Positions 1 through 64,000 of a stretch of 64,000 nucleotides of DNA are shown one piece after another (position 1 is the first letter of the stretch; each line of letters begins with the position of its first letter). The notes beneath the pieces are model-generated. The model was not told where the DNA came from. It searched no databases and saw only the letters and a list, made by a program, of their open reading frames with translations. The DNA lies in the NCBI GenBank assembly GCA_002841885.1, contig PHBE01000005.1:1-64000 (forward strand). The letters run 5' to 3'. Position numbers and translations under genes: made by a program. The stretch comes from Deltaproteobacteria bacterium HGW-Deltaproteobacteria-18 (GTDB lineage: Bacteria; Desulfobacterota; Desulfovibrionia; Desulfovibrionales; Desulfomicrobiaceae).

Positions 1-228
1 GGGCGACTTGGCACCGACGGAGATGCGGCCGGAGTTGGCAGCATTGGTCGGGGCGAGCACGCCGGCCGCGAAAATCAGCTTGTTTTCGGCGGAAAGCGGA
101 TGACAGTTTGCCGGGACTTCCTTGTTGACCACTCTTGAGGTCAGGGCGCGACCTCCCAGACCGGCCAACTCGCCGAGCTCTTCAAACTTGAAGCTCTTGG
201 TCCTGGTATTGATGCGTAGGATTTTCAT
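1..228 (-). CDS. aor: Aldehyde:ferredoxin oxidoreductase, N-terminal part
   Basis: Partial gene running off the left edge; 76 codons are visible. The start MKILRINT and the segment LAGLGGRALTSR fit the N-terminus of the tungsten-pterin aldehyde:ferredoxin oxidoreductase family, which oxidises aldehydes to acids with ferredoxin as acceptor in the cytoplasm. The start is supported by AAGGAGT just upstream. It lies downstream of an iron alcohol dehydrogenase on the same strand, so together they would take alcohol to aldehyde to acid, although a strong terminator separates them. The W/Mo-pterin and Fe-S ligands lie beyond the window. Family assignment is fairly sure; substrate is not known. Confidence 0.85.
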   Translation of the reverse strand, partial: MKILRINTRTKSFKFEELGELAGLGGRALTSRVVNKEVPANCHPLSAENKLIFAAGVLAPTNAANSGRISVGAKSP

Positions 229-302
229 GAAGACTCCTTGATCAGCAAATCGGGTAAGAAGTTTGCGAAGGACATACAATCATGCCCCTCAAGACATAAA
301 AC

Positions 303-349
303 AAAAAAAAGGGCAGGATTGGGAGGAATGCCACCTCTCAACCCTGCCC
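303..349 (-). terminator. Rho-independent terminator upstream of aor
   Basis: On the minus strand a stem of about 16 bp (arms roughly 334-349 and 311-326, one mismatch and one G-T pair, 7-nt loop) is followed by eight T residues (303-310). It would stop transcription coming from adh or the small ORF before aor, which starts at 228, so aor probably has its own promoter or depends on read-through. Confidence 0.85.
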
Positions 350-393
350 CAGTTACTGGCATCATACAATTACGGCAGTCTCACGCTTCGGGT

Positions 394-412
394 CCGGGTC
401 AGAATGACCCGG
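394..412. repeat. Perfect 8-bp inverted repeat, 3-nt loop
   Basis: CCGGGTCA, spacer GAA, TGACCCGG. It lies downstream of the small ORF and upstream of the strong terminator. There is no T-tract, so it could be an operator or an RNA hairpin rather than a terminator. Function unknown. Confidence 0.5.
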
Positions 413-431
413 CTTGCATGCGCAGTCCGTC

Positions 432-584
432 TCAAGGACGCAGACCCGCGCACCACGTTTCGTCGAATCTGGCCGTTTCCAGGAAATCTTCATCGCGCAC
501 CGTGGCCCCGACCTCATCGCGCTCAAGGCCGACTTTCCAATCAACCTCTTCCAAGGAAAGCAGCGAAGCATCGTCAAACCACAT
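432..584 (-). CDS. Possible small protein, 50 aa, between adh and aor
   Basis: A 50-residue acidic ORF beginning MWFDDASLLS and ending CAGLRP. It has a strong Shine-Dalgarno (GGAGGT, about 4 nt before the ATG), which is the main reason to list it. It sits between the adh terminator (604-633) and the terminator ahead of aor (303-349). It shows no signal peptide, membrane segment or recognised domain; its one cysteine is near the C-terminus. It could be a real small protein of the alcohol/aldehyde locus or a chance ORF. Confidence 0.4.
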   Translation of the reverse strand: MWFDDASLLSLEEVDWKVGLERDEVGATVRDEDFLETARFDETWCAGLRP

Positions 585-603
585 GCGGACCTCCGTTATC
601 TGG

Positions 604-633
604 AAAAAAAAGCGCGCCGGACAGCCGGCGCGC
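604..633 (-). terminator. Terminator of the adh gene
   Basis: Minus strand: perfect 9-bp GC stem (625-633 with 612-620), 4-nt loop, then eight T residues (604-611). It begins 10 bp past the adh stop codon. The Shine-Dalgarno of the following small ORF lies almost directly after the T-tract. Confidence 0.9.
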
Positions 634-642
634 AATTATCAA

Positions 643-1824
643 TTACAGGGCAGCCTCGTAAATGCGGGCCACATCGGCGTCTCTCAGGCAGACGGGGTTG
701 GTGAAACCGCAAGCATCTTTCTGAGCGTTGCCGGTCATGATGGCGATGTCTTCCTTCTTGACGTCCTTGCCATAACGCTTGCCCAGTTCGATCAGGCCGG
801 AAGGAATGCCTACGTCGGTGGACAGCTGCTTGATGGCGTCAAGGGCTTTTTCCGCGCCAGCGCGCAGGGACATGCCTTCAACATTCTCGCCCAGGAATTT
901 GGCCATGTCGACAAAGCGTTCGAGCTTGGCGTTCAGGTTGGCGCGCTCGACATGGGGCAGCAGGATAGCGTTGCATTCGCCGTGCGGCAGGTCGTAGAAG
1001 CCGCCCAACTGGTGAGCCATGGCGTGAACGTGACCGAGGCTGGCATTGTTGAAAGCCATACCGGCCAGGTACTGTGCGAAACACATGCCTTCACGGGCTT
1101 CGATGTCCTTGCCATTGGCAACGGCTTTGCGCAGGTACTTGGCGATCAGTTCGATGGCCTTCTGGGCGCAGGCGTCGGTCATGGGGGTAGCGATGGTGGA
1201 AACATAGGCTTCCACGGCGTGGGTCAGGGCGTCCATGCCGGTAGCGGCAGTCAGCGCCGGGGGCATGCCGACCATCAGCATCGGATCGTCGATGGCGATA
1301 CCGGGGGTGACGCGCCAATCAACGATGGCCATCTTCACCTTGCGGGAGGTATCGGTGATGATACAGAAACGAGTCATTTCAGAGGCGGTGCCGGCAGTGG
1401 TGTTGACGGCCAGATATGGAGGCATGGGCTTGGTGGACTTGTCAACGCCTTCGAAGTCGTGAATCTTGCCGCCGTTGGCAACAACAAGGCCGATACCCTT
1501 GCCGCAGTCATGCGAGCTACCGCCGCCCAGGGAGATCAGAGAGTCGCACTTGGTTTTCTTGTAAACGTCAACACCGGCGTGGACGTTGTTGTCAGTGGGG
1601 TTCGGAATGGTTTCGTCGTATACTTCATACTTCATTCCAGCGGCGTCCAGCAGGTCGGTGATCTGCTTGGTCAGGCCGCAGCCAGTGATACCCTTGTCAG
1701 TAACTACCAGGGGCTTACTGCCGCCCAGAGCCTTAATTTTCTCAGGAATCTGCTTGGAAGCACCAATACCGATCAGAGTAACGCTGGGAATGAAAAATCC
1801 ATACACCATTTCTTGAACAGCCAT
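643..1824 (-). CDS. adh: Iron-containing alcohol dehydrogenase
   Basis: A 393-aa group III (iron-dependent) alcohol dehydrogenase, of the length and type well known in Desulfovibrio. It interconverts primary alcohols and aldehydes with NAD(H) in the cytoplasm. Visible: the nucleotide-binding segment GGGSSHDCGKG (about 101-110) and the four metal ligands expected from the family, D198, H202 (DALTHAVEAY), H267 (HAMAHQLGG) and H281 (LPHGECNA). It is followed by a strong terminator and preceded by a sigma-54 promoter match at 1895-1910 with a leader of about 60 nt. This fits control by the NtrC-type regulator encoded divergently at 4681-6057. The substrate is probably ethanol or another short alcohol, but this is inferred from the family. 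Confidence 0.95.
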   Translation of the reverse strand: MAVQEMVYGFFIPSVTLIGIGASKQIPEKIKALGGSKPLVVTDKGITGCGLTKQITDLLDAAGMKYEVYDETIPNPTDNNVHAGVDVYKKTKCDSLISLGGGSSHDCGKGIGLVVANGGKIHDFEGVDKSTKPMPPYLAVNTTAGTASEMTRFCIITDTSRKVKMAIVDWRVTPGIAIDDPMLMVGMPPALTAATGMDALTHAVEAYVSTIATPMTDACAQKAIELIAKYLRKAVANGKDIEAREGMCFAQYLAGMAFNNASLGHVHAMAHQLGGFYDLPHGECNAILLPHVERANLNAKLERFVDMAKFLGENVEGMSLRAGAEKALDAIKQLSTDVGIPSGLIELGKRYGKDVKKEDIAIMTGNAQKDACGFTNPVCLRDADVARIYEAAL

Positions 1825-1894
1825 GATTGCACCTCGCTAAAGATTGTTTGACTCGAATAGAATCCACTCAATTAACTCTCGTGATTCCCCATAA

Positions 1895-1910
1895 GGCAAG
1901 AATGAGGCCA
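1895..1910 (-). promoter_or_regulatory. Sigma-54 promoter of adh
   Basis: Minus strand TGGCCTCATTCTTGCC has GG and GC at the -24/-12 spacing of the consensus TGGCACG-N4-TTGCW, with both core dinucleotides intact. Predicted transcript start is near 1884, giving a leader of about 60 nt before the adh ATG at 1824. Confidence 0.75.
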
Positions 1911-1931
1911 GACCGCTTCAAAACTTGAAAA

Positions 1932-1957
1932 AACATGTTTTTTTTAATATAACATGT
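1932..1957. promoter_or_regulatory. Paired ACATGT motifs upstream of the adh promoter
   Basis: AACATGTT at 1932-1939 and AACATGT at 1951-1957 sit in an A/T-rich tract about 22-47 bp upstream of the adh -24 element. Each hexamer is itself a palindrome. They could be activator sites, but this is closer to the promoter than usual for an NtrC-type enhancer. Confidence 0.35.
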
Positions 1958-2236
1958 CTGAATTATTATTCATAAACGATTAGCATTCCCATTGGGGGCG
2001 TATCCGTACTCCTCACACCGTCCACCCCTGCCTCGTTTTGTATCACTTTGATCCTGGCCTTTATGGCCAAGCTGGGTCAAAACGACTCATTGTGTCCCCG
2101 ATCCCCAAAAGAGCACCTTTGCCAGACCTCTAAATGTTGGGTAGCATGCCGACATCGCATTCGACATTCTTTTTATTTACAGCACATTGAAGATCTTCGC
2201 CAAAGAAACATCGCGCACCGGGTAACCGAAGACAAG

Positions 2237-2252
2237 CGGTCGTGTTCTTGCA
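2237..2252 (+). promoter_or_regulatory. Possible sigma-54 promoter of the ErcA-like operon
   Basis: CGGTCGTGTTCTTGCA has GG and GC at the correct spacing and a good -12 half (TTGCA), but a poor -24 half. The predicted start near 2264 would leave a leader of about 58 nt before the ATG at 2322. Confidence 0.45.
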
Positions 2253-2321
2253 CGAAGATTTGATAAGACCAGTTGGGTCCAATCCCGGAACATGAAGACA
2301 ACCCCGTTGCGAGGAGAAGAT

Positions 2322-3464
2322 ATGGATATAAGAAAATTCTCTCTGCCAGAAATCATTTTCGGACACGGCAGCATGGAATATACAGGCTCGTACGCTCTGC
2401 AGCTCGGCGCCAAGAAAGTCTTCCTGGTCAGTGATCCGGGCCTCGAACGCAGCGGCTGGGTCGGCAAACTCATCGAGGTCCTTGAGGCTTCGGCCTTGAA
2501 GTGGGTTTACTACTCGAACGTCAGCTCCAATCCGCGCGATCACGAAGTGCACCTCGGTGCGGACCTCTACAAGGCGGAAGGCGCGGACGTGGTCATCGGG
2601 CTTGGCGGAGGAAGCCCGCTCGACATGGCCAAAGGCGTGGCCACCGTGGCCAGCAACGGCGGGATAATTCAGGACTACGAGGGAGCTAACCTCATCATCA
2701 GGCCCCTGCCGCCCATGATCTTCCTGCCGTCAACGGCCGGGAGCGGCTCGGACATTTCCCAATTCGCCATCATCACCGATGTCGCGCGCAAGGTTAAAAT
2801 GTCGCTCATCAGCCGCTCCCTGACGCCCAACGTGTCCATCATCGATCCGGACATGCTCTCCACCGCCAGCGACGACCTCATTGTGACCTCATCCGTGGAC
2901 GCCCTGTCCCATGCCGTGGAATCCTACGTCTCGCTCATTGCCCATACGCTGACCGAGACCCAGGCCTTGAAAGCCATGCATCTCATCCTTGACAACCTGA
3001 AGCCCGCGCTCAAAACCCGCGATCCCCTTGCCATGGAAAACCTCTCCATGGCGGCGGTTGCGGCAGGAATGAGTTTCAGCAACGCCAGCCTTGGGGCCTG
3101 CCATGCCATCGCCCACTCCCTGGGCGGATTTTTCGATACCACGCACGGAATGGTTCACCCGGTGCTGCTCCCGGCGGTCATGAGCTACAACCTGCCCGCC
3201 TGCGAAGCAAAAATGGCGAACATCGGAGAAATCGTGCTCGGCAAGCGCCTTTCCTCCTCCCTGCAAACGGCGGAAGGAGGCATCAAGCGCCTCAAAGAAA
3301 TTTTTCTGGAACTTGGCACCGCGGTTCATTTTCGCGAAATCGTGGATGACGAATCCGCCTTCCCCCAAATCTGCGAGATGGCCACCAAGGACGCCTGCCT
3401 GCTGACCAACCCGCGCCCGGCCACGGCCGAGGAATTGCTGAGCATCTGCCAGGAGGTCTGGTGA
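2322..3464 (+). CDS. ErcA-like iron-containing alcohol dehydrogenase
   Basis: A 380-aa iron-type alcohol dehydrogenase. The start at MDIRKFSLPE is chosen because GAGGAG lies 7 nt upstream; an in-frame ATG at 2292 lacks a comparable site. Visible are GGGSPLDMAKG (96-105) and the expected metal ligands D193, H197, H261 and H275. Its sequence type and position directly before a sensor kinase recall ErcA of Pseudomonas, an iron alcohol dehydrogenase implicated in controlling ethanol oxidation rather than bulk catabolism. The stop overlaps the kinase start by 1 nt, so the three genes are one operon. It could be a catalytic partner of the sensor or simply a second dehydrogenase. Confidence 0.85.
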   Translation: MDIRKFSLPEIIFGHGSMEYTGSYALQLGAKKVFLVSDPGLERSGWVGKLIEVLEASALKWVYYSNVSSNPRDHEVHLGADLYKAEGADVVIGLGGGSPLDMAKGVATVASNGGIIQDYEGANLIIRPLPPMIFLPSTAGSGSDISQFAIITDVARKVKMSLISRSLTPNVSIIDPDMLSTASDDLIVTSSVDALSHAVESYVSLIAHTLTETQALKAMHLILDNLKPALKTRDPLAMENLSMAAVAAGMSFSNASLGACHAIAHSLGGFFDTTHGMVHPVLLPAVMSYNLPACEAKMANIGEIVLGKRLSSSLQTAEGGIKRLKEIFLELGTAVHFREIVDDESAFPQICEMATKDACLLTNPRPATAEELLSICQEVW

Positions 3465-4684
3465 TGGGCAAGACCACGCTCAGCGATATCGTCGGGCCTG
3501 AATATACCAAGCTCGGTTTTTTCCGCGAAGTGCAGGAAAAAATGGGAGAGCTTGAGACGTATAATGCGGAGCTTGAAAGGAAAAAACAGGAAATCCAGGA
3601 CATCCTGAACGGAATCATGGATCTTTTGGCGGTGGTCTCCACGGATTATCGCATTGTTTACGTCAACAAGGTCTTCCACGACTATTTCGATATATCCCAC
3701 CCGGAAGGCCTCTTCTGTTACCAGGTTTTCCGGGGAGGCTCAGAGCCTTGCCAAGTCTGTCCCCTGCGCACGGCTCTGCAAACCGGAAAGCCCGACCGGG
3801 CATCATATATCGACCATCGGCCGGATCGCAGCCTCCACTTCGAGGTTGTGGCCTCTCCCATGTTTGACGACAAGAGCCAGGTGCGCACGATCCTGGTCTC
3901 GAAGCGCGACGTGACCATGGAAAAAGAATATCAGGCCAAATATTATCAGGCCGAGAAAATGGCCACCATCGGACTGCTGGCCGCAGGCGTGGCTCATGAG
4001 ATCAATAATCCCCTGGCGGCCATCAGCGGATTTTCCGAGGCTTTGAAGCGTCGCCTGCCTTATCTTGGCACCCTGCTGGACAAGGAGCAGAGCATCCTCG
4101 AGGATTTCACGGACTACACGACCACCATCCTGGAAGAATGCAACCGCTGCCGGGACATCGTCGGCAACCTGCTCTCCTTCAGTAGCCAAAAAACCTGTAA
4201 ATTCAATACTATAGATCTAAATTCTCTCGTCACGGGTTCCCTCAAGATTCTGCATCACCAGATCAAGTTGCATCCGGGCATAACCCTGCATCAGGACCTG
4301 AGCCCTCACCCCGTGACCATCCGGGGCGCGCAGGGCGAACTCAAGCAGGTCCTTTTGAACCTCGTGCTGAACGCCATGGATGCCATCGAAGCCAAGGGAA
4401 GCATCACCATCCGCACCAGCATGGACAACGCTGAACGCGCGGCACTGATCGTCGAGGACACCGGACAGGGCATCCCTCCGGAAACACTGGATAAACTCTT
4501 CATCCCATTCTTCACCACAAAGACCAAAGGGCACAGTATCGGCATTGGCCTGTCCATCTGCTACAATATCATTAAAATGCACGGCGGAGAAATCCACGTC
4601 TGCAGCGAACCCGGCAAGGGTTCCGTCTTCCGGGTCATGCTCCCGACCGGATTTTCAGCAAACAACAAGGAACTGAATACATGA
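3464..4684 (+). CDS. PAS sensor histidine kinase (alcohol/aldehyde locus)
   Basis: 406 aa with no membrane segment, so a cytoplasmic sensor. Order: N-terminal coiled coil (about 20-48), PAS domain (about 48-155), HisKA with H178 in VAHEINNP, and HATPase with N-box LNLVLNAMDA and G-box VEDTGQGIP. The PAS domain carries a cysteine pattern (C85, C96, C99) common in deltaproteobacterial PAS kinases, possibly a metal, Fe-S or redox site. ATG at 3464 is preferred over GTG at 3461 because AGGAGGT (3451-3457) is 6 nt away. It overlaps the dehydrogenase stop by 1 nt and the next gene by 4 nt, so its partner is almost certainly the 4681-6057 regulator. The signal is unknown. Confidence 0.92.
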   Translation: MGKTTLSDIVGPEYTKLGFFREVQEKMGELETYNAELERKKQEIQDILNGIMDLLAVVSTDYRIVYVNKVFHDYFDISHPEGLFCYQVFRGGSEPCQVCPLRTALQTGKPDRASYIDHRPDRSLHFEVVASPMFDDKSQVRTILVSKRDVTMEKEYQAKYYQAEKMATIGLLAAGVAHEINNPLAAISGFSEALKRRLPYLGTLLDKEQSILEDFTDYTTTILEECNRCRDIVGNLLSFSSQKTCKFNTIDLNSLVTGSLKILHHQIKLHPGITLHQDLSPHPVTIRGAQGELKQVLLNLVLNAMDAIEAKGSITIRTSMDNAERAALIVEDTGQGIPPETLDKLFIPFFTTKTKGHSIGIGLSICYNIIKMHGGEIHVCSEPGKGSVFRVMLPTGFSANNKELNT

Positions 4685-6057
4685 GCATCTTCAACTCCAT
4701 AGAAATTCTCGTCGTTGATGACGAATCCAATATACGCAAGCTCTTCTCCCGCGAACTGGCCTCGCCCGGCCGCACCATCCACACCGTGGGCAGCGCCAAG
4801 GAGGCCTTCGAGCACCTGCACAAACATTATTACGACATCATCATCCTCGACATACGACTGCCCGACGCCAACGGACTTGAGCTGATGACCAAGCTGCTCG
4901 AGACCGTACCCAACGTGGCCATCATCCTCATCACCGGCTACGCCGACGTGGACAATGCCGTGGAAGCCATGAAGAACGGGGCTTACGATTACATTACCAA
5001 GCCCTTCTCCCTGGATCGCATGGAACAGGTCATCGAAAAGGCCTACCAGAGAGTCCGTCTCCAGAGGGAAAACGAGCTCCTGCGCCATAATTCAGAACAC
5101 AAGTCCATGCCCAAATTCATCGGACACTCCAAATCCGTGCAGCAGGTCCGATATCTCATCGAAAAAGCCGCGCCCACGGACGTGCCGGTCCTGCTGACCG
5201 GGGAAAGCGGCACGGGCAAGAACGTGGCTGCGGCGGCCCTGCACGCCAAGAGCAAGCGCGCGGGACAACCGCTCATAATCAAGAACTGCGGCACCTTCGA
5301 CAAGGAACTGCTCAGGAGCGAACTGTTTGGGTACTGCAAGGGCGCCTTCACCGGTGCGGAACGCAGCCATGACGGCCTTTTGTCCCTGGCACACAAGGCC
5401 ACCCTCTTTTTCGACGAAGTGGGCGAACTGACACTGGAGCTGCAGGGCGCGCTTCTGCGCGTGCTTGAAACCCAGCATTTCAGGCGGGTGGGCGACAAGG
5501 AGGAACGTTGCGTGGACGTGCGTTTCGTTTTTGCGACCAACAAGGACCTGGCCAAGGAAGTCGAAATGGGGCGCTTTCACGACGCCTTCTACCACCGCAT
5601 CAATGTCTTCGCCATCGAGCTGCCGCCACTGCGCGAACGGCGCGAAGACATACCGGCTCTCGTCGAGTACTTTCTCATGTCCCTGGCCAAGGACGGCCAG
5701 GAATACAAGATATCGCCCCGCGCCATGCAGCAGCTCATGGACAACCCCTGGCCCGGGAATGTGCGCGAACTCAAGAATATCATCGAGCGGGGGATGATCC
5801 TGGCCGAGAACAATATCATCAATGTTCAGGCACTGCCATTTTGCCAGAAGAGCTGCCAGAATCCTCGCGAAAAAGGATTTTCAACCCTCGAAGAGCTGGA
5901 ACGATCACACATCAGCATGGTCATGCATGCCGTGCAGGGCAACAAGTCCCGCGCAGCGCAGGTGCTTGGTATCGGGCGCAAGACCCTTTACAGAAAGCTC
6001 GAAGAATACAGGCTGACCGAGGTGGGGCTGCAGAACGCCAACTTCCTGAGCAAATAG
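4681..6057 (+). CDS. NtrC-family sigma-54 response regulator
   Basis: 458 aa. Receiver with acidic pocket VVDDES, phospho-acceptor D57 and K107; AAA+ domain with Walker A GESGTGK (174-180), sigma-54 contact loop GAFTGA (221-226) and Walker B FFDEVGEL (243-250); Fis-type helix-turn-helix at the C-terminus (SRAAQVLGIGRKTLYRKL). It activates sigma-54 promoters when phosphorylated. It overlaps the kinase gene (ATGA), and good sigma-54 promoter matches lie upstream of adh and, more weakly, of its own operon. The likely circuit is kinase to regulator to adh, with autoregulation; the target assignment is inference. Confidence 0.95.
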   Translation: MSIFNSIEILVVDDESNIRKLFSRELASPGRTIHTVGSAKEAFEHLHKHYYDIIILDIRLPDANGLELMTKLLETVPNVAIILITGYADVDNAVEAMKNGAYDYITKPFSLDRMEQVIEKAYQRVRLQRENELLRHNSEHKSMPKFIGHSKSVQQVRYLIEKAAPTDVPVLLTGESGTGKNVAAAALHAKSKRAGQPLIIKNCGTFDKELLRSELFGYCKGAFTGAERSHDGLLSLAHKATLFFDEVGELTLELQGALLRVLETQHFRRVGDKEERCVDVRFVFATNKDLAKEVEMGRFHDAFYHRINVFAIELPPLRERREDIPALVEYFLMSLAKDGQEYKISPRAMQQLMDNPWPGNVRELKNIIERGMILAENNIINVQALPFCQKSCQNPREKGFSTLEELERSHISMVMHAVQGNKSRAAQVLGIGRKTLYRKLEEYRLTEVGLQNANFLSK

Positions 6058-6272
6058 AGTGCATCTTTTTGACGCAGCCCAAAAGCGCTTCTCCAAGGCA
6101 AGAGCGGCAAGAGATGCCCTGGAGGTACCCATAAATCAAACTCCGCAATAACCGCTTGCGCCTGTTGTGTTTTTTTCCGGCATCCTCTAGCCTTTGGCGG
6201 ATCGTAAATTGCGCCGCGTCCGTACGGGCCCATGCCTGACAAAGCGACGGCAGAAAACTCCAGGATTCGCCA

Positions 6273-7400
6273 ATGCCAACGGTATTCTTCTTGTGCGACG
6301 CCAAAGGGCGCGTCGTCGAAGCACACGCAGGAGAATTCGAGGAATGGGACCTCTCTCCCGGCACGTCCCTGTGCAACGCGCTGGGTATTGACTGCCCGGG
6401 CGGGGATCTTCTGAAGGCCCGCCTTTCTCCTGAAACCACCCATACTCTGACCGGGCCATCGGGCCAGCCCATAAGCCTGCGCATCATGCAGCTACCCAAA
6501 AGCCTTGCGCCCGAGGGTGGTCTTCTGGCCACCGTGAGAATCTCCTCACAGCTCGGCATCCTCGCCGCCGACAATCCCGAACCCTCGGCCGCCACGCTGG
6601 ACTATGCCGTTTTCAATGCCGTTTTCAACGACGCGCGTGATGCGATCTTGCTCACGGATGAACAATTCAACATCCTCGCGGCCAACCGCAAAGCCCACTC
6701 CCTGTACGGCAAGGGAGAAGAACCGCTGGCCGGAACCACGTTCCGGCGCATCCTGCGCACCGTGGACGAAGCGCGGGTCCTTGCCTCGGCCAGATCCCTG
6801 AAAAATGGCGGATCTTGGCGCGGTTCACTCGCGGTCTTGAGCTCGGACGGTCAGGAAACACCTGTCAAGCTGGGTGTTCGATGCCTGAGCGTGGGGGGAG
6901 TGCGTCTGTTCCAATTCATGATGCGCGACCTGCGTGGACGAATCGCCCTCGAACGCGACTTGGCCCAGAGCCGGCTGGCCGTCGCAGACATGAACACAGC
7001 CCTGAAACAGGTCCTGCGCAATGTTGAAGAAGAGCGTCAGGAACTCAAAGACGAACTCGTGCAGCAGGTCCGCGAAGAGGTTCTGCCCACAGTGGAACGT
7101 ATCGCCCTCGAGGACTCCCCCCTGGTGCGCCAAGCGTACAGGTCCGCCCTGGAAGAAAAGATCGCGGACATGGGCGTAACCGCTCCGGAATCAGCGAATC
7201 TCTTTGCCAGGCTCACCCCCCGCGAAATGGACATCTGCCGTCTCATCCAGCAGAGTTGGCAAGGCAGGGCCATCGCCGAGGAGCTCGGCATCTCCTTTGA
7301 AACCCTGCAGACACACCGCAAGAACATCCGCCGCAAGCTCGGGCTTAAAGGCGGCCCGATCTCCCTTTCCGCCTTCGTGCAACAGCATCCTCCCTTCTGA
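6273..7400 (+). CDS. PAS domain LuxR-type transcriptional regulator
   Basis: 375 aa. An N-terminal region of unclear fold (1-105), a PAS domain (about 110-225; AILLTDEQFNILAANRKA), a coiled coil (about 228-265) and a LuxR-type helix-turn-helix (about 308-360; LTPREMDICRLI, then GISFETLQTHRKNIRRKLGL). It has no receiver, so it is a one-component sensor-regulator. The start is uncertain because the upstream Shine-Dalgarno is weak. Its stop is followed within 3 nt by a perfect 10-bp inverted repeat ahead of the betaine transporter genes, so control of that operon is possible but unproven. Confidence 0.85.
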   Translation: MPTVFFLCDAKGRVVEAHAGEFEEWDLSPGTSLCNALGIDCPGGDLLKARLSPETTHTLTGPSGQPISLRIMQLPKSLAPEGGLLATVRISSQLGILAADNPEPSAATLDYAVFNAVFNDARDAILLTDEQFNILAANRKAHSLYGKGEEPLAGTTFRRILRTVDEARVLASARSLKNGGSWRGSLAVLSSDGQETPVKLGVRCLSVGGVRLFQFMMRDLRGRIALERDLAQSRLAVADMNTALKQVLRNVEEERQELKDELVQQVREEVLPTVERIALEDSPLVRQAYRSALEEKIADMGVTAPESANLFARLTPREMDICRLIQQSWQGRAIAEELGISFETLQTHRKNIRRKLGLKGGPISLSAFVQQHPPF

Positions 7401-7402
7401 CA

Positions 7403-7428
7403 TATCGGGTATCCAGACATACCCGATA
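7403..7428. promoter_or_regulatory. 10-bp inverted repeat upstream of proV
   Basis: TATCGGGTAT, 6-nt spacer, ATACCCGATA: a perfect dyad just after the LuxR-type gene and 110 bp before proV. There is no T-tract downstream, so it looks more like an operator than a terminator. A weaker 5-bp hairpin (7494-7498 with 7505-7509) lies in the proV leader. Confidence 0.5.
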
Positions 7429-7537
7429 CATCCCTGCTCCATCCCCTTGATCTCTCGCTTTATTCCCCTAGTCTATCCAATGCTTCAAAAAGGCGCGCAA
7501 GAAAGCGCGTTTCAATAACTTGAGCCAAGGAGACTTA

Positions 7538-8731
7538 ATGGCAAAAATATATGTTGAAGGTCTGTACAAAATTTTTGGCCCCAACCCGAAGAAAGCGCTG
7601 CAGATGCTGTCCGAAGGCAAAAGCAAGGACGACATCATGGCCGCCACCAAGCACGGCGTGGGTGTCAACAATGCCACCTTCGAAGTGCATGAAGGTGAGA
7701 TCGTGGTTATCATGGGTTTGTCCGGCAGTGGCAAATCCACTCTGGTGCGCTGCCTGAACCGTCTGATCACTCCCACTGCGGGCAAGATCCTTATCGACGG
7801 ACGCGATGTCCTGACCATGGGCGAAGACGAGCTGCGGCAGTTGCGGCAGCGCAAGATGGGCATGGTCTTTCAGAATTTCGCCCTCTTTCCGCACCGTACC
7901 GTGCTCGAAAACGCGGCCCTTGGCCTTGAAATTCAGGGCATGGACAAAGAACAGCGGCTGAAGCTGGCCGATGAGGCACTTTCCCTGGTCGGCCTTGATG
8001 GATGGGGCGCATCATATCCGCGCCAACTGTCCGGCGGTATGCAGCAGCGCGTAGGCCTTGCCCGTGCGCTGGCCCTGAGTCCCGACATCCTGCTCATGGA
8101 CGAAGCTTTCAGTGCGCTCGACCCTCTCATCCGCCGCGACATGCAGGATGAACTGATCAGCCTGCAGGAACGGATGCAAAAAACCATCGTCTTCATATCG
8201 CATGATCTGGACGAAGCCCTGAAACTCGGCGACCGCATCATTCTGATGAAGGACGGCGCCATAGTGCAGATCGGATCTCCGGAAGAAATCCTGACTCACC
8301 CCGCCGACGATTATGTGGCGCGCTTTGTCGAGGACGTGGACATCACCAAGGTCCTGACCGCCGAATCCGTCATGAAACACAGCGAGGCCGTGGCCTATCT
8401 GCGCACCGACGGGCCCCGTGCGGCCCTGCGCAAGATGCGCAAGCACAACATAGCCCACCTCTTCGTGGTGGACCACACGCACCGACTGGTCGGGATCGTC
8501 TCCGCCGACGCCGCGGCCATCCTGGCGCAACGCGGCGAGGCAAGCCTGACCGAAGCCATCTGCACGGATATCAAGACCGTTTTCCCGGACACTGCGGCTC
8601 ATGATCTCTTCAGCATAATGGCCGATCTGCCTTACCCGCTGGCCGTGGTCGACGAAGCAAACAAGTTCAAGGGGGTCATTGTGCGCGGCACTCTGGTCGC
8701 AGCACTGGCTGAAAGAGGAGGTGCCGCATGA
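7538..8731 (+). CDS. proV: Glycine betaine/proline ABC transporter, ATPase with CBS domains
   Basis: 397 aa, the ATP-hydrolysing subunit of an osmoprotectant importer (ProV/OpuAA). Visible: Walker A GLSGSGKST, signature LSGGMQQRVGLARAL, Walker B ILLMDEAFSALD, then two CBS domains (about 280-395) that in OpuA sense ionic strength. The N-terminus (IYVEGLYKIFG) is typical of this family. The ATG at 7538 follows CAAGGAGACTTA. It overlaps proW by 4 nt. The role is osmoprotectant import at the cytoplasmic membrane; glycine betaine as substrate is inferred from the family. Confidence 0.95.
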   Translation: MAKIYVEGLYKIFGPNPKKALQMLSEGKSKDDIMAATKHGVGVNNATFEVHEGEIVVIMGLSGSGKSTLVRCLNRLITPTAGKILIDGRDVLTMGEDELRQLRQRKMGMVFQNFALFPHRTVLENAALGLEIQGMDKEQRLKLADEALSLVGLDGWGASYPRQLSGGMQQRVGLARALALSPDILLMDEAFSALDPLIRRDMQDELISLQERMQKTIVFISHDLDEALKLGDRIILMKDGAIVQIGSPEEILTHPADDYVARFVEDVDITKVLTAESVMKHSEAVAYLRTDGPRAALRKMRKHNIAHLFVVDHTHRLVGIVSADAAAILAQRGEASLTEAICTDIKTVFPDTAAHDLFSIMADLPYPLAVVDEANKFKGVIVRGTLVAALAERGGAA

Positions 8732-9564
8732 ACGAGTACAAACTGCCGGTAGGCGAAGTCATCGAGACGGGCATCGACTTTCTGGTCGAACACTTGTCCT
8801 TTATCACCAAAGCCAGCGCCGAGGTGGTCGAGACTATGCTGGGAGCCATGGAAAGCGGCCTGCTGCTCATCCCCATCCCGATTTTCATCGTGTTGGTGGG
8901 TGCCTGCGTATGGTTCCTGACCAAGGAGCGCAAACTCACCTTGGGCAGCGCTCTTGGCCTTGCGCTGATCTGGAACATGGGACTTTGGACCGCCACGGTC
9001 AGCACCATCGCCCTGGTCCTGGTCGCCACGCTCTGCGCCATCGCCATCGGCGTACCGCTGGGCATCTGCGCGGCCATCAGTAAAAACACATACAAGGTGG
9101 TCATGCCCGTCCTCGACGTGATGCAGACCATGCCGGCCTTCGTCTACCTGATCCCGGCCATCCCCTTTTTCGGGCTTGGCAAGACAGCGGCTATTTTTTC
9201 CACGGTCATATTTTCAATGCCTCCGGCAATCCGCTTCACATGCCTTGGAATCCGCCAGATTCCCGCGGAACTTGTGGAATGTTCCACCGCTTTCGGCGCA
9301 ACGCGCATGCAGCGACTGTACAAATTGGACCTGCCCCTGGCCGCACCGACCATCATGGCCGGCATCAACCAGACGGTCATGCTGGCCCTGTCCATGGTCG
9401 TCATCGCGTCCATGATCGGCGCCAAGGGTCTGGGCGGCGAGGTTTGGAAAGCCATCCAGCGTCTGCAGATGGGACGAGGATTCGAGGCAGGCATAGCCAT
9501 CGTCATCGTGGCCATGATCCTGGATCGGGTGCTGCAGAAGCTTGGCACCCGAAAAGAAAACTAA
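8728..9564 (+). CDS. proW: Glycine betaine/proline ABC transporter permease
   Basis: 278 aa of mostly hydrophobic sequence with several membrane helices and the ABC permease signature (EAA loop region around ELVECSTAFGATRMQRLYKLDLPLA, split here into short motifs ELVECSTAFGA and LDLPLAAPTI). It forms the membrane channel with ProV. It begins inside the proV stop (ATGA overlap) and is followed 16 nt later by the binding protein, so the three are one operon. Confidence 0.95.
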   Translation: MNEYKLPVGEVIETGIDFLVEHLSFITKASAEVVETMLGAMESGLLLIPIPIFIVLVGACVWFLTKERKLTLGSALGLALIWNMGLWTATVSTIALVLVATLCAIAIGVPLGICAAISKNTYKVVMPVLDVMQTMPAFVYLIPAIPFFGLGKTAAIFSTVIFSMPPAIRFTCLGIRQIPAELVECSTAFGATRMQRLYKLDLPLAAPTIMAGINQTVMLALSMVVIASMIGAKGLGGEVWKAIQRLQMGRGFEAGIAIVIVAMILDRVLQKLGTRKEN

Positions 9565-9580
9565 AACAAAGGAGTTACCT

Positions 9581-10420
9581 GTGAAAAAAATTCTACTTAC
9601 CATCGCGTGTCTGATGCTCTTGATTCAGCCTGCCCTGGCTGCCAAGGGCAAAGTCCGTATCGCTTACGTCGAATGGGACTGCGCCACGGCCAGCACCACG
9701 GTCGCCAAGGCCGCCCTGGAAGAGATGGGCTATGAAGTCGAAACCCTTGCGGTCGCAGCGGCGGCCATGTGGCAGGCCCTGGGAACCGGCGACGTTGACG
9801 CCATGGTCACCGCCTGGCTGCCCGTGACCCACGCCGACTACTATGCCAAGGTCAAGGACAAGGTCGAAAAGGTGTCCGTGGTCTCCGGCGGTGCCAAGCT
9901 CGGCTGGGCCGTACCTGCGTACGTGACCATCAACTCCATTGAGGAGCTGAACGCCAACGCCGACAAGTTCAACGGCAAGATCATCGGCATCGACCCGGGC
10001 GCCGGCCTCATGAAGCTGTCCGAGCAGGTCATTGCCGACTACAAGCTGGACAAGCTGGAACTGATGGAAGGCAGTGGCGCGACCATGACTGCGGCCCTGG
10101 CCAATGCCATCAAGAACGAGGAATGGGTGGTCGTCACCGCGTGGTCCCCGCATTGGATGTTCGGCAAATGGGAACTCAAGTACCTGGAAGACCCCAAGGG
10201 CATCCTGGGCGGCGAAGAGCAGATCGAGGCCATCGTGCGCAAGGGTCTGGACAAGGACATGCCTGAAGTTCATGCCTTCTTCTCCAACTTCAAGTGGGAT
10301 TCCCCGGCCCAGCTGCAGATGGTCATGGCCTGGAACCAGGAAGGCGGAAGCCCGGAAGAAAACGCCCAGCGTTTCCTGAAGGAATATCCAGAGACCGTGA
10401 AGGGCTGGATGGGCAAGTAA
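9581..10420 (+). CDS. proX: Glycine betaine-binding periplasmic protein
   Basis: 279 aa. The GTG start at 9581 follows AAAGGAGTTACCT and is chosen because it begins a classic signal peptide (KKILLTIACLMLL, cleavage near ALA-AKG). There is no lipobox cysteine, so it is likely free in the periplasm. It belongs to the OpuAC substrate-binding family, with Trp-rich segments (AYVEWDCAT, TAWLPVTHADYY, TAWSPHWMF) of the type that form aromatic cages around quaternary amines. It completes the proVW transporter and is closed by a strong terminator. Confidence 0.93.
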   Translation: MKKILLTIACLMLLIQPALAAKGKVRIAYVEWDCATASTTVAKAALEEMGYEVETLAVAAAAMWQALGTGDVDAMVTAWLPVTHADYYAKVKDKVEKVSVVSGGAKLGWAVPAYVTINSIEELNANADKFNGKIIGIDPGAGLMKLSEQVIADYKLDKLELMEGSGATMTAALANAIKNEEWVVVTAWSPHWMFGKWELKYLEDPKGILGGEEQIEAIVRKGLDKDMPEVHAFFSNFKWDSPAQLQMVMAWNQEGGSPEENAQRFLKEYPETVKGWMGK

Positions 10421-10442
10421 AAGAGCTCAGAAAAACGACGTT

Positions 10443-10490
10443 AAACGGCGCATGCCGGGAATTTCCCGGCATGCGCCGTTTTTATTTTCA
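10443..10490 (+). terminator. Terminator of the proVWX operon
   Basis: A near-perfect dyad of about 18 bp per arm (10443-10482, AACGGCGCATGCCGGG and its complement) followed by TTTTTATTTT. It begins 22 bp past the proX stop. Confidence 0.92.
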
Positions 10491-10500
10491 CCCCACAATC

Positions 10501-10648
10501 GTAGGGGCGGCCCCCCGTGGCCGCCCTACCCGTGGCCGCCCTACCCGTAGCCGCCCTACCCGTAGCCGCCCTACCCATGGCCGCCCTACCCGTGCCCGGC
10601 CTGCACCCTGCGACCCGAAAACGGGCAGGCACGGGGGCCTGCCCCTAC
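10501..10648. repeat. Small GC-rich repeat element with terminal inverted repeats
   Basis: A 148-bp element bounded by GTAGGGGC and GCCCCTAC. Inside are two subterminal palindromes (GGCGGCC with GGCCGCC; GGGCAGGC with GCCTGCCC) and the tandem array at 10516-10590. It lies between two terminators, so it is well placed for a neutral insertion. It looks like a MITE- or REP-like dispersed repeat; no transposase is present. Confidence 0.6.
10516..10590. repeat. Five tandem 15-bp units
   Basis: Five head-to-tail copies of CGTRGCCGCCCTACC (two with GTGG, two with GTAG, one with ATGG). Being 15 bp they keep an open frame on either strand, which produces a spurious repetitive peptide. No spacers, so not a CRISPR. 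Confidence 0.85.
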
Positions 10649-10694
10649 GGTGAGCCGCGTTTCTCGCCCTTTGGCGCTATCATCGCGCCCCCAC

Positions 10695-10726
10695 AAACAA
10701 AAAACCCCGGCTCTCACCGGGGTTTT
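10695..10726 (-). terminator. Terminator of secA
   Basis: Minus strand: ACCCCGG, 6-nt loop, CCGGGGT, then TTTTTTGTTTG. It lies 8 bp past the secA stop. Confidence 0.88.
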
Positions 10727-10730
10727 CTGA

Positions 10731-13247
10731 TCAGGCCAGCTTACCGCAACATTTCTTGTACTTCTGACCACTGCCGCATGGGCAGGGGTCGTTTCGGCCG
10801 ACCTTGGGGTCGACCCGGCGCACCGTGTCCGGCTTCTTGTCTGCGGGCTCGTTGCCGCCGACATATTTCACGTCTTCCTGCTCCTCGTGCTTGAGCTCCT
10901 CCTGCTTGACCGCCTCGATGCGCAGGTGGGTGAGCGCCTTCATGGTGTTTTCGCGGATGCGGAAGATGAGATCCTCGAACAGCTCGAAGCCTTCACGCTT
11001 GTACTCCTGCTTGGGATCACGCTGGGCGTATCCTCTAAGACCGATGCCTTCTTTCAGGTAGTCCATCTGCAACAGATGGTCTTTCCAGTTGCGATCAAGC
11101 GCATCGAGCAGGAAAAAGCGCAGGATTTCCTGATACTGATCAGGAGCGAGAGCGCGATGCTCTTCAAGCACGGAGAAAATCGCGGTCCGCGCCTCGTCCT
11201 TGGCCATGAATTTTCCGCCCGGAGCCATGCGCTCCATGGCGAAGACCTCGTCCAGCTTGGAGCGGATCATGCCCTGGATCTCTTCAGGGGATTCAGTGTG
11301 GCCCTTTCTGTTTTCAAGCGGCTCGTAGACCTGAGAGAGAAGATCGTCGACAAACTCTTCCACCGTAGGCTGCAGGTCTTCTGCGATCATGAACTCGCGA
11401 CGCAGGGAATAGATGACCTCTCGCTGCTGGTTCATGACGTTGTCGTAGTCGATGAGCTGTTTGCGGATTTCAAAGTTGTGCCCTTCGACACGCTTCTGAG
11501 CGTTTTCGATGGACCGGGAAATGAGAGGATTCTCGATGGTCTGACCATCTTCAAGACCCAGCTTTTCCATGATTCCGGCAATGCGCTCGGAACCGAAGAG
11601 ACGCATGAGCGTATCGTCCAGAGCCAGATAAAAGCGCGAGGAACCGGGGTCGCCCTGACGTCCGGCGCGGCCGCGCAACTGATTGTCGATACGTCGGCTT
11701 TCGTGGCGTTCGGAGCCCAGGATGTGCAGGCCGCCAAGCTCGCGCACGCCTTCTCCAAGAACGATGTCAGTGCCGCGGCCGGCCATGTTGGTGGCGATGG
11801 TCACACGGCCTTTCTGACCGGCCATGGCCACGATCTCGGCTTCCTTCTCGTGGTACTTGGCGTTCAGGACTTCATGCGGGACACCTTTCTTCTTGAGCAG
11901 GGAGGCGATGTATTCGGACTTCTCGATGGAAGTGGTACCGACCAGAACCGGCTGGCCCTTGGCATGCAGGCCCTTGATCTCCTCTACGATGGCGCCGAAT
12001 TTCTCGGCCTGGGTCTTCAGGATCACGTCGGGAAAATCCTTGCGCACCATCTGCTTGTTAGGCGGGGCAACCACGACTTCCAGCCCGTAGATCTGCTGGA
12101 ATTCAACGGCTTCGGTATCGGCCGTACCGGTCATGCCGGACAGTTTGCGGTACATGCGGAAGAAATTCTGGAAGGTGATGCTGGCCAGGGTCTGGTTCTC
12201 GGCCTCGACCTTGACCCCTTCCTTGGCCTCCAGAGCCTGATGCAGACCATCGCTGAAGCGCCGCCCGGGCATGAGCCGGCCGGTAAACTCATCGACGATG
12301 ACCACCTGCCCGTCCTTGACGATGTAATGATCGTCCAGGGTGAAGAGATAGTGGGCGCGCAAGGCCTGCAGAATATGATGCTGCAGGGTGATGTTGGCCG
12401 GGTCGAAGAGGTTGGTCACAGCCAGGATCTCTTCGCAGTAGGCCACGCCCTCGTCGGTCAGCACGACGGTGCGAGCCTTTTCATCGATGGTGAAATGCTC
12501 CTCCCGGTCCAGCTTTGGAATGATGGCGTTGACGCGTCCGTAGAGCGAAGTCGATTTCTCGCCCGGTCCCGAAATGATGAGCGGAGTACGGGCTTCGTCG
12601 ATGAGGATGGAGTCCACTTCGTCGACAATGGCGAAATTGAGCGGACGCTGCACAAGCTGATGCTTGTAGAACTTCATGTTGTCGCGCAGATAGTCGAATC
12701 CGAACTCGTTGTTGGTGCCGTAAGTCACATCCGCGCCGTAGGCCTGCTGACGCTCGGCGTCAGAAAGACCGTGCACGATGACGCCGACGGAAAGTCCCAT
12801 GAACGTATAGAGCTGGCCCATCCAGGCCGCGTCACGCTTGGCCAGGTAATCGTTGACCGTGACCACGTGCACGCCCTTGCCGGCCAGGGCGTTCAAGACC
12901 ACGGGCAGGGTCGCGACCAGGGTCTTGCCTTCACCGGTCTTCATTTCCGCGATCTTGCCCTGATGCAGGATCATGCCGCCCATGAGCTGGACGTCGAAAT
13001 GGCGCATGCCAAGCACCCGCCGACTGGCCTCACGGGTCAGGGCGAAAACTTCGGGCAGCACGGTATCAAGCTCGCGTCCGCCGGCCACTTCTTCCCGATA
13101 CCCTGCAAAGCGGGTTGGAATCTCGGCGTCGGAGAGAGCCTGCATTTCCTTTTCCAGGGCATTTATCTTGCTGACCGTGGGCTGCAAGGTTTTCAGGTAT
13201 CTGTCGTTTCTGGAACCGAATATTTTCTTGGTCAAATAACCGATCAT
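10731..13247 (-). CDS. secA: Preprotein translocase ATPase SecA
   Basis: 838 aa, standard SecA length. It drives protein export through SecYEG by ATP hydrolysis. Visible: Walker A-type [27 protein letters not shown], preprotein cross-linking and scaffold regions, the DEAD-motor motif [10 protein letters not shown], and a C-terminal zinc-binding SEC-C tail ([17 protein letters not shown]) that contacts SecB or ribosomes. It is a single gene with its own terminator and a 138-bp divergent promoter region shared with the isochorismatase-like gene. Confidence 0.98.
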
Positions 13248-13385
13248 GAATACTCCCGACTTGTTGGTCTTGGGGATAAAAGAGCCTCTTGCCGGGGGCG
13301 GGTGCTCCGGCTAGAAATCGGACAAATGCTCCGGGCTCAAGCACTAGGGCAGATTTTTTACAATGACAACCGCAAGAAGGCAGCC

Positions 13386-13967
13386 ATGAACGAGCACAAC
13401 CACGCCCTTTTGATCATCGACATGCAACACGACTTCGCAGTGCCCGGTGGTGCCTGCGAGGTGGCCGGGGCCCATGCCACCATTCCGGTCATCCGCAAGG
13501 TTTTGACTTCATTTCGAGACCTTGGCCTACCGGTCTTTCATATCGTGCGCGAATATCGCAGCGACGGCTCCGACGTCGAAATTTCTCGTCTGGAGGCTTT
13601 GAGGGCGCGGCCCATGGTTGTACCCGGTACCCCGGGAGCACGCATCGCGCCGGGGCTTGAGCCCATCGAGGGCGAGTACCGCATCGTCAAAAAACGCTTC
13701 AGCGCGTTCATGTTCACAGAGCTCGACCTGATCCTGCGCCGCAAGGGGGTCACGCACCTGGCCGTGACCGGCACGCAGTTGCCCTTCTGCCTGCGCACCA
13801 CCCTGTTCGACGGCCTGAGCCTGGGCTATCACATGACCCTGCTGACCGACGCTTCATCCTCGCGCACGCCGCAGATCCATCTGGCCAATATCCAGGACAT
13901 CAGGGACGCGGGCATGACCTGTATAAACGTCGAAGAATACCTGCGCGGCATCAATACTCCGGCCTGA
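13386..13967 (+). CDS. Isochorismatase-like cysteine hydrolase
   Basis: 193 aa. ATG at 13386 has AGAAGG upstream; the long open frame that precedes it lies opposite secA and is not coding. The isochorismatase-fold triad is visible: Asp in LLIIDMQHDF, Lys in IVKKRFSAF and Cys in TGTQLPFCLRTT. Members hydrolyse amides or vinyl ethers (nicotinamidase-like and others); the substrate cannot be read from the sequence. It is divergent from secA and convergent with smpB. Confidence 0.88.
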   Translation: MNEHNHALLIIDMQHDFAVPGGACEVAGAHATIPVIRKVLTSFRDLGLPVFHIVREYRSDGSDVEISRLEALRARPMVVPGTPGARIAPGLEPIEGEYRIVKKRFSAFMFTELDLILRRKGVTHLAVTGTQLPFCLRTTLFDGLSLGYHMTLLTDASSSRTPQIHLANIQDIRDAGMTCINVEEYLRGINTPA

Positions 13968-13995
13968 TGACGCACCGGGGGATGACCATCGCGCG

Positions 13996-14460
13996 TCAAG
14001 CCCGGTTCATTTCCCGCTCGGTGTCACGGTTCACGGCTTTCTGCTTCAAGTCCTCGCGCCGGTCGTAAACCTTCTTGCCCTTGGCCAGGGCCAGCTCGAT
14101 CTTGATCTTGCCATCCTTGAAATAAAGCTTGGTCGGCACCAGAGTCAGGCCTTTCTGCTCCATCTTCGATTTGAGCGAGTTTATCTCGTGGCGGTGCATG
14201 AGCAGCTTGCGCTCCCGGTCCGGCACATGCTGGGCATATCCGGCGTTGGCGTAGGTGGATATGTGCACGCCCGAAAGAAATGCCTCGCCGTTCGTGATGC
14301 GTACGTAGCCGTCCATAAAATTGACCTTGCCGTCACGCAGGGATTTGACCTCGGAACCGGTCAGCATGATGCCGGCTTCGATGAAATCGAGCAGTTCGAA
14401 AAAATGACGGGCCTTGCGGTTGGCCGCGATGATCTTGATGCCTGTAGGCTTGGCGCACAT
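13996..14460 (-). CDS. smpB: SsrA-binding protein SmpB
   Basis: 154 aa starting MCAKPTGIKII; a longer open frame upstream overlaps ptsI and is not used. It binds tmRNA and delivers it to stalled ribosomes in trans-translation. Conserved SmpB segments are clear: RKARHFFELLDFIEAGI, LTGSEVKSLRDGKVN and the basic tail GKKVYDRREDLKQK. It is 23 bp downstream of ptsI on the same strand. No tmRNA gene was found nearby. Confidence 0.97.
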   Translation of the reverse strand: MCAKPTGIKIIAANRKARHFFELLDFIEAGIMLTGSEVKSLRDGKVNFMDGYVRITNGEAFLSGVHISTYANAGYAQHVPDRERKLLMHRHEINSLKSKMEQKGLTLVPTKLYFKDGKIKIELALAKGKKVYDRREDLKQKAVNRDTEREMNRA

Positions 14461-14483
14461 GAAAAAATCCTTGAAGTTGAAAT

Positions 14484-16250
14484 CTAGTCGTCCACCAGGG
14501 AGGAGTAGAACATGAGTTCCTCGGGAAAACGTCGGAAGATCATTTCCCGGACGAGCTTGTTGTTGCGGGCCACTGAATGACTGGCCATGACCTGCTTCAG
14601 CAAGGCATTGCATTCCTCCATTGAGGCCTGCCGGACGATGCGCTTGATGCCCGGGATGGCCTGGGGTCCGAGACTGATGGAGTCGACCTGCATGCCCATG
14701 AGTACCGGGATGCAGAAGGGGTCGGCCGCAAGCTCGCCGCACAGGCAGACCTCGATACCGGCCCGGTGGGCCGAGTCGACCACCCATTTGATGGAACGCA
14801 CGATGGCCGGATGCAAGGGCTGGTACAGGTAGGACACGTCCTTGTTGGTGCGGTCGATGCCAAGAGAATACTGAATGAGGTCATTAGTGCCGATACTGAA
14901 GAAGTCCACCTCGCGGGCCAGAAAATCGGCGGTGATGACGGCGCTTGGCACTTCGATCATGATGCCCATGGGCATGTCCTCGCGGAAGCAGATGCCTTCC
15001 GCGTGCATCTCCTCCTGGACCTCCCGGTAGAACTTCTTGACCTCGACCAGTTCCTGTAGCCCCGAAATCATGGGAAACATGATGGACACGTTACCGAGCA
15101 CGCTGGCCTTCAGGATGGCCCTCAGCTGGGTCCGAAAGACCTCGCGGTGCTTCAGGCAGTAGCGGATGGCGCGCAGCCCCAGGGCAGGATTGGACTCGGC
15201 CGAGGACTGCATGCGCATGAGCTTGTCCGCGCCCACGTCCAGGGTGCGGATGACGAGCTTCTTGGGCGCGACCAATGAGGCCATGTCCATGTAGATTTCC
15301 GTCAACTCATCCTCGGTGGGCATCCCGTCGCGATTCAGATAGCTGTATTCGGAGCGGAACAACCCGATGCCTTCCCCGCCGTTGTCGTTGACCGCGACGA
15401 CCTCTTCAAAAAGTTCGATGTTGGCCAGAACCTGCACCCGGTACCCGTCGATGGTCTCGGCGGGAAGATGGCATGAGCGCATGATCGTGGCCTGATAGCC
15501 CTCGAACTGGGCCTGCAGATCCGTGTACCGGGCCAGCTCGTCCTCGTCGGGATCGATGATGATGCGCCCATGAAAGCCGTCAAGGATGATGATCCCGCCT
15601 TCGGCCAGATCATCTCCTAGCCCCTCCATGCCGACCACGGCCGGAATCTGCAGGGACCGGGCGAGGATGCCTGCGTGGGAGGTCTTGCCGCCCTGAGCCG
15701 TGGCGAAGGCCATGATCTTGTTGACGTCCAGCTCTATGGTGTCGGCCGGAGACAGATCATGTGCCAGCAGGATGGCGCGGTGTTTGATGGCCTGGTGCCC
15801 ATCCCCTCCCCCGACCAGCTTGCCCAGCACCCGCTCGGCCACCAGCCGGACATCCTGCATGCGCTGCCGCAGGTATTCGTCGGCGATGGAGGCGAATATC
15901 TCCTGCACGTCTCCGACGGCCCTCTCCAGCGACCATTCGGCATTGATCTTGGTGAGAGCGATGTGATCCAGGGCCCGCTTGCGAAACTTGTGATCCCGCA
16001 GCATCATGAGGTGCGATTCGATGATGGCCGAATGTTCCTTCAGATCCTCCGGCACCAGGGTCAAAATCCTTTCCAGGTCGTGCAGGGCATCGTCAAAGGC
16101 GCGGTTCAGCCTCTCGATTTCAAAAGGCACATCCGCATCGGACACGGTCTGGCGGACCGTGCCGGAAAAATGGCTTTTGTTGAGGTAATACGCGCGGCCA
16201 ATGGCGATGCCGGCCGAGACGGGAATACCGAAGAGCGTGCGGGAAGCCAT
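14484..16250 (-). CDS. ptsI: PTS enzyme I
   Basis: 588 aa phosphoenolpyruvate-protein phosphotransferase. It autophosphorylates from PEP on the histidine of GGKTSHAGILARS and passes the phosphate to HPr. The PEP-binding C-terminal domain shows FRSEYSYL, IGTNDLIQY and VCLCGELAADP with the catalytic cysteine. It overlaps ptsH by 1 nt and EIID lies upstream. No EIIA, EIIB or EIIC gene is present in this operon, so the phosphate chain here may serve regulation or be completed by genes elsewhere. Confidence 0.96.
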   Translation of the reverse strand: MASRTLFGIPVSAGIAIGRAYYLNKSHFSGTVRQTVSDADVPFEIERLNRAFDDALHDLERILTLVPEDLKEHSAIIESHLMMLRDHKFRKRALDHIALTKINAEWSLERAVGDVQEIFASIADEYLRQRMQDVRLVAERVLGKLVGGGDGHQAIKHRAILLAHDLSPADTIELDVNKIMAFATAQGGKTSHAGILARSLQIPAVVGMEGLGDDLAEGGIIILDGFHGRIIIDPDEDELARYTDLQAQFEGYQATIMRSCHLPAETIDGYRVQVLANIELFEEVVAVNDNGGEGIGLFRSEYSYLNRDGMPTEDELTEIYMDMASLVAPKKLVIRTLDVGADKLMRMQSSAESNPALGLRAIRYCLKHREVFRTQLRAILKASVLGNVSIMFPMISGLQELVEVKKFYREVQEEMHAEGICFREDMPMGIMIEVPSAVITADFLAREVDFFSIGTNDLIQYSLGIDRTNKDVSYLYQPLHPAIVRSIKWVVDSAHRAGIEVCLCGELAADPFCIPVLMGMQVDSISLGPQAIPGIKRIVRQASMEECNALLKQVMASHSVARNNKLVREMIFRRFPEELMFYSSLVDD

Positions 16251-16528
16251 CAGCGATCCTCTCCGAACATGTCTTCAAAAAGTTTGGAAACACTCGAAAT
16301 TGCGGCGGCAGCATCTGGGCCATGAGCCCGCAGGGTCAGCTCGGCTCCTTGCGGGGCAGCAAGGGAAAGCAAATCCAGGATGGATTTGGCATCGGCCTCC
16401 ATGTCACAGGAGTGGACAGTGATGGAAGCCGCATAGCGTTGGGCTTCCTGAGAAATCTTTCCTGCGGGCCGGGCGTGAAGCCCAAGGCTGTTCCCGACCC
16501 GGATAATCTTTTCCTGCACTTCACCCAT
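16250..16528 (-). CDS. ptsH: Phosphocarrier protein HPr
   Basis: 92 aa. The phosphorylated histidine lies in GLHARPAGK and the regulatory-serine region is DAKSILDLLSLAAP. It shuttles phosphate from enzyme I to EIIA-type domains. It lies between EIID and ptsI with 10 nt and 1-nt overlap respectively. No HPr kinase is seen in the window. Confidence 0.96.
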   Translation of the reverse strand: MGEVQEKIIRVGNSLGLHARPAGKISQEAQRYAASITVHSCDMEADAKSILDLLSLAAPQGAELTLRAHGPDAAAAISSVSKLFEDMFGEDR

Positions 16529-16538
16529 TTCAAATCAC

Positions 16539-17285
16539 CTACATGGATACAGAAGCAAAAATCTTTTCCCAGGGCGCTATCAGGCCGCCCAGAACCAACG
16601 CCGCCAAAATCAGGGAGCGATCCCACTCACGCATGAAACCAGCCAAGGCCAAAAGTCCGGTACCTGCGGCCCAGGCCAGGTTCCACGGTCCGTCCGAAGG
16701 CGCAGCCTGCAACAGAAAAACGGCCACCAGGACGCTGTTCATGAGCTTGAGCCGCTGCCCCCAATCAATAAGGTTCCAGGACTTGAGGCGCTGCAGGAAA
16801 GAAAGGCCCTGGGCATAGCCGCGTCCGAATGTGTACATCTTGAAAAGCTGCAACCCGCAGAGGCACAGACAAATCCAAACCGCAAGGGTTCCAATGTATC
16901 CGGCGGCCGCCAGATTGACGCCGACCAAGGACCACAGAACCAGAAAACTGCCGCCAAAGAAAGAATCACCCAGTGCCGACAGGGTATACACCGTGGTCGA
17001 GCGCAATTTTGGAAGGATGTCCTCAGGAAGCATGCCTAGAGATATCTTCTTCTCCATGGATAAAAAAATCCCGACCAGGAGAGGAGTCCAGAAAGGATGG
17101 GTGTTGTAGTGCTTCAGATAGCGACCCCGCGCACGCTTCAAGGCTCCCGGTTCGGCGACGTAAAGCGCGCGCAGACCCGGCTCCATGATATAGGCCAGCC
17201 CGACATTCTGCATCCCTTTGGTGTTGAATGTGGCGCCAACCATGTATGTACGCAGAAAAATCTGCAGCAGGATCCGCGTATCCAC
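16539..17285 (-). CDS. PTS mannose-family EIID membrane component
   Basis: 248 aa. The GTG start at 17285 has GGAG about 5 nt upstream, inside the end of rsmI. The sequence matches the mannose/fructose/sorbose EIID family: MQNVGLAYIMEPGLRAL, YNTHPFWTPLLVG and a hydrophobic C-terminal half. EIID normally works with EIIC as the membrane translocator, with EIIAB phosphorylating the sugar. Here it stands without its partners, directly before ptsH and ptsI. Confidence 0.88.
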   Translation of the reverse strand: MDTRILLQIFLRTYMVGATFNTKGMQNVGLAYIMEPGLRALYVAEPGALKRARGRYLKHYNTHPFWTPLLVGIFLSMEKKISLGMLPEDILPKLRSTTVYTLSALGDSFFGGSFLVLWSLVGVNLAAAGYIGTLAVWICLCLCGLQLFKMYTFGRGYAQGLSFLQRLKSWNLIDWGQRLKLMNSVLVAVFLLQAAPSDGPWNLAWAAGTGLLALAGFMREWDRSLILAALVLGGLIAPWEKIFASVSM

Positions 17286-17287
17286 CC

Positions 17288-18118
17288 TTACTCCGCGTCG
17301 TATTCCACAATCAGTTCGTATATCTGCTTGACCGACCAGCCGCGGGTTTGGTCCCGCACGGTCCGGGCCGCGTCCTTGGCGTGCATGCCCGCACTCATCA
17401 AGCTCCGGACCCGCTCCAGAACATCGGTCTTGGACGTAGAGGCTATCTCTTCGGGAGGCCCAATGATCACGGTCACCTCACCCAGAAGCTCATCCGTGAA
17501 ATCCTGGAGTTGCCCAAGCCTGCCATTGATAAACTGCTCATGTTTCTTGGTCAATTCCCGGGCCAGACAAAATTCCCTCTCTCCCAGCACCTCGAATGCA
17601 AGCTCCAGGGTCGGGAGCACTCGGTTCTTGCGTTCAAAGAAGACCAGAGTCGCGCCAAGCTGTGCAAAGGGCCGAAGCAATGCGCGCGCGTCTCCGCCCT
17701 TGCGCGGAAGAAACCCCAGAAAAACGAACGGATAAGGAGGAAGACCACTGGCCATGAGCGCCGCGATGGGGGCGCACGGACCGGGCACCGGAACCACACG
17801 GACTCCCTGCTGACGACACGCCGCGACCAGACGGTAGCCGGGGTCGGCAATGAGCGGCGTCCCTGCGTCGGACACCACCGCGACCGAAAGCCCCTGCTCG
17901 AGAAGCGCGAGCACCTCGCCAATGCGGGAACTCTCGTTGTGTTCGTGCAGGCTCAGGAAGCGCTTGCCCGCGAGACCTGACAGCTGCAGCAGATGACCGG
18001 CCCGCCGGGTGTCCTCTGCCAGGATTACGTCAGCATCTTCCAGAGTTTGCTGCGCCCGGGGAGAGAAATCACCAAGGTTGCCAAGGGGTGTGGCCACGAT
18101 CCAGAGCGTCCCGTACAT
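17288..18118 (-). CDS. rsmI: 16S rRNA 2'-O-ribose C1402 methyltransferase RsmI
   Basis: 276 aa of the tetrapyrrole-methylase superfamily. N-terminus [13 protein letters not shown] and ADVILAEDTRR are diagnostic of RsmI, which methylates the 2'-OH of C1402 in 16S rRNA. The start overlaps the end of yraN by 50 nt; the conserved N-terminus makes a later start unlikely. EIID follows after only 2 nt. Confidence 0.96.
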   Translation of the reverse strand: MYGTLWIVATPLGNLGDFSPRAQQTLEDADVILAEDTRRAGHLLQLSGLAGKRFLSLHEHNESSRIGEVLALLEQGLSVAVVSDAGTPLIADPGYRLVAACRQQGVRVVPVPGPCAPIAALMASGLPPYPFVFLGFLPRKGGDARALLRPFAQLGATLVFFERKNRVLPTLELAFEVLGEREFCLARELTKKHEQFINGRLGQLQDFTDELLGEVTVIIGPPEEIASTSKTDVLERVRSLMSAGMHAKDAARTVRDQTRGWSVKQIYELIVEYDAE

Positions 18119-18473
18119 CGATGATATCCTCCCAGTGTTCGACGACCGTTTCCCCGTGCAGAAAAAGTATGCTGACCAGATCGAAGCGGCATGGTCTGCT
18201 CCAAGACCGATGGCGACTCAGATATAACGTCCCCGCCTTGATCAGGCGCTTCTTTTTGGCCGATCCGATGGCTTCGCCGGGCTCGCCATGCACAGCCCTG
18301 GAGCGGGTCTTGACCTCGACAAAAACGAGCGTCCCGGCGTCTTCGCAAATCAGATCGATCTCGCCGCACGTGCAGCTGAAATTGCGTTCAACGATCCTGA
18401 ATCCCTTTTCAGCCAAAAACGCGGCAGCCAGTTCTTCCCCGGCCTTACCCGTGATCAGATGCCGGGCAGCCAC
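18069..18473 (-). CDS. yraN: YraN/UPF0102 family endonuclease-fold protein
   Basis: 134 aa. It shows the UPF0102 features [18 protein letters not shown] in CGEIDLI and VFVEVKTR, a restriction-endonuclease-like active-site arrangement. Role in the cell is not established; the gene commonly follows rnhB. It overlaps rnhB by 19 nt and rsmI by 50 nt. Confidence 0.93.
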
Positions 18474-19078
18474 AGCTGCGCCTCCCGCGGCGTCGGCACG
18501 ACGCCGCGAAAACTGACCCTGTGCGTCGGGCTTGGACCGAGCCTGCGCAGCGCATCAAGGTGCGTCTTGGTGCCGTACCCTTTGTGCACGGCGAAGCCGT
18601 AGCCCGGATAGCGCTGGTCCATGCACAGCAAAAGATCGTCCCGAAAGGTCTTGGCCAGAATTGAGGCCGCAGAAATGCAGGGGTGCAGGACGTCGCCGCC
18701 GACCACCGTCTTTTGGGGCAAGGAAGAGGGGAAACGCTGGTTGCCATCCACCAGGACCATGTCAGGACAAACCTTGAGGGCATCCAGGGCGCGGGCCATG
18801 GCGGCCAGGGTGGCCTGCAGGATATTGATGCGGTCGATTTCGCCGGGCCAGGAAAAACCTAAGGCCCAGGACACTGCCTGGGCCTTGATGGCTTGTGCAA
18901 GCACCGCGCGACGTCGCGAGGAGAGCTTTTTGGAATCGGTCAGGCCCGGAAGGTCGAAATCCGAAGGCAATATGACCGCCCCCGCAACAACCGGACCGGC
19001 AAGACAGCCGCGTCCGGCTTCATCGATGCCGGCCTGAATCTGACCCGCAAACTGAGTGCAGCCTTTGGGGCTGAACAA
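18455..19078 (-). CDS. rnhB: Ribonuclease HII
   Basis: About 207 aa. Removes RNA from RNA-DNA hybrids. Active-site motif [14 protein letters not shown] is clear, with SKKLSSRRR and the later acidic residue in MVLVDGNQ. No ATG fits: the best start is TTG at 19078, 7 nt after the rplS stop with GGAT upstream. A longer frame running into rplS is unlikely. It belongs to the ribosomal/RNA-processing operon. Confidence 0.94.
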
Positions 19079-19085
19079 ATTGATC

Positions 19086-19433
19086 CTACCAGGCGTTCTT
19101 GGTCTTGATGCGGGCAGCTTTGCCCCTGAGGCTACGCAGGTAGTAGATGCGGCTCTGACGAACCACGCCTTCGGAAATGACTTCGATGCGGTCGATGGTC
19201 GGGGCATGCAGGGGGAAGATGCGTTCCACGCCGACGCCATCGGAAACCTTGCGCACGATGAACGTGCTGTCGGTGGTGCCCTTCTTCAAACGCAGAACCA
19301 CGCCCTGGAAAACCTGGATGCGTTCTTTTTCGCCTTCGATGATGCGGGTATGCACCTTGACCGTGTCACCGGCGCGGAAGCGGGGATGGTCGGCACGCAG
19401 GTGCTCGTTTTCAATCTTCTGGATGATGTTCAT
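19086..19433 (-). CDS. rplS: 50S ribosomal protein L19
   Basis: 115 aa, usual length. Core motifs [22 protein letters not shown] and the basic C-terminus [12 protein letters not shown]. It sits at the 30S-50S interface. GGAG lies 8 nt before the ATG, and a GC hairpin (19454-19469) lies just upstream in the leader after trmD. Confidence 0.98.
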
Positions 19434-19453
19434 GATTTTCTCCTTTATCTGAA

Positions 19454-19469
19454 GCGGCCTGTGGGCCGC
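19454..19469 (-). promoter_or_regulatory. Hairpin in the rplS leader
   Basis: GCGGCC, 4-nt loop, GGCCGC between trmD and rplS. There is no T-tract. It could adjust relative expression of L19 and TrmD or be a processing site; this is conjecture. Confidence 0.35.
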
Positions 19470-19481
19470 AACGTGTGCGTC

Positions 19482-20756
19482 TTATCCGATATCGCCCAGC
19501 AGGCGGTCCACCATGATGGAAGCCGCGGAACGGACGGAAAGGTGGTTGTACCTATCCATAAAACGTATGGCCCGCAACATGCCGTCGGCCCCTGCCAGAA
19601 CGTCGCGCTGCAAACCGTGTCCGGTGCCCAGGACCAGAAGAACAGGCTCCTTCTGAAGCATCCGGGACACCTGGGCGCAGGTCATGTTTCCAGCCTTGGC
19701 ACTGGTGGCCACGACCTTGGGACGCACGCCCGTGCAATCCGTGATTTCCGCGATGGCCTCGTCCAGCAGGCCGACCACCCGGACCCGGCCCAGGGCAGTG
19801 CCACGATCCGGATTTGCCTTGAGCCCGTACCCCTCGCGCCAATGGCCGATAAGGGTGCGGGCAAGGTCCTGCTGATCCGCGACCGGGGTGCAGACAAAAT
19901 ATCCGCCAAGCCCATAGGTACACGAAACGCGTGCAATATCGTGGAGGTCAAGGTTTGTCAAAGACGTAGTGATGGTCTGACCCGATTTATTTTCAACCGG
20001 GTAATGGACCAGCGCCACGAAAAGATTCCGCCCCGGCCGTGTCCGCTCGAGCCCTTTCAGGTACCCGATATCTTCATCACTGAGCTCCGCCTGGGCAAGA
20101 ATGTCCGGGCGCAAGGCCAGGGTCGTCTCCAGACTCTTTTCCCGCCGCCAGGCAGTGATGCGCCCGTGATGCCCCGAAGACAGAACCTCCGGCACTTTCA
20201 GGCCTTCGTACTGTTCGGGCCTTGTGTAGTGAGGATATTCAAGCAAGCCGGAACTGAAACTTTCCTCGTCAGCGCTCTCGTCTTTGCCCATGAACTCGGG
20301 GACGAGTCGGCTCACGGCCTCGATCAGACACAGGGCTCCTGTCTCGCCGCCGTTCAGGACAAAATCGCCCACGCTGACCGGTTCGATCTCACTAAGCTCT
20401 TCGAGCCGGGCATCAATGCCTTCATAACGCCCACACAACAGCGCGAGCTCTTCCTCCACGGCCAGCTCCCGGGCCAAGGCCTGAGTCAGGGGACGTCCCT
20501 TGGGGCTGAGCATGAGCACCCGGGCCTTTGGTCCCAGGGTTCCAAGCGCGCGGAGGATCGGATCAACGGCCATGACCATACCCGGCCCCCCCCCGTAGGG
20601 ACGGTCATCGACATTGTGATGCCTGTCCGTGGAATGGTCGCGCGGATTGATGAACGAAAACTCTATCAGCCCCTTTTCCCTGGCCTTGGACAGGAGTCCG
20701 CAGGAAAGGGGGGAGTCGAAAAATTCGGGAAAAATGGTGATGACGGAAAATCGCAT
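19482..20756 (-). CDS. trmD: tRNA (guanine-N1) methyltransferase TrmD fused to a second SPOUT-type methyltransferase domain
   Basis: 424 aa; TrmD alone is about 240-250. The N-terminal part (1-245) is TrmD, methylating G37 of tRNA: start MRFSVITIFPEFF, knot motifs MLSPKGRPLTQ and LLCGRYEGIDAR, SVGDFVLNGGE. The C-terminal part (about 250-424; LFVALVHYPVENKSG, VRVVGLLDEA, ATSAKAGN) matches the TM1570-type RNA methyltransferase family, which is fused to TrmD in some bacteria. The ATG at 20756 is the conserved TrmD start. The target of the second domain is unknown. Confidence 0.93.
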   Translation of the reverse strand: MRFSVITIFPEFFDSPLSCGLLSKAREKGLIEFSFINPRDHSTDRHHNVDDRPYGGGPGMVMAVDPILRALGTLGPKARVLMLSPKGRPLTQALARELAVEEELALLCGRYEGIDARLEELSEIEPVSVGDFVLNGGETGALCLIEAVSRLVPEFMGKDESADEESFSSGLLEYPHYTRPEQYEGLKVPEVLSSGHHGRITAWRREKSLETTLALRPDILAQAELSDEDIGYLKGLERTRPGRNLFVALVHYPVENKSGQTITTSLTNLDLHDIARVSCTYGLGGYFVCTPVADQQDLARTLIGHWREGYGLKANPDRGTALGRVRVVGLLDEAIAEITDCTGVRPKVVATSAKAGNMTCAQVSRMLQKEPVLLVLGTGHGLQRDVLAGADGMLRAIRFMDRYNHLSVRSAASIMVDRLLGDIG

Positions 20757-20796
20757 TCCTGCTTCCACTACGGCCGAAGCGGGCCGCGGCACGGGG

Positions 20797-21345
20797 TCAT
20801 GACTGTTGATACAATTCGAGCAGGCCGTCCGGGGGGTCCACCAGGATGACTCCGGCGTCGAGGTCAATACCCCGGATGAACTCGTCCACGGCCGGAAGCA
20901 TGATCTCGTTGCCGTCCTCGTCGTGGATGAACCACAGCTCCTGACCGGCCACGTCCCGGATGTCTTCCAGAAGGCCGATGCGGGAGCCGTTCACATGCAT
21001 TACCGGCAGGCCGATCAGATCTTCGGGGCGAAACTCGTCATCGTCCAGCGGCGGCAGGTCGCGTTCCCGCGCCAGCACGTCGGCACCGCGCCACGCCTCC
21101 GCCTGGTCCCGCCCCTGAGAACGGTCAACCGTGATCAAGGCGCGCCCCTGGTGCGCTCGCCATCCTTCCAGGATGCACGGCTTGGGCTTTTTGCCCGGTA
21201 GGCGCAGGTAGACGCGGGTCAAACCCTCAAAGATGAAAGGGGAGTCTGCATATGGTTCGATGCAGAGCTCCCCCCTGAGGCCATGTGGTTTCTGAACCCG
21301 ACCCAGTTCCACGAGCTTTACCGGGTCCAACTTCTCTTCGGACAC
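20797..21345 (-). CDS. rimM: Ribosome maturation factor RimM
   Basis: 182 aa. N-terminal RimM domain with LVELGRVQKPHGLRGEL and a C-terminal PRC-barrel region with DLIGLPV and IMLPAVDEFI. It assists 30S head assembly with S19. GTG at 21345 follows the khpA stop by one nucleotide and begins the conserved sequence; the open frame further upstream overlaps khpA and is not used. Confidence 0.95.
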   Translation of the reverse strand: MSEEKLDPVKLVELGRVQKPHGLRGELCIEPYADSPFIFEGLTRVYLRLPGKKPKPCILEGWRAHQGRALITVDRSQGRDQAEAWRGADVLARERDLPPLDDDEFRPEDLIGLPVMHVNGSRIGLLEDIRDVAGQELWFIHDEDGNEIMLPAVDEFIRGIDLDAGVILVDPPDGLLELYQQS

Positions 21346-21346
21346 G

Positions 21347-21586
21347 TTACTCCAGAATTTCCAGGACTGAACGTTTCCTGATTTTGGTTGAAGCCGCGCC
21401 CAAGATGGTGCGCATGGCCCGGGCCGTGCGCCCCTGCTTGCCGATGACCTTGCCCAGATCTTCCTTGGCAACCTTGAGCTCAATGACGGAGGTCTGCTCT
21501 CCCTCGATTTCAGTCACCGAGACACTGTCCGGATTGTCTACCAGAGACTTGGCAATGAATTCGATCAAATCCTTGAGCATGAGCAC
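21347..21586 (-). CDS. khpA: KH-domain RNA-binding protein KhpA
   Basis: 79 aa, a single KH domain with the GxxG loop in [17 protein letters not shown]. It is a small RNA-binding protein usually located between rpsP and rimM, as here. Start ATG at 21586 has GGAGG 5 nt upstream; a second ATG two codons later is possible. Confidence 0.95.
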
Positions 21587-21641
21587 CTCCGCTGAAGATC
21601 TGTGGATCGCACGATGAGCCGGGCGACGAGCCTTGGAGGTA

Positions 21642-21887
21642 CTATTTACTGAATCCAGACTTCTTTAGCAAGGAGCGAACCGTATCCGTGGGCTGCGCAC
21701 CAAGTTCGATCCAGTTTTTGACCTTGTCCTGATCAAATTTGATCTCGGCGGGTTCGGTCATGGGGTTGTAATAGCCCACATAATCAAGGGCCCGGCCGTC
21801 ACGGCGGGAAGCGGAATCCACTGCCACGATGCGGTAAAACGGTTTCTTCTTGGAGCCCATGCGGGTCAGTCTGAGTTTCAAAGCCAT
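21642..21887 (-). CDS. rpsP: 30S ribosomal protein S16
   Basis: 81 aa starting [20 protein letters not shown], the classical S16 N-terminus. GGAG lies upstream of the ATG at 21887. First of the rpsP-khpA-rimM-trmD-rplS series; 74 bp separate it from ffh. Confidence 0.98.
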
Positions 21888-21961
21888 TGTTGTTCTCCCT
21901 GAACGTAAGTGTATTGCGCGAACGCCTATGTCCGGTCGTAACCGAAACAAGGGTCGCCCGA

Positions 21962-23449
21962 CTATTTTTTTCTGCGCTGCTTTTTGGCCTTCTTGCGCTT
22001 TTCCTTGAGCTTGGCCGCTTCCGCGGCGGTTCGTCCACCGCCGCCGGAAGGCATCCCGCCGGGCATCCCGGGCATGCCGCCCGGCATCGCTCCCATCCCA
22101 GGCATTCCGGGCATTCCAGGCATGCGTCCGCCCTGAGGCATGGACGGCATCTTGCCGCCTGCCATCTTCTTCATCATCTTCTGCATCTGCTCAAAATTCT
22201 TGAGAAGCTGATTAACCTCGGTCACCGTAACCCCACTGCCCTTGGCTATACGCTGCTTGCGGCTGGGGTTGATGATCTTCGGTTCGTGACGCTCGGCCAT
22301 GGTCATGGAACTGATCATGGCCTCGACCTTGCCGAGTTCCTTTTCGGGCATCTGCACGTCCTGCAACTGCTTGCGGATCTGCCCCATGCCCGGAATGAGC
22401 TTCATGATGCCCTCAAGGGAACCAAGCTTCTTGATGCGCCGCATCTGAGTGCGAAAATCTTCGAGATCAAATTCGGCCTTCTTGAATTTCCTTTCAAGGG
22501 CCTCTGCTTCCTTGGAATCAATGGTCGACTGCGCCTTCTCGATCAGCGTCAGCACGTCTCCCATGCCAAGAATCCGGGACGCAATGCGGTCCGGGTGAAA
22601 TACTTCAAGTTCGCTGAGACGCTCGCCCATGCCGACAAACTTGAGCGGCTTGCCGGTGATGGACTTGATGGACAACGCCGCGCCGCCACGGGCATCGCCG
22701 TCCATCTTGGTCAGCACAACACCGGTGATGTCCAGAACTTCGTTGAATTTCTCGGCAACGGTGACCGCATCCTGGCCGGTCATGGCGTCGGCCACGAACA
22801 AAATTTCCTGCGGACGGCATTTTTCCTTGATGCCGACCAGCTCCTGCATGAGCAATTCATCAATATGCAGGCGGCCCGCCGTATCGATGAGGATCACGGA
22901 GCAGCCCTTGAGTTCTGCGTCGCGCATGGCGTCAACACAGATGTCCACCGGATTCATGTCCACGGTGGAAGGATAGACCGGCACGCCCAGCTCAGCTCCG
23001 AGCTTCGTCAGCTGATCAATGGCCGCCGGACGATAGACGTCGGCAGGGACCAGATACGGAGCATACTTCTGGCGGCGCAGGAACAGGGCCAGCTTGGCCG
23101 CCGACGTGGTTTTGCCCGAACCCTGCAGGCCGGACATCATGATCACGTAGGGCGGCTTGCCCTGTAGGTTCAGCGCGCAATTCTCACCGCCCAGGAGTTC
23201 GATCAGCTCTTCGTGAACGATCTTGATGACCTGCTGGCCAGGGGTCAGGCTGCCGAGGACATCCTGTCCAAGAGCGCGAACCTTAACCTTTTCGACAAAG
23301 TCCTTGACGACCTTGAAATTGACGTCGGCTTCCAGGAGGGCCAGACGCACTTCGCGCAAGCCATCCTGGATGTTGCTTTCATCGAGGCGGCCGTGGCCGC
23401 GCAGTTTTTTAAAGACCGATTCAAGTCGGTCGGACAAGCTATCGAACAT
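21962..23449 (-). CDS. ffh: Signal recognition particle protein Ffh
   Basis: 495 aa SRP54 GTPase. N and G domains: [15 protein letters not shown] (G1), [12 protein letters not shown] (G3), [11 protein letters not shown] (G4/G5). The M domain binds signal sequences and 4.5S RNA ([21 protein letters not shown]). The C-terminus carries an unusually long Gly-Met-Pro repeat tract ([14 protein letters not shown] and further copies) and a lysine-rich end. It targets membrane proteins to the translocon. Confidence 0.98.
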
Positions 23450-23535
23450 TCAAGGGCACCTGTGCTGGGGAAAAGAAGAAGGGATGCATAGACAAGTTCG
23501 ACCCACTCGTCAAGCAGAAGCAAACCATGGCATCA

Positions 23536-23560
23536 CGGCGCGAGGCATCCCCACGCGCCG
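23536..23560 (-). other. Stem-loop between aminotransferase and ffh
   Basis: CGGCGCG and CGCGCCG with an 11-nt loop, 9 bp after the aminotransferase stop. There is no T-tract, so termination is uncertain. Confidence 0.4.
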
Positions 23561-23568
23561 CGACGAAA

Positions 23569-24762
23569 TCAGCCTAGAGCTTTGGCCACGGCACGCGCGA
23601 AGCCGGGAGCCGCGCCGCGGATTGTGGCCTCGTCCACGCAGAAGGCCAGGCGGAAAAAGCCCGGATAACCAAAACCCGAACCGGGCACGGCCAGAATCTG
23701 CTCCTGCATGAGTTCGCTGACGAAAGCCGCATCATCCCCACCCTTGGGAATACGCGGAAAGAAGTAAAACGCGCCCTGCGGCATGGAAAATTCAATCCCA
23801 GCCTCACGCAGTACCTCGGCCATGGCATCACGACGCCGGGCATAGATCGAGGCGTCCACCTCGTGGCCCAGGGCCTTGGCCAGCAGCTTCTGCCCCACTG
23901 CCGGTGCGTTGACGAAACCCAGGATACGGTTGGCCAGAATCACTCCCGCAATCAGATGCGCCCCTTCAGGCATGGCCGGATTCACGGCCACGTATCCGAC
24001 TCTCTCCCCGGCCAGGGCCAGATTCTTGGAGAAGGAACTGATTACGACGCTATGTTCGTAGATCGGAAAGATCGGGGGCACTTCAGTCCCGTCATAGGCC
24101 AAAAAGCGGTAAGGCTCGTCGGAAATGAGCAGGATGGGCCGCCCGGTACGGGCCGATGCCTGTCGAAGGATATCCGCCAGCTGCGTAAGCTCGTCCAAAG
24201 TGTAGACCCGCCCGGTCGGGTTGTTGGGCGAGTTGATCAGCACGCAACGGGTGCGATCCGAGATCGCCGAAGCCAGGGCTTTCAGGTCCAGCTCGAAGGT
24301 CAGGGGTTTGGACGGAACGGTTTTCAGAACCCCGCGATGGTTCTCGGCATAGAATCCGTACTCTACAAAATAAGGTGCCGGACAGAGCACCTCGTCCCCG
24401 GGTTCGAGCACGGCCCGGAACAGGGAGTTGATGCCGCCCGCCGCCCCGCAGGTGATGACCAGGTCTTCGGCCGCGACAGCCACTCCCTGCTCCACCGAAA
24501 TCACCTCGGCCAGGCGCTCACGCACCTGCGGATACCCGGCGTTGGGCATGTAGCCGAAAGCGAACGGCTTGCCCGCCTCCTCGGCCAGCTCGTGCAACCC
24601 CTCGGCCACGGCCGCCGGCGGGGCCAGATCCGGGTTGCCCAAACTGAAATCATAGACATTCTCCGCGCCGTACTTCTTCTTGAGCTCGATGCCGGTCTCG
24701 AACATGCGCCGGATCCACGACGACTTGGCCAGATAGCCCTCGATCTGCGAACAAAGAATCAT
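23569..24762 (-). CDS. PLP-dependent class I aminotransferase
   Basis: 397 aa, fold type I. NSPNNPTG (177-184), the pyridine-binding Asp in ISDEPYR (D215) and the Schiff-base lysine K246 in SSFSKNLAL are all present. It resembles aspartate/aromatic or alanine-type aminotransferases, but the amino acid specificity cannot be read. It lies 26 bp downstream of a sigma-54 activator gene on the same strand, so the two may be co-transcribed. Confidence 0.9.
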   Translation of the reverse strand: MILCSQIEGYLAKSSWIRRMFETGIELKKKYGAENVYDFSLGNPDLAPPAAVAEGLHELAEEAGKPFAFGYMPNAGYPQVRERLAEVISVEQGVAVAAEDLVITCGAAGGINSLFRAVLEPGDEVLCPAPYFVEYGFYAENHRGVLKTVPSKPLTFELDLKALASAISDRTRCVLINSPNNPTGRVYTLDELTQLADILRQASARTGRPILLISDEPYRFLAYDGTEVPPIFPIYEHSVVISSFSKNLALAGERVGYVAVNPAMPEGAHLIAGVILANRILGFVNAPAVGQKLLAKALGHEVDASIYARRRDAMAEVLREAGIEFSMPQGAFYFFPRIPKGGDDAAFVSELMQEQILAVPGSGFGYPGFFRLAFCVDEATIRGAAPGFARAVAKALG

Positions 24763-24788
24763 ATGATCTCCCTTGAAGGCCCACCCCC

Positions 24789-26204
24789 TTAGGGGATATC
24801 CAGGCCGATTTTTCTGTATTCACCAAGCTTGTTGCGCAATGTGCGCACGGAAATACCCAGCAGCTCCGAAGCCTTGGTCCTGTTGCCTGAAGTCGAATCC
24901 AGGCTTTTCATGATCAGATGCATCTCCATCTCCTGGATCGTCGGGATGCGCCCGGCGAAGTCCATGGTCATTCCCGGAGACAGGGATGCAGCCTGTAACG
25001 GAGCGGGCGCGGCCGGCACCGAACCGTCTTCCTCGCAAAGCTCCGGGGACCACTCCTGTCCATCCAGCAGAAAATGCATCGGCCGGATAGGCCCAGCCCC
25101 GGCCAGAAGCACGGCCCGTTCCATCAGATTCTGCAGTTCACGCACATTGCCCGGCCAGTCGTGAGCCATGAGCCAATCCCGGGCTTCGTCCGAAAGTTGC
25201 AGGGCGCCGAGCCCGTATTCCCGGGTGAGACGGCGGATGAAAAAATCGGCCAGCAGCAGCACATCATCACCGCGCTGGGCCAACGGGGGCAGACGCAGGG
25301 GGATGACGTTCAGGCGATAGAAAAGATCCTGACGAAACTCGCCCTTCTCCACGCTCTGCTCAAGATTGCGGTTGGTGGTGGCCAGGACCCGCACATCCAC
25401 CTTGACCGTTTCAACCCCACCCACGCGATCGATCTCGCCTTCCTGCAGGGCACGCAGCAGCTTGGCTTGCAGGGCCAGGGCCATTTCGGAAATCTCGTCC
25501 AGCAGCAGGGTCCCGCCGGTGGCCAACTCGAACTTGCCGAGCTTTCGAGAGATCGCCCCGGTGAATGAACCTTTTTCGTGACCGAACAGTTCGCTCTCGA
25601 GCAGATGCTCGGGCAAGGCCGCGCAGTTGACCGCCACGAAGGGCGCGCTTTCACGGCCCGAATAGGCATGGATAAAGCGGGCAAACATCTCCTTGCCTGT
25701 CCCCGACTCGCCGGAGATGAGCACCGTGGCCTTGGAAGGAGCCACCTGCCTGGCCAAAGCCAGAACCCTGGCCACGGAAGGATGGGAGCCGACGATCGCC
25801 ACCTCGCGCGGATTGCTCCGGGCAACGGGCCGGGGCGGAACAGGTGCGGACGCGTCTTCGGGCAGCACGGTCTGGATCTTTTCCCAGGTCAGCGGACAGA
25901 GCCAGTAATCCTGCGCACCCATTTCCATATAATAACGCGCTTCCTCGGCGCTTCCCTTGTCCGTGAACACGATGACGGGGATCAGACTTTCGGCCTGGTT
26001 CAAGGCATCGATCAGATCCTGGGCCCTGTATCCGGGCAGGGAAGGCAGGGTGAACACGATATCGGCCTTGCGCGCCTCGAGCACCTTAAGAGCCGAAGCG
26101 CGGTCGTCCACAACCATGGCCTGGCAATCATGCGTCTTGAATTCGGCATGCAGGGGGGACACGAGCTCGGATCGTGAAACAAAGAGGATTCGCTTGGACG
26201 CCAT
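24789..26204 (-). CDS. Sigma-54 activator with degenerate receiver domain
   Basis: 471 aa from ATG 26204. The AAA+ domain is complete: Walker A GESGTGKE, sigma-54 loop GSFTGA, Walker B LLLDEISEM. A Fis-type helix-turn-helix closes it (NRTKASELLGISVRTLRNKL). The N-terminal domain has receiver shape but lacks the phosphorylation chemistry: the acidic pair is SR in LFVSRSEL, the phospho-acceptor position is Leu in VFTLPSLPG, and the usual Lys-Pro is Cys-Pro (YWLCPL). It therefore cannot be switched by ordinary phosphotransfer; a protein or ligand may control it. No partner kinase is adjacent. Confidence 0.9.
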   Translation of the reverse strand: MASKRILFVSRSELVSPLHAEFKTHDCQAMVVDDRASALKVLEARKADIVFTLPSLPGYRAQDLIDALNQAESLIPVIVFTDKGSAEEARYYMEMGAQDYWLCPLTWEKIQTVLPEDASAPVPPRPVARSNPREVAIVGSHPSVARVLALARQVAPSKATVLISGESGTGKEMFARFIHAYSGRESAPFVAVNCAALPEHLLESELFGHEKGSFTGAISRKLGKFELATGGTLLLDEISEMALALQAKLLRALQEGEIDRVGGVETVKVDVRVLATTNRNLEQSVEKGEFRQDLFYRLNVIPLRLPPLAQRGDDVLLLADFFIRRLTREYGLGALQLSDEARDWLMAHDWPGNVRELQNLMERAVLLAGAGPIRPMHFLLDGQEWSPELCEEDGSVPAAPAPLQAASLSPGMTMDFAGRIPTIQEMEMHLIMKSLDSTSGNRTKASELLGISVRTLRNKLGEYRKIGLDIP

Positions 26205-26343
26205 ATCCGCATATGCTATCTTTTCCCCAGCCTCTTTGCAATATGAAGAGCCCATGAGCGCTTGCCCGCCATGCGCCCATCTGCTAGGGCTGGGTCGGAT
26301 TTCACGCCTTGAATTCACAGCAAGCCAAAGAGTCTTCCCACTT

Positions 26344-27120
26344 ATGCCCATGGACCCCGAAAAACTGAGCTCCCTGTTACGCGACGTAGCTACCGGCGAC
26401 ATCTCTTGCGAGACGGCCCAGGCTGCGATCACGAGACAGGAACACAGCGACCTGACCCTCGACACTTGGCGCCGGGAGCGCACCAATGTCGGCGAAGTGG
26501 TCTATGGCCAGGGCAAGACCCTGGAGCAGATCCGCGCGTCCCTGGCGGAACTGGGCAGGCACCATCCGGTCCTGGCCACCAAAATTTCGACCGAGCATGG
26601 GCGGGCGCTGCTGGATATTTTTCCGCATGGATGTCTGTGGGAGGAGGCGAGACTCTTTTGCCTGGGCGCGGACCTGCTGGCCGCCGACCCCAAGGCCCCC
26701 GACTCGGAAGTGCTCATCGTCACGGCCGGATCCTCGGACCTTCCCGTGGCCCGCGAAGCCCTTGGCACCGCCAGATTCCTGGGCCTTGGTGCACACCTGG
26801 TGACCGACGTGGGAGTCGCGGGACTGCACCGGCTGGAGCCGCACCTGCCGAGCCTGCGACAAGCCAGGGTCATCATCGCCGTGGCCGGGATGGAAGGCGC
26901 GCTGCCGAGCGTCCTCGGCGGACTTTTGAAGGCGCCGATCATTGCGGTTCCAACCTCGACAGGCTATGGGGCCAACTTCGCCGGCCTGACCCCGCTTCTG
27001 GCCATGCTCAACTCATGCGCGCCGGGCGTGGGTGTGGTCAACATCGACAACGGCTTCGGGGCGGCAGCTTTGGCCAAAAAAATCCTGGCCCGTCAAGAAT
27101 ATACAAACGCAAATGAATAA
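26344..27120 (+). CDS. larB: Nickel-pincer nucleotide biosynthesis protein LarB
   Basis: 258 aa. The C-terminal half resembles PurE-type carboxylases (VLIVTAGSSDLPVA, VIIAVAGMEGALPSVLGGL, VNIDNGFGAAALA), as in LarB, which carboxylates nicotinic acid adenine dinucleotide in making the nickel-pincer cofactor of lactate racemase. The N-terminal segment (LRDVATGDIS, ERTNVGEVVYGQGKT) also fits LarB. No larC, larE or larA is in the window. Start could be 26344 or 26350. The next glycosyltransferase begins 8 nt inside its end. Confidence 0.9.
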   Translation: MPMDPEKLSSLLRDVATGDISCETAQAAITRQEHSDLTLDTWRRERTNVGEVVYGQGKTLEQIRASLAELGRHHPVLATKISTEHGRALLDIFPHGCLWEEARLFCLGADLLAADPKAPDSEVLIVTAGSSDLPVAREALGTARFLGLGAHLVTDVGVAGLHRLEPHLPSLRQARVIIAVAGMEGALPSVLGGLLKAPIIAVPTSTGYGANFAGLTPLLAMLNSCAPGVGVVNIDNGFGAAALAKKILARQEYTNANE

Positions 27121-28225
27121 ACCGGTTCTTTTTCGAGTCACGAACAATCTGAAGGTCGGCGGCGTGCAAAAACGGCTGCGTGCTCTGTTACCTTTGCTCA
27201 CGGAGCACTACGAAGTGCACGTCGTGACCTACAAGGACCGGGGCGTATTCTTTGACGAACTGGCTAAGCTTGGCGTGCACACCCACTTCCTGCCCCGCAA
27301 GGGACACTGGAACCCGGCGGCCATCTGGCGGCTGGCAAAACTTTTCCGCAAACACCGGGCCGAGATCGTTCATACCCACTCCTTCGGCGGCAATATCTTC
27401 GGCATCCTCGCAGCGGCCCTTGCGCGAGTGCCTGTGAGGATCGGCCAGGTCCATTTGAGCGACCTGCACTGGTACGGGACGACCGCCATTCGCCGCAAAA
27501 AACAGATGCTGGAAGAACGGATGGTGCACCGGCTTTTTTCGCACAAGGTGCTGTTCGTCTCCCGCGAATCCCTCGAATATTTCAAAAAAAACACGCAGCT
27601 GCCGGACGAAATGCTGATCGTCCTGCACAACGGTCTCGACCTGCCCGGAATCACCGAGGCAGCGTCCCGGATGGAACTTGGCATACCCGAGGAAAAAAAA
27701 CTTGTCGGATTTGTGGGCCGCATCGCACGAGGCAAGGGAGTCGGACGTTTTCTTGAAATAGCGCGCCAGGTATCTTTTGAGGCACCCGGCAGATTTCATT
27801 TTGTGGTCATAGGCGACGGTGAGAGACTTTCCCGTCATCAGGCCTGGAGCCGCGAACAGGGTCTGGAGCCTGAGATCACCTTTCTCGGTGAACGCCACGA
27901 CATTCATCGCTGCTACGCGGCCCTTGATTGCCTGATTTTCTGCTCCGACCCCGGAGTCGAAGGCATGCCCGGCGTGGCCCTGGAGGCATGCGCCCACGGC
28001 CTTCCCATCCTGGCGCTGAAAACAGCCCCTCTTGAAGAGATCCATGCATATTACTCGCGCATCGCCTTCATGGACGGATTCACGCCAGCCGCAAAACAGC
28101 TTGAAAAGGCTCTGGCCCTGCCGGTGGCAAATCAAGATTTATTTCGCGACGAATTTTCCATTGAGGCCATGCAAGCTCGAACCCTCGCCCTCTATGCGCA
28201 ATTGCGCAGACAGGCCAAAGCATGA
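27113..28225 (+). CDS. Glycosyltransferase, GT4-like
   Basis: 370 aa, GT-B fold. N-terminal FRVTNNLKVGGVQKRL and a donor-binding half with FVGRIARGKGVGRFLEIA and the acidic segment CSDPGVEGMPGVALEA fit family GT4 retaining transferases. It starts within the last 8 nt of larB and overlaps the deacetylase by 4 nt. Part of the apparent LPS-core operon ending in MsbA. Sugar and acceptor unknown. Confidence 0.85.
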   Translation: MNKPVLFRVTNNLKVGGVQKRLRALLPLLTEHYEVHVVTYKDRGVFFDELAKLGVHTHFLPRKGHWNPAAIWRLAKLFRKHRAEIVHTHSFGGNIFGILAAALARVPVRIGQVHLSDLHWYGTTAIRRKKQMLEERMVHRLFSHKVLFVSRESLEYFKKNTQLPDEMLIVLHNGLDLPGITEAASRMELGIPEEKKLVGFVGRIARGKGVGRFLEIARQVSFEAPGRFHFVVIGDGERLSRHQAWSREQGLEPEITFLGERHDIHRCYAALDCLIFCSDPGVEGMPGVALEACAHGLPILALKTAPLEEIHAYYSRIAFMDGFTPAAKQLEKALALPVANQDLFRDEFSIEAMQARTLALYAQLRRQAKA

Positions 28226-29223
28226 ACATCATCTCCCTGACCCAGACGCTGCTGGGTACAAGCATTCCGGTCCTGTGCTACCATCAGGTCCGGCCGGACA
28301 GCGGCATGACTCCACAGAAATTCGGCCGTCAGCTTGACCTCATCAAAAAGCTCGGCTTTCAGACCATCAGCCTAGCCACTCTGCACCACATCATGCTGGG
28401 GCAGATGCCTCAAGCCAGCCCCTGCGTGGTAATAACCTTCGATGACTGCACGCTGGACAACTGGGTTTACGCCGTGCCCGAACTCCTGCGCCGGAGCATG
28501 CATGGGGTTTTTTTCGCCATCACCGATTTTATTCAGCCCGGACCAACCCGGCTCCAAGCGGGCCAAACAACGGCGCCACTTCCAGTGCCAGCCTTTGGCG
28601 ACATAATGCAACAGGCCTTGTCCGGAAACTGTGACGGGTTCATGAACGAGGCCGAAATCCACGCTGCGGTCCACGATCTGGGCATGGAGGTCTATTCGCA
28701 TTCCGCCGCGCATCAGGCCTGCTTCACTCAGGCAGAACAAAGCGGAACCCTCGGCGATAACAGGCACTGGAGCCATGCCGCATTATGCGGCCAAGACGCA
28801 CGCGCAGACGCTGCCGTCCACCCGGTGGGCAGTTCCTACGCCCATCCAGGCTTCGGGCTAGATTGGAACGGCTGCCCGCTGACCCTGAAGACTGATCAGG
28901 AGCGACTCGCCTTTTGCCTGAAGGACTTTTCTGCCGCCAAGGCCCGGATGGAAGATCTTTTGGACCAGTCCTGCCCCTTTCTTTGCCTGCCCTGGGGCGA
29001 ATACGACAATGTCACCCTGGACGCCGCGAAAACGGCTGGCTATCAGGGCGTGCTGAATCTTGAAGCAGGAGTTGTCGGGCCGGGAATTGACCCCATGCGC
29101 ATCGGCAGACTGGCGGTAAAGGACCGTAAAACTTTGTCCTGGCTTGGCTTGAAGACGCTGCTCCTGGCGCACAGAATGATGGCTCCATGGGCTCAGATCC
29201 GAAACCCAAGCAAGCGCACATGA
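28222..29223 (+). CDS. Polysaccharide deacetylase family protein
   Basis: 333 aa. NodB-type motifs: PVLCYHQVRP, TFDDCTLDNW (the paired aspartates) and SHSAAH (the HxxxH-type metal site). It would remove N- or O-acetyl groups from a sugar. There is no signal peptide, so action on a cytoplasmic lipid-linked intermediate is possible. It overlaps both neighbours by 4 nt. Substrate unknown. Confidence 0.82.
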   Translation: MNIISLTQTLLGTSIPVLCYHQVRPDSGMTPQKFGRQLDLIKKLGFQTISLATLHHIMLGQMPQASPCVVITFDDCTLDNWVYAVPELLRRSMHGVFFAITDFIQPGPTRLQAGQTTAPLPVPAFGDIMQQALSGNCDGFMNEAEIHAAVHDLGMEVYSHSAAHQACFTQAEQSGTLGDNRHWSHAALCGQDARADAAVHPVGSSYAHPGFGLDWNGCPLTLKTDQERLAFCLKDFSAAKARMEDLLDQSCPFLCLPWGEYDNVTLDAAKTAGYQGVLNLEAGVVGPGIDPMRIGRLAVKDRKTLSWLGLKTLLLAHRMMAPWAQIRNPSKRT

Positions 29224-30281
29224 ACATCTGCTTTGTCAATTCCACCAACAAATGGGGCGGTGTCAAAAGCTGGACCCTCGATGTGGCGCGCGGCCTCGCG
29301 GATCGCGGACACGGAATTCTCATCGTTGGCAGGCCGGGACCATTCATTGACAAGGCCGCAGGAATGGGGCTCGACGCTCTTGGGTTGTCCTTTGGCCCGG
29401 ACTTCAACCCACTTCGGATTCTTGGGTTCGTCAAAATTTTCAAGGCTTGCAAAACCGATCTTGTCGTCGTCAATGTGGGCAAAGACATGCGAACCGCCGG
29501 CATCGCGGCCAAGATGCTCGGCATCCCGGTGGTTCACCGCGTCGGCCTGGCCGGAGACATGTGCAACACATACAAGGTGCGCCTGCTGCACAAATGGGTG
29601 CGGCCTCGCATCCTGGTCCCGTGCGAACAGATCAAGAGGGGACTTTTGCAGGAGCTGCCCTATCTGAAACCGGAAGAAATCACGGTCATCCTGACAGGCA
29701 AGGAACCTGCGCCGTCTCCACCGACGACAGTGCATTCACCGCTGCGCTTCATCTCCACCAGCCAGCTCAACGCGGACAAAGGACACAAAGACGTCCTTGA
29801 AGCAATGGCCGAACTGAAAAAACAGAGCTACGCCTTTGAATATCATATTGTGGGAACTGGGCGCATCGAGGGAGAACTGAAAAGCCTCAGCACCAACCTC
29901 GACCTTGACGACCGGGTCACTTGGCATGGATTTCAAAAGGACGTCCGGTCATTTCTGCGCAGGGCAGACGTTTTTCTCCTTCCGTCACACCGGGAAGGCC
30001 TGCCAAACACGCTGCTTGAAGCAATGGCCGAGGGGCTGGTTTGTGTGGCGCGGGATGTGGGGGGGATAAACGAATGCTGGCCTCAAGCAATCTTGCGTTT
30101 TCTAATTAGTGATCCGCAAAATTTATTCAATTCATTACACATCTTACTCAACGCACCAGCAGCACAACTCATTGAAACCAAAAAATTGTATTGGGAACAT
30201 TCTAATGCAAACTCTTTCAGCGATATGACTGAAAAATTGGCTACTTTTTTTCAAAAAAACATCTCAAAATTATATAATTAG
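29220..30281 (+). CDS. Glycosyltransferase, GT4-like, mosaic 3' end
   Basis: 353 aa. GT-B features: NSTNKWGGVKSW at the N-terminus, ISTSQLNADKGHKDVLEA and LPSHREGLPNTLLEAMAEG in the donor domain. ATG at 29220 overlaps the deacetylase stop. The last 60 or so codons (from about 30095) become strikingly AT-rich compared with the first 290, continuing into the next gene, which suggests a recombination joint. Confidence 0.85.
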   Translation: MNICFVNSTNKWGGVKSWTLDVARGLADRGHGILIVGRPGPFIDKAAGMGLDALGLSFGPDFNPLRILGFVKIFKACKTDLVVVNVGKDMRTAGIAAKMLGIPVVHRVGLAGDMCNTYKVRLLHKWVRPRILVPCEQIKRGLLQELPYLKPEEITVILTGKEPAPSPPTTVHSPLRFISTSQLNADKGHKDVLEAMAELKKQSYAFEYHIVGTGRIEGELKSLSTNLDLDDRVTWHGFQKDVRSFLRRADVFLLPSHREGLPNTLLEAMAEGLVCVARDVGGINECWPQAILRFLISDPQNLFNSLHILLNAPAAQLIETKKLYWEHSNANSFSDMTEKLATFFQKNISKLYN

Positions 30282-30302
30282 CAACACTATTTCACATATA
30301 AA

Positions 30303-31511
30303 ATGTACTTTTCATCAGACACTGAACTAAATAACCGATTAAAAAATATTTTTTTATTTTTGATCTGTACATATTTTACAAGCATTTGCTTATTTCCGTC
30401 CAAAGCGGAGGCATTTGGGTTCATCGCACTTGCCTTGGCCCTGATTCAGATTAGCAAAAATGATCGGTTCTATTTCTTTAAAGACCCTGCCTTATATGCA
30501 CTCTTGGCATTTGGTGCTTATTCTTCCGCTGTAAACGCATTGGGACTAGGCGAAGTCGCCCGGACGGGTATCATCTATGGCTGGACGGTACCATTTCTCG
30601 TTGGAAAAGCCTTCGCACGCTTCAACTCGACCAATCTATTAAAACATGTCTTTTTTGCAGCTGTGGCCCTGGCAGGGTTCATGCTGGTGGCACAAATTCT
30701 CTACCACCTCGGAATCAGACAAATCGGCGACCTAAACTTGGGGATGAACAGTCTGACTCTCACCTTTCGCAATTCTTCACGCACAGCCATTTTTGTTGCC
30801 ACAGGGGCTCTTGTGTGCCTGAGCTACGCCATTTCCAGTGACAAAAGACAAAAAAAATTTGTTGCGGCATGTTCATGCGCGACCCTCATTTCCGCACTAG
30901 TTGGGACGGGAAGCAGGATGACACTCACGGCTTTTTTAATATGCAGCGGTATTTTTTTATTTTTACAAAAAAAATTGCGACTCCTTTTCTTTATAATATT
31001 CGTGATATTATGCCTTGTTCCTTTTTTTGGGAAAGAGCAGCGTTTTAATCTCAATCCATCTCACTTAATTTCAATTCAAAGTGCTACAGAGAGATTCACA
31101 GTCTGGTATGCGGCTTGGGAAATTTTTAAAGAAAATTCCATATTCGGGAGCGGATTCAGGACGTTTAAAGAGGTCTCAAATCCACATGTTATGACTTTTC
31201 GAAATGAGCATCCACAAGTTATGAGCTCTGAAAACCTTGATGATGCTCACAATCTGACACTACATCTTCTAGCAGAAAGTGGTTTAGTCGGAACATTGAT
31301 TTTTTTCCTGATTTTCTTCTATGCACTGCAAGCTGCTTGGAAATCGCACAAAAAAAACTTTGCCATATTACCCTTGAGTTTATGCTTAGCTCTTATTTTT
31401 TTGCATGCCCAACTTCATGTCAACATTTTCGCATCGAATGTTAGCGGATTACTTTTTTTGATTACGGGCCTTTTAAGTGGGATCAAGCCAGAAACAGAGT
31501 GTTTTTCATGA
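30303..31511 (+). CDS. waaL: O-antigen ligase/polymerase-like membrane protein
   Basis: 402 aa with about ten hydrophobic segments. The large-loop motif HNLTLHLLAESGLVGTL and the TGSRM segment are characteristic of the WaaL/Wzy_C superfamily, which joins undecaprenyl-linked glycan to lipid A-core or polymerises it. It is AT-rich relative to flanking genes and overlaps the next gene by 4 nt. Ligase and polymerase functions cannot be separated from sequence alone; the location with msbA favours ligase. Confidence 0.75.
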   Translation: MYFSSDTELNNRLKNIFLFLICTYFTSICLFPSKAEAFGFIALALALIQISKNDRFYFFKDPALYALLAFGAYSSAVNALGLGEVARTGIIYGWTVPFLVGKAFARFNSTNLLKHVFFAAVALAGFMLVAQILYHLGIRQIGDLNLGMNSLTLTFRNSSRTAIFVATGALVCLSYAISSDKRQKKFVAACSCATLISALVGTGSRMTLTAFLICSGIFLFLQKKLRLLFFIIFVILCLVPFFGKEQRFNLNPSHLISIQSATERFTVWYAAWEIFKENSIFGSGFRTFKEVSNPHVMTFRNEHPQVMSSENLDDAHNLTLHLLAESGLVGTLIFFLIFFYALQAAWKSHKKNFAILPLSLCLALIFLHAQLHVNIFASNVSGLLFLITGLLSGIKPETECFS

Positions 31512-32632
31512 ACACGCTCACCTATATCGCCAAATCCAAAATCCCATCCCGACACGCCAATTCCGTGCAGGTTGTGAACATGATTTGCGCTTTTGCGCCA
31601 CTGGTTCAACGCCTTGACGCCTACCTGCCAGGAGGATTTGCCCGTATTTTCCATTTATGGACAGGGAAACTCTTCGCAAACTATGGGCTCTCGATTCCAC
31701 GCAATGTGCACGTTCATTTTGTTTCACAGTCTGGGAGAGGCTTTGAGAAAAACGTTTTGCGGCAGATCCCTTCCAGCTGTGAAGGCAGTATCTTCACCCG
31801 CAGTGCAGAGATTGCCTGGAAACTTGCCGAGAGAAATGCCCCGGTGCTGTTTGAATCACATGTTTTTTCACGAGATGCCAAGCAGGTGCCCTTGCCGCGG
31901 TTCATTCAGGCCATGAACGCATCGCGCGCAGCCGGCATAGTTGGAATCTCTCAGGAGATCTCCGACTCCTACCTGGCTGCCGGCCTTATGCAAAAACGGC
32001 TCATCACCTCTGCGGATGGAGTGGACCCGACTGTTTTTTCCCGTGCATTGCCAGGCGGACTTGGGCATCTTTTCGGGCAGCACATCTACGATCGCCCCAC
32101 GCTGGTTTACACGGGCTCATTGAGCCACGAAAAAGGAGCTGCCTTCCTGGCGGAGGCGGCGACGCGGATGGGGCACATCAATTTCGTCATCATCGGCGGC
32201 AACGCCAAGGAATCGGCAGCGCTGGCCGTAAGGTACAATTGTGCCAATCTCTTTCTGCACCAGAGCGTACCGCACAAGGAAATTCCCTCGATCCTTCAAG
32301 ACGCAAACATGCTGGTCATGCCCTACTTGCCAGAGGGAGCCCTGATTCCTTACATGTCGCCACTCAAGCTTTTTGAATATCTTGCCACGGGCAAGCCCAT
32401 TCTTTCCTCGGATCTCAGCGTACTGCGTCCATTTCTGACTGATGGCGAAAATTGCCTTCTCTTTTCGCCGGGCTCCCTTGATTCCCTGTGTGCACAGGTC
32501 AACCGCTTGCTGACCATGACTCCCGAAAAAAAAGAGCGACTCCGCGACAACCAGTTGCGGTCCGCAATGCGCCACACCTGGACAAACAGAGCCAAAACCA
32601 TCCTCGAATGGCATCGCGGATTGCTTACGTAA
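31508..32632 (+). CDS. Glycosyltransferase, GT4-like
   Basis: 374 aa. N-terminal YIAKSKIPSRHANSVQVVNM is seen in a group of GT4 enzymes of surface-sugar clusters. Donor half: LVYTGSLSHEKGAAFLAEA, VMPYLPEGALIPYMSPLKLFEYLATGKP. The start overlaps the ligase stop (ATGA). Composition returns to GC-rich here. Specificity unknown. Confidence 0.83.
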   Translation: MNTLTYIAKSKIPSRHANSVQVVNMICAFAPLVQRLDAYLPGGFARIFHLWTGKLFANYGLSIPRNVHVHFVSQSGRGFEKNVLRQIPSSCEGSIFTRSAEIAWKLAERNAPVLFESHVFSRDAKQVPLPRFIQAMNASRAAGIVGISQEISDSYLAAGLMQKRLITSADGVDPTVFSRALPGGLGHLFGQHIYDRPTLVYTGSLSHEKGAAFLAEAATRMGHINFVIIGGNAKESAALAVRYNCANLFLHQSVPHKEIPSILQDANMLVMPYLPEGALIPYMSPLKLFEYLATGKPILSSDLSVLRPFLTDGENCLLFSPGSLDSLCAQVNRLLTMTPEKKERLRDNQLRSAMRHTWTNRAKTILEWHRGLLT

Positions 32633-32644
32633 AGGAAACCATCC

Positions 32645-33250
32645 ATGATCAAACTCGGTCCACAAATAATAAAAGGCGGCTGGTGCCAGATCGTGTCAGT
32701 CCAGGACCATCACGAGCTCTGCGCCAAAGTACTGGTTCCACGCAGGCGCTTTCAGGGCGGGCAGCCCGACCCCAACGTCATCGTCTCGCAAAAATATGGC
32801 ATTGAGGATTTTCTGGATTACGAATGGGCCAACTACCAGAAGATCATGGCCGCCTGCCCTGCCGATCTGCGCCAATATTTTGTGGACATGCGGGGTGTCG
32901 AAATCGCAGAAGATGGGCGCAAGGCCTTACTCATGCGGATAGTCCGTGACGATCAAGGCGAAACCGCGCCCAATCTGGTCAAGAATACGCGCCCGCTTGC
33001 ACCAGAATTCTGGGCCGTGATGGAACGCATCCGCAAGGAAGTATTTCTGGCGAAAAGCATCGACCATTTTGGAATCGTTCGCCGCAACATTCTGGTCCAT
33101 TCACCGAGCCATCCGGTGATCATTGACTTTCAAACCGGCCGCGAACGTTTTCGTGGACAATTCTGGCTGCGACACCCATGGTTCGTCCGCCAAAAAGTCA
33201 ATCGCTACTTTCAAAAACTCTATAAGGAGATGGGCGTTACCCTTCCGTAA
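32645..33250 (+). CDS. YrbL-like protein-kinase-fold protein
   Basis: 201 aa. It resembles the PhoP-regulated YrbL family, a kinase-fold group. VRRNILV followed by VIIDFQTG looks like the catalytic-loop Asn and the DFG-like metal-binding Asp of small-molecule kinases. The usual catalytic Asp of the HxD loop is not evident (HFGIVRRN). It lies between a glycosyltransferase and msbA, so it may phosphorylate or bind LPS-core sugar. Function uncertain. Confidence 0.6.
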   Translation: MIKLGPQIIKGGWCQIVSVQDHHELCAKVLVPRRRFQGGQPDPNVIVSQKYGIEDFLDYEWANYQKIMAACPADLRQYFVDMRGVEIAEDGRKALLMRIVRDDQGETAPNLVKNTRPLAPEFWAVMERIRKEVFLAKSIDHFGIVRRNILVHSPSHPVIIDFQTGRERFRGQFWLRHPWFVRQKVNRYFQKLYKEMGVTLP

Positions 33251-33262
33251 CCTCAGAGCATC

Positions 33263-35020
33263 ATGAAACTTCTCGAAAATGAAACCATACAGTTGCTACG
33301 CCGTTCCCTTAGCTATTTTGTACCCTACAAACTGCTTATCATCGCGTCCTTCGCCGCTCTTGGCCTGGTCGCGCTGTGCACTGCCGGGGCAGCCTATCTT
33401 GTCCAGCCAGCCCTGGACAAGATCTTTATCGACAAAGACAGCTCTGCGCTCATGCTACTCCCCATCATGCTGGTGGCACTCTTTCTGGGCAAAGGGGTTG
33501 GACTTTTCGTTCAAAAATACCTCATGTCCTATTGCGGGCTCAAAGTGCTGGAGCGGCTTCGCTATGAACTTTTCGCAAAGATAATTTGCCTACCCGTGGA
33601 TTTCTTCGGAGAAACACGTGTCGGTATGCTCATGTCCCGCATCATCAACGACGTGAACCTCATCAGCTCAAGCCTGCCGGAACTGATCAGAATCATCCAG
33701 CACAGCCTGACCATGGTCGGACTGGTGGCCCTCATCATCTACCGAGATGCGCAGCTTGCCTTTTGGGCCTGCCTCGTCTTCCCCTTGGCTGTATACCCCG
33801 TGATCTATTTTGGAAAAAAACTCAGAAAAGTGGGACGGAAATACCAGGCCAAAATCGCGGATATCTCTTCGTACATGCAGGAAAGCTTCAATGGCTTGCG
33901 CGTGGTCAAGGCGTTTGCCGCCGAGGAAATGGAAAAGGAAAAATTCAGCGAAGCAAGCTCAAAACTTCTGCGTATCGGCCTCAAGGGCAAGATCTACAAT
34001 CAGCTTTCATCCCCGATAATGGAACTGATCGGGGCCGTGGGGGCAGGCTTGGTAATCTGGTATGGAGGCAGCCAAGTCATTGCCGGCAAAAGCACGCCAG
34101 GCGAATTTTTCTCATTCATGACGGCACTTGTCATGCTCTACGACCCTTTCAAGTCCATAAGCCAGGCCAACAACACCATTCAACAGGCCATGGCGGGAGC
34201 CGAACGGGTTTTTGAAATTCTGGACTCCAAGGAATTGGTCGAAGAGTCTGGCGGCAATACCGTCTATGTTCCCCCGTTTGCTTCGCTTTCGTTTGAGGAT
34301 GTGTCTTTTTCCTATCCCGGCACTCAGGAGCCAGCCCTCAAAAACATCAATCTGGAAATCAAGGCGGGTGAGCGGGTGGCGTTCGTTGGCCAGAGCGGAG
34401 CAGGCAAGACATCCCTCATAAACCTGATACCCCGCTTTCATGACTGCCAGCAGGGAAGCATACGATTAAACGGCCTGCACATAAAGGATTATACTTTATC
34501 CAGTCTGCGTACAGGCATCGGCATCGTCTCGCAGGATCCTTTTCTTTTCAATCTCTCAGTGCGGGACAATATCGCCTATGGCCGACAGGAACTGGATCAG
34601 CATTTGGTGGAGCAGGCGGCCAAAGCGGCCTATGCCCATGACTTCATCAAAGAATTGCCGCAGGGCTATGATACAGTGGTGGGTGAAAAAGGGGTGAAGC
34701 TATCCGGCGGGCAAAAACAACGCCTGACCATCGCCAGGGCAATCATGAAGGACCCCTCGATCCTCATTCTCGACGAGGCGACGTCGGCACTGGACACGGA
34801 ATCCGAGCGCATTGTCCAGAAGGCCCTGGAAAACCTGATGGTCGGCAGAACAAGCCTCATCATCGCCCATCGCCTGTCGACAATCCTCACGGCCGACAAG
34901 ATTGTGGTCATGGAGGGCGGGCAGATCAAATCCGTGGGCACTCATCAACAGTTGCTGGAAAAATGCCCCATTTACAAACGGCTTTACACGCTCCAGTTCC
35001 AGCCTCAGCCAGAAGACTAA
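33263..35020 (+). CDS. msbA: Lipid A export ABC transporter MsbA
   Basis: 585 aa half-transporter: six membrane helices in the first 310 residues, then an ATPase with Walker A GQSGAGKTSL, signature LSGGQKQRL and Walker B ILILDEATSALD. Size and layout fit MsbA, which flips lipid A-core across the inner membrane. It is the last gene of the plus-strand LPS run and its stop overlaps the stop of the convergent dehydratase gene. Confidence 0.88.
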   Translation: MKLLENETIQLLRRSLSYFVPYKLLIIASFAALGLVALCTAGAAYLVQPALDKIFIDKDSSALMLLPIMLVALFLGKGVGLFVQKYLMSYCGLKVLERLRYELFAKIICLPVDFFGETRVGMLMSRIINDVNLISSSLPELIRIIQHSLTMVGLVALIIYRDAQLAFWACLVFPLAVYPVIYFGKKLRKVGRKYQAKIADISSYMQESFNGLRVVKAFAAEEMEKEKFSEASSKLLRIGLKGKIYNQLSSPIMELIGAVGAGLVIWYGGSQVIAGKSTPGEFFSFMTALVMLYDPFKSISQANNTIQQAMAGAERVFEILDSKELVEESGGNTVYVPPFASLSFEDVSFSYPGTQEPALKNINLEIKAGERVAFVGQSGAGKTSLINLIPRFHDCQQGSIRLNGLHIKDYTLSSLRTGIGIVSQDPFLFNLSVRDNIAYGRQELDQHLVEQAAKAAYAHDFIKELPQGYDTVVGEKGVKLSGGQKQRLTIARAIMKDPSILILDEATSALDTESERIVQKALENLMVGRTSLIIAHRLSTILTADKIVVMEGGQIKSVGTHQQLLEKCPIYKRLYTLQFQPQPED

Positions 35021-36990
35021 GAACTTGCGCGAAGGCCCCGTTTTTCCGTCAGACCGCAACCGCATACGGCTGAATTGCAATTATCGTCGGCGCAATATTC
35101 AGGAACTATGCGGCCGAGGATTTTTTTAATCTCTTCGCCCATGAATTGCGCCCCCCGGCTTTCCAATTCGCAGAGCAGCTCTTCGAGGCTTGCGCGGTAT
35201 TGTTCGTCCGAGAGGCCATTCATCAAGCCGGCAGCAAGTACCATGATCTTTTCATGGCCTGTCTCGACAATCCCTTCCCCTTCGGTGATGAGCTCCTCGT
35301 AGAGTTTCTCTCCAGGGCGCAGGCCCGTGAATTTTATCTTGATCTCGGCCGGGTCCTTGCCGGAGAGGATGATCAGATCCCGGGCCAGGTCAGCGATGCG
35401 CACGGGCTTTCCCATTTTCAGGATGAAAATCTCACCGCCTTGCCCCAAGGCACCGGCCTGTACGATGAGCTGAGCCGCCTCGGGAATGGTCATGAAATAT
35501 CGGGTCACGTCCTGATGGGTGACCGTGACCGGGCCGCCGCGTTCGATCTGATCGCGAAAAAGCGGGATGACCGATCCGGAAGAGCCGAGCACATTGCCAA
35601 AACGCACGGCCATGAATCTGGTTGCTCCGCCCTGGTACCCTCGCATGACAAGCTCCGCCACACGCTTAGACGCACCCATGACGTTGGTAGGGCGCACGGC
35701 CTTGTCCGTGGAGACGAGCACGAATCGTTCGGCCTCGTGCTTCGCTGCCGCGTCCATGACCGTCCGGGAGCCAACAATATTATTGGTCACGGCCTGCCAA
35801 GGGTTGCATTCGAGCATGGGCACATGTTTGTAGGCGGCAGCGTGGAACACGACCTGGGGCGCATGCGTGCTGAACACCGCCTCCACCAGCGGAGCGTCCT
35901 GCACCTGCCCCAGCACCGTCACATAACGAGTGAACCCTTGCTGGTGCAGGAGTTCCATCTCGATGGAATACAGGTTCTCTTCACCGGCATCGAAAAGTAC
36001 CAACAGCTTTGGTTCAAAACGGATTATCTGGCGACTGAGCTCGGAACCTATGGATCCGCCAGCCCCCGTCACCAGAACAACCTTGTCCCGCAGGTACCCC
36101 TTGATCCCCTCTTCATCCAGACGGACCTCCTCACGTCCCAGCAGATCCTCGTATCGAACATCACGCAAGGACTTGATCGAGACCTTCCCGCTGGCGATAT
36201 CGGCCAAGGCAGGCAACTTCTTCATGCCAAGCTGCGCGACTTCACAAGCCTGCATGACCTGACGCAGTCCGTGACCTTGCTGACTCGCGCTGACCAAAAC
36301 CTCATCAACACTGGCAATTTCCGCCACACGCTGAAGATCCGCAAACGGCCCGTAAACCGGCAAGCCGTGAATCCGGCGACCTATGCGGGCGGGGTCGTCA
36401 TCAACAAATCCCACTAGACGCATACCGGAATCGCGGACATCCAGAATTTCCTTGGCCACACGCGCGCCTTCATCATCAGCCCCAGCAACAAGCACTCGCG
36501 CGCCACCGGATGGCGTGCAAAAATTCTCGGGCAGAAACACGTTCCGCCACTCTCCGGGTTTAGACGCAATTTCGTAAAGAGAACGAATAAGCACCCGCGC
36601 TCCGCAGGCGAAAACAAAGGCCAGCAAGGCGTCCAAAATGAATACTGAGCGGGGGTAACCCTTGAAATGCGAAGCGTACACCACATAAAGAATGAGCGCC
36701 GTCTCGGCCATGAATACTGCACGCCCAATCTTCCAGAGGTCGGAAAGGCCTGTGTATCGCCACATGCCCCGATATAGGCCGGTCATCCAGAAAAAAGCGA
36801 TCTTTAAGATCATGGCGGCAGGCAGGAGAGCCAGCAGCTGTCTCAGAAAGGAATCAGGGATATTGAATTCAAAGCGCAGCAAATACGACAACGACAAGGC
36901 TGACGCAAAAAGGATACTTTCTCCAACCAGCATAAAGAACAAATTTCTCTTTTTCAGCAAAAAGTTGAAAAACAGAGCTATTTCCATCAA
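35017..36990 (-). CDS. Membrane UDP-N-acetylhexosamine 4,6-dehydratase (CapD/WbpM/PglF type)
   Basis: 657 aa. Four N-terminal membrane helices (to about 130), a CoA-binding-like Rossmann segment (GFVDDDPARIGRRIHG) and an extended SDR domain with VLVTGAGGSIGSELSRQ and TDKAVRPTNVMGASKR, where Met replaces the usual catalytic Tyr as in PglF/WbpM/FlaA1. It converts UDP-GlcNAc to a 4-keto-6-deoxy sugar, the first step to bacillosamine, QuiNAc or FucNAc. It is at the distal end of the minus-strand glycan locus, next to the initiating transferase. Confidence 0.92.
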   Translation of the reverse strand: MMEIALFFNFLLKKRNLFFMLVGESILFASALSLSYLLRFEFNIPDSFLRQLLALLPAAMILKIAFFWMTGLYRGMWRYTGLSDLWKIGRAVFMAETALILYVVYASHFKGYPRSVFILDALLAFVFACGARVLIRSLYEIASKPGEWRNVFLPENFCTPSGGARVLVAGADDEGARVAKEILDVRDSGMRLVGFVDDDPARIGRRIHGLPVYGPFADLQRVAEIASVDEVLVSASQQGHGLRQVMQACEVAQLGMKKLPALADIASGKVSIKSLRDVRYEDLLGREEVRLDEEGIKGYLRDKVVLVTGAGGSIGSELSRQIIRFEPKLLVLFDAGEENLYSIEMELLHQQGFTRYVTVLGQVQDAPLVEAVFSTHAPQVVFHAAAYKHVPMLECNPWQAVTNNIVGSRTVMDAAAKHEAERFVLVSTDKAVRPTNVMGASKRVAELVMRGYQGGATRFMAVRFGNVLGSSGSVIPLFRDQIERGGPVTVTHQDVTRYFMTIPEAAQLIVQAGALGQGGEIFILKMGKPVRIADLARDLIILSGKDPAEIKIKFTGLRPGEKLYEELITEGEGIVETGHEKIMVLAAGLMNGLSDEQYRASLEELLCELESRGAQFMGEEIKKILGRIVPEYCADDNCNSAVCGCGLTEKRGLRASS

Positions 36991-36996
36991 GCATCC

Positions 36997-37962
36997 TTAA
37001 TATTCAAAATTCCGTTTAAACGCATAGTGCGTGAAGGCCCATACAAGCAGCAGCACGGCATCAATTCCAAAAACGGCCCAGAATCCGTATTCGGCTACAC
37101 TCACCACCAAAAACGCGACAAGAAGCTGGATCACTCCATAAGAAACGCTGACTTTCCAATGGGCAATTCCGCGCTCGTTGGCCAGAAATTGATACAGATG
37201 CCTGCGATGCGGTGCAAGCAGCGATTCCCCGCGCCACAACCGCTCGACCACTGTCACGGCCTCATCGGCGTAAAACGGAAAGAGGAAGGAGGCAAAAACC
37301 AAAAACTCGGTCCATGTCCGGGGCAACAGGCACACTGACAGAGCAAACAGAAAGCCCAGAAAAATGCTTCCCACATCCCCCATGAACAGCCTCGCGCGGG
37401 GCAGGTTGGAGGGCAGGAAGCCCAGCAGCGCGCCCATGACCGCTACAATCGGATTATACAAGGGGGTATCCGCCGCTCCGCCAAAAAACAGCAGGCAAGC
37501 AAAGGCGACCAGGGCAGTGATGCCTGCGATGCCGTTGATCCCGTCCATGAAATTGAAGCAATTGGTCGTGGCGACCACGAAGAAAAGGGTCGGAAAGAGC
37601 AGGGATACGGACCATGAAGCATGGCCCAACCACAATGCCCCACCCAAAGCGAGAAGTGCAGCCACGAATTGCGCGACCAAGCGCAGGCCCGCAGAGATGT
37701 GGCTTAAATCGTTGGCAAAGCTTAAAATCGCCAAGGCCAGAAGCGGAATCCATAAAAATGGCGAAAGCCCTGTTGCAATAGCGCCCCCCGCAAAGGCCAG
37801 TACCAGCCCCACGCCGCCGCCCTTGGGAGTAGGCCGGGCATGGGAACTGCGTTCTCCTGGCAGGTCCAGATAACCGGCACGGGTCAGGTATCGGGGCACC
37901 AGCATGCAGCACAGGATGCTCAGCAATAGCCCCACCAAAAAATACAGCGCCGCGCCCGTCAT
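36997..37962 (-). CDS. Undecaprenyl-phosphate sugar-1-phosphate transferase (WecA/WbpL type)
   Basis: 321 aa, about ten membrane helices. Motifs RPTPKGGGVGL, NCFNFMDGINGIAG, FMGDVGSIFLG and the HRRHLYQ loop place it in the MraY/WecA family that moves a HexNAc-1-phosphate onto undecaprenyl phosphate and starts glycan assembly. Beside a WbpM-type dehydratase and an epimerase the arrangement recalls WbpL, which uses UDP-FucNAc or QuiNAc. It overlaps the epimerase by 4 nt. Confidence 0.92.
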   Translation of the reverse strand: MTGAALYFLVGLLLSILCCMLVPRYLTRAGYLDLPGERSSHARPTPKGGGVGLVLAFAGGAIATGLSPFLWIPLLALAILSFANDLSHISAGLRLVAQFVAALLALGGALWLGHASWSVSLLFPTLFFVVATTNCFNFMDGINGIAGITALVAFACLLFFGGAADTPLYNPIVAVMGALLGFLPSNLPRARLFMGDVGSIFLGFLFALSVCLLPRTWTEFLVFASFLFPFYADEAVTVVERLWRGESLLAPHRRHLYQFLANERGIAHWKVSVSYGVIQLLVAFLVVSVAEYGFWAVFGIDAVLLLVWAFTHYAFKRNFEY

Positions 37963-38930
37963 TGTCGCTTCATCCCTTTTACCATTTCATGGATGCCCCG
38001 CCGCAGGTCCCAGCCCGCTTCAAAGCCCAATTCGCGAAAGATTTTGGCGCTGGAATAACGGGCGGAACCGGCCAGCTTGGCCAGCCTGTCACCGTTCAGT
38101 GGAGCATGCATCCCGACGCGCTCCAGCATATCACCCAGAGCAGCCCCAGCCCTCAGCACAGCGTAAGGAACAGCCGGTCCAACCTTTTTGTCCAGTGCCT
38201 CGTGAATCCAGTTCAGCATTTCATTGGTGGAGTATTCCCTGCCATCGGTCAGAATATAGACCTGCCCGCATGCCGCAGGATGCGTTGCCGCCAGCAAGCA
38301 TGCCTGCACGACATCCTGCACGTGAATCATGGAGCGTCTGTTTGACGGAAATGCGATGGCCGGGAAGACGCCCTTGTGCACAGCCCGGATCATCAGATCA
38401 AGATTGCCCTTGCTCCCGGCACCATAAACAAGCGTAGGCCGCAAAACCACCGGGCAGGGCAAGGGAAACTCTTCAAGCACGACGCGTTCGGCCGCAAGCT
38501 TGGTGACGCCGTATGGATTCTGCGGGAAACAAGGCGCGGACTCGTCCCAGACCTCTTCCCCACCCTCGCCCATGGCCTTGACTGAACTGAGCAGCACGCA
38601 GGCCCGCACACCCGCCTGCTTGGCGGCACGAAGCAGTGAGCGCGTGCCATGCACATGAATGGCTTCATATTCGGCATTTTCGGCGGCATTCTTAGCGCGA
38701 GTATGGGCCTTGCCTGCCAGCTGAAGGATCGTGTCCACGCCCTCAAGATTTTGAGGGTCGATCTCATCCCGGCCCAAGTCACATTCCAGCACATGCCGCC
38801 ACGGTCCGATTTGCGGCCTGCGCAGCATAGCCGTGACATCAAAGCCCTGATCCGTCAGCTCCTGGCACAGGCAGCGCCCGATAAATCCCGACGCGCCGGT
38901 GACCAGGACGCGCTTGTCGTTAAAGCCCAT
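37959..38930 (-). CDS. NAD-dependent sugar epimerase/dehydratase (extended SDR)
   Basis: 323 aa. RVLVTGASGFIGR at the N-terminus and the catalytic Tyr/Lys in NPYGVTKLAAER. It resembles WbpV/WbpK-type 4-keto reductases or epimerases that follow the WbpM/WbpL steps, giving UDP-QuiNAc or UDP-FucNAc. ATG at 38930 lies 2 nt after the oligosaccharyltransferase stop and begins the conserved nucleotide-binding fold; the in-frame start at 38963 overlaps that gene. Confidence 0.87.
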   Translation of the reverse strand: MGFNDKRVLVTGASGFIGRCLCQELTDQGFDVTAMLRRPQIGPWRHVLECDLGRDEIDPQNLEGVDTILQLAGKAHTRAKNAAENAEYEAIHVHGTRSLLRAAKQAGVRACVLLSSVKAMGEGGEEVWDESAPCFPQNPYGVTKLAAERVVLEEFPLPCPVVLRPTLVYGAGSKGNLDLMIRAVHKGVFPAIAFPSNRRSMIHVQDVVQACLLAATHPAACGQVYILTDGREYSTNEMLNWIHEALDKKVGPAVPYAVLRAGAALGDMLERVGMHAPLNGDRLAKLAGSARYSSAKIFRELGFEAGWDLRRGIHEMVKGMKRQ

Positions 38931-38932
38931 GC

Positions 38933-41050
38933 CTATTGCCGCACCTTGTAAGCACGCGCCCATGGATAATTGTCAACGACCAAAGAAAACTCATCGCTAA
39001 AATCCGAAGCCGGGCGGAGCAGCATCTGCACCATCATGGACCGGTACATCTTGGCGTCCATCAGAAACACTTGGCGCGACATCTGGTTGATGACCACATG
39101 CGTACCCGTCCCGTGGGGCCACTGGAAATGCCTGACACCTTCGGCCTCCACCACGTCCATGGAATCAATGCGTGTGGACTTGCCGCCAACCACCAACGTG
39201 CCCGCGGCAGAATCCATGCGGACCTCGCCGCGCACCTGCTGAATCTTGCCGGGTGAACTGGCGCCCGAAGCAATATCCCAGTTTCCGTAATAGCTTATCC
39301 AGGAAGCCAAGCGCAGATTCTCCCAGGAAACAATGAAATAGTTAGACAAGCTCGTTGGCCAATTCGTGTCATCCAAGACTAACTCGGACAAAAATACCTG
39401 CGCATCGGCAACGTCCATTTTTTGGATGCCGGATACTGGATTCCCCGCGAAAAGAGCGGCCTGAACTCCTGCTGTTCTCGTCAGTCCGTCATCAAGCATG
39501 GCTTGCCCGAAATACCGAATCAACTGACTCGCCTGTCGCGAAGAGGTGGCGCTGTGTACTTGTGCAAGGGGATAAAGCCACTTCCCCGACTGTCGCCCGC
39601 CATCGCCGAACGTTGCCCGTTCAGCATAGTACTGCCCTGCGTAGCCGTAGTCCCACCACTGCCAGAGCAGTGCCTCCGGTTCCGCCTTCTCACGCAATTC
39701 CAAAAATGTCTCAGCATAGATTTTGGGCAGCACCGGCGCGGGTCTCACCTCCTGCATAAATACTGCGGAAGGCCACAACACAACGCAAGCCAAAACCAAC
39801 TGTGCGATCCAGCGCCGCCCTTGGCTCTGGCCAAGCATACTCATAAATTCACTCAACCCCAAACCAAGCCCCATACCGATACCCACGGTGCCGTACATGG
39901 CAAACCTGTTGCCAAGCTTAACGCTGGCAACACCGAGAGCCAGAAAGGGCAAAAACACAAGAAGCGCAGGACGACGCCAGCTGACAAAACCAAAGCCCAA
40001 AATACCCAGAACAAAAACGACCCAATTCCCTCCCATACGCGGTCCGAGCTGTCCCCAGTCAAGGTTCTGTGCCTCACGCACGCTCTGGGCTATATCGGGA
40101 AGTTTCATTCCGGTGGCGTTGTTCACCATTTCCGGGGTAGCTATCTTGGTGTACACATAAATCTTGCGCAACAATTTTTGGATTATCCCATCCAAATCAC
40201 CCAAGTACAGAATCACTGCGGCCAGCATGATCAGCATTGCCACCTGAACCATCAGAGGGATCGGTCTGCGACGTTGCAAACACGCCAACACTACGAGAAC
40301 TGACAGGGCCATCCCAATCCATCCGGCGAAAGCCGTTCCAAAAATCAGGAGTAACTCTGCCCAAAAATAGAATTTCCCTTTTTTTTTGACAGAAAAGAGC
40401 CCAACAATACCTGCCATACCCAAAGCCGGAAGTAGTATGCTCACGCTGCCAGGATATATATACAATGCTATCCCACCGCTCACACCAGCCCCTATAGCTA
40501 AAGCCAAACACCATCTGTCCCATCCTACTGAATCTTCGGATGTTCCAATGCGTTTGAACATCTCCAACCAGATGACAAGACAGCAAAGCATGGAAATCGG
40601 GAACAACAAATTTATGACATCCGTATCACAAAACCCAAGCCGGGTACGTACCAGAAATCCTAGTCCAGATGTGACTAAAATTCCAAAAACGAGTCCCCCC
40701 TCAGGCAAACGCAAAAAACGGGACATAAAGCATATTGGCAATGCCAACAAAGGAATAAATATTATCGGTGACCAAAACCCAGCAGCAGCGAGAGGAAATC
40801 CAAAATCTGCGACGGCTTTCAATATCAAGGTAAATGCTCGGTTGACATGCCGGCCAAGACCTTTCGCCCCAGCCAGCCACGTATAAGCGTCATGCGTAGC
40901 CATTAGCGGCTCGCCATCAACTAGAAACGACTGATTCTGCCACCAGGGGAGTTCGGCAAGTCGAATGACTACTGTTGTAAAAATAACAAGCAGTAATGCA
41001 AGCCAGAATTCTCCGGAAAGGGAAAGGGCAAAGCGCGTAGGTCTGGTCAT
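38933..41050 (-). CDS. pglB: STT3/PglB-type oligosaccharyltransferase
   Basis: 705 aa from ATG 41050 (TTG at 41089 is an alternative). About a dozen membrane helices precede a periplasmic C-terminal domain. Oligosaccharyltransferase residues are visible: HDAY with D54, the DTD motif (142-144, GFCDTDVINLL), an SVxE/TIxE-type loop SVRE (323-326), NRF (R382) and the acceptor-binding WWDYG (465-469). It would transfer lipid-linked glycan to Asn in exported proteins. A PglB homologue of Desulfovibrio is known to be an active oligosaccharyltransferase. It sits among the sugar genes that would build its donor. Confidence 0.93.
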   Translation of the reverse strand: MTRPTRFALSLSGEFWLALLLVIFTTVVIRLAELPWWQNQSFLVDGEPLMATHDAYTWLAGAKGLGRHVNRAFTLILKAVADFGFPLAAAGFWSPIIFIPLLALPICFMSRFLRLPEGGLVFGILVTSGLGFLVRTRLGFCDTDVINLLFPISMLCCLVIWLEMFKRIGTSEDSVGWDRWCLALAIGAGVSGGIALYIYPGSVSILLPALGMAGIVGLFSVKKKGKFYFWAELLLIFGTAFAGWIGMALSVLVVLACLQRRRPIPLMVQVAMLIMLAAVILYLGDLDGIIQKLLRKIYVYTKIATPEMVNNATGMKLPDIAQSVREAQNLDWGQLGPRMGGNWVVFVLGILGFGFVSWRRPALLVFLPFLALGVASVKLGNRFAMYGTVGIGMGLGLGLSEFMSMLGQSQGRRWIAQLVLACVVLWPSAVFMQEVRPAPVLPKIYAETFLELREKAEPEALLWQWWDYGYAGQYYAERATFGDGGRQSGKWLYPLAQVHSATSSRQASQLIRYFGQAMLDDGLTRTAGVQAALFAGNPVSGIQKMDVADAQVFLSELVLDDTNWPTSLSNYFIVSWENLRLASWISYYGNWDIASGASSPGKIQQVRGEVRMDSAAGTLVVGGKSTRIDSMDVVEAEGVRHFQWPHGTGTHVVINQMSRQVFLMDAKMYRSMMVQMLLRPASDFSDEFSLVVDNYPWARAYKVRQ

Positions 41051-41090
41051 CGGGGTTCCAGGGAAGATAGACAAATTGATAATAACCAAC

Positions 41091-42215
41091 TCAAGCGTGA
41101 CCGGCTCCGATTAACGAAGAGTAAACCGCGAGGGTTTCCGCAATGATACGCTCTGAGGAAAATTCAGAGACGGCGAGAAGTCTGGATTCGCGCCCCATCG
41201 ATTTACGCAATTCGCCGTCTAAAATTAGCTTTTCCAACGCATCGGCCAAAGCCAAGGCGTCCCTCGGAGGAACCAGAAAACCATTGATCCCCTCACGAAC
41301 AGTTTCGCGACATCCAGGGACATCGGTCGTGACTATGGGGCGTCCAGTGGCCAAGCCTTCGAGAAGCGATTTGGGCAACCCTTCCCGATAAGATGGCAAA
41401 CAGACAATATGACTCTCGGCCAACAGATTCGGAATATCGTCGCGATGGCCAAGCCATTCAACAACGCCACTGGCCTTCCATTCATCGAGAATATCCAAGG
41501 AGATGGACGCGGGGTTTTGATCATCCGGGGCGCCAACCAATAAAAAACGGACATCACTACCACGATTTTTTAGAATTTTGGCAGCATGAACATACTCGAA
41601 AACACCTTTATCGAATAGCATTCGTGCGATCAAGATAACGGTGATTTGACCGGTCGGCGCAGGGGCACCAGGATAGACGTCGAGATCAATTCCCGAGCCA
41701 CGGATCAGATGCACAGAACGGCAGCCAAGACGCTCTACATAAGACTTATCATCATTATTTTGAACAATAATTTCCGACGGAGCAAGTAATAATTTTATAA
41801 AAGCAATAGCAATAAATTTTAATAGTCGCGCAACCCAATTATAAGAACTAAAAATCCATCCCATTCCAGCAAATGCATTTACAACATTGCTCACATTACA
41901 AATACGAGCTGCAATAGTTCCATACAACGATGGCTTTAGCGCCACATGATGAACCAAATTTGGATTTAAACTTTTATATATATAAACAAGGCGAACTACT
42001 AACACCAACTCTTTGAATATATTTAAACTTCTTCTAGACATTGGAAGGTTTATCAAACGTATCCCTGCGTCTTCGATCTGTTTTCGATACGAACTTACCT
42101 GGGTGACTACCGAAACATCATACCCAGAACGTATTGCGGCAACAGCAAGCAAAAAACGATGGGAGCAAAAATACCAGTCTTCACTTATAAAATAGAGAAT
42201 TTTCTTGCGTTTCAC
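41091..42215 (-). CDS. Glycosyltransferase, GT4, mosaic composition
   Basis: 374 aa. N-terminal FISEDWYFCSHRFLLA, AFAGMGWIFSS and, in the donor half, VILIARMLFDKGVFEYVHAA and LPSYREGLPKSLLEG. It resembles PglA/WbpT/CapM-like enzymes adding an early sugar to the lipid-linked glycan. The N-terminal coding part (about 41750-42215) is AT-rich while the C-terminal part is GC-richer, suggesting recombination inside the gene. It ends 40 bp before the oligosaccharyltransferase. Confidence 0.87.
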   Translation of the reverse strand: MKRKKILYFISEDWYFCSHRFLLAVAAIRSGYDVSVVTQVSSYRKQIEDAGIRLINLPMSRRSLNIFKELVLVVRLVYIYKSLNPNLVHHVALKPSLYGTIAARICNVSNVVNAFAGMGWIFSSYNWVARLLKFIAIAFIKLLLAPSEIIVQNNDDKSYVERLGCRSVHLIRGSGIDLDVYPGAPAPTGQITVILIARMLFDKGVFEYVHAAKILKNRGSDVRFLLVGAPDDQNPASISLDILDEWKASGVVEWLGHRDDIPNLLAESHIVCLPSYREGLPKSLLEGLATGRPIVTTDVPGCRETVREGINGFLVPPRDALALADALEKLILDGELRKSMGRESRLLAVSEFSSERIIAETLAVYSSLIGAGHA

Positions 42216-42268
42216 GTTGCCTTCAAAAAATCAGGAAATATAAATATCATCCTCCCGCACCCAATGCC

Positions 42269-43372
42269 TCAATCCTTGAACCTGCCAGAAGCCAAAACGC
42301 TACGAATGATTTTCAAGGTTTGCGCCGCTTTTGCATCCCACGAATGCTCCCTATGAACAACGTCCGCGCCCCTCTTGCCCATTTCAAATGCAATCTCTGG
42401 GTTATCCGCAATGTAATGAACAGCAGAAGCCAAGGCCATGGCATCACCCGGCGGAACAACAATACCACACCTCTCATCTCGAACCAAATCAGCCATCCCC
42501 GGCCAGTCAGACACGACTACAGGAACTCCGCAAGCTAGGCTTTCAAACAATTTGAGAGGAAAAACACCCGTAGCGCATCTTTGACCAACCTGAGGAGATA
42601 GCGAACACAAAGCGTTGCAAATTAATCCAGCCAAAACAGTTTGATCTACAGGAGAAACAAAGCTGATAGTGCTCGCAGACGCAGCGGCGTTGGCAACTTT
42701 CGCGGCCCCAACACCATCACCGACAATGACCAAGGAAACTTCACTCGGCCACAATGGAGACTTCGCTGCTTCAAGCATGGTTTCAACGCCCTGCCACAAG
42801 GAAAGCGCTCCAAAAAAAATAACATACTTTTCCGGAAGATCGATGTTGTCAGAACGTGCTACCAGCGGATTAAAAATATCCGTGTTAGCCCCATTGGAAA
42901 CCAGAAAAACACGATCATGTCCCGCCTCGCGCCGAACCCATTCTACGAGATGCGGGGTAACAGCGATAACGGCATCCGCCCATTTTAGCTGTTGCCGCAT
43001 CAAAAAGATAAAAAAAGACCTACCGTAATTTGTCCAAGGATAAGACAAAAAAAGATCTTCATAAGGACCATTGATTTCACAAATAATAGGAACGCTCCGA
43101 AGTCGCGCCCATAAAGAAACAATAAACGTTGCAAAATGCCAACGAACATACACTAAATCTGAAATAGTTGACATAATTAGCCGAATTTGTGTCAAGAAAA
43201 AATTTTTTACCCGGACATACACGGATGGCTTATGTTCATTAACACGATAAAATGGCTGGAAAAGTTTTACAAGAACATCTCTCTTTCGCAAACCGCAAAT
43301 AATTTCATTAACATGAGAATAGGAAGCTTGACCTTTACGAGTAACTTGCAAACATAGATAGTATAAAATCAT
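42269..43372 (-). CDS. Glycosyltransferase, GT4-like
   Basis: 367 aa. GT-B fold with YVIFFGALSLWQGVETMLEA and the donor-binding segment GVFPLKLFESLACGVPVVVSD. As in its neighbour, the N-terminal codons (about 43000-43372) are AT-rich and the C-terminal half is not. It overlaps the next upstream transferase by 4 nt. Specificity unknown. Confidence 0.85.
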   Translation of the reverse strand: MILYYLCLQVTRKGQASYSHVNEIICGLRKRDVLVKLFQPFYRVNEHKPSVYVRVKNFFLTQIRLIMSTISDLVYVRWHFATFIVSLWARLRSVPIICEINGPYEDLFLSYPWTNYGRSFFIFLMRQQLKWADAVIAVTPHLVEWVRREAGHDRVFLVSNGANTDIFNPLVARSDNIDLPEKYVIFFGALSLWQGVETMLEAAKSPLWPSEVSLVIVGDGVGAAKVANAAASASTISFVSPVDQTVLAGLICNALCSLSPQVGQRCATGVFPLKLFESLACGVPVVVSDWPGMADLVRDERCGIVVPPGDAMALASAVHYIADNPEIAFEMGKRGADVVHREHSWDAKAAQTLKIIRSVLASGRFKD

Positions 43373-44604
43373 GGAATTTCATTCTTATAAGTTAGTTCTT
43401 TATACATTAAATTTAATGTTTGTGAATCGTGCCTCCACGAATATTTTCCAAGAGCAAACTTATGCCCCAGATATCCCATTTTTTTTAATTCATCAGGATG
43501 TTCGTACATCCAAATCAATTTGTCTGCCATGTCCAAATAATCATTAGCCCTAAAAATTTTACCGCACCCGGAATCAAGCACAATTCTTTTTAATGGCGCA
43601 CAATCACTTACAAGCACTGATCTTTTACAAATCATATATTGGAATAATTTGTGAGGTACAGTGGTGTGCGTATGTTCAAAATTGTTGTGCGGAACAAGAC
43701 ATACATTACTTGCCATTACGTAACTATTGACCTTGTTAAATGGTACCCAGCCAATAATCTCAACAAATTCCGAAACCTTAAGGGACGAACACAGCTTCTC
43801 CAAATCTCTCCGAATTCGCTCATTATTTGCACCAACAACAATACATTTAAAACCAGGTATCTTGTTTCCAACAACAGATACGGCCTTCAACGTAGTATCC
43901 ATCCCTCTGTGAGGACCAATGCCACCAATATAACTGACTACCCAATTATTTTTATAGCGTGACATTATACCGCTATCTACACTATCTAGTTCAAAATTAA
44001 AGGTAGACTCATCTTCAGTATTTGAGATTTCAAAAATTTTATTTTTATTAATTCCATAATTAACAATTCGCTCAGAAGCTTCAGGGACAACGGTGACAAT
44101 CCTATCAAACTTTTTCAAACATACAGACTCTCTATATCGCATCCAGTGGTAATTCCAGACAAGAGATTTTAAAAAACGCATGAACAACATATCAGAAGAC
44201 CGATAAGATCGCATTGCGGCGGGCATATTTTCATGCAGATCAGCAATCAAATGTAATCCATGTTTTTTTGTTCTTAAAACGACAGGAACCGCAAACAAAT
44301 CATGGACATGCAATGCCTCTAGCTTAAATCTATCAATAAAAATATTAATTATATTTTCCCAAGGAATATTAAACAATAATAATGCGTAACACAACTTTGT
44401 GAAGAAATTTGAATCATCAACATGCATCCGCACAACGGTTGCTCCTAAGTCATCAAGGAACTCCTCACCCTCGTCATTGATCGAGTTTGCTCGGCACAAA
44501 ATGAAAACTTTGTGACCACCTTGAGAAAGCGACTTTGCCTCTTTCGCAACCCTGATGTCAGGTGGGAATCCACGCTCATTAATTAGAATCATCCCGATAC
44601 GCAC
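43369..44604 (-). CDS. Glycosyltransferase, GT4-like
   Basis: 411 aa. N-terminal NERGFPPDIRVAKEAKSL, then VSYIGGIGPHRGMDTTLKAV and HTTVPHKLFQYMICKRSVLVSD in the donor domain. The GTG start at 44604 overlaps the epimerase stop by 1 nt. AT-rich throughout, like wecB upstream. Probably adds a later sugar of the glycan. Confidence 0.83.
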   Translation of the reverse strand: MRIGMILINERGFPPDIRVAKEAKSLSQGGHKVFILCRANSINDEGEEFLDDLGATVVRMHVDDSNFFTKLCYALLLFNIPWENIINIFIDRFKLEALHVHDLFAVPVVLRTKKHGLHLIADLHENMPAAMRSYRSSDMLFMRFLKSLVWNYHWMRYRESVCLKKFDRIVTVVPEASERIVNYGINKNKIFEISNTEDESTFNFELDSVDSGIMSRYKNNWVVSYIGGIGPHRGMDTTLKAVSVVGNKIPGFKCIVVGANNERIRRDLEKLCSSLKVSEFVEIIGWVPFNKVNSYVMASNVCLVPHNNFEHTHTTVPHKLFQYMICKRSVLVSDCAPLKRIVLDSGCGKIFRANDYLDMADKLIWMYEHPDELKKMGYLGHKFALGKYSWRHDSQTLNLMYKELTYKNEIP

Positions 44605-45692
44605 TAAAGCATCCCCCTGAAAATATTCACAATACGCTCACCTGCACAACCATCCCAGTATTTTGGAACAGAATGACCTTGAAGAGAATTATTAATCTTA
44701 TTTAGAGCAATAGATGTAATCTGACTTGCGTCAGCATGCACTAAAATATTGGTGCCTTCAGATATTGTAATTGGACGTTCAGTATTATCCCTAACAGTCA
44801 GACATGGTATACCCAGATAAGTCGTTTCTTCTTGAACCCCACCAGAGTCAGTTATCACCAAAGAAGCGTTCGATTGCAAAGAAAGAAAGTCTAAATATCC
44901 AAGAGGCTCAATAAAATGTACGTTTTTTTTGTCTTGATACATCTCAGATTCTAAAATTGCTTTTCTGGTTCGAGGATGGACAGGAAATATTATATCATAA
45001 TTTTGAGACAACATGTTTAAAGATTTAAGAATTTCTGAAAGAGATTTATTATCCTCAACATTAGACGGTCTATGTAAAGTACATAATACAAAATTTTTCG
45101 TAATAGAAAACCTTTCTAAAAGATGATTTATCCTTTTTTTAGCAAGAGGCAAAAGCCTTATCAGCGTATCAATCATCGCATTACCAACAAAATAAATTTT
45201 GTCTTCAGAAATATTCTCTTTTAAGAGATTTGCTTTAGCATCTACCGATGGCACTAACAACATGTCGGAAATTTGATCCGTTAGAATACGATTTATTTCT
45301 TCCGGCATAGACCTATCAAAGGACCTCAGGCCTGACTCCAAATGAGCAACCGGAACACCAATCTTCGAAGCAACCAAAGCACATGCCAAGGTAGAATTTA
45401 CGTCACCAGGGACAATCACCCAATCTGGTTTATAATCAAGCAAAACCAATTCAAAGCGTTTCATAATTTCAGCAGTCTGATAAGCATGAGTACCAGAACC
45501 AACTTCCAAATTTATATCCGGTAATGGCATTCCTAGTTCATCAAAAAAAATTTGAGACATTTTAGGGTCGTAGTGCTGCCCTGTGTGAACTAAAATATTA
45601 ATAAAATCAGCCGGATATTTATTAATGTTTCGAATTACAGGATCTATTTTCATAAAATTAGGCCTAGCACCGACAACCGACATGATTCGCAT
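44604..45692 (-). CDS. wecB: UDP-GlcNAc 2-epimerase (non-hydrolysing, WecB type)
   Basis: 362 aa, full length. VVGARPNFMKIDPVI, LVHTGQHYDPKMS, HLESGLRSFDRSMPEEINR, TLHRPSNVED and TDSGGVQEETTYLGIPCLT are the family motifs. It interconverts UDP-GlcNAc and UDP-ManNAc. It is AT-rich and directly upstream of two AT-rich glycosyltransferases. It may supply UDP-ManNAc or act on a related sugar; a decayed member of the same superfamily lies at 58356-58687. Confidence 0.93.
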   Translation of the reverse strand: MRIMSVVGARPNFMKIDPVIRNINKYPADFINILVHTGQHYDPKMSQIFFDELGMPLPDINLEVGSGTHAYQTAEIMKRFELVLLDYKPDWVIVPGDVNSTLACALVASKIGVPVAHLESGLRSFDRSMPEEINRILTDQISDMLLVPSVDAKANLLKENISEDKIYFVGNAMIDTLIRLLPLAKKRINHLLERFSITKNFVLCTLHRPSNVEDNKSLSEILKSLNMLSQNYDIIFPVHPRTRKAILESEMYQDKKNVHFIEPLGYLDFLSLQSNASLVITDSGGVQEETTYLGIPCLTVRDNTERPITISEGTNILVHADASQITSIALNKINNSLQGHSVPKYWDGCAGERIVNIFRGML

Positions 45693-45748
45693 TAACTTTA
45701 ACCTCTATATAAAATTAGACATTCAGTTATTTGATAGATTCAGACATA

Positions 45749-46012
45749 TTAAACTTGACTCTCCGTGATTGCGAAAAGGCGGATGAATTCTCTAAGCGTA
45801 AGCATCCTGCCGTTCTTATGTGGTAAGAACTCATTGAAATCCTTGACCCACTTCATCACTATCTTCGTAACGGAGACTGCGTCATGACAGTCATTGGAAT
45901 GGACGGAATCCGTCTCAAGATTTTTAACAAAATTATCGTCCATGCCGTTGCTCCAGGAACTCCTGACAAAAGTAAAGCGCCCCACCAAGCCAAGGCCAGT
46001 GTAGAGCGTAGC
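45749..46012 (-). pseudogene. Remnant of an IS3-family transposase (OrfB C-terminus)
   Basis: About 88 codons matching the integrase C-terminus of IS2/IS3-type OrfB: SNGMDDNFVKNLETD resembles the usual SNGMAEAFVKTFKRDYV, followed by WVKDFNEFLPHK and MLTLREFIRL. The catalytic Glu region is altered (DD instead of AE) and the rest of the transposase is missing. The frame remains open upstream to about 46012. It lies in a 412-bp gap between wecB and an unrecognised gene, in AT-rich DNA; no intact IS ends were seen. Confidence 0.65.
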
Positions 46013-46104
46013 TATCCCCGAACTAGCACCATTAAAAATATAGTTTTCATTAACTAATCAACAATTAGCTCTGCTAAAATTAAAACTTAATAAAGGGTTA
46101 CTGC

Positions 46105-47526
46105 TTATTTACAAAAATTTATCTGATTAATTAAATTTAGTATATTACAAATAGAATTTTTTTTAAAAAAACTAACTGAATAATTATTACTTACAGATTC
46201 ATTTTTTTTAATTATATGCAGCAATTCTTCGACATTATCAAAAATATACAAAACTTTTTTCTCTATTAAATCAATCATACTTTCTATTCCCGTAAAATTA
46301 TAAAGTAATACGCTACAGTCAAACTCTAAAGCTTCATAAACAACTGTTGATGTATGCGCTACTACAAATTGAGATTCTGATAAAAGTTGGTATAGTGGTA
46401 TTTCATTTTTAACCACCTTCAAATTAGAATCTCGCAATTCAGGATACAAATTACTCCAGTCACTGTACTCACATGGATGTAATTTATACACTATATCATA
46501 CTGAAAATTTGCGCTATTAAGTAAATGAAGCGCCATTTTAACCAAATACTTACCAACCATAGGCTGAGAAATAAATACAATCTGTCGCCTTTTTTCGAAT
46601 TTTTTATATTTGTTTTTTTGCAATTCTAAATACGGAAATCCTACACTAACAACTTTTGATTTATCGACCGGATATGAACAGCGAGACAACCAATAGTCAC
46701 CAAACGTTAACAAATAGTCAGGAAATGTATTCAATTTTACATTATGCGGATAAGAATAACCAACATGCCCACTATTGACCGCGGTGCCATGCTGCAATTC
46801 TATAACAGGCACAAAATTTTTCTTGCAACTTTCAATAAACTCTTTATTTAAATAGCCAACTACAACAAATACAATTTTTGGCTTAACTTTATTAATTAAG
46901 TAATCAAAATACTGCATCAAAACTTTTCTACGAATATACGCATCGCGTATTCTTTTATAAATATTTAACTTAAATCCAAATTGAACAAAAAATTCATTCT
47001 CTACATTATCTAAAAATTTATTTTTTTCATGAAAATTTTTTACAGAAAATCTACGAGCAATAGAAGAACATAGGTACGCATGGTCTAAGTAATGAATATT
47101 TTTTGTTTTTGATGGCGCAAAATGCTTGCTATTTACAGGCTTTTCAATCAATAAAGTTTTAAATTGGTTGCTTATTACATCGACAAGAGGATCAGAGTAA
47201 ATATCCCACCATAAGTTATCTTCTAATAATCGGCGTTGCGGATGACCAAAAAAAAGGACATCATGCGGATTTAAACACCTTGGATTAACAATAGAAAAAA
47301 ATGAGTGTTTAAGCAAAAGCAGCCTATCTAAATATCTTGAACTTATATTTACATTTTTAGCAGAGATGCTTGAGAAATTAAGTAAATCCTTGTAAACTCC
47401 GTATCGAAGGTAGTCCCAAAATTTAAAATCAAAAAAATCAAGTTCAAATAAATTCAAATCTTCTTCTATTGAAAAAAATTTTTCTCTGACCGTTATGATT
47501 TTCACACAATCCACCTTAAACATCAT
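46105..47526 (-). CDS. Unrecognised GT-B-like surface polysaccharide protein
   Basis: 473 aa, very AT-rich, lysine/phenylalanine-heavy, no signal peptide or membrane helix. Motifs suggest a glycosyltransferase-like or polymer-transferase fold: ELQHGTAVNSGHVGYSYP, VYKLHPCEYSDW and VVAHTSTVVYEALEF resemble segments of capsule/sialyltransferase-like and CDP-glycerol-type transferases. Position in a nonulosonate cluster makes a Pse/Sia-type transferase attractive, but this is inference. It is flanked by IS3 remnants on both sides. Confidence 0.55.
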   Translation of the reverse strand: MMFKVDCVKIITVREKFFSIEEDLNLFELDFFDFKFWDYLRYGVYKDLLNFSSISAKNVNISSRYLDRLLLLKHSFFSIVNPRCLNPHDVLFFGHPQRRLLEDNLWWDIYSDPLVDVISNQFKTLLIEKPVNSKHFAPSKTKNIHYLDHAYLCSSIARRFSVKNFHEKNKFLDNVENEFFVQFGFKLNIYKRIRDAYIRRKVLMQYFDYLINKVKPKIVFVVVGYLNKEFIESCKKNFVPVIELQHGTAVNSGHVGYSYPHNVKLNTFPDYLLTFGDYWLSRCSYPVDKSKVVSVGFPYLELQKNKYKKFEKRRQIVFISQPMVGKYLVKMALHLLNSANFQYDIVYKLHPCEYSDWSNLYPELRDSNLKVVKNEIPLYQLLSESQFVVAHTSTVVYEALEFDCSVLLYNFTGIESMIDLIEKKVLYIFDNVEELLHIIKKNESVSNNYSVSFFKKNSICNILNLINQINFCK

Positions 47527-47573
47527 GCAATGCCTGATGCGACTTAATCATCTGCCGGGAAACTTCGGACCAA

Positions 47574-48420
47574 TTAATCCTTGAGGGTTTCCCCACGGTG
47601 CATGTTTTTTCCATACTGCCGACAAAAGTATTCGGGCGTCATGTTGTTCAGGCTTGAATGCGGGCGCACGGAGTTGTAGTGCCGCCTCCATTCCTCGATC
47701 ACAACCCTTGCCTCTGCCCGACACCGGAACCATTCCATCGGCAGGCATTCGTCACGAAATTATACCGTTAAAACTCTCGTTCAAACCGTTCTGCCATGGC
47801 TTCTCAGGCTCAATCAGCGCCAGATCCAGAGACTCCCGAGCCGCCCATCTGTGCAGCGCCTTCGACACGAACTCCGGACCGTTGTCAGAACGCAGGCTCA
47901 AAGGGGCCCCCCGTTCGCTGATCAGGCGGGACAGCGCCTCGATCACCCGGCCCGACCTGATGCTACCGGCAACGTCTATAGCCAGGCATTCACGCGTGTA
48001 TTCGTCCACCACGGTCAGGCATTTGATCTGCTGCCCGTTTGCGCAGGCATCGTAGACAAAGTCATACGCCCACAGTTCGCTTGCTCCCATCAGCAGTCGT
48101 GGCCTCGGGCGGGATGCAGCCACTTGTTTTCGAGGCCGCTTCCTGGGCACCCGCAACCCAGCCTTGGGCCACAGCCGAAACGCCTTGTCGACGCCCATGA
48201 CATGCCCCAAGCGTTCCATGAACACGCTGATCCTGCAATATCCGAAGCGCGGATACGTCGCAGCAAGGTCTGCCATTAGCGGCTTGTCCCGGGCCTCCAG
48301 TCGTGACTCGTAGTGGAGCGATGACCGGGGAGTGGACAACAGCGCACACGCCCTGCGCTGTGAAAGCCCGCGACTCCTGGCGTATGCCACCTGGAGGCGT
48401 CGGGCGGGTGCGCCTACCAC
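47574..48420 (-). pseudogene. IS3-family OrfB transposase, frameshifted
   Basis: DDE integrase: DFVYDACAN (first D), RSDNGPEFVS (second D) and NESFNG (E) are present. A single-base frame change near 47757-47765 stops translation at TGA just after the Glu. The following about 60 codons (FRDECLPMEWFR, WRRHYNSVRPHSSLNN) continue in another frame to TAA at 47574. The enzyme is therefore truncated, unless this is a sequencing error. Confidence 0.85.
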
Positions 48421-48647
48421 TTTTTTGCGGCGATCTCCTTCATGACCTCGATTTCCAGGTCCCGTTCCGCAAGGATCTTCTTCAGCCGCGTGTTCTCTTG
48501 TTCCAGCAGGCGCAGACGCCTCACGTCATCGGCGGACATGCCGACAAACCGCTGGCGCAATGTATAGATCGTCTGCTCACTGATCCCATGCTTTTTGGCC
48601 ACCTGGGCCACCGGGCTGCGGTCAGCTTCGCGCAGGATGCCCACCAT
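48414..48647 (-). CDS. IS3-family OrfA transposase subunit
   Basis: 77 aa from the first ATG. Helix-turn-helix (VAKKHGISEQTIYTLRQRF) and leucine zipper (LRLLEQENTRLKKILAERDLEIEVMK) are clear. The usual N-terminus (KKGRFSEEQ) is encoded upstream of this ATG in the same frame but starts with ATA, so the original start codon may be lost. It overlaps orfB in the -1 frame. Confidence 0.8.
   Translation of the reverse strand: MVGILREADRSPVAQVAKKHGISEQTIYTLRQRFVGMSADDVRRLRLLEQENTRLKKILAERDLEIEVMKEIAAKKW
48420..48426 (-). other. Slippery heptamer A AAA AAG for OrfAB frameshifting
   Basis: The orfA codons GCA AAA AAG contain the classical -1 slippery heptamer in the right phase, a few codons before the orfA stop and at the orfB overlap. 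IS3-family elements use this to make the OrfAB transposase. Confidence 0.75.
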
Positions 48648-48811
48648 CTGCTCTTCGGAAAATCGTCCCTTTTTTATCAGTCCCCTCGTGGTTGAGGGAA
48701 AAACCTATCTCAAGTTTCGGCTGGCCTGAAAAGAGCCGGGCAGGCCACTGAAGACTTGTACAGAGATCTGGAACCACTTCTGTAGCTTCAGTCATGAATA
48801 CAAAATAACTA

Positions 48812-49426
48812 TCATACTTTCTCTAACAAAAACCAATTTATATCATCCAGAGGAAACGTATCTTTATGATATACAAAACCATAGTCAATAATTTTCAAAT
48901 CAGGATACTTTCGCAGCATCTCTCCTGCAAAATCTCTTTTAAACAATTTACCCTTGTGACCTCTATATTCTATCTCAACTGGAGTAGGGTTATAGTATTC
49001 AGCTATTAAAATATATTTATTTGTTGAAGAATAAATATTTTCATATGCTAGAGCCAGACTCTCTGGATTAATATGAATTAAAACACCCTTAACAAATGAT
49101 AGATCATGCTTAGGTGAATTAATTTTTTCTAAAATAGATGTGTTATAAATCGTAATATTAGAAAAATTCTGCAACTCCGAAACAGCTTTATTATTAATTT
49201 CTACTGCAGAAAGACTAATGTCTGGAAGCAAAAGGCGCAATGCCTTCAAATTTAGACCTATATTCGAACCAAACTCTATTACTGACTTTATTGGTCCAAT
49301 TTTTGAAATGATTTTTGAAAAAAAAACCACATTACTGACTACTTTGTTCGCCGATGAATTTCTTAAAATATAATCATCTCCAAACACTCCAGACCAGAAT
49401 AACTCTTGTTCCGTAGAATACTCCAT
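48812..49426 (-). CDS. Pseudaminic acid biosynthesis-associated methyltransferase
   Basis: 204 aa, Rossmann-type SAM methyltransferase. N-terminal STEQELFWSGVFGDDYI and SVIEFGSNIGLNLKAL (SAM site) match the family named pseudaminic acid biosynthesis-associated methylase; VKGVLIHINPE follows. It probably methylates the nonulosonic acid or a precursor. It is 8 nt downstream of the NeuB-like gene and very AT-rich. Confidence 0.8.
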   Translation of the reverse strand: MEYSTEQELFWSGVFGDDYILRNSSANKVVSNVVFFSKIISKIGPIKSVIEFGSNIGLNLKALRLLLPDISLSAVEINNKAVSELQNFSNITIYNTSILEKINSPKHDLSFVKGVLIHINPESLALAYENIYSSTNKYILIAEYYNPTPVEIEYRGHKGKLFKRDFAGEMLRKYPDLKIIDYGFVYHKDTFPLDDINWFLLEKV

Positions 49427-49434
49427 AAATCCTC

Positions 49435-50496
49435 CTAAATAAAATCGTCCATACTTATCATGCTTCCTGCTGAAATGGATTTATTAAATCGCCTTCCACA
49501 TACAGTATCAATCAAAGATGCAGATATCCCCGATCCTGGGCGCATTGCAGCGACCATATCATCGGACAATAAATCCCCAGAATTGACGTTTATTTTTAAA
49601 TACAAACTTTTAAAATACTTTTTACTTTGAACTAAATCTTCATACGCCGGCCTTAAGCAATACGAACCGAGCGCACGCTCAAGCTCCTTAATCCTCTCGA
49701 ACCAAAGGGCAAACTCACTCGGATCTAAAGCTTTGTTATGACCATTTTCTAAAATACTTCGATCTAAAGTTATGCGCTTTTCTAAAACGTTAACTCCCAT
49801 ACCAATGGACAAAAAATCTAAATCAAAGTCGCGTCCTTGGGGCGTATATCCAACCGGATACCCATATTGAGCTTTTAAAAATGGGATGGATCTGAAATTC
49901 ATGTCCTCGTATTGATTAGTATGAAAATCATGAAGAAAAATAACTCCCGTCCCACCCGCCTTCAAATACCAGTCTAGAACCTCATTCATTCCAGCAGTAG
50001 TGAAAACCCCTGTATCAATAATAATTGGCTTTCGCGTACGACCTATAGCCTGAATCAAGCGCTTATGACTAGAACTCCACGTGCAAATCTTATGAACAGA
50101 CACATTTGCTGTCTCTAAAATTGAAACGGCTTCCATATAATGGGAAGTGCAAATAAACTCCATCCCTTTCGATTCAACATAATTTTTAATATCGCACCAA
50201 TCTTGCACACTATATTCAAGTTTTTTAAACATTGAATACATATTTTCAGTCTTACTTCTACCGTCGAAAGTTTCATATGTATACTCTACACTCTTGTCAC
50301 CTAAAAGATAATCAGGACCTATCATCTGCATTTTTACAGCATCAACACCTAATCTTGACACAATATCGACCAGCTTAAAAGCGGTCTCTTTATTACCGCC
50401 ATTCGTAAGGCCTATATCAGCCATGATAAATATTGGCATTCCATCTCCGACATACCGACGACCAACCTTCACTGGACTTACATAAAAACTATTCAT
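49435..50496 (-). CDS. NeuB-like nonulosonate synthase, divergent
   Basis: 353 aa from ATG 50496, which overlaps the cytidylyltransferase stop by 8 nt. A NeuB TIM-barrel (ADIGLTNGGNKETA, GVDAVKMQMIGP, IDTGVFTTAGMNEV) is followed by a C-terminal SAF antifreeze-like domain (AAMRPGSGISASLID). It would condense a hexosamine with PEP. Usual motif EKHFTLD-GPDHKASL appears as EKRITLDRSILENGHNKALD, so specificity or activity may differ from the PseI gene upstream. Confidence 0.82.
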   Translation of the reverse strand: MNSFYVSPVKVGRRYVGDGMPIFIMADIGLTNGGNKETAFKLVDIVSRLGVDAVKMQMIGPDYLLGDKSVEYTYETFDGRSKTENMYSMFKKLEYSVQDWCDIKNYVESKGMEFICTSHYMEAVSILETANVSVHKICTWSSSHKRLIQAIGRTRKPIIIDTGVFTTAGMNEVLDWYLKAGGTGVIFLHDFHTNQYEDMNFRSIPFLKAQYGYPVGYTPQGRDFDLDFLSIGMGVNVLEKRITLDRSILENGHNKALDPSEFALWFERIKELERALGSYCLRPAYEDLVQSKKYFKSLYLKINVNSGDLLSDDMVAAMRPGSGISASLIDTVCGRRFNKSISAGSMISMDDFI

Positions 50497-51223
50497 CAAA
50501 AAGCCCTCCCTGCAACTCAACAATACCACTATCTACTAAGTATTCAGCATATTTAAAATCCATCAGCGTGTCTATATCCACAGAATTTTCTCTTGGCATG
50601 ACATAAGGAACGATATCCATATATTTGTAATGATTCTTTTCTAGCAGCGAATTTAAACTGTAAAACATAATAGCACCATTAGATCTATATGTAGATGGAC
50701 ACTCAGTTGATTTTGTTACGACATACTTACTTTCTGGAAAACAATGAAAAAGTCGCTTGCGACTTCCTTCATTGTCAATCAACCAAGCATTATATGGCGG
50801 ATATTCATTCTCAACAACACTCATAAGTGCATCTGCAGAACTCATTTTAAAAATCTTAAATGCCTCGACAATATCAGCGACGGAAGACAATGGACTCGTT
50901 GGCAACAAAACACATATATTATCAAAAGAAAATTCAATACTAGACAACTTACAAACAACATCTTTAACTACATCAACAATAGTATACGGATCATTTGACA
51001 AAGCAATTGGACGCATAAATGGAATCCAAGCACCGTACTCTTGAGACATAGATGCTATTTCTGCACATTCAGTCGACACCAAAACTTTATCAAAAATATT
51101 TGCCTTTATCGCCTTTCTGATAGCATAAGCAACAAGAGGGTGTCCAAAAAATAATCTTACGTTCTTGTTGGGAAATCTTACAGAACTACCCTTGCTAGGA
51201 ATGATGCACAATGTATTATTCAT
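50489..51223 (-). CDS. CMP-sugar (nonulosonate) cytidylyltransferase
   Basis: 244 aa of the NeuA/PseF family. IIPSKGSSVRFPNKNVR is the CTP-binding loop, DNICVLLPTSPLSS and VDIDTLMDFKYAEYL are the later conserved segments. It activates a nonulosonic acid as CMP-sugar. AT-rich. It starts 14 nt after pseI and overlaps the NeuB-like gene. Since the pseF position (53984-54241) holds a deleted gene, this may supply the missing activation step. Confidence 0.88.
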   Translation of the reverse strand: MNNTLCIIPSKGSSVRFPNKNVRLFFGHPLVAYAIRKAIKANIFDKVLVSTECAEIASMSQEYGAWIPFMRPIALSNDPYTIVDVVKDVVCKLSSIEFSFDNICVLLPTSPLSSVADIVEAFKIFKMSSADALMSVVENEYPPYNAWLIDNEGSRKRLFHCFPESKYVVTKSTECPSTYRSNGAIMFYSLNSLLEKNHYKYMDIVPYVMPRENSVDIDTLMDFKYAEYLVDSGIVELQGGLFDE

Positions 51224-51237
51224 AATATTATCACCCC

Positions 51238-52284
51238 CTACTCTTCTATTAAACTCATCGACACAGGCATCCCTCTGCTGACAGCAAATTTTAGCTTCCT
51301 ACCGATTACATGATCATAATATTTTGGAGGAAGACCTACTCCTGGACGAATTCTGCGAACATCGTTGGCACAGATGGTAGCTCCAACCGCTAAATCTCGA
51401 ACAAAAAACAATGACTTTCGAAAAATCAAGGAATTTTTTTCAACTTCTGGCCGCTTAAAACCAGGCATGCCAACAGCCAACCAAGCCTCTTTCGCTTCTA
51501 GGCAAACTCTTTCCAGATCACTAGGCTCTATTGAAAACGCGCTATCAGGCCCGCTGTCTTCTCGACTCAAAGTAAAATGTTTTTCAATAACGCTGGCCCC
51601 AAGGGCAACCGACGTAACAGCGGCTATTGTTCCCAATGTGTGATCCGATAACCCGCTTACAACTCCGAATCTGCGTGAAAGTTCAAGAATTTGACGCAAA
51701 TTAGCCTGATTTATTGGTGCCGGATAACTACTGATACAATGAAGCAAGATTAAATTAGCGCACCCAGATTCACGCGCAGCGTTAACTGCTTCTTCTATCT
51801 CTTCTTCGCTTGCCATGCCTGTTGACATAATCATCGGCTTACCCGTTCTAGCCGCATACCGTATAAGTGGAAGGTCGACGATTTCAAATGAAGCTATTTT
51901 GTAAGCTGGAGTCCCAAGATCTTCCAAGAGATCAACCGCTGTTTCGTCAAAAGGAGTAGAAAAAATGGTTATGCCGATACTACGGGCATGATCAAACATG
52001 GCTTGATGCCATTCATAAGGGGTTTCAGCCCATTTATAGAGATCATAGAGCTTGTAGCCATCCCATAATCCGCCTTTAATCATAAAATCCGGGGCATCAC
52101 AGTCGATGGTCAAGGTATCAGCAGTGTACGTCTGCAACTTGATCGCATCCGCTCCGCACCTGTGTGCGGCTTCAATGGTTTGAAGCGCGCGCTCCAACGA
52201 ACCGTTATGGTTTGCTGAAAGCTCTGCAATAATGTATGGTGGATGATCAGGGCCGATAGCACGGCCGTCAATGGTGAACGTCAT
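51238..52284 (-). CDS. pseI: Pseudaminic acid synthase
   Basis: 348 aa from ATG 52284 (TTG at 52290 possible). PYIIAELSANHNGSLERA, ADAIKLQTY, STPFDETAVDLLE, EKHFTLSREDSGPDSAFSIE and the SAF domain RRIRPGVGLPPKYYD are textbook PseI. It condenses 2,4-diacetamido-2,4,6-trideoxy-altrose with PEP to pseudaminic acid. It lies 143 bp downstream of the PseG-PseH fusion. Confidence 0.95.
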   Translation of the reverse strand: MTFTIDGRAIGPDHPPYIIAELSANHNGSLERALQTIEAAHRCGADAIKLQTYTADTLTIDCDAPDFMIKGGLWDGYKLYDLYKWAETPYEWHQAMFDHARSIGITIFSTPFDETAVDLLEDLGTPAYKIASFEIVDLPLIRYAARTGKPMIMSTGMASEEEIEEAVNAARESGCANLILLHCISSYPAPINQANLRQILELSRRFGVVSGLSDHTLGTIAAVTSVALGASVIEKHFTLSREDSGPDSAFSIEPSDLERVCLEAKEAWLAVGMPGFKRPEVEKNSLIFRKSLFFVRDLAVGATICANDVRRIRPGVGLPPKYYDHVIGRKLKFAVSRGMPVSMSLIEE

Positions 52285-52427
52285 CTTCAAATACCTGATT
52301 TGAATTTACAGTTTCTAATTTTCAGGATAAATTCTTATCCCTCGTACCAAAAAAGTGCCGGGGATTGTAAAAAGCCAACCTACCCAAGATCTAGATTGGA
52401 ATAGAGGCGTTTATCAAACTTGTCGGG

Positions 52428-53984
52428 TCAGAGTAAACGGCGATAGACAAGCTCGCCCTCCCCTTGATCCTCATGTGTGAAGCCAATCCGATTCAAGACT
52501 TTACGTGACCGAATGTTAAAATCTTTAACCCGGGCCAAAATGGTGGCATGTTTTACAGACTCGCGAAAAGCTAACATCGCAACCTGGAGCAACTGCTTCC
52601 CCAGGCCACGACCACGTGCACACGGATCTAAAGAATAGCTAACGACCCAGCCAGACGGACTATGGTCAAAACGAACCTGCCCAACTGGCAATCCATTTCC
52701 TGTTTCTAAAATAAATATGCGACAATGGTCTAAATCTCGCAACCGATCATAAAACCATTTCCGATGAGTTTCAGCGTTGATTTGTTCCGTATTAAAAGCA
52801 TTTTTACGAACCAGAGGGTCATTAGCCCAGGCCAAGAGTATCTTTTCATCATCTCTACGAGCCAGCCTTGCTTTAAGGGGAGTCTGGGAATTAAGTAATA
52901 CCACATCTGCAACTCGCTCTACGCCTTGTCCATCCACCAATTTTCGACACCTTGTAGACCAATCAGGCGAAATCCCTGATTCCAAAATTCTCTGGAGTTC
53001 TTGCGCAATTACCGTCTCACCTATGGCATCTTTATGCCCAAGATAACGAACCAAGCCAAGTCGTCCTAATTCTTCAGCGATTGGCCTCTGATTTTCGGCC
53101 AACGTGATAACGAGAGTTGGCAAGCCCAAACAGCAACGCTCCCAGGACGTCGCGCCTCCAGCGCCTACAGCAAGGTCAGCCTTAACAATTAATGACGCAA
53201 GAGTTGGCAGGTGCTCATGCAAACAAATACGTTGGTTTTCCGCAACCTGCCTCCGAATTGAATCAATGTGCGGACTTGCGGGACTAATGACAACGTCAAG
53301 CATAATATCATCACGGCGTAATGACTTAAAAGCAGAAACCACCATACCAGTCAGACTATCACTATCTGCACCGCCAAAATATACCAAAATTCGACGAACA
53401 GGCCCTTCTCTAGGTGGAACACGATCATGCAACTCTGCATATATGGGATGCAAAAGACCATATTCCGGACCAAGCATCAATCCGCAATTCTCAGGAACTA
53501 CGCTATTATAGCGGCTCTGCCAATCCTTAACTAAATTCTGGTCCAGCAACAAGTCACAGTTATGCTGACGATCTGCAAGGTCATCAATTATTAAAATCTT
53601 GCGGCAAACGGAACGCAACTCTCGTTCCCAATTAGCGTCGAGCGCATAATGGTCAACAACAAGCCAATCAACAGCCATATCCCGAATAACAGAACGTACC
53701 TGCGCAGCGTCCGTCTTCCAATTTGTGCCGAGCCATGCAGTATGTGCTGGCGAGTCAAGTTCGTACTCAATTTCCTGTGTTATATCTGTGGCGGGGAGAT
53801 TGTGCACAGTAAATTCCCGTTCGGAAACAAGGTCGCTCAAATTTCCGGGATGTTCGCGGGAGATGAAATGACATTCGCATCCGCGTTCGCGCAAAGCTTC
53901 AGCAAGTGTCAGGCAGCGCATGACATGGCCCGTGCCGATTTCTAGAGACGCATCGACGCGAAAAACGATAATTCTCGGTCTCAT
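52428..53984 (-). CDS. pseG: PseG-PseH fusion (UDP-sugar hydrolase and N-acetyltransferase)
   Basis: 518 aa. Residues 1-335 are PseG (FRVDASLEIGTGHVMRCLTLAEAL, IIDDLADR, VYFGGADSDSLTG, GAGGATSWERCCLGLPT), removing UDP from the diacetamido-altrose. Residues about 355-518 are a GNAT domain of PseH type (LARRDDEKILLAWAND, NAFNTEQINAETHRKWF, ARGRGLGKQLLQ) that N-acetylates C4. Separate genes in Campylobacter and Helicobacter; fused here. ATG at 53984 with GAGGAA 6 nt upstream overlaps the pseF relic stop (TAATG). Confidence 0.92.
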   Translation of the reverse strand: MRPRIIVFRVDASLEIGTGHVMRCLTLAEALRERGCECHFISREHPGNLSDLVSEREFTVHNLPATDITQEIEYELDSPAHTAWLGTNWKTDAAQVRSVIRDMAVDWLVVDHYALDANWERELRSVCRKILIIDDLADRQHNCDLLLDQNLVKDWQSRYNSVVPENCGLMLGPEYGLLHPIYAELHDRVPPREGPVRRILVYFGGADSDSLTGMVVSAFKSLRRDDIMLDVVISPASPHIDSIRRQVAENQRICLHEHLPTLASLIVKADLAVGAGGATSWERCCLGLPTLVITLAENQRPIAEELGRLGLVRYLGHKDAIGETVIAQELQRILESGISPDWSTRCRKLVDGQGVERVADVVLLNSQTPLKARLARRDDEKILLAWANDPLVRKNAFNTEQINAETHRKWFYDRLRDLDHCRIFILETGNGLPVGQVRFDHSPSGWVVSYSLDPCARGRGLGKQLLQVAMLAFRESVKHATILARVKDFNIRSRKVLNRIGFTHEDQGEGELVYRRLL

Positions 53985-54241
53985 TACCATTCCTCAATCT
54001 TGCTCAGGGCCCTGAGCATTAAGTCCGCTCGGTGCCAGTCCTCATCGGTGTCTGCGCCCCATTGATGGGAAATATCCGCGTTTTCTGCATCACCAGTAGA
54101 AATGATGACCTGCTCGAAACACCTACTCTTCCGCGCAGGTTCAATGGCCCAGGTAATCATAGGCCTGCCGCTAAATTCCCTGATGTTTTTGCGGGAAACG
54201 CGATTAATGCCACCCCTCGCGGGGATCACTGCCGGCTTCAT
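53984..54241 (-). pseudogene. pseF: pseF relic with in-frame internal deletion
   Basis: 85 codons where a PseF cytidylyltransferase has about 230. The N-terminal CTP-loop region (VIPARGGINRVSRKN, FSGRPMITWAIEPA, QVIISTGDAENADISHQWGA) is joined directly to the C-terminal end (DTDEDWHRADLMLRAL). The middle, carrying the sugar-binding and catalytic residues, is missing. The loop also has Ile-Asn where Ser-Lys is usual. The reading frame is kept and the gene still overlaps pseC (ATGA) and pseGH. It is probably non-functional, but a short truncated protein could be made. Confidence 0.85.
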
Positions 54242-55398
54242 GGCTCCACCGCCTTGCAAAGAGCCTCCACGACGGCGACCTGTTGACCTTCGGTCATGCC
54301 ATGAAACATGGGAAGGCTAATCGCTTCGGCATAATAGCTCTCAGACTGAGGATAATCCCCTGGCTCAAAACCAAAATTTCGGTAGTAGGGTTGGGTGTGA
54401 ACCGGAATGTAGTGCACATTTACGCCGATGCCTTGATTGCGCATGCTTTTGAAAATCTGGTCGCGTGATCCGCCCGTTTTTCCATGGTTCGTACGGATAA
54501 CATATAAATGCAAACCTGAGTACGAGTCTGGATGCTGCCAAGGCGTGATTACGCAAACTCCAGCCAACATTTCATCGTAGCGCCGTGCCAAGGCATGGCG
54601 GCGTGATACAAATTCATCCAACCTTTTTATCTGACTAGCACCGAGTGCAGCCTGCAGTTCAGTCATTCGATAATTAAACCCAAGTTCGATCTGTTGATAA
54701 TACCACGGCCCGTCAGGGGACTGGGTCATCAAGTCCGGATCACGAGTAATTCCGTGGCTTCGAAGAAGGGACATCCGATTCGCCAGACTAATGTCGTTTG
54801 TCGTCGCCATCCCCCCCTCAGCGGTGGTAATGATTTTGACGGGATGAAAACTGAAAACGGTTATGTCGCTGTGCCGGCAATTACCTATGAATTCTCCTCG
54901 GTATTTGCCGCCAATGGCGTGGGAAGCATCCTCAATAATTTTGAATCCATAGCGCCCTCCTAATGCATGAATGGCCGCCATGTCGCAAGACTGGCCACAG
55001 AGATGAACGGGAACAACTATCTTAGGCAAACATCCCTCACGTTCAGCTTTTTCAAGCTTCCTTTCCAGTGCGAGAGGGCAAAGATTGTAAGTGCGTGGAT
55101 CAATATCAACAAAGTCGACACGAGCACCGCAGTACAACCCGCAATTCGCGGAAGCTACGAAGGTAATCGGAGTCGTCCAGAGCCAATCCCCAGGCCCAAG
55201 ATTCAAAGCAAGGCATGCGATGTGAAGAGCTGAAGTAGCGCTATTCACGGCTACAGCATGTTCTGCCCCCACATGATTGGAGACTGCCTGCTCGAAACGC
55301 GGAACCACGGGACCCTGCGTAAGAAAGTCTGAGCGCAGGACATCAACCACCGCATCAATATCGGCTTGGATAATTTCTTGGCGGCCGTAGGGTATCAT
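54238..55398 (-). CDS. pseC: UDP-4-amino-4,6-dideoxy-L-AltNAc aminotransferase
   Basis: 386 aa DegT/DnrJ-type PLP enzyme. IPYGRQEIIQADIDAV, VNSATSALHIACLAL, DASHAIGGKYRG and the Schiff-base Lys in SFHPVKIITTAEGGM are present. It aminates the product of PseB. It follows pseB by 2 nt and overlaps the pseF relic. Confidence 0.95.
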   Translation of the reverse strand: MIPYGRQEIIQADIDAVVDVLRSDFLTQGPVVPRFEQAVSNHVGAEHAVAVNSATSALHIACLALNLGPGDWLWTTPITFVASANCGLYCGARVDFVDIDPRTYNLCPLALERKLEKAEREGCLPKIVVPVHLCGQSCDMAAIHALGGRYGFKIIEDASHAIGGKYRGEFIGNCRHSDITVFSFHPVKIITTAEGGMATTNDISLANRMSLLRSHGITRDPDLMTQSPDGPWYYQQIELGFNYRMTELQAALGASQIKRLDEFVSRRHALARRYDEMLAGVCVITPWQHPDSYSGLHLYVIRTNHGKTGGSRDQIFKSMRNQGIGVNVHYIPVHTQPYYRNFGFEPGDYPQSESYYAEAISLPMFHGMTEGQQVAVVEALCKAVEP

Positions 55399-55400
55399 AC

Positions 55401-56399
55401 TTAGATATTGCCTATTTTATCGTAATTTTCCAGAATCCAGGAAGATAATTCCTCGCGTGACATCCAATCAGTATTCCCATTACTCGTATAACTAAAACCT
55501 TCTTGCACTTTCTTACCATCTTTAATTCGCCTTGGACAATCCGACCAATTATTAATTGCCGGCAATATCTTGTAATATTCAGGATAATCGTAAGTATAAT
55601 ATGAATCATCCTCGCCAATCATTTGCTCATGCAGTTTCTCCCCGGGCCGAATACCTACAAATTCTAGTTTAGCATCTGGAGCTATCGCAAGCGCTAAATC
55701 AGTAACCTTCATTGATGGAATTTTTTTAACATAGACTTCTCCACCAACCATATCCTCAAAAGCCCGCCATACCAATTCTACACCTTGCTCTAACGTAATC
55801 ATAAAACGCGTCATGCGTTCATCGGTTATTGGCAAAACGCCCCTATCCTTGATTGACATAAAAAATGGAATCACAGAACCGCGAGAGCCCATTACGTTCC
55901 CATAACGTACCACTGAAAATTTTGTTGTCTTTCCGCCAGCATAAGAATTACCTGCTACAAACAGCTTATCAGAAGCGAGCTTTGTTGCGCCGTAAAGATT
56001 GACTGGACTGCTAGCCTTGTCCGTTGAAAGAGCGACAACACGCTGCACTTTCTTGTCGATGCAAGCATCTATAAGATTCATAGCGCCGTTTATATTTGTT
56101 TTAACACACTCAAAAGGATTATATTCCGCTGTAGGAACAATCTTTGTCGCAGCAGCGTGGACAACGTAATCAACCCCGTCAAGAGCACGATAAAGACGCT
56201 CTCTGTCCCGCACATCACCAATAAAAAAACGAACTCGATCGTCACCTTGAAATTTTTGGGCCATCTCCCATTGTTTCATTTCGTCTCTGGAAAAAATAAT
56301 CACTTTCGCTGGATCGTATTTGCCAAGAGTCATTGGCACAAAGGCGTTTCCAAAAGATCCCGTTCCACCGGTAACAAGAATTGTCTTATTATTAAACAT
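55401..56399 (-). CDS. pseB: UDP-GlcNAc 4,6-dehydratase/5-epimerase
   Basis: 332 aa soluble extended SDR. ILVTGGTGSFGNAF, IIFSRDEMKQWEMAQ and STDKASSPVNLYGATK (catalytic Tyr/Lys) are characteristic of PseB/FlaA1. It makes UDP-4-keto-6-deoxy-L-AltNAc, the first pseudaminic acid step. It lacks membrane helices, unlike the CapD-type dehydratase at 35017-36990. Moderately AT-rich. Confidence 0.95.
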   Translation of the reverse strand: MFNNKTILVTGGTGSFGNAFVPMTLGKYDPAKVIIFSRDEMKQWEMAQKFQGDDRVRFFIGDVRDRERLYRALDGVDYVVHAAATKIVPTAEYNPFECVKTNINGAMNLIDACIDKKVQRVVALSTDKASSPVNLYGATKLASDKLFVAGNSYAGGKTTKFSVVRYGNVMGSRGSVIPFFMSIKDRGVLPITDERMTRFMITLEQGVELVWRAFEDMVGGEVYVKKIPSMKVTDLALAIAPDAKLEFVGIRPGEKLHEQMIGEDDSYYTYDYPEYYKILPAINNWSDCPRRIKDGKKVQEGFSYTSNGNTDWMSREELSSWILENYDKIGNI

Positions 56400-56446
56400 A
56401 ATAACCTATTATATCAAATTAATGACAAATTTATGAAAAACCCACA

Positions 56447-58258
56447 CTATGAAGCGTCTTCTCTCAATATATTTCCGGCCATCATTCTAAAAGATTCGCA
56501 TGACTTTTCCAACTCTTCAAAATTTCCACTTTTAACGACCCTTCCCTTCTCTAGAAAAAATATCCGATCGCAGTCTTTTACAGTTGTCAACCGGTGCGCA
56601 ATTAAAATAACTGTCTTGCTCTTGCCGATATTGTGAACAGCACTCATCACTGCCTGCTCAGTAAGATTATCAAGAGCGCTTGTAGCTTCATCAAAAACAA
56701 GCACTTCTGGATCATGATAAAGAGCTCTGGCAATTCCAATCCTCTGACGCTGCCCCCCCGACAACCGTACTCCTCGCTCTCCAACGAGTGTTGAGTACCC
56801 ATGGGGAAGATCTGAGCTTACAAAATCATGCAGCTCCGCGACGCGAGCAGATCGTTCAACTGACTCCATATTTATTTCATTTTCAGGGACGCCAAAAGCT
56901 ATGTTCGCAGCTACGCTGTCATCAACAAGATAGATTTGCTGTGGGACGTACCCCAACACATTTTGCCACTCTCGGACATTATTTTGGGCAATAGGGGCAT
57001 CATCGACAAACAACCCTCCTCCCTCCGGCCACAGGAGTCCGAGCAAAATATCCACGGTTGTTGTTTTTCCGGCCCCAGTTGACCCCACCAAACCCACCGT
57101 GGTATTAACCGTAATTTCCATATCCATTCCGCGTAATGCCGAAGTCTTTGCATCTGGATACGAATAGACAACATCTTTTAAATGTATACGCTTGCTCGGG
57201 GAAAGCGCACGGATTGAACTATTGATTTCCCCGCCTTCCTTTTTACAAAAAAGCTTCATATCATTATACAAAGAATCTAACGCTGCCAATCCAAACCGCA
57301 ACTTGCTCACATGCGCATAAACTTGCTGCAGAGCTGGAAGGAGACGATATCCAGCGAAAGCATATACAGCCAAAATCGACAATACATGAGAAAAATTATC
57401 GTGCGTACGAAACAATACCAGCGCGAGTGTTAACACTCCGCCAAAAGCAACAACCTCCAGCGCATATCGTGGAAGTTGGCTCATGACCTGACTATTAGCC
57501 TGGTGCTGAGCAAACCGGAGCGCAGGAGCAGTAAATTTTCTATAAAACGCCTGCTCTCTGCCAAAAATTTTAACCTCTTTGATGCCACCCAAGGCTTCTT
57601 GCGCGACTTGGAATCTTTGCTTGTTAGCAAGCACTCTGTCTTTGCCAATTCTTGATAAATATCGACGAATAACAAAATATATCAGCAGGTAGGCACCACC
57701 GAGAACCAGTGACACAAACAAAGCTAACGTTGGATCAACGATCACCAACAATCCAATCATGAACAAAACCACGGCCCCATGAGCCAGCATTTGCATGACA
57801 GGAATAACAACTCCGTTGACCACTTCCCCAACCTCTGACAAGACGCTTTTTCCCAAATCCGCGCTATGCCTGTTCAAGAACCATTCGTAAGGGCGCTCAA
57901 GATATCCTTTGAACAAACGACATGACAACGAATAGTTGCGCATGTTGGTAAACCGCAACAGTGCCCATTGAGTCAACGCTTTGAAGCAAATCGAAGACAA
58001 CAGCAGCACAAAAACCGCAACACCCAAAAAAAACAAAAATTCTTTGGGATCGCCATAACCCAGCTCTCCGTAAACTAATGCAAGCCACTTGTTGGTCTCT
58101 ACAACCTCTGGGTTAGCAAGAACCGCCATAAAAGGCATAATCGATGCTACCCCAATCGTATCCAGAACGGCCATCACAAGGATCATCGCCAAAAGCAGAT
58201 AGCTTCGACGTCGCTCTTTTGGCGTAAACAATGAAAGAATCTTTCGTATTAATAACAT
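56447..58258 (-). CDS. pglK: ABC flippase for lipid-linked glycan (PglK-like)
   Basis: 603 aa. Six membrane helices in the first 320 residues, then an ATPase with Walker A GSTGAGKTTTVD, signature LSGGQRQRIGIARAL and Walker B VLVFDEATSALD. The N-terminal part (VLDTIGVASIMPFMAVLANPE, RPYEWFLNRHS) matches PglK-type flippases for undecaprenyl-linked oligosaccharides. It is the natural partner of the oligosaccharyltransferase at 38933-41050. It lies between the wbpI relic and pseB. Confidence 0.87.
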   Translation of the reverse strand: MLLIRKILSLFTPKERRRSYLLLAMILVMAVLDTIGVASIMPFMAVLANPEVVETNKWLALVYGELGYGDPKEFLFFLGVAVFVLLLSSICFKALTQWALLRFTNMRNYSLSCRLFKGYLERPYEWFLNRHSADLGKSVLSEVGEVVNGVVIPVMQMLAHGAVVLFMIGLLVIVDPTLALFVSLVLGGAYLLIYFVIRRYLSRIGKDRVLANKQRFQVAQEALGGIKEVKIFGREQAFYRKFTAPALRFAQHQANSQVMSQLPRYALEVVAFGGVLTLALVLFRTHDNFSHVLSILAVYAFAGYRLLPALQQVYAHVSKLRFGLAALDSLYNDMKLFCKKEGGEINSSIRALSPSKRIHLKDVVYSYPDAKTSALRGMDMEITVNTTVGLVGSTGAGKTTTVDILLGLLWPEGGGLFVDDAPIAQNNVREWQNVLGYVPQQIYLVDDSVAANIAFGVPENEINMESVERSARVAELHDFVSSDLPHGYSTLVGERGVRLSGGQRQRIGIARALYHDPEVLVFDEATSALDNLTEQAVMSAVHNIGKSKTVILIAHRLTTVKDCDRIFFLEKGRVVKSGNFEELEKSCESFRMMAGNILREDAS

Positions 58259-58355
58259 AGACTGGGACTACATAATTGAAACATCTATTCCAACCTTAAA
58301 TTAAATCCGTCGACTTCTTATATCACCGCATAGGAGAATAAACTTGCGCACATAT

Positions 58356-58687
58356 TCAGCAGTATGAATCATATCTAAATTCACCTAAAAGTCTTTGGGA
58401 GGCCTTACCTTCTCCATAAGGAGAACTCTCAATCTTAACTCTATTGTGCCGAGCTCTTATCGCTTCAATAAGTCCCTCCCGCTCCCCCCGCCAGCACATT
58501 CCTCCCCATCTCCACCGTTTCCACCCACTCCATCTCATCACATATCGTAATGCACGACAAACGGTGAAAAAAACCTTCTTCTGCACGCCGCCGGAATCAG
58601 TCAGGATTGATCTGCCTGAATCGCCCCCAGCTCGGCCGAAGCTTTGATGAACTGGGGGCGGGCTCCGATGACGGTGAGAATTTTCAT
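58356..58687 (-). pseudogene. wbpI: wbpI/wecB-family epimerase relic
   Basis: The first 19 codons (MKILTVIGARPQFIKASAE) read as the start of a UDP-GlcNAc 2-epimerase family protein and overlap the wbpE stop (ATGA). They are followed within about 30 bp by the family's C-terminal motif ILTDSGGVQKK, so some 250 codons are missing. Further on the frame is broken twice: CDEMEWVETVEMG reads in one frame, EGLIEAIR and SPYGEGKASQRLL in another. Order wbpB-wbpD-wbpE-wbpI points to a former UDP-2,3-diacetamido-glucuronate 2-epimerase. Confidence 0.85.
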
Positions 58688-59805
58688 TTTGGTTGTTGGT
58701 TGATGGTGGAGACCACATATTCAATTTCGGCTTCTGACAGCACCGGATCGATGGGCAGGGCCAAAGAGTTTGCCGCTGCCCGTTCGGCATGAGGGAAAGC
58801 TCCTGCTTTATGGCCAAGATAGGCAAAGCACTCCTGCAGGTGCAGAGGCAAGGGATAATAGATTTCCGTACCTACACCATGATTCGCCAAATGCTGTTTC
58901 AGACCGTCGCGATCCTGGTAGCGGATGACGAACTGGTTGTATATGTGCCGGTCCATGATCTCTACCGGCAGCGTCAGTCCTCTTTCCTGCAGGCCGGACG
59001 CCTCGAACAGGCGTCGGTAGATCCGAGCGTGTTCCTGTCTGGCCGCCGTCCAGGCATCGAGATGACGGAGCTTGGCCAGCACCACTGCGGCCTGGATAGT
59101 ATCGAGACGAAAATTGCCGCCGATGAACTTGTGAAAATATTTGGGCTTGGAACCGTGGTTGCGCAAAATCTTCAACCGTTCCGCCCGATCCGCATCCTGG
59201 CAGACAACAAGGCCGCCGTCCCCGGCTCCGCCGAGGTTCTTGGACGGGAAGAAGGAGAACGTCCCGTAGTCGCCGATGGAGCCAGCACGGTGTCCCTTGT
59301 ATTCGGCGCCGATGGCCTGGGCTGCATCCTCGATCACGGTGATTGGTTTTTGGTTGAAGGAGTGAGCGAGGTCCATGATAGGGTCCATGTCGGCCATTTG
59401 GCCGAATAGGTGGACGGGAATGATGGCCCTCGTGCGCGACGTTACCGCCTGCTCGATCAGGTTTGGATCGATATTGAACGTGACCGGGTCGATGTCCACG
59501 AAGACGGGTTTGGCTCCGACGCGGGCGATGGCTCCGGCGGTGGCGAAAAAGGTGTAGGGCGTGGTGATGACTTCATCTCCAGGGCCTATGTCTTCTGCCA
59601 TAAGCGCGATGATCAGGGCGTCACTGCCCGATGACACGCCCACGCCATGCGCGCATCCCGAATACTCGGCCACGCCCGTTTCCAACTCCGCGACCTGGGG
59701 GCCGTTGATGAACTGCTGGGAGGCGAAGACCGCGGCCACGGCTTGGTCGATTTCGTCCTTGATGGCCTCGTACTGGGCCTTGAGATTGAGAAGGGGGACT
59801 TGCAT
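58684..59805 (-). CDS. wbpE: UDP-3-keto-sugar aminotransferase (WbpE type)
   Basis: 373 aa DegT/DnrJ PLP enzyme. VPLLNLKAQYEAIKDEI, GVSSGSDALIIALMA, EDAAQAIGAEYKG and the Schiff-base Lys in FFPSKNLGGAGDGG are visible. Within a wbpB-wbpD-wbpE set it would aminate C3 of UDP-3-keto-GlcNAcA. The ATG at 59805 fits the conserved N-terminus but has no Shine-Dalgarno; three heptamers (TTTTTAG-like) precede it. GTG at 59838 is an alternative. Confidence 0.9.
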   Translation of the reverse strand: MQVPLLNLKAQYEAIKDEIDQAVAAVFASQQFINGPQVAELETGVAEYSGCAHGVGVSSGSDALIIALMAEDIGPGDEVITTPYTFFATAGAIARVGAKPVFVDIDPVTFNIDPNLIEQAVTSRTRAIIPVHLFGQMADMDPIMDLAHSFNQKPITVIEDAAQAIGAEYKGHRAGSIGDYGTFSFFPSKNLGGAGDGGLVVCQDADRAERLKILRNHGSKPKYFHKFIGGNFRLDTIQAAVVLAKLRHLDAWTAARQEHARIYRRLFEASGLQERGLTLPVEIMDRHIYNQFVIRYQDRDGLKQHLANHGVGTEIYYPLPLHLQECFAYLGHKAGAFPHAERAAANSLALPIDPVLSEAEIEYVVSTINQQPK

Positions 59806-59830
59806 TTGGTTTTTAGTTTTTAGTTTTTGG

Positions 59831-60541
59831 TTAGTCACGATGAGCTTTGGATTTTAGTTCGTCGTAGATTTTTGTGCCTGTTGTTTTTTCAGCCGGGAGG
59901 GGGGCCTCTTCGTCGAGATCCAGGCAGACAAGCCTATCTTGGCAAGCTGTTTTCGCGCTTGCGGTTTCAGCGTCAACGGTAAAATTGGATTTGAGTTGGT
60001 ATCGGTATCCGGATTCCGGACAAACCATGATGCCCTCGCTGTCCGGATTTTCCAGCCTGTGCCCGTGGCGGCTCATCCATCCGGCTTGCCGTCCAGGAAC
60101 ACCCATGATCAGGGCGTAATCCGGCACATCGCGGGCTATGACACTACCGGCTGCGATAAAGGCATAGCGACCGATGGTGATGCCGCATACCACCGTGGCG
60201 TTGGCTCCGATGGTCGCGCCGCGGCGGATCAGCGTCTTCTCGTATAAAGCCTGTCTGTTCACCTGGGACCGGGGGTTGGTCACATTGGTCAGCACGCAGG
60301 AAGGCCCAAGAAAGACGTCATCCTCAATGACCGTTCCACCGTACACGGAGACGTTGTTCTGTATTTTCACATTGTTGCCGATGGCCACATTGGACGCGAC
60401 CACCACGTTCTGACCCAGATTGCACCCCTCGCCGATGACCGCGCCGGGCATGACGTGGGAGAAGTGCCAGATGCGTGTTTTGGCCCCGACTTGCGCCCCT
60501 TCGTCCACATAGCTGGATTCATGCACGAAGTAGTCAGCCAT
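59831..60541 (-). CDS. wbpD: UDP-sugar N-acetyltransferase (WbpD type)
   Basis: 236 aa with a left-handed beta-helix of hexapeptide repeats (IWHFSHVMPGAVIGEG, NVSVYGGTVIEDDVFLG, GATIGANATVVCGITIG). It is the type that acetylates the 3-amino group of UDP-GlcNAc(3NH2)A using acetyl-CoA. The C-terminal about 70 residues extend beyond the helix and include a Cys near VCPESG. It overlaps wbpB by 1 nt and is 25 bp before wbpE. Confidence 0.9.
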   Translation of the reverse strand: MADYFVHESSYVDEGAQVGAKTRIWHFSHVMPGAVIGEGCNLGQNVVVASNVAIGNNVKIQNNVSVYGGTVIEDDVFLGPSCVLTNVTNPRSQVNRQALYEKTLIRRGATIGANATVVCGITIGRYAFIAAGSVIARDVPDYALIMGVPGRQAGWMSRHGHRLENPDSEGIMVCPESGYRYQLKSNFTVDAETASAKTACQDRLVCLDLDEEAPLPAEKTTGTKIYDELKSKAHRD

Positions 60542-61593
60542 CAGTACTCCAGCGGAAGGGATACGGTCTTACCGTCACGGGCCGAAAGATAAGCCGCAAT
60601 GATAACTTCAAGGCTCTTCAACCCTTCCCGGCCATCGGTTTCGGGCTCGGCAACGCCCCGCATGGTGTCGATGACGTTCTTGTAATAGAGGGGATGCCCG
60701 AAACCGTAAACCGAGGTCGTCTCGTAACTGGCCTGTCTGATCTGATCATCGTACTCACAAGGCTCGGCGAAATCCCAGGTCTCGATTGCGTTCACGGCCA
60801 CGCCGCCGACCCGCACTGTACCCTTTTCACCCAGAATTGTCAGGGATCCTTCGTAATTCTTGGGGTAGGTCAGCATGGTCACGGCCATAGACCCCAAGGC
60901 TCCATTGCGCCAGCGTACGTTCATGACCCCGGTGTCCTCGACCTCGATGTCGCGCGCAAGTGTCCCGGTCATGGCCTGCACGTCGGCGATGGGACCGATG
61001 AGCCATTCCAGAAGATCCACGTAATGGCTTGCCTGATTCATGAACGCACCGCCATCCAGTTCCCAGGTTCCGCGCCATTTGGCCTGGTCGTAATAAGCCT
61101 GCGGCCTGGCCCAGAACACGTTCAGATGGGCCATGTAGACGCGCCCGAACCGCTTCTCGTCAATGGCGCGCTTAACCATCTGTAGCGTCGTGTTGCGGCG
61201 GTTCTGCTTGACCACGAAGAAGCGGACTCGGGCGTCGTCGCAAGCCCGCACCATGGCCACCCCGTCGGCCCAGCGCGTAGCCATGGGCTTTTCGGTCACG
61301 ACATGCTTGCCGGCCTTGGCGCAGCGTATGACCTGGGACGGATGCAAGCCGCTTGGGGTACAGATGCAGACCATGTCGGCGTCGGAATCTGCAAGCAGCG
61401 CATCAAGGCGATCAAATCCCTGGACACCATGCTCCTCTTCCATGCGGGCCAGCACTTCCCGATCCCGGTCGCACACGGCCACCAGTTCGAGGTCCTGGCC
61501 ATGCCGGGCAATGGCTTCAAAATGCTTGCCGGAAATCCGGCCACAGCCCACGACAGCCACTCTTATCTTGCGATCTAGGATTGTTGAAAACAT
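60541..61593 (-). CDS. wbpB: UDP-GlcNAcA 3-dehydrogenase (WbpB type, Gfo/Idh/MocA)
   Basis: 350 aa. RVAVVGCGRISGKHFEAI is the NAD-binding fold and HVVTEKPMA the EKP motif of the Gfo/Idh/MocA family. It oxidises C3 of UDP-GlcNAc-uronic acid, giving the keto group used by WbpE. ATG at 61593 has GGAAGGTGG about 8 nt upstream and is preferred over 61617. WbpA, the 6-dehydrogenase that makes the substrate, is not in the window. Confidence 0.9.
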   Translation of the reverse strand: MFSTILDRKIRVAVVGCGRISGKHFEAIARHGQDLELVAVCDRDREVLARMEEEHGVQGFDRLDALLADSDADMVCICTPSGLHPSQVIRCAKAGKHVVTEKPMATRWADGVAMVRACDDARVRFFVVKQNRRNTTLQMVKRAIDEKRFGRVYMAHLNVFWARPQAYYDQAKWRGTWELDGGAFMNQASHYVDLLEWLIGPIADVQAMTGTLARDIEVEDTGVMNVRWRNGALGSMAVTMLTYPKNYEGSLTILGEKGTVRVGGVAVNAIETWDFAEPCEYDDQIRQASYETTSVYGFGHPLYYKNVIDTMRGVAEPETDGREGLKSLEVIIAAYLSARDGKTVSLPLEY

Positions 61594-61886
61594 CACACCA
61601 CCTTCCAATGCGGTCATTATAAAAATTGATCTCGCGAACTGACTTGTCCCAAATCATTAGGGACTCCAGGTCCTAGGCCTTATCCCAGTTATAAGCCTGT
61701 GCTCAGCAAAACTTCCATTCTAGGCGCTGCATCAACTGCTTGACTAGAAATCCGGGTCGTTAGCCGCAATGCGAGCGGTCAAAATGAAACCACGCACATA
61801 TCGCTTTGCCCCGTCGCACTTACCCCTTGTTTTGGTCAACCAAAAACAGACCTGATCTTGTTTACAGTCGCGCCCTCGTCCGTATC
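61594..61886. other. Gene-free stretch between fcl and wbpB
   Basis: About 290 bp. I see no convincing ORF, strong hairpin or sigma-54 match here. It probably holds the promoter of the wbpB run on the minus strand. Confidence 0.4.
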
Positions 61887-62897
61887 CTAAGTCAAATTAT
61901 CAACATAATTTTTGTACGCCAAGCCAATCCCCTCCGGCAAAGTGACGCCCGGCCTCCACCCCATGCCGCTTATCCGCGTCACATCAAGTAGCTTCTGCGG
62001 CGTCCCATCCGGCTTACCCTCATCAAACACAATCTCACCATCAAAACCCACAACCTCCGCCACCATGCCCGCGAGTTCGGCGATGGTCACGTCCTCGCCG
62101 CAGCCGATGTTGATCAAGGGTGGTTCGTTGTCGCTGAAAAGCGTTTTGGTATTCCCGGCCTCGCCCACCAGAAACACGCAGGCATCTGCTAAATCGTCAC
62201 TGTACAGCAATTCGCGACGCGGCGTTCCCGTTCCCCAGACTGTAAAACGTCTGTCTCCACGCACCTTGGCTTCATGCGCCTTGCGGATCAGGGCGGGCAA
62301 GACATGGCTGGTTTGCAGGTCGTAGTTATCGCCGGGGCCGTAGAGGTTGGTTGGCATGACCGCAAGGTACCGCGTGCCGTACTGGCGGTTGTAGGCCCAA
62401 CACATTTCGATTCCCGCGATCTTGGCCACCGCGTAGGGGCGGTTGGTGGGCTCCAGAGGGCCGGTCAAGAGATAGGATTCGCGGATGGGCTGCGGGCATT
62501 CACGGGGATAGATGCAGCTTGAGCCCAGGAAAAGGAGGTGTTGCACCCCGGCCAGGTAGGCGCTGTGAATGACGTTCGTCTGGATGATCAGGTTGGCGTG
62601 GATGAAGTCTGCAGGGAACGTATTGTTGGCCTGGATGCCACCGACCCTGGCTGCGGCCAGGAAGACGTGGCCTGGTCGTTCTTTTTCGAAGAATGCGCGC
62701 ACTGCGACCTGATCCATGAGGTCCAAGGATTCCAGACGAACTCGGCCCGCTGCCCTGAGACCAAAATCCGGCACCTTGCTGTGGGTGGTGCCAAGGATGT
62801 TTTCGAATCCCTGGGCCAGAAGGGCACACACCATGGCGCTTCCGACCATGCCGGCCGCTCCGGCCACGAGGATTTTGTCTGTTTTGTTCATTGTCAT
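61887..62897 (-). CDS. fcl: GDP-L-fucose synthase
   Basis: 336 aa extended SDR. ILVAGAAGMVGSAMV, FLGSSCIYPRECPQP and NRPYAVAKIAGIEMCWAYN (catalytic Tyr/Lys) are the family motifs. It performs 3,5-epimerisation and 4-reduction of GDP-4-keto-6-deoxymannose to GDP-fucose. Start at 62897 or 62891. It follows gmd by 13 nt. Confidence 0.94.
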   Translation of the reverse strand: MTMNKTDKILVAGAAGMVGSAMVCALLAQGFENILGTTHSKVPDFGLRAAGRVRLESLDLMDQVAVRAFFEKERPGHVFLAAARVGGIQANNTFPADFIHANLIIQTNVIHSAYLAGVQHLLFLGSSCIYPRECPQPIRESYLLTGPLEPTNRPYAVAKIAGIEMCWAYNRQYGTRYLAVMPTNLYGPGDNYDLQTSHVLPALIRKAHEAKVRGDRRFTVWGTGTPRRELLYSDDLADACVFLVGEAGNTKTLFSDNEPPLINIGCGEDVTIAELAGMVAEVVGFDGEIVFDEGKPDGTPQKLLDVTRISGMGWRPGVTLPEGIGLAYKNYVDNLT

Positions 62898-62910
62898 GAA
62901 TCCCGCCGCC

Positions 62911-63996
62911 TCACTCCTGCGGCGTATTGACGCAAAACCCCGCCCGCACGCACAGCTCTTCCTTTTTCGCGTCTTCCAGGTCCGCGCGCACCATTTCGGC
63001 GACCAGTTCCCGGAAAGTGATCCTCGGCTTCCAGCCGAGCTTCTCTTTCCCCTTGGACGGATCGCCAAGCAGGGTTTCCACCTCGGTGGGGCGGAAATAG
63101 CGCGGATCTACGGCTACCACGATCTTGCCGTTGGCGGGGTTGATGCCCTTCTCGTCCACTCCTTCGCCTGAAAATTCGATGGTCATGCCCAGCTCCCTGG
63201 CTGCGGCCTGCACGAAGTCGCGCACCGAGTGCTGCTCGCCGGTGGCGATGACGTAATCGTCCGGAGAGTCCTGCTGCAGCATGAGCCACTGCATCTCCAC
63301 GTAGTCCTTGGCATGGCCCCAGTCACGCAGGGCGTTCAGGTTGCCCAGATACAGGCAGTCCTGCAGGCCTAGGTAAATCCTGACCATGGCGCGGGTGATC
63401 TTGCGGGTGACGAAGGTCTCACCGCGCAGGGGCGACTCGTGGTTGAAGAGGATGCCGTTGCAGGCATACATGCCGTACGCTTCGCGGTAGTTGACCGTGA
63501 TCCAGTAGGCGTAGAGCTTGGCGCAGGCGTAGGGAGAGCGCGGATAGAAAGGCGTCTTCTCGGTCTGGGGGACTTCCTGCACCAGGCCGTACAACTCGGA
63601 TGTCGAAGCCTGATAAAACCGCGTCGTTTTCTCCAGCCCCAGGATTCGGATGGCCTCCAGCATGCGCAGTGTGCCCAGACCGTCCACGTTAGCCGTGTAT
63701 TCCGGCGTTTCAAAGGATACCTGAACGTGGGACTGGGCGGCGAGGTTGTAGATCTCGTCGGGCCGGACCTCCTGGATGATGCGGATCAGGTTCGAAGCAT
63801 CGGTCAGATCGCCGTAGTGCAGAAAAAACCTGCGGCCCTGCTCGTGAGGGTCCTGGTAGAGGTGATCGACGCGATCCGTGTTGAAGAGCGACGCCCTGCG
63901 CTTGATGCCATGTACCTCATATCCCTTGGCCAGCAGAAACTCGGCCAGATAAGCTCCATCCTGACCGGTGATGCCGGTGATGAGGGCTTTTTTCAA
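62911..63996 (-). CDS. gmd: GDP-mannose 4,6-dehydratase
   Basis: 361 aa. [50 protein letters not shown] and [12 protein letters not shown] (catalytic Tyr/Lys) are diagnostic. It converts GDP-mannose to GDP-4-keto-6-deoxymannose, the substrate of the following fcl. The start lies 5 nt from the window edge, so its upstream signals are not seen. Confidence 0.96.
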
Positions 63997-64000
63997 GGAG

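Follow-up and report, generated by a model that had tools for sequence, protein, structure and literature searches.

In the 64,000-nucleotide stretch of contig PHBE01000005.1 analyzed here (the window), the cytidylyltransferase gene pseF of a pseudaminic acid (Pse) cluster has probably been displaced by a non-orthologous gene of the same run, pseF2, leaving behind an in-frame, non-functional relic. The genes concerned, all on the minus strand, are the following:

55401 to 56399, minus strand: pseB, intact (TIGR03589; about 84% amino acid identity to relatives)
54238 to 55398, minus strand: pseC, intact (TIGR03588; about 84% amino acid identity to relatives)
53984 to 54241, minus strand: pseF1 relic, an in-frame fusion of codons 1-63 with the final 22 of the 233 codons of a full pseF
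52428 to 53990, minus strand: pseGH fusion, PseG (TIGR03590) plus a GNAT domain of PseH type
51238 to 52290, minus strand: pseI, intact (TIGR03586, 495 bits)
50489 to 51223, minus strand: pseF2, presumed substitute cytidylyltransferase for nonulosonate (GC 0.35)
49435 to 50496, minus strand: neuB2, NeuB/PseI-like paralogue sharing 8 bp with the end of pseF2, with both metal-binding His positions changed
48812 to 49426, minus strand: Pse biosynthesis-associated methylase (TIGR03587, 273 bits; GC 0.31)

An In-Frame Remnant of pseF

The 85-codon open reading frame at 54241-53984 (minus strand) was confirmed and is read as a pseF stub. The PseF profile TIGR03584 recognizes only its first ~61 residues (profile positions 2-62; 79.7 bits, E = 2.4e-22), so that it falls under the curated cut-off of 205.7 bits and is not full length, as a functional PseF should be. 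For comparison we used the syntenic full-length pseF genes (233 amino acids) of three congeneric genomes, G002, G012, and G013 (loci L035, L036, and L037), in which the gene sits between pseC and pseGH, matching the position of the stub. Alignment with these genes places the junction near codon 63/212 and bears out the preliminary description of an internal deletion that spared the two ends of the gene; the loss, there put at about 140 central residues, amounts to 148 codons (702 - 258 = 444 bp), a multiple of three and thus in frame. The deleted part includes the RSQDL block, the first Asp of the DIDT motif, and 22 columns that are at least 90% conserved in the family.

The alternative foreseen at the outset, that a full pseF was collapsed during assembly, is one to which we give very little credence, even though the genome is a draft of 37 contigs. 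The breakpoints lack repeats, the junction region is single-copy with no repeat spanning it, and the retained part has also lost conserved residues by point changes. In the pseF of the relatives identity at the breakpoints is only ~2 bp, and collapse between repeats is therefore unlikely. The missing segment was not found elsewhere in the 99.97%-complete assembly, whose other TIGR03584/PF02348 matches are only 50489-51223, KdsB on contig C20, and a weak match on contig C2.

Decay of the Retained Parts

Family conservation was taken from an alignment of 37 full-length PseF sequences, a column counting as conserved at 90% or more. Among the 32 conserved columns that the stub retains, seven have been lost (S12I, K13N, I15V, P16S, V47I, D50G, and I54N), while full-length members miss 0.65 of them on average and three at most (binomial P ~3e-6, with columns treated as independent). 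The substitutions reach the CTP-binding motif, GGINRVSRKN against GGSKR(I/V)PRKN in the family, from which Ser-Lys has disappeared; in the metal motif D(I/V)DT the Ile of DIDT was deleted along with the first Asp. Since dS between pseB, pseC, pseG, and pseI and their congeneric counterparts is saturated, we counted changes at residues that all three congeners share instead of contrasting dN/dS. Such residues are changed at 22 of 75 positions in the stub against 158 of 1,168 in pseB, pseC, pseGH, and pseI (Fisher p = 5e-4). Gene by gene the counts are 32/305, 39/340, 47/245, and 40/278, respectively, the contrast with pseGH alone being marginal (p = 0.046).

By these counts, the protein sequence of the stub is decaying faster than those of the neighbouring genes. 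A syntenic intact orthologue in relatives, a disabling lesion, and relaxed constraint together mark a pseudogene relic, and from its sequence we conclude that it cannot act as a cytidylyltransferase. We rejected the idea of a conserved short protein, given that no similar in-frame stub occurs among the matches from ~100 relatives. Two other damaged pseF genes were encountered, neither an in-frame stub: one consists of an N-terminal fragment joined to unrelated sequence (L209:8157-8375, genome G035) and one carries a frame break (L211:2384-3078, genome G039).

A Second Cytidylyltransferase

Besides KdsB, pseF2 encodes the only full-length cytidylyltransferase of its kind in the genome and, on the evidence of TIGR03584/PF02348 matches, the only plausible candidate for a replacement. 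It aligns over positions 1-219 of the 222 of TIGR03584 at 167.3 bits, below the 205.7-bit cut-off. Structural matches of its AlphaFold model (pLDDT 91) are CMP-NeuAc and CMP-Pse synthetases, 9ftb/9ftc among them, and 1eyr, 6ifd, and 9ftb are its top Foldseek matches. In accordance with membership of the CMP-nonulosonate synthetases, the fold is full length and DIDT, K20-N21, and YxxNGA are kept; motif I (KGSSVR) is without the usual Arg and Lys. The same two residues are replaced throughout a clade formed by pseF2 and the sequences of L046, L047, and L200, with a motif I resembling [AS]KxGS[TV]R in place of ARGGSKR.

In the tree, pseF2 groups with the cytidylyltransferases of G031, G078, and G609 (support 96/91). 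The four remaining NeuB2-linked cytidylyltransferases branch in other places, and taken together the NeuB2-linked enzymes are closer to LegF than to PseF1. Because of this position and the score below the PseF cut-off, its substrate is assigned from genomic context, from which we infer that pseF2 activates Pse or a derivative. A scan of genome contigs with the single pseF2 protein gave no match, and an alignment-based scan brought up mainly canonical PseF and LegF-type loci rather than those linked to NeuB2.

NeuB2, the Methylase and the Low-GC Module

Base composition sets pseF2 (GC 0.35), neuB2 (0.38), and the methylase gene (0.31) apart from pseB-pseI (0.41-0.53) and from the window as a whole (0.53). 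The module adjoins two overlapping open reading frames at 47752-48695 (GC 0.60) that, on visual inspection, resemble an IS3-type transposase pair and may bear on its arrival. The methylase also accompanies canonical-type PseF in G038 and G082 and is therefore not tied to pseF2.

NeuB2 was examined for the His residues of SDH and EKH, which, from Neisseria NeuB, we take to be metal ligands. Neither is present in the window copy, which has TPQ and EKR at these positions, whereas in seven relatives NeuB2 retains SDH but reads EKT in the second motif. The window copy also sits on a very long tree branch, and given such divergence the module may not be fully working. Judging from the tree and gene neighbourhoods, NeuB2 is a distinct clade of NeuB paralogues linked to pse clusters.

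The Module in Related Genomes

We searched 247 genomes of the order by NeuB2 alignment, using a profile built from three of the eight eventual finds, the window included. Eight of these genomes contain NeuB2, with scores of at least 390 bits against 289 for the next match; for the window the score is circular, since its sequence is part of the profile. In all seven other genomes neuB2 lies directly beside one cytidylyltransferase gene within a cluster containing pseB, pseC, and pseI, with pseG recognized in six, and none of these seven clusters holds a second cytidylyltransferase. The G031 genome yields only one further cytidylyltransferase match, weak and KdsB-like. The congeners G002, G012, and G013 lack the pseF2-neuB2-methylase module in their pse loci, and no genome was found to combine the module with an intact pseF.

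Displacement, Loss or Switch?

We favour non-orthologous displacement of pseF by pseF2. An ancestral operon of the genus type, pseB-pseC-pseF-pseGH-pseI, would have gained after pseI a low-GC module comprising a divergent cytidylyltransferase, a NeuB paralogue, and a Pse-associated methylase. With pseF2 able to make the CMP-activated sugar, pseF would have become redundant and then lost 444 bp between two sites that share next to no homology; the CTP-binding motif of the stub has also collected substitutions, and the ends overlapping pseC and pseGH have stayed, so that pseGH could still be translated by coupling. Both the order, gain before loss, and the horizontal gain of the module are what we infer. 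In support, pseB and pseC are ~84% identical to those of congeners that keep a full pseF and have no pseF2-neuB2 in the locus, the module type supplies the sole cytidylyltransferase of other pse clusters, and the remaining pathway genes are intact. Against this stand the score of pseF2 below the equivalog cut-off (167 vs. 205.7) and its affinity to the LegF type rather than PseF1, the altered motif I, the strong divergence of the window's NeuB2, and the failure to find the module beside an intact pseF.

Alternatively, the whole Pse pathway might be on its way out, pseF being the first gene to go, with no CMP-Pse made. A dead pseF and a NeuB2 without either metal-ligand His would fit such a course; however, pseB, pseC, pseG, and pseI are full length, score above their family cut-offs, and are less changed than the stub, and a second cytidylyltransferase stands in the same gene run, so that we regard it as improbable. 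Somewhat less improbable, though still doubtful, is a scenario in which pseF2, neuB2, and the methylase make and activate a different nonulosonic acid, the loss of pseF having switched the surface sugar. The closeness of pseF2 to LegF, the separate clade of the relatives' neuB2 with its EKT, and the constant adjacency of neuB2 to a cytidylyltransferase gene could be so explained. Yet PseI is always present too, and the clusters hold pseB, pseC, (pseG), and pseI, with no second sugar pathway seen there. More tentatively than displacement itself, we suggest that the cytidylyltransferase-NeuB2 pair might define a so far undescribed kind of Pse cluster, having two synthase paralogues (one of them without a usual metal-ligand His), which would make a modified nonulosonic acid (or form a mixed synthase complex) and whose arrival would render the standard pseF dispensable.

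Translational Coupling Signals

Two signals flank the relic:

54238 to 54241, minus strand: ATGA overlap of the pseC stop and the pseF start, conserved in relatives
53982 to 53998, minus strand: GAGG Shine-Dalgarno-like site within the final pseF codons, together with TAATG; GAGGAATGGTGATG or a close variant in relatives

TAATG, at 53986-53982, forms the overlap of the pseF stop and the pseGH start, for which relatives have TGATG. The overlaps with pseC and pseGH are thus retained, as originally noted. The further proposal that in-frame loss was selected to keep coupling finds its signals in place but little to support selection itself. Under that proposal the stub would be a translated bridge that passes ribosomes on from pseC to the start of pseGH, in agreement with both overlaps, with the GAGG site for pseGH in its last codons, with TTGAGGAATGGT, which is identical in G013, and with a frame open through 85 codons. 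Nevertheless, any deletion has a one-in-three chance of preserving the frame, in simulations 20 random substitutions leave the frame open with probability 0.49, the overlaps are inherited and need no new selection to be kept, and the protein sequence of the stub decays faster than its neighbours', all of which leaves the bridge a possibility that we rate well below an even chance. Even so, retention of a stub that brings ribosomes to pseGH may be favoured by coupling.

Glycan Context

The pse cluster is part of a polysaccharide/glycan locus that also encodes group 1 glycosyltransferases and an STT3/PglB-like oligosaccharyltransferase. The latter, at 38933-41089, is surrounded by glycosyltransferases together with a GT4-family (PF00953) transferase, possibly an N-linked glycosylation locus near the pse genes. 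Flagellin glycosylation by Maf was rejected as a use of Pse, the genome containing no PF01973 (Maf-type) match; for the same reason, the more likely destination of Pse is a surface or protein-linked glycan and not Maf-dependent flagellin. In L035:4271-6469 and L046:6378-6965 a formyltransferase-like sequence, recognized by eye, stands where the PseH acetyltransferase would be expected; in L035 it is fused to PseG. This suggests N-formyl Pse derivatives.

Comparison with Known Systems

Excerpts of earlier reports describe a methyltransferase encoded upstream of pseF in Clostridium (PMC13317340) and Moritella strains with separate NeuB genes of the Neu and Pse pathways (PMC7371886); the pseF2-neuB2 pair is not described in these excerpts. 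In a search of open-licence papers, neither a pseF relic nor the pair turned up. The enzyme pair is poorly characterized, and the recurrence of a divergent cytidylyltransferase and a NeuB paralogue as the sole such enzyme in several pse clusters offers a testable assignment. More generally, an apparently missing step of the Pse pathway need not mean that the sugar has been lost.

The N-terminal part of the stub matches the PseF family (TIGR03584; Aeromonas caviae structures 9ftb/9ftc, to which an intact congeneric PseF aligns with 313 bits), but unlike these enzymes it is without 148 central residues, has GGINR for GGSKR, and lacks the first Asp of DIDT. NeuB2 shares the two-domain fold of NeuB/PseI synthases with a SAF domain (PDB 8h2c, 1xuu) and differs from them in the EKT of its clade for EKH and, in the window copy, in EKR and in TPQ for SDH. 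The stub itself is an ordinary relic, and the case looks like ordinary gene replacement seen partway. As in other pseudogenes left by non-orthologous gene displacement, the old gene is degraded in place while a divergent gene of the same class stands in the same run; what differs here is that the deletion is in frame and the operon overlaps are kept.
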